From contig JAEYSJ010000350.1 of the NCBI GenBank assembly GCA_023434855.1, forward strand, positions 1 through 6,978: a DNA stretch of 6,978 bases, read 5' to 3'. Positions 1 to 6,978 of this stretch are shown here, piece by piece. A model generated the notes under the pieces. That model was not told the DNA's origin, did not search any database, and was given only the letters and a program-made list of their open reading frames with translations. The position numbers and the translations under genes are program-made. How positions within the stretch are numbered: position 1 is the stretch's first letter; the number at the start of each line of letters is the position of its first letter. The stretch is from Bacillota bacterium (GTDB taxonomy: Bacteria; Bacillota_C; Negativicutes; JAEYSJ01).

Positions 1-2583
1 GTATTTAGCGCCATTGGTACTAATAACGCCAATATCGGCGCCAAAGTCGTCGAACAAAACGGCCAGGAATATGTCATCCGTGGTTTAGGGCTTGTACAGT
101 CTATTGAAGATATCAAAAATATTGTCATTACCCAAAATAACAATGTGCCGATCTATGTAAAAGATGTAGCCCGCGTAACGGCTGGCCCGGATTTTCGCCG
201 GGGCGTATTAACCAAGGAAGGTTATGAAGCGGCCGGTGGCATTGTAATCCAACGGATGGGCGAAAATACACTGAATGTTATTGACCAGGTTAAGGCTAAA
301 ATTGCTGAAATTCAACCTGCTTTGCCGGAAGGTATGCATATTGTTCCTTATTATGATCAAACCGACCTGGTCAAAAAAGCGGTGCATACCCTGCAACGGG
401 CCCTGATTGAAGAATTTATCCTCGTGTCGATTATTGTCCTTGTCTTTCTCGGCAATTTACGGACTAGCGCGATAGTGACAAGTGCCATTCCAATCGGTAT
501 CCTGATTGCGTTGATTACCATGAAAAATATTCATTTGTCAGCGAATCTTATGTCTTTAGGCGGTATTGCCATTGGTATCGGGGTCATGACCGATGCGGCC
601 ATTGTAATGGTGGAAAACGTCTTTCGTCACTTGGCCGAGGACGGCGGTCGCCGGAATATTATCGATGTGACCTTGGAAGCCGCCAAAGAAGTAGCTGTTC
701 CGATTTTCTTTTCCATTACGATTATCATTGTTACTTTCTTGCCGGTATTTACCATGACCGGTACGGAAGGCAAAATGTACACTCCCATGGCCTTTGCCAA
801 AACCTTCGCCATGACAGGATCACTTATCCTGGCCTTTACGCTGGTACCTGTGCTGTGCACTGTACTACTTAAAGGCAAAATACAAGAAAAGGATACTTGG
901 GTTGTGGCAAAGCTGCACCAACTCTATGTGCCGATCCTCAACACTGTCCTTAAATATCGCAAGACGACGCTTATTGTTGCCTTAGTCGTCATGATCTCTG
1001 GGTTTTCCATACTACCGTTTATCGGTACCACCTTTATGCCGTCATTGGATGAAGGGACAATTTTGATTATGCCGACGATGCTGCCCAGCGTATCGCTGAC
1101 TCAAGCTGTGGAAGCGGCTAAAACCATGGACAAAATCATCATGCAAATACCAGAAGTAGACATGTCGGTTGGTAAAGTTGGCCGGGCAGAATCAGCGATG
1201 GACCCGGCGCCTGTTAATATGATTGAGACGGTGGTTACTTTAAAACCGAAAGAACAGTGGCGGCCCGGTATGACGAAAGATGATATCGAAAAAGAGATGA
1301 TGGACAAATTGGCCAATATTCCTGGTCTGAATTTGGCTTCGACCCAGCCCATTGCCGGACGATTATCCATGTTGACCACCGGCGTACGGACTGATCTGGG
1401 GATTAAGCTCTATGGCGAAGATCTAAAAGTACTGCAGCAAAAAGCCATGGATATCGAAGATGCGTTAGGAGCGGTGCCGGGAGTCAGCGATCTCTATGCC
1501 GAGCGGGTATTTGGCGCTCCGTACTTAGAAATCCATGTTGACCGGGAGAAAGCAGCCCGGTATGGTCTCAACATTAATGATGTGGAAGATGCTGTGGAAA
1601 CGGCAGTAGGTGGTAAGGCGGCCAGTACGACTATTGAAGGGCGCAAACGTTTCGATATACTGGTGCGCTATAACCGGGCGAACCGGGAGAGTATAGACGC
1701 TATGCAGAATATACTCATTCCCGCAAGCGGCGGCTCTGCCAAAAACAGCAGCGGTGGTATGGGCGGAGGCGGCATGGGTGGAGCAGTTGCCAGTGCTGCT
1801 GCCGGCCCGGCTGCCGGTGCGTATGTTCCTCTGGGGGCAGTCGCCCAATTTCAGGTTGTTGACGGTCCTTCCATGATTAGCAGTGAAAATGGCATTTACC
1901 GGATTGTTATCCAGATGAATACCAAGGGTAGGGATGTGGTTAGTTTTGTTGATGAAGCGAATAAAGTGATTAAGGAAAAGGTGGATTTGCCGCCCGGATA
2001 TTCGCTTAAATGGACTGGGCAATACGAAAACCAGCAGCGGGCGAAAAACCGGTTGGCACTTGTGGTACCGGCGGTTATCGTGCTTACCTTCTTCCTGTTA
2101 TATATGGCTTTCAATTCAGCCAGTGATGCTTTACTGATATTACTGAATGTTCCTTTCTCCCTGGTAGGCGGTATTGTGGCCATTTATGCCGCCCATATCT
2201 ACCTGACTGTAGCGGCGGCTGTCGGTTTTATCGCTCTCTTTGGCATCGCCGTGCAAAACGGGGTTATCATGGTGACTTATATCAAAAAGCTGCGCGAAGA
2301 AAAACCGTTGCACGAAGCGGTTGTTGAAGGCGCCAGCGCCCGTTTGCGGCCGGTTATGATGACCGCATTGGTAGCCAGCTTAGGACTCTTCCCGCTTATT
2401 TACTCAAATGGTACCGGTGCCGAGGTGCAGCGGCCGATGGCCACCGTGGTGGTGGGCGGCTTGGTGACAGCAACGATTCTGACACTTTTTGTACTACCTT
2501 GTATTTACCAGGTGTGGAATGAGTGGCTGGAGCGCCGGCAAAACTCTGCGGTAGCCGGCAGCAATATCATTGATAATAAATAA
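1..2583 (+). CDS. cusA: Heavy-metal RND efflux pump, CusA/CzcA family (5' end missing)
   Basis: This is the inner-membrane proton/metal antiporter of a tripartite efflux system, probably exporting Cu(I)/Ag(I). The frame is open from base 1, so the gene starts upstream. The in-frame GTG at 145 lies inside the porter domain and is not the start. 860 residues are visible; by alignment to E. coli CusA (recalled, about 1047 aa) roughly 200 are missing. Visible order: porter-domain remnant, TM2-TM6 (about residues 130-290), TM7 near 315-335, a long periplasmic domain, TM8 near 690, and the last helices to the C-terminus. TM4 reads NLMSLGGIAIGIGVMTDAA, close to the Cu/Ag (HME4) signature. Its Met184, Met196 and Met203 correspond to CusA Met391, Met403 and Met410, and Asp198 to the proton-relay Asp405. 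Oddities are a 32-residue Gly/Ala/Met-rich insertion (576-607) and Cys286 where CusA has Met501. The lipoprotein gene follows 26 nt later, implying one operon. Family is certain; Cu/Ag rather than Zn/Co is an inference from TM4. Confidence 0.96.
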   Translation, partial: VFSAIGTNNANIGAKVVEQNGQEYVIRGLGLVQSIEDIKNIVITQNNNVPIYVKDVARVTAGPDFRRGVLTKEGYEAAGGIVIQRMGENTLNVIDQVKAKIAEIQPALPEGMHIVPYYDQTDLVKKAVHTLQRALIEEFILVSIIVLVFLGNLRTSAIVTSAIPIGILIALITMKNIHLSANLMSLGGIAIGIGVMTDAAIVMVENVFRHLAEDGGRRNIIDVTLEAAKEVAVPIFFSITIIIVTFLPVFTMTGTEGKMYTPMAFAKTFAMTGSLILAFTLVPVLCTVLLKGKIQEKDTWVVAKLHQLYVPILNTVLKYRKTTLIVALVVMISGFSILPFIGTTFMPSLDEGTILIMPTMLPSVSLTQAVEAAKTMDKIIMQIPEVDMSVGKVGRAESAMDPAPVNMIETVVTLKPKEQWRPGMTKDDIEKEMMDKLANIPGLNLASTQPIAGRLSMLTTGVRTDLGIKLYGEDLKVLQQKAMDIEDALGAVPGVSDLYAERVFGAPYLEIHVDREKAARYGLNINDVEDAVETAVGGKAASTTIEGRKRFDILVRYNRANRESIDAMQNILIPASGGSAKNSSGGMGGGGMGGAVASAAAGPAAGAYVPLGAVAQFQVVDGPSMISSENGIYRIVIQMNTKGRDVVSFVDEANKVIKEKVDLPPGYSLKWTGQYENQQRAKNRLALVVPAVIVLTFFLLYMAFNSASDALLILLNVPFSLVGGIVAIYAAHIYLTVAAAVGFIALFGIAVQNGVIMVTYIKKLREEKPLHEAVVEGASARLRPVMMTALVASLGLFPLIYSNGTGAEVQRPMATVVVGGLVTATILTLFVLPCIYQVWNEWLERRQNSAVAGSNIIDNK

Positions 2584-2609
2584 CAATAAATTTTTAGGAG
2601 GATGTACAA

Positions 2610-3092
2610 ATGACAAAGAAAAGTAAATTGGCAGCAGGAATTATGGTTATGACGGTGGCGGTATCTTTGGTTGCGGGCTGCGGCTCCAACGAAAAACAGG
2701 CTGCGCAGCAACCGGCGGCGCAGCAGGCATCCGGAGATATGAAGGGACATGACATGGGCAATATGAATATGAACATGAATATGCCCAAAGGAGATCCGAT
2801 GCCGCTGGTAAAAGATGTGGATAAAGAGCTGCAAGATATTCTAAAACAGGTTAAAGCCGGTCAAACGATGGATGCGCAACAAACAGCCGGAATGTTGGCA
2901 GGCACTGTCGAGAAAATTATCCCGCATATGATGGATGAGGGCTTAAAAACCAATTTACGGAAAGCGGCAACTGATATTAAAGATAGTGTAAATTCCGGTA
3001 AAGCTGATCCGGGAGCAATCGAAGGCAAAGTGAAAGTAATGCAGGATATTATGAAACAAGTAACCACCGACGTGCAAAGCATGCACCATTAA
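2610..3092 (+). CDS. Met-rich lipoprotein, putative periplasmic copper/silver-binding protein
   Basis: A 160-residue protein with a lipoprotein signal: Lys-rich N-terminus, hydrophobic stretch 7-22, and lipobox V21-A22-G23-C24, so Cys24 should be lipidated. After a Gln/Ala-rich linker (28-41) comes a Met cluster (Met44, 49, 52, 54, 56, 58, 64 with His47), including an alternating Asn-Met run. This is the thioether-rich composition typical of periplasmic Cu(I)/Ag(I) carriers. Residues 66-157 look helical and end in Met-His-His. The start at 2610 is fixed by an AGGAGG at 2596-2601 with an 8-nt spacer. It lies 26 nt after the RND gene with no terminator between. I infer that it binds metal and may feed the pump, as CusF does for CusA, but it shows no CusF-like beta-barrel and I do not recognise a named family. 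Metal binding is inferred from composition and context only. Confidence 0.9.
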   Translation: MTKKSKLAAGIMVMTVAVSLVAGCGSNEKQAAQQPAAQQASGDMKGHDMGNMNMNMNMPKGDPMPLVKDVDKELQDILKQVKAGQTMDAQQTAGMLAGTVEKIIPHMMDEGLKTNLRKAATDIKDSVNSGKADPGAIEGKVKVMQDIMKQVTTDVQSMHH

Positions 3093-3118
3093 TCGTTCGG
3101 GACGGAGAGGTGCGGCTG

Positions 3119-3672
3119 ATGAAAAAGTGGATAATTACCCTGCTTGCCGGGGTATTGCTTAGTGGCACAGCAGTTGTTCAGGCGGCGCCAGCCTCCGGGT
3201 ACAGTCAGTTTATGCAGTCACTTGATTCTATTATGGCGGGGGCAACAATGCCGGTGGCTGATGAGCAGCTTATTGCGGCCCGGACGGGTTTTCAGCCGAG
3301 CGGGCAGGCTGCCCAAGTGTTGGCAGTAGCCAGGGATATGCTTGGTCAGCCGGTAGTCTGGGGGGAGCTTCGCCGGCGCAAGGTTTTGATTGTTCCGGTT
3401 TGGTGCAGTATGTATACAGGCAGGCCGGGATAAGTTTACCGCGTACAGCGGATTTACAGTTCCTGGTCGGGAGGACGGTGGCGCCATCCTCCCTCCAGGC
3501 GGGAGACTTGGTATATTTCACGACTTATGAGCCAGGAGCGTCCCATGTGGGGATTTATATCGGCAGAGACAAGTTTATTCACACATCTTTCTCGCAAGGG
3601 ATAGTGGCTATCGGTGATATGAATGACAGCTATTTCGTCAAACGTTATTATGGTGCCAAACGAGTATTATAA
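3119..3672 (+). pseudogene. Secreted NlpC/P60 cell-wall endopeptidase, disrupted by a -1 frameshift
   Basis: Two frames together give one NlpC/P60 peptidase, the family that cleaves peptidoglycan stem peptides outside the cytoplasm. The first part (3119-3433) has a signal peptide with likely cleavage after V20-Q21-A22, then the domain start VARDMLGQPVVWG. It then leaves frame and would end after 104 residues. The other frame, from 3364, continues exactly with GASPAQGFDCSGLVQYVYRQ. It carries the catalytic Cys (codon 3391-3393), the His of SHVGIYIG (3544-3546) and a third polar His (3580-3582), and stops at 3670-3672. Adding one G to the G6 run at 3360-3365 restores a 184-residue protein. ATG 3119 is chosen over GTG 3110 because GGAGAGG (3104-3110) lies 8 nt before the ATG and overlaps the GTG. 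It is the last gene of the RND operon. The lesion may be a real mutation, a phase-variable tract or a homopolymer sequencing error; the rest of the gene shows no decay. Confidence 0.85.
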
Positions 3673-3712
3673 AAAAAGCGCAGGCAATCTTTTGGTTGCC
3701 TGCTGCTTTTTT
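3671..3712. terminator. Bidirectional rho-independent terminator between convergent genes
   Basis: CAGGCAA (3681-3687) pairs with TTGCCTG (3696-3702) around an 8-nt loop. The stem extends through GCG/CGC with one bulged T (3704), flanked by A7 on the left and T6 on the right. The T tract ends transcripts of the + strand RND operon directly after its last stop codon. The A tract gives a U run for the - strand gene whose stop is at 3730. Confidence 0.88.
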
Positions 3713-3729
3713 CGCCATCTTCAAATAAA

Positions 3730-4053
3730 CTACTTCTTGCTTGACAATTGCTTAATCTGTTCTTGTAATTCCTTTATTTGCTTTTTCATATCATTCATTT
3801 CTTTCTCTTTCTGCTGGTCTTCTTTCTTCTCTTTTTCTTTTTGTTGTTTTTCTTTCTGCTGATCTTCCTTTTTTCTTAATGCTTCTTCCTGAGCGGCTAC
3901 TGTTGTCATTAAAGAGCCCACTGCCGAAAGAAAATTGCCCAATACATTTATTTGTTGAAGGTTTAATACCTCGGAGAATGCCTCAGTAACAAGAGCTGCT
4001 AATATATTAAGTTCTTCAGGGGACAACTCAAAAAAAAGCATTCGACTTTCCAT
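3730..4053 (-). CDS. Small hypothetical protein with conserved-looking N-terminal domain and Lys/Glu/Gln coiled coil
   Basis: A protein of 107 residues (111 if started at 4065), with no function I can assign. The N-terminal half is helical and amphipathic, with ELSPEELNILAAL followed by INVLGNFLSAVGSLMTTVAAQ. It resembles small Firmicute proteins of unknown function that I recall only vaguely. From about residue 59 of the longer form to the end it is a highly charged Lys/Glu/Gln/Asp coiled coil. An internal duplication (KKEDQQKEK twice, 15 residues apart) leads into a heptad-like end, MKKQIKELQEQIKQL. There is no signal peptide or membrane segment. I chose ATG 4053 because GGGGAG lies 4 nt upstream and a TATAAT at 4079-4074 would start the transcript almost at ATG 4065, leaving that start without a leader. 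ATG 4065 (AGGA only 1 nt away) and ATG 4041 remain possible. The gene is monocistronic between two hairpin terminators. Confidence 0.75.
   Translation of the reverse strand: MESRMLFFELSPEELNILAALVTEAFSEVLNLQQINVLGNFLSAVGSLMTTVAAQEEALRKKEDQQKEKQQKEKEKKEDQQKEKEMNDMKKQIKELQEQIKQLSSKK
3807..3867 (-). repeat. 45-bp-period internal duplication in the coiled-coil region
   Basis: The 16-mer at 3807-3822 recurs at 3852-3867 with a single base change (G to A). It encodes the repeated KKEDQQKEK peptide on the - strand. The region is almost pure pyrimidine on the + strand, so slippage expansion is plausible. Confidence 0.6.
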
Positions 4054-4073
4054 CGTGCTCCCCATTTCCTAAT

Positions 4074-4079
4074 ATTATA
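4074..4079 (-). promoter_or_regulatory. -10 box for the coiled-coil protein gene
   Basis: A perfect TATAAT on the - strand, 20 nt upstream of the preferred ATG at 4053. No good -35 is visible; TCATTG at 4101-4096 with a 16-bp spacer is the nearest. The 11-bp operator seen at other promoters in the window is absent here. Confidence 0.5.
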
Positions 4080-4158
4080 CAAAAGAGTTATATTGCAATG
4101 ATCCAAGCTGATTTTAATACAATTCTATATTTAAGATTAATGGAAATATATGCTGATG

Positions 4159-4187
4159 TGCTATTATAAATTCAGTATGCTATTATA
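4159..4187. repeat. 10-bp direct repeat in AT-rich intergenic DNA
   Basis: TGCTATTATA occurs at 4159-4168 and 4178-4187, a 19-bp period. It lies in the 211-bp gap between the two - strand genes, which otherwise holds only the 4217-4259 hairpin and the promoter at 4074. I see no function for it. Confidence 0.4.
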
Positions 4188-4216
4188 TATCATCTGTCTT
4201 ATTGCTAGTCATTTGC

Positions 4217-4259
4217 AAAGAAAGTAAAAGTCGCCGGTTTGGCGACTTTTACTTTCTTT
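4217..4259. terminator. Strong rho-independent terminator of the HesB-like gene
   Basis: A perfect 19-bp stem (4217-4235 with 4241-4259) closes a GGTTT loop. The core is GTCGCC/GGCGAC, with A-rich and T-rich outer arms. On the - strand it begins 17 nt after the stop of the gene at 4277-4579 and ends in a T-rich arm. It is symmetric, so it should also block + strand readthrough. Confidence 0.88.
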
Positions 4260-4276
4260 ATTGAAAAATTACTTCC

Positions 4277-4579
4277 CTACTGACTACCTAAAGCCAGAAG
4301 CTGTTTATAGAATAATATTCCCTCAACTTTTACAGTAACGGTTTTAAACACATTTGCTACAGAATCTGGATAATAAATTTCGATACCATCAATTACATTT
4401 TTCACGTAAACATTGACATCGAAGGGACTTACACCCAGCTTTACGTACGGGTATATTCCTCCGCCTACGCTGCACCCGCAACTCGCACCGTCTCGTTTGC
4501 CAACTCCAAGGGTAATCGCTTTATCAGGACTTTTCTTAATAATATAGTTGCGCGCTGACTCCTCAAGGTTAATTTTCAT
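4277..4579 (-). CDS. Small HesB/IscA-like protein with a Cys-Gly-Cys motif
   Basis: A 100-residue cytoplasmic protein. The N-terminus (MKINLEESARNYIIKK) and the beta-rich remainder, including DGIEIYYPDSV and VKVEGILFYKQLLALG, resemble HesB/IscA-fold proteins. They are closest to the small family annotated as CC/Se motif (seleno)proteins, as I recall it. The only cysteines are Cys34 and Cys36 in GASCGCSVGGG, where that family has a Cys-Cys or Sec-Cys pair. Canonical IscA has three separated cysteines, so this is unlikely to be an ordinary Fe-S carrier. A CxC pair could bind Cu(I) or another thiophilic metal, or be redox active. The start is supported by GAGG (4591-4588) 8 nt before the ATG. 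The gene is monocistronic, divergent from the two-component genes, and has a promoter with four tandem 11-bp units. That the gene is real is near certain; the family is tentative and the function unknown. Confidence 0.85.
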   Translation of the reverse strand: MKINLEESARNYIIKKSPDKAITLGVGKRDGASCGCSVGGGIYPYVKLGVSPFDVNVYVKNVIDGIEIYYPDSVANVFKTVTVKVEGILFYKQLLALGSQ

Positions 4580-4618
4580 AAAGCATACCTCACTTTCATT
4601 AAACCTCTTCTTGTATTA

Positions 4619-4673
4619 ATTATAATTAAAGAATGTGAATCTTTAGTGAATGACCAATGAATTTCTTGTGTTT
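4619..4673 (-). promoter_or_regulatory. Promoter of the HesB-like gene with four tandem 11-bp operator units
   Basis: Read on the - strand from 4673: AAACACAA, ATTCATTG, ATTCACTA, ATTCACAT, each followed by 3 bases except the last, giving an exact 11-bp period. The last unit ends at 4633. Eight bases later comes a perfect TATAAT (4624-4619). There is no TTGACA-like -35 at the usual distance; the units occupy that place, as in promoters activated by OmpR/PhoB-type regulators. Identifying the regulator is inference. Confidence 0.7.
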
Positions 4674-4682
4674 TTCGATTGA

Positions 4683-4715
4683 TTTAATATCTTCTTCACA
4701 AATAGTTGCTATAAT
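4683..4715 (+). promoter_or_regulatory. Promoter of the two-component operon
   Basis: TATAAT at 4710-4715 is preceded by TG at 4707-4708 (extended -10), with no good -35. CTTCACAA at 4694-4701 ends exactly 8 bp before the -10, the same register as the operators of the other metal-type promoters here. The unit 11 bp upstream (4683-4690) is poor. A single good site plus an extended -10 would fit basal expression with mild autoregulation. The leader to the start codon is about 54 nt. Confidence 0.7.
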
Positions 4716-4775
4716 GAAGATGAAAAGATATATGGGCCATAAGAAAAGGGCACTGGAGGACATGAGGTGTGGTGA

Positions 4776-5471
4776 ATGAAAGTATTAGTCGTAGATGATG
4801 ATGAAAAGATTATCAAGGTGTTGGCTGCCTATCTGGAAAAAGAGGGGTATACGGTAGAGACAGCTAGGGAGGGCTGGGAAGCTGTAGGTAAGACGCGGCA
4901 GACGCAGCCCGATATCGTACTGCTTGATGTAATGCTGCCCGGACTTGATGGCTGGGAAGTATTGAAAGAAATCCGGCGAGACAATGATGTGCCGATTATC
5001 ATGCTTACTGCCCGCGATGCTGAAACTGACCGGGTAATTGGGCTGGAGATCGGGGCTGACGACTATGTGACTAAGCCCTTTAGCCCGCGGGAAGTTATTG
5101 CCCGGATACGGGCTATTTTCCGGCGGATAAAGCCTGGAGAGCATCGGGACAAGGGGAAGAGTGAACTTAGATTTGGTGATATTATTTTCCGGCAGCATGA
5201 TCACACTTTAATCGTTCAAGGGAATCCGGTGGAGTTGACGCCTACCGAATTTAAGCTGCTGGAACTATTTCTGACCCATCCCGGTCAAGTTTTTTCCCGG
5301 TTGCAGTTGATTGAGAATATCCAGGATTATTCCTTTGAAGGCTATGAACGGACAGTGGATTCCCATATCAAGAACCTACGCAAAAAGCTGGGAGATTCCT
5401 TTGGTGAGCCCCGGTATATTAAAACCGTCTATGGTGTGGGATATAAGTTGGCAGGTGAGCAGCATGCGTAG
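4776..5471 (+). CDS. OmpR/PhoB-family response regulator
   Basis: A 231-residue DNA-binding response regulator. The receiver domain (1-115) has the acidic pocket Asp7-Asp8-Asp9, the phosphoacceptor Asp51 in LLDVMLPG, Thr78 and Lys100 in VTKPF. After a short linker, the C-terminal winged helix (about 128-228) shows LTPTEFKLLELF, the recognition-helix region ERTVDSHIKNLRKKLG and the wing IKTVYGVGYKL. The start is fixed: an in-frame TGA lies directly before ATG 4776, and GAGGTG (4764-4769) is 6 nt upstream. The kinase gene overlaps its end by 8 nt, so the two are cotranslated partners. Metal context suggests a CusR/CopR-like role, but sequence alone does not show the ligand. The 11-bp tandem repeats at four nearby promoters fit the head-to-tail dimer binding of this family and are its likely targets. 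Confidence 0.97.
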   Translation: MKVLVVDDDEKIIKVLAAYLEKEGYTVETAREGWEAVGKTRQTQPDIVLLDVMLPGLDGWEVLKEIRRDNDVPIIMLTARDAETDRVIGLEIGADDYVTKPFSPREVIARIRAIFRRIKPGEHRDKGKSELRFGDIIFRQHDHTLIVQGNPVELTPTEFKLLELFLTHPGQVFSRLQLIENIQDYSFEGYERTVDSHIKNLRKKLGDSFGEPRYIKTVYGVGYKLAGEQHA

Positions 5472-6594
5472 TCTTCTTGTCCGGGTGACAGTTACTTTAT
5501 TTTTGACAATGGCAGTCACAGTGGTTGGGGTGCTGCTGGTCGTCAATTATCAGGTAACCGAACATTTTACACAATATCTGCATATGAGCGGAATGCATGG
5601 CATGATGATGAATCGTGGTAACATGGCGGCCATGATGGGATTGCCGGAGAACCAATTTTTGGTTTCCTTAAAACAATCGCTGCTGGCTGTTGCCGGCGGG
5701 ATGATGCTGGTAGGTGCCGGAGTCAGCTATTATCTGGCTCGTAGTATTGCTATTCCGGTAATCAGCCTGAACCGAGGGGTTAACGCGGTGACAGCAGGAG
5801 ACCTAAATATTGAAGTGATGGTGGACAGACAGGACGAAGTTGGACAACTGGCTTCGTCATTTAACGCGATGACGGCCAAGCTAAAATCAAATACTGTCCT
5901 TCGCCAACGTTTTCTGGCCGGTGTGGCTCACGAACTTAAGACCCCACTGACCATACTAAAGGCCAACCTGGAAGGAATCACCGATGGTGTCATTACTCCA
6001 GATACCCAGCAAATAAATTCCCTGACTGAGGAAGTGGACAGACTGACGAAAATGGTCGGCGAACTCAGGGATCTGTCCTTATTAGAGGCAGGACAAATGC
6101 AACCGGAATTTACTCTTTCAGATATAAACCAACTTTTAAACCAGGTAGTGGTGAAAAGTAAGCCATTAGCCGGCGAAAAAAACATCGGTCTGCGTCTGGA
6201 GGCAATTAATATATTGCCGTCAATTTTGGCTGATGCCGCCATGGTCAGCCAAATGGTATATAACCTTGTCATAAATGCCATCAAATATACTCCTGCTGGC
6301 GGACAAGTTATCGTAACGACAGATATCCAAGATGGCATGGTCAAAATTATGGTGACTGATACCGGAATAGGAATTGCGGTTGATGATATAGAACATGTTT
6401 TTGATTATTTTTATCGTGTAGACCCAGCCCGGGCAAAAGCCAGTGGTGGGACCGGCCTGGGATTAGCCATTGTCAAACAAATGGCGCTGGCCCATGGCGG
6501 GCAGGTCAAGGTTGAAAGCGTAATAGGTCAAGGAAGCAAATTTACTGTATTACTGCCGCTAAAATTACATGAAAAATTCATGGTTTCTCCATAA
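5464..6594 (+). CDS. Membrane sensor histidine kinase with a Met/His-rich extracytoplasmic loop
   Basis: A 376-residue kinase, partner of the overlapping regulator. ATG 5464 is chosen because it is preceded by AGGTGA (5453-5458), opens directly into TM1 and overlaps the regulator stop by 8 nt; longer readings run through regulator coding DNA. Order: TM1 about 8-27; extracytoplasmic loop about 28-70; TM2 about 72-92; HAMP about 93-147; H-box VAHELKTP with His156; dimerisation helices to about 215; N-box with Asn271; D-box DTGIGI with Asp299; F-box VFDYFYRVD; G2 box GGTGLGLAIVKQ (328-339). All catalytic motifs are intact. The loop holds Met41, 44, 47, 48, 49, 54, 57, 58 and His34, 40, 45, a composition suited to Cu(I) or Ag(I). 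CusS-type sensors use a much larger folded periplasmic domain. Metal specificity is inferred. The gene's last codons overlap the operator of the next promoter. Confidence 0.97.
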   Translation: MRSLLVRVTVTLFLTMAVTVVGVLLVVNYQVTEHFTQYLHMSGMHGMMMNRGNMAAMMGLPENQFLVSLKQSLLAVAGGMMLVGAGVSYYLARSIAIPVISLNRGVNAVTAGDLNIEVMVDRQDEVGQLASSFNAMTAKLKSNTVLRQRFLAGVAHELKTPLTILKANLEGITDGVITPDTQQINSLTEEVDRLTKMVGELRDLSLLEAGQMQPEFTLSDINQLLNQVVVKSKPLAGEKNIGLRLEAINILPSILADAAMVSQMVYNLVINAIKYTPAGGQVIVTTDIQDGMVKIMVTDTGIGIAVDDIEHVFDYFYRVDPARAKASGGTGLGLAIVKQMALAHGGQVKVESVIGQGSKFTVLLPLKLHEKFMVSP

Positions 6595-6619
6595 AAACTC
6601 CATAATGTTAGGCTATACT
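6565..6619 (+). promoter_or_regulatory. Promoter of the SHOCT gene with tandem 11-bp operator units
   Basis: Units TTACATGA (6565), ATTCATGG (6576), CTCCATAA (6587) and CTCCATAA (6598) follow an exact 11-bp period; the last two are identical. The last unit ends at 6605, 8 bp before TATACT (6614-6619). No -35 is visible. The operator runs into the 3' end of the kinase gene, which stops at 6592-6594. I see no terminator after the kinase, so readthrough from the two-component operon could also express the next gene. Confidence 0.72.
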
Positions 6620-6648
6620 ATGACTAACACAAGGGAGGTGTATAGAAT

Positions 6649-6891
6649 ATGATGATGGGATATGGTTTCAATGGTTTCTCCAGTTGGCTGGGAATGGGCT
6701 TTGGGATTATCAGTCATCTTGCTTTTACCGCGCTGATCATTATGGCGGCAATCTGGATGTATAAAACTGTCTTTCGGGGGGAATGCCGCAGTGATCGTGG
6801 GACTGACGCCATGGAGATATTGAAGCAGCGCTACGCCAAAGGGGAAATTACCAGTGATGAGTATCAACGCATAAAAAAAGAACTGGAATAA
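6649..6891 (+). CDS. Small single-pass membrane protein with C-terminal SHOCT domain
   Basis: An 80-residue protein: a short Met/Gly/Phe-rich N-terminus (Met1-3, Met16), one membrane helix at about 19-39, a basic and polar stretch with a single Cys46, then a SHOCT domain at 54-79 (EILKQRYAKGEITSDEYQRIKKEL). SHOCT tails are short helical modules, thought to mediate oligomerisation, on many small membrane proteins of unknown function. Such proteins are often found beside metal-resistance genes. GGAGG at 6634-6638 lies 10 nt before ATG 6649. Two further in-frame ATGs follow at once, so the exact start could shift by up to two codons. It has its own operator-bearing promoter within the end of the kinase gene. 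Role unknown; a part in the metal response is inferred from position and promoter. Confidence 0.9.
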   Translation: MMMGYGFNGFSSWLGMGFGIISHLAFTALIIMAAIWMYKTVFRGECRSDRGTDAMEILKQRYAKGEITSDEYQRIKKELE

Positions 6892-6893
6892 AA

Positions 6894-6948
6894 TCACACA
6901 AGTTATTCATAATGGCTCCATAATTTCTCCACAATAATACAGTACAAT
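6894..6948 (+). promoter_or_regulatory. Promoter of the next (unseen) gene with four tandem 11-bp operator units
   Basis: TCACACAA (6894), ATTCATAA (6905), CTCCATAA (6916) and CTCCACAA (6927) repeat at exactly 11 bp. The last ends at 6934, 8 bp before TACAAT (6943-6948). No -35 is visible. The bases after the -10 (AATGAAGAT) match those at the two-component promoter (AATGAAGAT at 4713-4721). It begins right after the SHOCT stop, so the following gene has its own transcript start. Confidence 0.72.
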
Positions 6949-6965
6949 GAAGATAAATAGAAATC

Positions 6966-6972
6966 AGGAGGG
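6966..6972 (+). promoter_or_regulatory. Ribosome binding site of a gene starting just beyond the window
   Basis: AGGAGGG with 6 bases left before the window ends. The spacing predicts a start codon at or very near base 6979. Nothing of its product is visible. Confidence 0.7.
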
Positions 6973-6978
6973 AAAAAC

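Follow-up and report, generated by a model that had tools for sequence, protein, structure and literature searches.

Tandem 11-bp arrays at promoters of a two-component locus among metal-export genes in Negativicutes

Genes and array sites in the window

The window, i.e. the whole stretch of 6,978 nt analysed here, encodes a two-component system, a SHOCT-domain protein, a CC/Se motif family (seleno)protein and part of a heavy-metal efflux permease (Table 1). The permease scored 910 bits with TIGR00914 (cut-off 701). The CC/Se gene contains no in-frame TGA, while many of its relatives have one. The best PDB match of the response regulator is BaeR (4b09), and 98 of 228 aligned residues are identical to E. 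coli BaeR. A strict assignment to the BaeSR family is ruled out by the curated cut-offs: the regulator reached 227 bits with the BaeR equivalog model (cut-off 380) and the kinase 211.3 and 209.2 bits with the BaeS equivalog models (cut-offs 500 and 603, respectively). The same applies to the CusRS family, for which the heavy-metal regulator and kinase cut-offs were missed with TIGR01387 (174.8 vs 279.2) and TIGR01386 (179.6 vs 292.55).

Table 1. Genes and array sites of the locus. Array units are given in the direction of transcription, followed by the -10 hexamer.
Feature	Position	Strand	Details
CusA/CzcA-family heavy-metal efflux RND permease	1-2583	+	5' end outside the window
CC/Se motif family (seleno)protein	4277-4579	-	NF041239; presumed target of site A
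Site A (TTCA type)	4673-4619	-	AAACACAA (4673-4666), ATTCATTG (4662-4655), ATTCACTA (4651-4644), ATTCACAT (4640-4633), 8 nt, TATAAT (4624-4619); upstream of CC/Se gene
Site D	4694-4715	+	single unit CTTCACAA (4694-4701), 8 nt, TATAAT (4710-4715); response regulator promoter region
Response regulator, OmpR/PhoB family	4776-5471	+	receiver (PF00072) and winged helix (PF00486); proposed binder
Sensor histidine kinase	5464-6594	+	short Met/His-rich stretch near N-terminus
Site B	6565-6619	+	TTACATGA (6565-6572), ATTCATGG (6576-6583), CTCCATAA (6587-6594), CTCCATAA (6598-6605), 8 nt, TATACT (6614-6619); upstream of SHOCT gene
SHOCT-domain small protein	6649-6891	+	PF09851; presumed target of site B
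Site C	6894-6948	+	TCACACAA (6894-6901), ATTCATAA (6905-6912), CTCCATAA (6916-6923), CTCCACAA (6927-6934), 8 nt, TACAAT (6943-6948); target gene past window end

A sequence-only reading of this DNA had described three promoters in which four 8-base units repeat every 11 bp, each with CA as its fourth and fifth bases, and a TATAAT-like box lies 8 bp past the last unit. All of this was found at sites A, B and C, as was the similarity between A and C, on opposite strands, in their two outer units (6/8 identical bases each). The last codons of the kinase gene, TCT CCA TAA, are part of the third unit of site B (stop codon at 6592-6594). The unit proposed in the same register at the promoter of the two-component system is present 8 nt before a TATAAT, but as a single unit only (site D), with no CA at either of the two unit positions upstream of it. 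Site A is clearly weaker and contains no CTCCA units. The consensus [CA]T[CT]CA[CT]AA suggested earlier mixes the CTCCA type of B and C with the TTCA type of A and D. As the reading had stated, none of the three arrays has a recognisable -35: a consensus scan of positions 3000-6978 reported no sigma-70-type -35/-10 pair at any of them, and a conventional -35-bearing sigma-70 promoter was therefore rejected.

Three times in the window, a four-unit CA array is followed at 8 bp by a -10-like hexamer (at least 4/6 matching bases). Such arrays were far rarer in shuffled DNA: the mean was 0.004 when the window was dinucleotide-shuffled 1000 times, and 0.001 over 5000 shuffles confined to the promoter regions (maximum 1 in both). 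Without the -10 requirement the excess was smaller: four arrays, site A counting twice in overlapping registers, compared to a shuffle mean of 0.325, with three or more in 8 of the 1000 shuffles. When the window was scanned with a 55-column matrix built from sites of relatives only, B (49.0), C (47.0) and A (13.0) ranked at the top, whereas site D (-4.1) scored slightly below overlapping registers of C and B. The scores of all four sites were reached by none of 2000 shuffles of the respective promoter region.

Array geometry and conservation in Negativicutes

At least 80 loci were matched by alignment of the kinase, two of which (Sporomusa, 41-43% identity) were the entry points to the genome sets; in each genome, the best five first-look candidates were scored. 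A two-unit core was matched 81 times across 30 Negativicutes genomes (four times with the reversed pattern as control), with a -10-like hexamer exactly 8 bp on in 63 and at any other offset in 13 at most. Upstream CA was counted for these 63 matches; the other 18, three of which are overlapping registers of three-unit arrays, have no hexamer of at least 4/6 at this position. CA was found at -11 in 52/63, at -22 in 45/63 and at -33 in 4/63, with no more than 14/63 at the remaining upstream offsets. Since CA recurs at -11 and -22 and is rare at -33, the operator comprises four units. This concentration is in line with the head-to-tail operator of the OmpR/PhoB type in place of a -35 that had been proposed from the window. 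The matrix mentioned above was built from the 56 distinct 55-mers among the 63 matches.

For conservation, the matrix left out the genome under test and, for four pairs, also its sister; the threshold (-3.6) was chosen after the E. coli scores given below had been seen. Conservation in relatives that keep the regulator, named earlier as a check, was observed for site B, which lies at the kinase stop codon and was kept in 11/14 orthologous loci; no convincing site B was found in the other three (L120, L124 and L130). Site C was kept in five of the nine orthologous loci having a SHOCT match and is missing in four, and in 5/14 relatives, but not in the other nine, the response regulator gene was preceded by an array. 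No coding position out of 47,456 exceeded the threshold. CTCCA/CTCCA sites followed by a -10 after 8 bp were present in 12/14 genomes with an orthologous kinase compared to 0/16 others; the corresponding Fisher value of 1e-6 overstates the association, as the 30 genomes are related and the 16 comparison genomes were chosen by hand. The split into CTCCA and TTCA types is not clean, because three orthologs (L123, L126, L130) have TTCA-rich arrays at their own regulator promoters. Among 36 matches to the CC/Se protein, 20 had loci and 19 of these were readable (L229 was incomplete); a two-unit version of site A in the same register was found at 4/19, and no array lies upstream of the CC/Se gene in L220, L221 and L222, the closest relatives among those fetched (66-70% identity).

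Proposed mechanism and alternative explanations

Sites B and C are very probably class II activator sites, at which two head-to-tail dimers of the phosphorylated regulator encoded at 4776-5471 would bind. Features of this class of OmpR/PhoB-family sites are found at the locus, namely a regulator with receiver and winged helix, head-to-tail units of approx 11 bp in the place of the -35, and a fixed distance to the -10. The four units would occupy the -35 region, and as the last one stops 8 bp short of the -10, the regulator would be positioned to contact RNA polymerase instead of a -35 element. The kinase might sense metal outside the membrane, most likely copper or silver, and the regulator would turn on the SHOCT protein and, in relatives, also small secreted proteins and a TolC/adaptor/CusA exporter. 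Genes for CusA, an adaptor and TolC are located downstream in L118; in L131, genes for a CopZ-like protein and a P-type ATPase of the copper type precede the regulator by about 1 kb. Copper/heavy-metal export and envelope genes are the best reading of the regulon. The earlier proposal that the regulator at 4776 drives a local metal regulon holds for the link of the arrays to the two-component system and to metal-efflux genes, while binding itself is a prediction from sequence. The CTCCA type of B and C, with CTCCATAA as the putative BaeR-type box, is tied to this regulator. The TTCA type of A and D is closely related; these two might serve the local regulator as weaker sites, belong to a paralogous regulator, or be shared by the two.

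The main binder of these real arrays, at least at A and D, might even be a BaeR/PhoB-type paralog whose gene lies elsewhere in the genome, with the local regulator acting at B and C only or with all sites shared. We consider this quite possible, at somewhat below an even chance. Genomes without the ortholog contain CTTCA arrays of the same layout, some of them at the ends of paralogous kinase genes (G001, G002), and A and D are themselves of the TTCA type. Moreover, in the CC/Se promoters of four relatives, CTTCATAA or ATTCATAA precedes ATTCACAT or ATTCATAG, and in L224 the CC/Se gene adjoins a paralogous kinase. However, the CTCCA sites track the ortholog in the genome comparison given above, and five relatives have arrays at the ortholog's own promoter; in three of these, the units are TTCA-rich.

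The similarity to the BaeR box might also have arisen by convergence, if any PhoB-family regulator with the same recognition helix leads to CA-centred 11-bp repeats and no special link to BaeR exists. The E. coli pstS promoter, with CA in four units and an equal distance to the -10 but a different unit, fits this idea, as does the regulator itself, which stays below the BaeR cut-off and scores slightly better with the PhoB model (233.8, also below its cut-off of 296.2). Convergence is nevertheless less likely than not: the common part is CTCCATAA and hence more than CA, BaeR is the best PDB match, RT(V/I)DSHIKNLR in the recognition helix region is common to BaeR and the orthologs, and three BaeR promoters, but neither control promoter of the two examined, are picked up by the Negativicutes matrix. 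Chance repeats, for which the AT-rich promoter DNA and the 65 two-unit CA pairs at 11 bp in the window might be put forward, are extremely improbable; shuffles, phase and conservation all argue against them and rule them out for A, B and C, with D alone staying weak. Activation of B and C by the local regulator remains the preferred reading.

Comparison with known systems

The E. coli BaeR box has been published as TTTTTCTCCATDATTGGC or TCTNCANAA, with a CTNCA core. The box is matched by the CTCCATAA units of B and C, and the core is present in B and C (CTCCATAA/CTCCACAA) and D (CTTCACAA) and absent from A, which has ATTCA units. With the Negativicutes matrix, the E. coli mdtA, spy and acrD promoters scored top in their regions (scores reached by 0, 1 and 0 of 2000 shuffles, respectively), while the control promoters narQ and yegP did not stand out. 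RND efflux and small envelope proteins, the putative targets here, are also targets in E. coli, and copper is reported to trigger BaeS clustering (PMC4780735). The arrays described here differ in having four units at an exact 11-bp period, whereas E. coli BaeR sites have one or two strong units flanked by weaker ones. Of the E. coli promoters, acrD alone shows a clear 8-bp gap to the -10; at mdtA and spy the gap is less clear than in the Negativicutes arrays: spy scored 8.6 with an 11-bp gap and 4.1 with 8, and the top match at mdtA (-3.2) lies in a register lacking a good -10, while the one ending 8 bp before TACACT scored -8.2.

We tentatively propose, as a possibility well short of probable, one operator grammar common to E. 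coli BaeR and a family of metal-responsive regulators of outer-membrane-bearing Firmicutes (Negativicutes). A recognition-helix residue would set two dialects, Ser (RT[VI]DSH) for CTCCA and Ala (RT[VI]DAH) for CTTCA, and the operator would be written in the last codons of the kinase gene, so that regulatory selection fixes the kinase C-terminus. The helix comparison took matches reaching residue 220, and one match of 36% identity (L082) stands outside the paralog count. The pairing of Ser/Ala with C/T is a simple and testable hypothesis.

Direct repeats with a period of approx 11 bp are also bound by other OmpR/PhoB-family regulators, such as mycobacterial PhoP and Bacillus PhoP/WalR, with unit sequences and regulons different from those of the arrays here. 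Copper/silver RND export is under two-component control in the CusRS/CopRS systems; CopR boxes are not known to be tandem repeats of the type found here.

The titles and abstract openings covered by a narrow literature search contained no description of a four-unit Negativicutes operator with an 8-bp gap. The sequence-only reading had not recognised a described operator; this has to be revised, as the unit matches the published BaeR box and the layout equals that of pstS. A precise, conserved operator of four units and an 8-bp gap for Negativicutes two-component systems among metal-export genes, linked to the BaeR box, makes sequence-based regulon prediction possible in this group. At pstS, the pho box of E. 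coli PhoB likewise consists of four tandem 11-bp units with CA in the same phase, and 13 bp separate the last C from the -10, as here (TATTTT at pstS, which we take to be the -10). It differs in its unit, TGTCA/TTACA instead of CTCCA, and in serving the phosphate regulon. The arrays are a new example of a familiar type of switch and not a new kind of switch.

Arrays in the window

The sequence-only reading described three promoters in the window with four 8-base units each (sites A to C). Its statements hold for all twelve units: the 11-bp period, CA at unit positions 4 and 5, and a gap of 8 bp before the -10 box. Site D has one unit only, in the same register as the four-unit arrays. Equal abundance of such arrays in shuffled DNA was not observed: three CA arrays of four units that have a -10-like hexamer at 8 bp are present in the window, compared to a mean of 0.004 and a maximum of 1 in 1000 dinucleotide-shuffled versions of it. 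When the -10 condition was omitted, three or more arrays were found in 8 of 1000 shuffles. Sites B and C are probably BaeR-like class II activator sites of the OmpR/PhoB-family response regulator.

Genes and candidate sites in the window
Feature	Position	Strand
CusA/CzcA-family RND permease	1-2583	+
Lipoprotein-like protein	2610-3092	+
NlpC/P60 pieces	3110-3672	+
Protein, no family above cut-off	3730-4065	-
CC/Se-motif family protein	4277-4579	-
Site A (four units)	4673-4619	-
Site D (single unit)	4694-4701	+
OmpR/PhoB-family response regulator	4776-5471	+
Histidine kinase	5464-6594	+
Site B (four units)	6565-6619	+
SHOCT protein	6649-6891	+
Site C (four units)	6894-6948	+

The NlpC/P60 gene is broken across two reading frames near a G run (approx. 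3360-3365), with the N-terminal part and the catalytic domain in different frames, and represents a pseudogene, a frameshift or a sequencing error.

Conservation in orthologous loci

The kinase was searched in 380 genomes of the class, with the best five candidates per genome scored, and matched at E <= 1e-90 in 29 of them. Fourteen of these harbor the orthologous kinase (54-74% identity), while the other matches are paralogs (about 43-47%). The named organisms ranking high in the searches with the regulator and the kinase were Pelosinus, Sporomusa, Sporolituus and Thermosinus (Negativicutes). Promoters were inspected at all 14 orthologous loci with a matrix built without the genome tested and, for four pairs, also without the sister genome. 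Units are kept in relatives with the regulator, a result that the sequence-only reading had named as supporting its proposal: site B was found at 11 of 14 loci (scores 33-55), site C at five of the nine loci with a SHOCT hit (35-47) and an array 5' of the regulator gene at five of 14 (L123, L125, L126, L127 and L130). Site B was not found in L120 and L124, and L130 gave a weak match only (-0.8), well past the kinase stop. None of 47,456 positions in coding controls scored above the threshold. In the sister genomes L122 and L123, site B has a third strong CTYCA unit ahead of the same 8-bp gap. The regulator gene of L119 was matched in two frames and is thus frameshifted in that assembly.

Unit 3 of site B includes the kinase stop codon, the last codons being TCT CCA TAA (6586-6594). 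TCTCCATAA is located at the kinase end in nine of the 11 loci having site B; in eight it forms the last codons in frame (L118, L119, L121, L123, L125, L126, L128 and L129), and in L127 it is kept, though the kinase frame in the assembly ends sooner. At this position L122 has TCT TCA TAA, and the kinase end of L131 lies upstream of the site. A VSP C-terminus is found in 13 of 22 aligned kinases, the preceding residues being variable. Selection on the operator would be the simplest reading of the conserved kinase end.

Geometry and unit types across genomes

The core CTYCAYMANNNCTYCAYA matched 81 times in 30 genomes (reversed-pattern control: 4). The proposed spacing recurred in these relatives, with a -10-like hexamer exactly 8 bases past the second unit in 63 of the 81 matches (13 matches at the next commonest offset). 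Upstream of these 63 sites, CA is frequent at -11 (52) and -22 (45) and scarce at -33 (4), with at most 14 at any other offset (-30); the complete site is therefore usually made of four units, which suits two regulator dimers. CTTCA arrays of a second set, in which the spacer is always CAT, were seen in two genomes (G158 and G159, loci L178-L183), where they precede small secreted proteins and a distinct regulator gene.

Of the sites with a -10 at 8 bp, the CTCCA/CTCCA type (15 sites) was present in 12 of the 14 genomes that have the orthologous kinase and in none of 16 others. CTTCA/CTTCA sites (43) occurred in both sets (29 and 14), as did mixed-unit sites (5; 3 and 2). Since the genomes are related and the 16 comparison genomes were chosen by us, the link between CTCCA sites and the orthologous kinase appears as an association, not proof. 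The recognition-helix region reads RT(V/I)DSH in all 14 orthologous regulators and RTIDSH in E. coli BaeR, while the paralogs have Ala at the same position in 24 of 25 cases and Val in one. Because orthologs and paralogs form two clades, the Ser/Ala difference may be a single historical change. The correspondence of residue and unit is not clean, since the regulator promoters of three orthologs with Ser (L123, L126 and L130) carry TTCA-rich arrays.

Presumed targets and signal

A downstream frame was assigned by a simple rule for 57 of the 63 sites. Only representatives were scanned against families; SHOCT-type proteins and regulators were recognised among the frames by eye. The representatives comprise a DUF6803 membrane protein, a LemA protein, an outer-membrane efflux protein and a lipoprotein resembling that of the window. 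There are also small secreted proteins, of which two exceed the DUF2680 cut-off and one falls short of it, and further proteins that matched no family. Among the orthologous loci, L118 encodes a CusA-family permease together with its adaptor and an outer-membrane efflux protein. In L131, the region about 1 kb 5' of the regulator encodes a copper-type P-type ATPase, which passes the TIGR01511 cut-off, and a CopZ-like protein, which does not reach the CopZ cut-offs. L121 contains a multicopper-oxidase-like frame with a copper_res_A match below cut-off (151.7 vs 479). We infer copper or silver as the likeliest signal.

Site A and the CC/Se-motif gene

The score of site A (13.0) was reached by none of 2000 shuffles, and by this score the site is real. 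Among 19 readable relatives of the CC/Se-motif gene, two units at the same register and 8-bp gap are present in four (L224-L227), and in three of these the last unit is ATTCACAT, as in the window; no such units were found upstream of the three closest of the relatives examined. A paralogous system may exert control at site A. In the window, the CC/Se-motif gene lacks an in-frame TGA. Many of the 36 listed relatives have one (e.g. L224-L231, L233 and L235-L238), as expected for selenocysteine.

Comparison with E. coli BaeR and PhoB sites

BaeR is the best solved relative of the regulator, yet the BaeR family cut-off was missed; the protein therefore looks BaeR-like in its mode of action but is not assigned to the BaeR family. 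Two papers give the BaeR consensus as TTTTTCTCCATDATTGGC and TCTNCANAA, the core being CTNCA (PMC3799227, PMC3915751). In each of the E. coli mdtA, spy and acrD regions, the Negativicutes matrix, which had no E. coli sequence in training, scored highest at the promoter of the respective gene (reached by 0, 1 and 0 of 2000 shuffles, respectively), while the control promoters narQ and yegP were not prominent. The fit to the 8-bp gap is clear in acrD and ambiguous in mdtA; in spy it is weaker, an 11-bp gap giving the better score. According to the respective papers, BaeR was located upstream of spy and mdtA by ChIP-exo (PMC7657598) and clustering of BaeS is triggered by copper (PMC4780735). The pho box of E. 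coli pstS likewise consists of four CA units at 11 bp, at a distance to the -10 equal to that of the window arrays.
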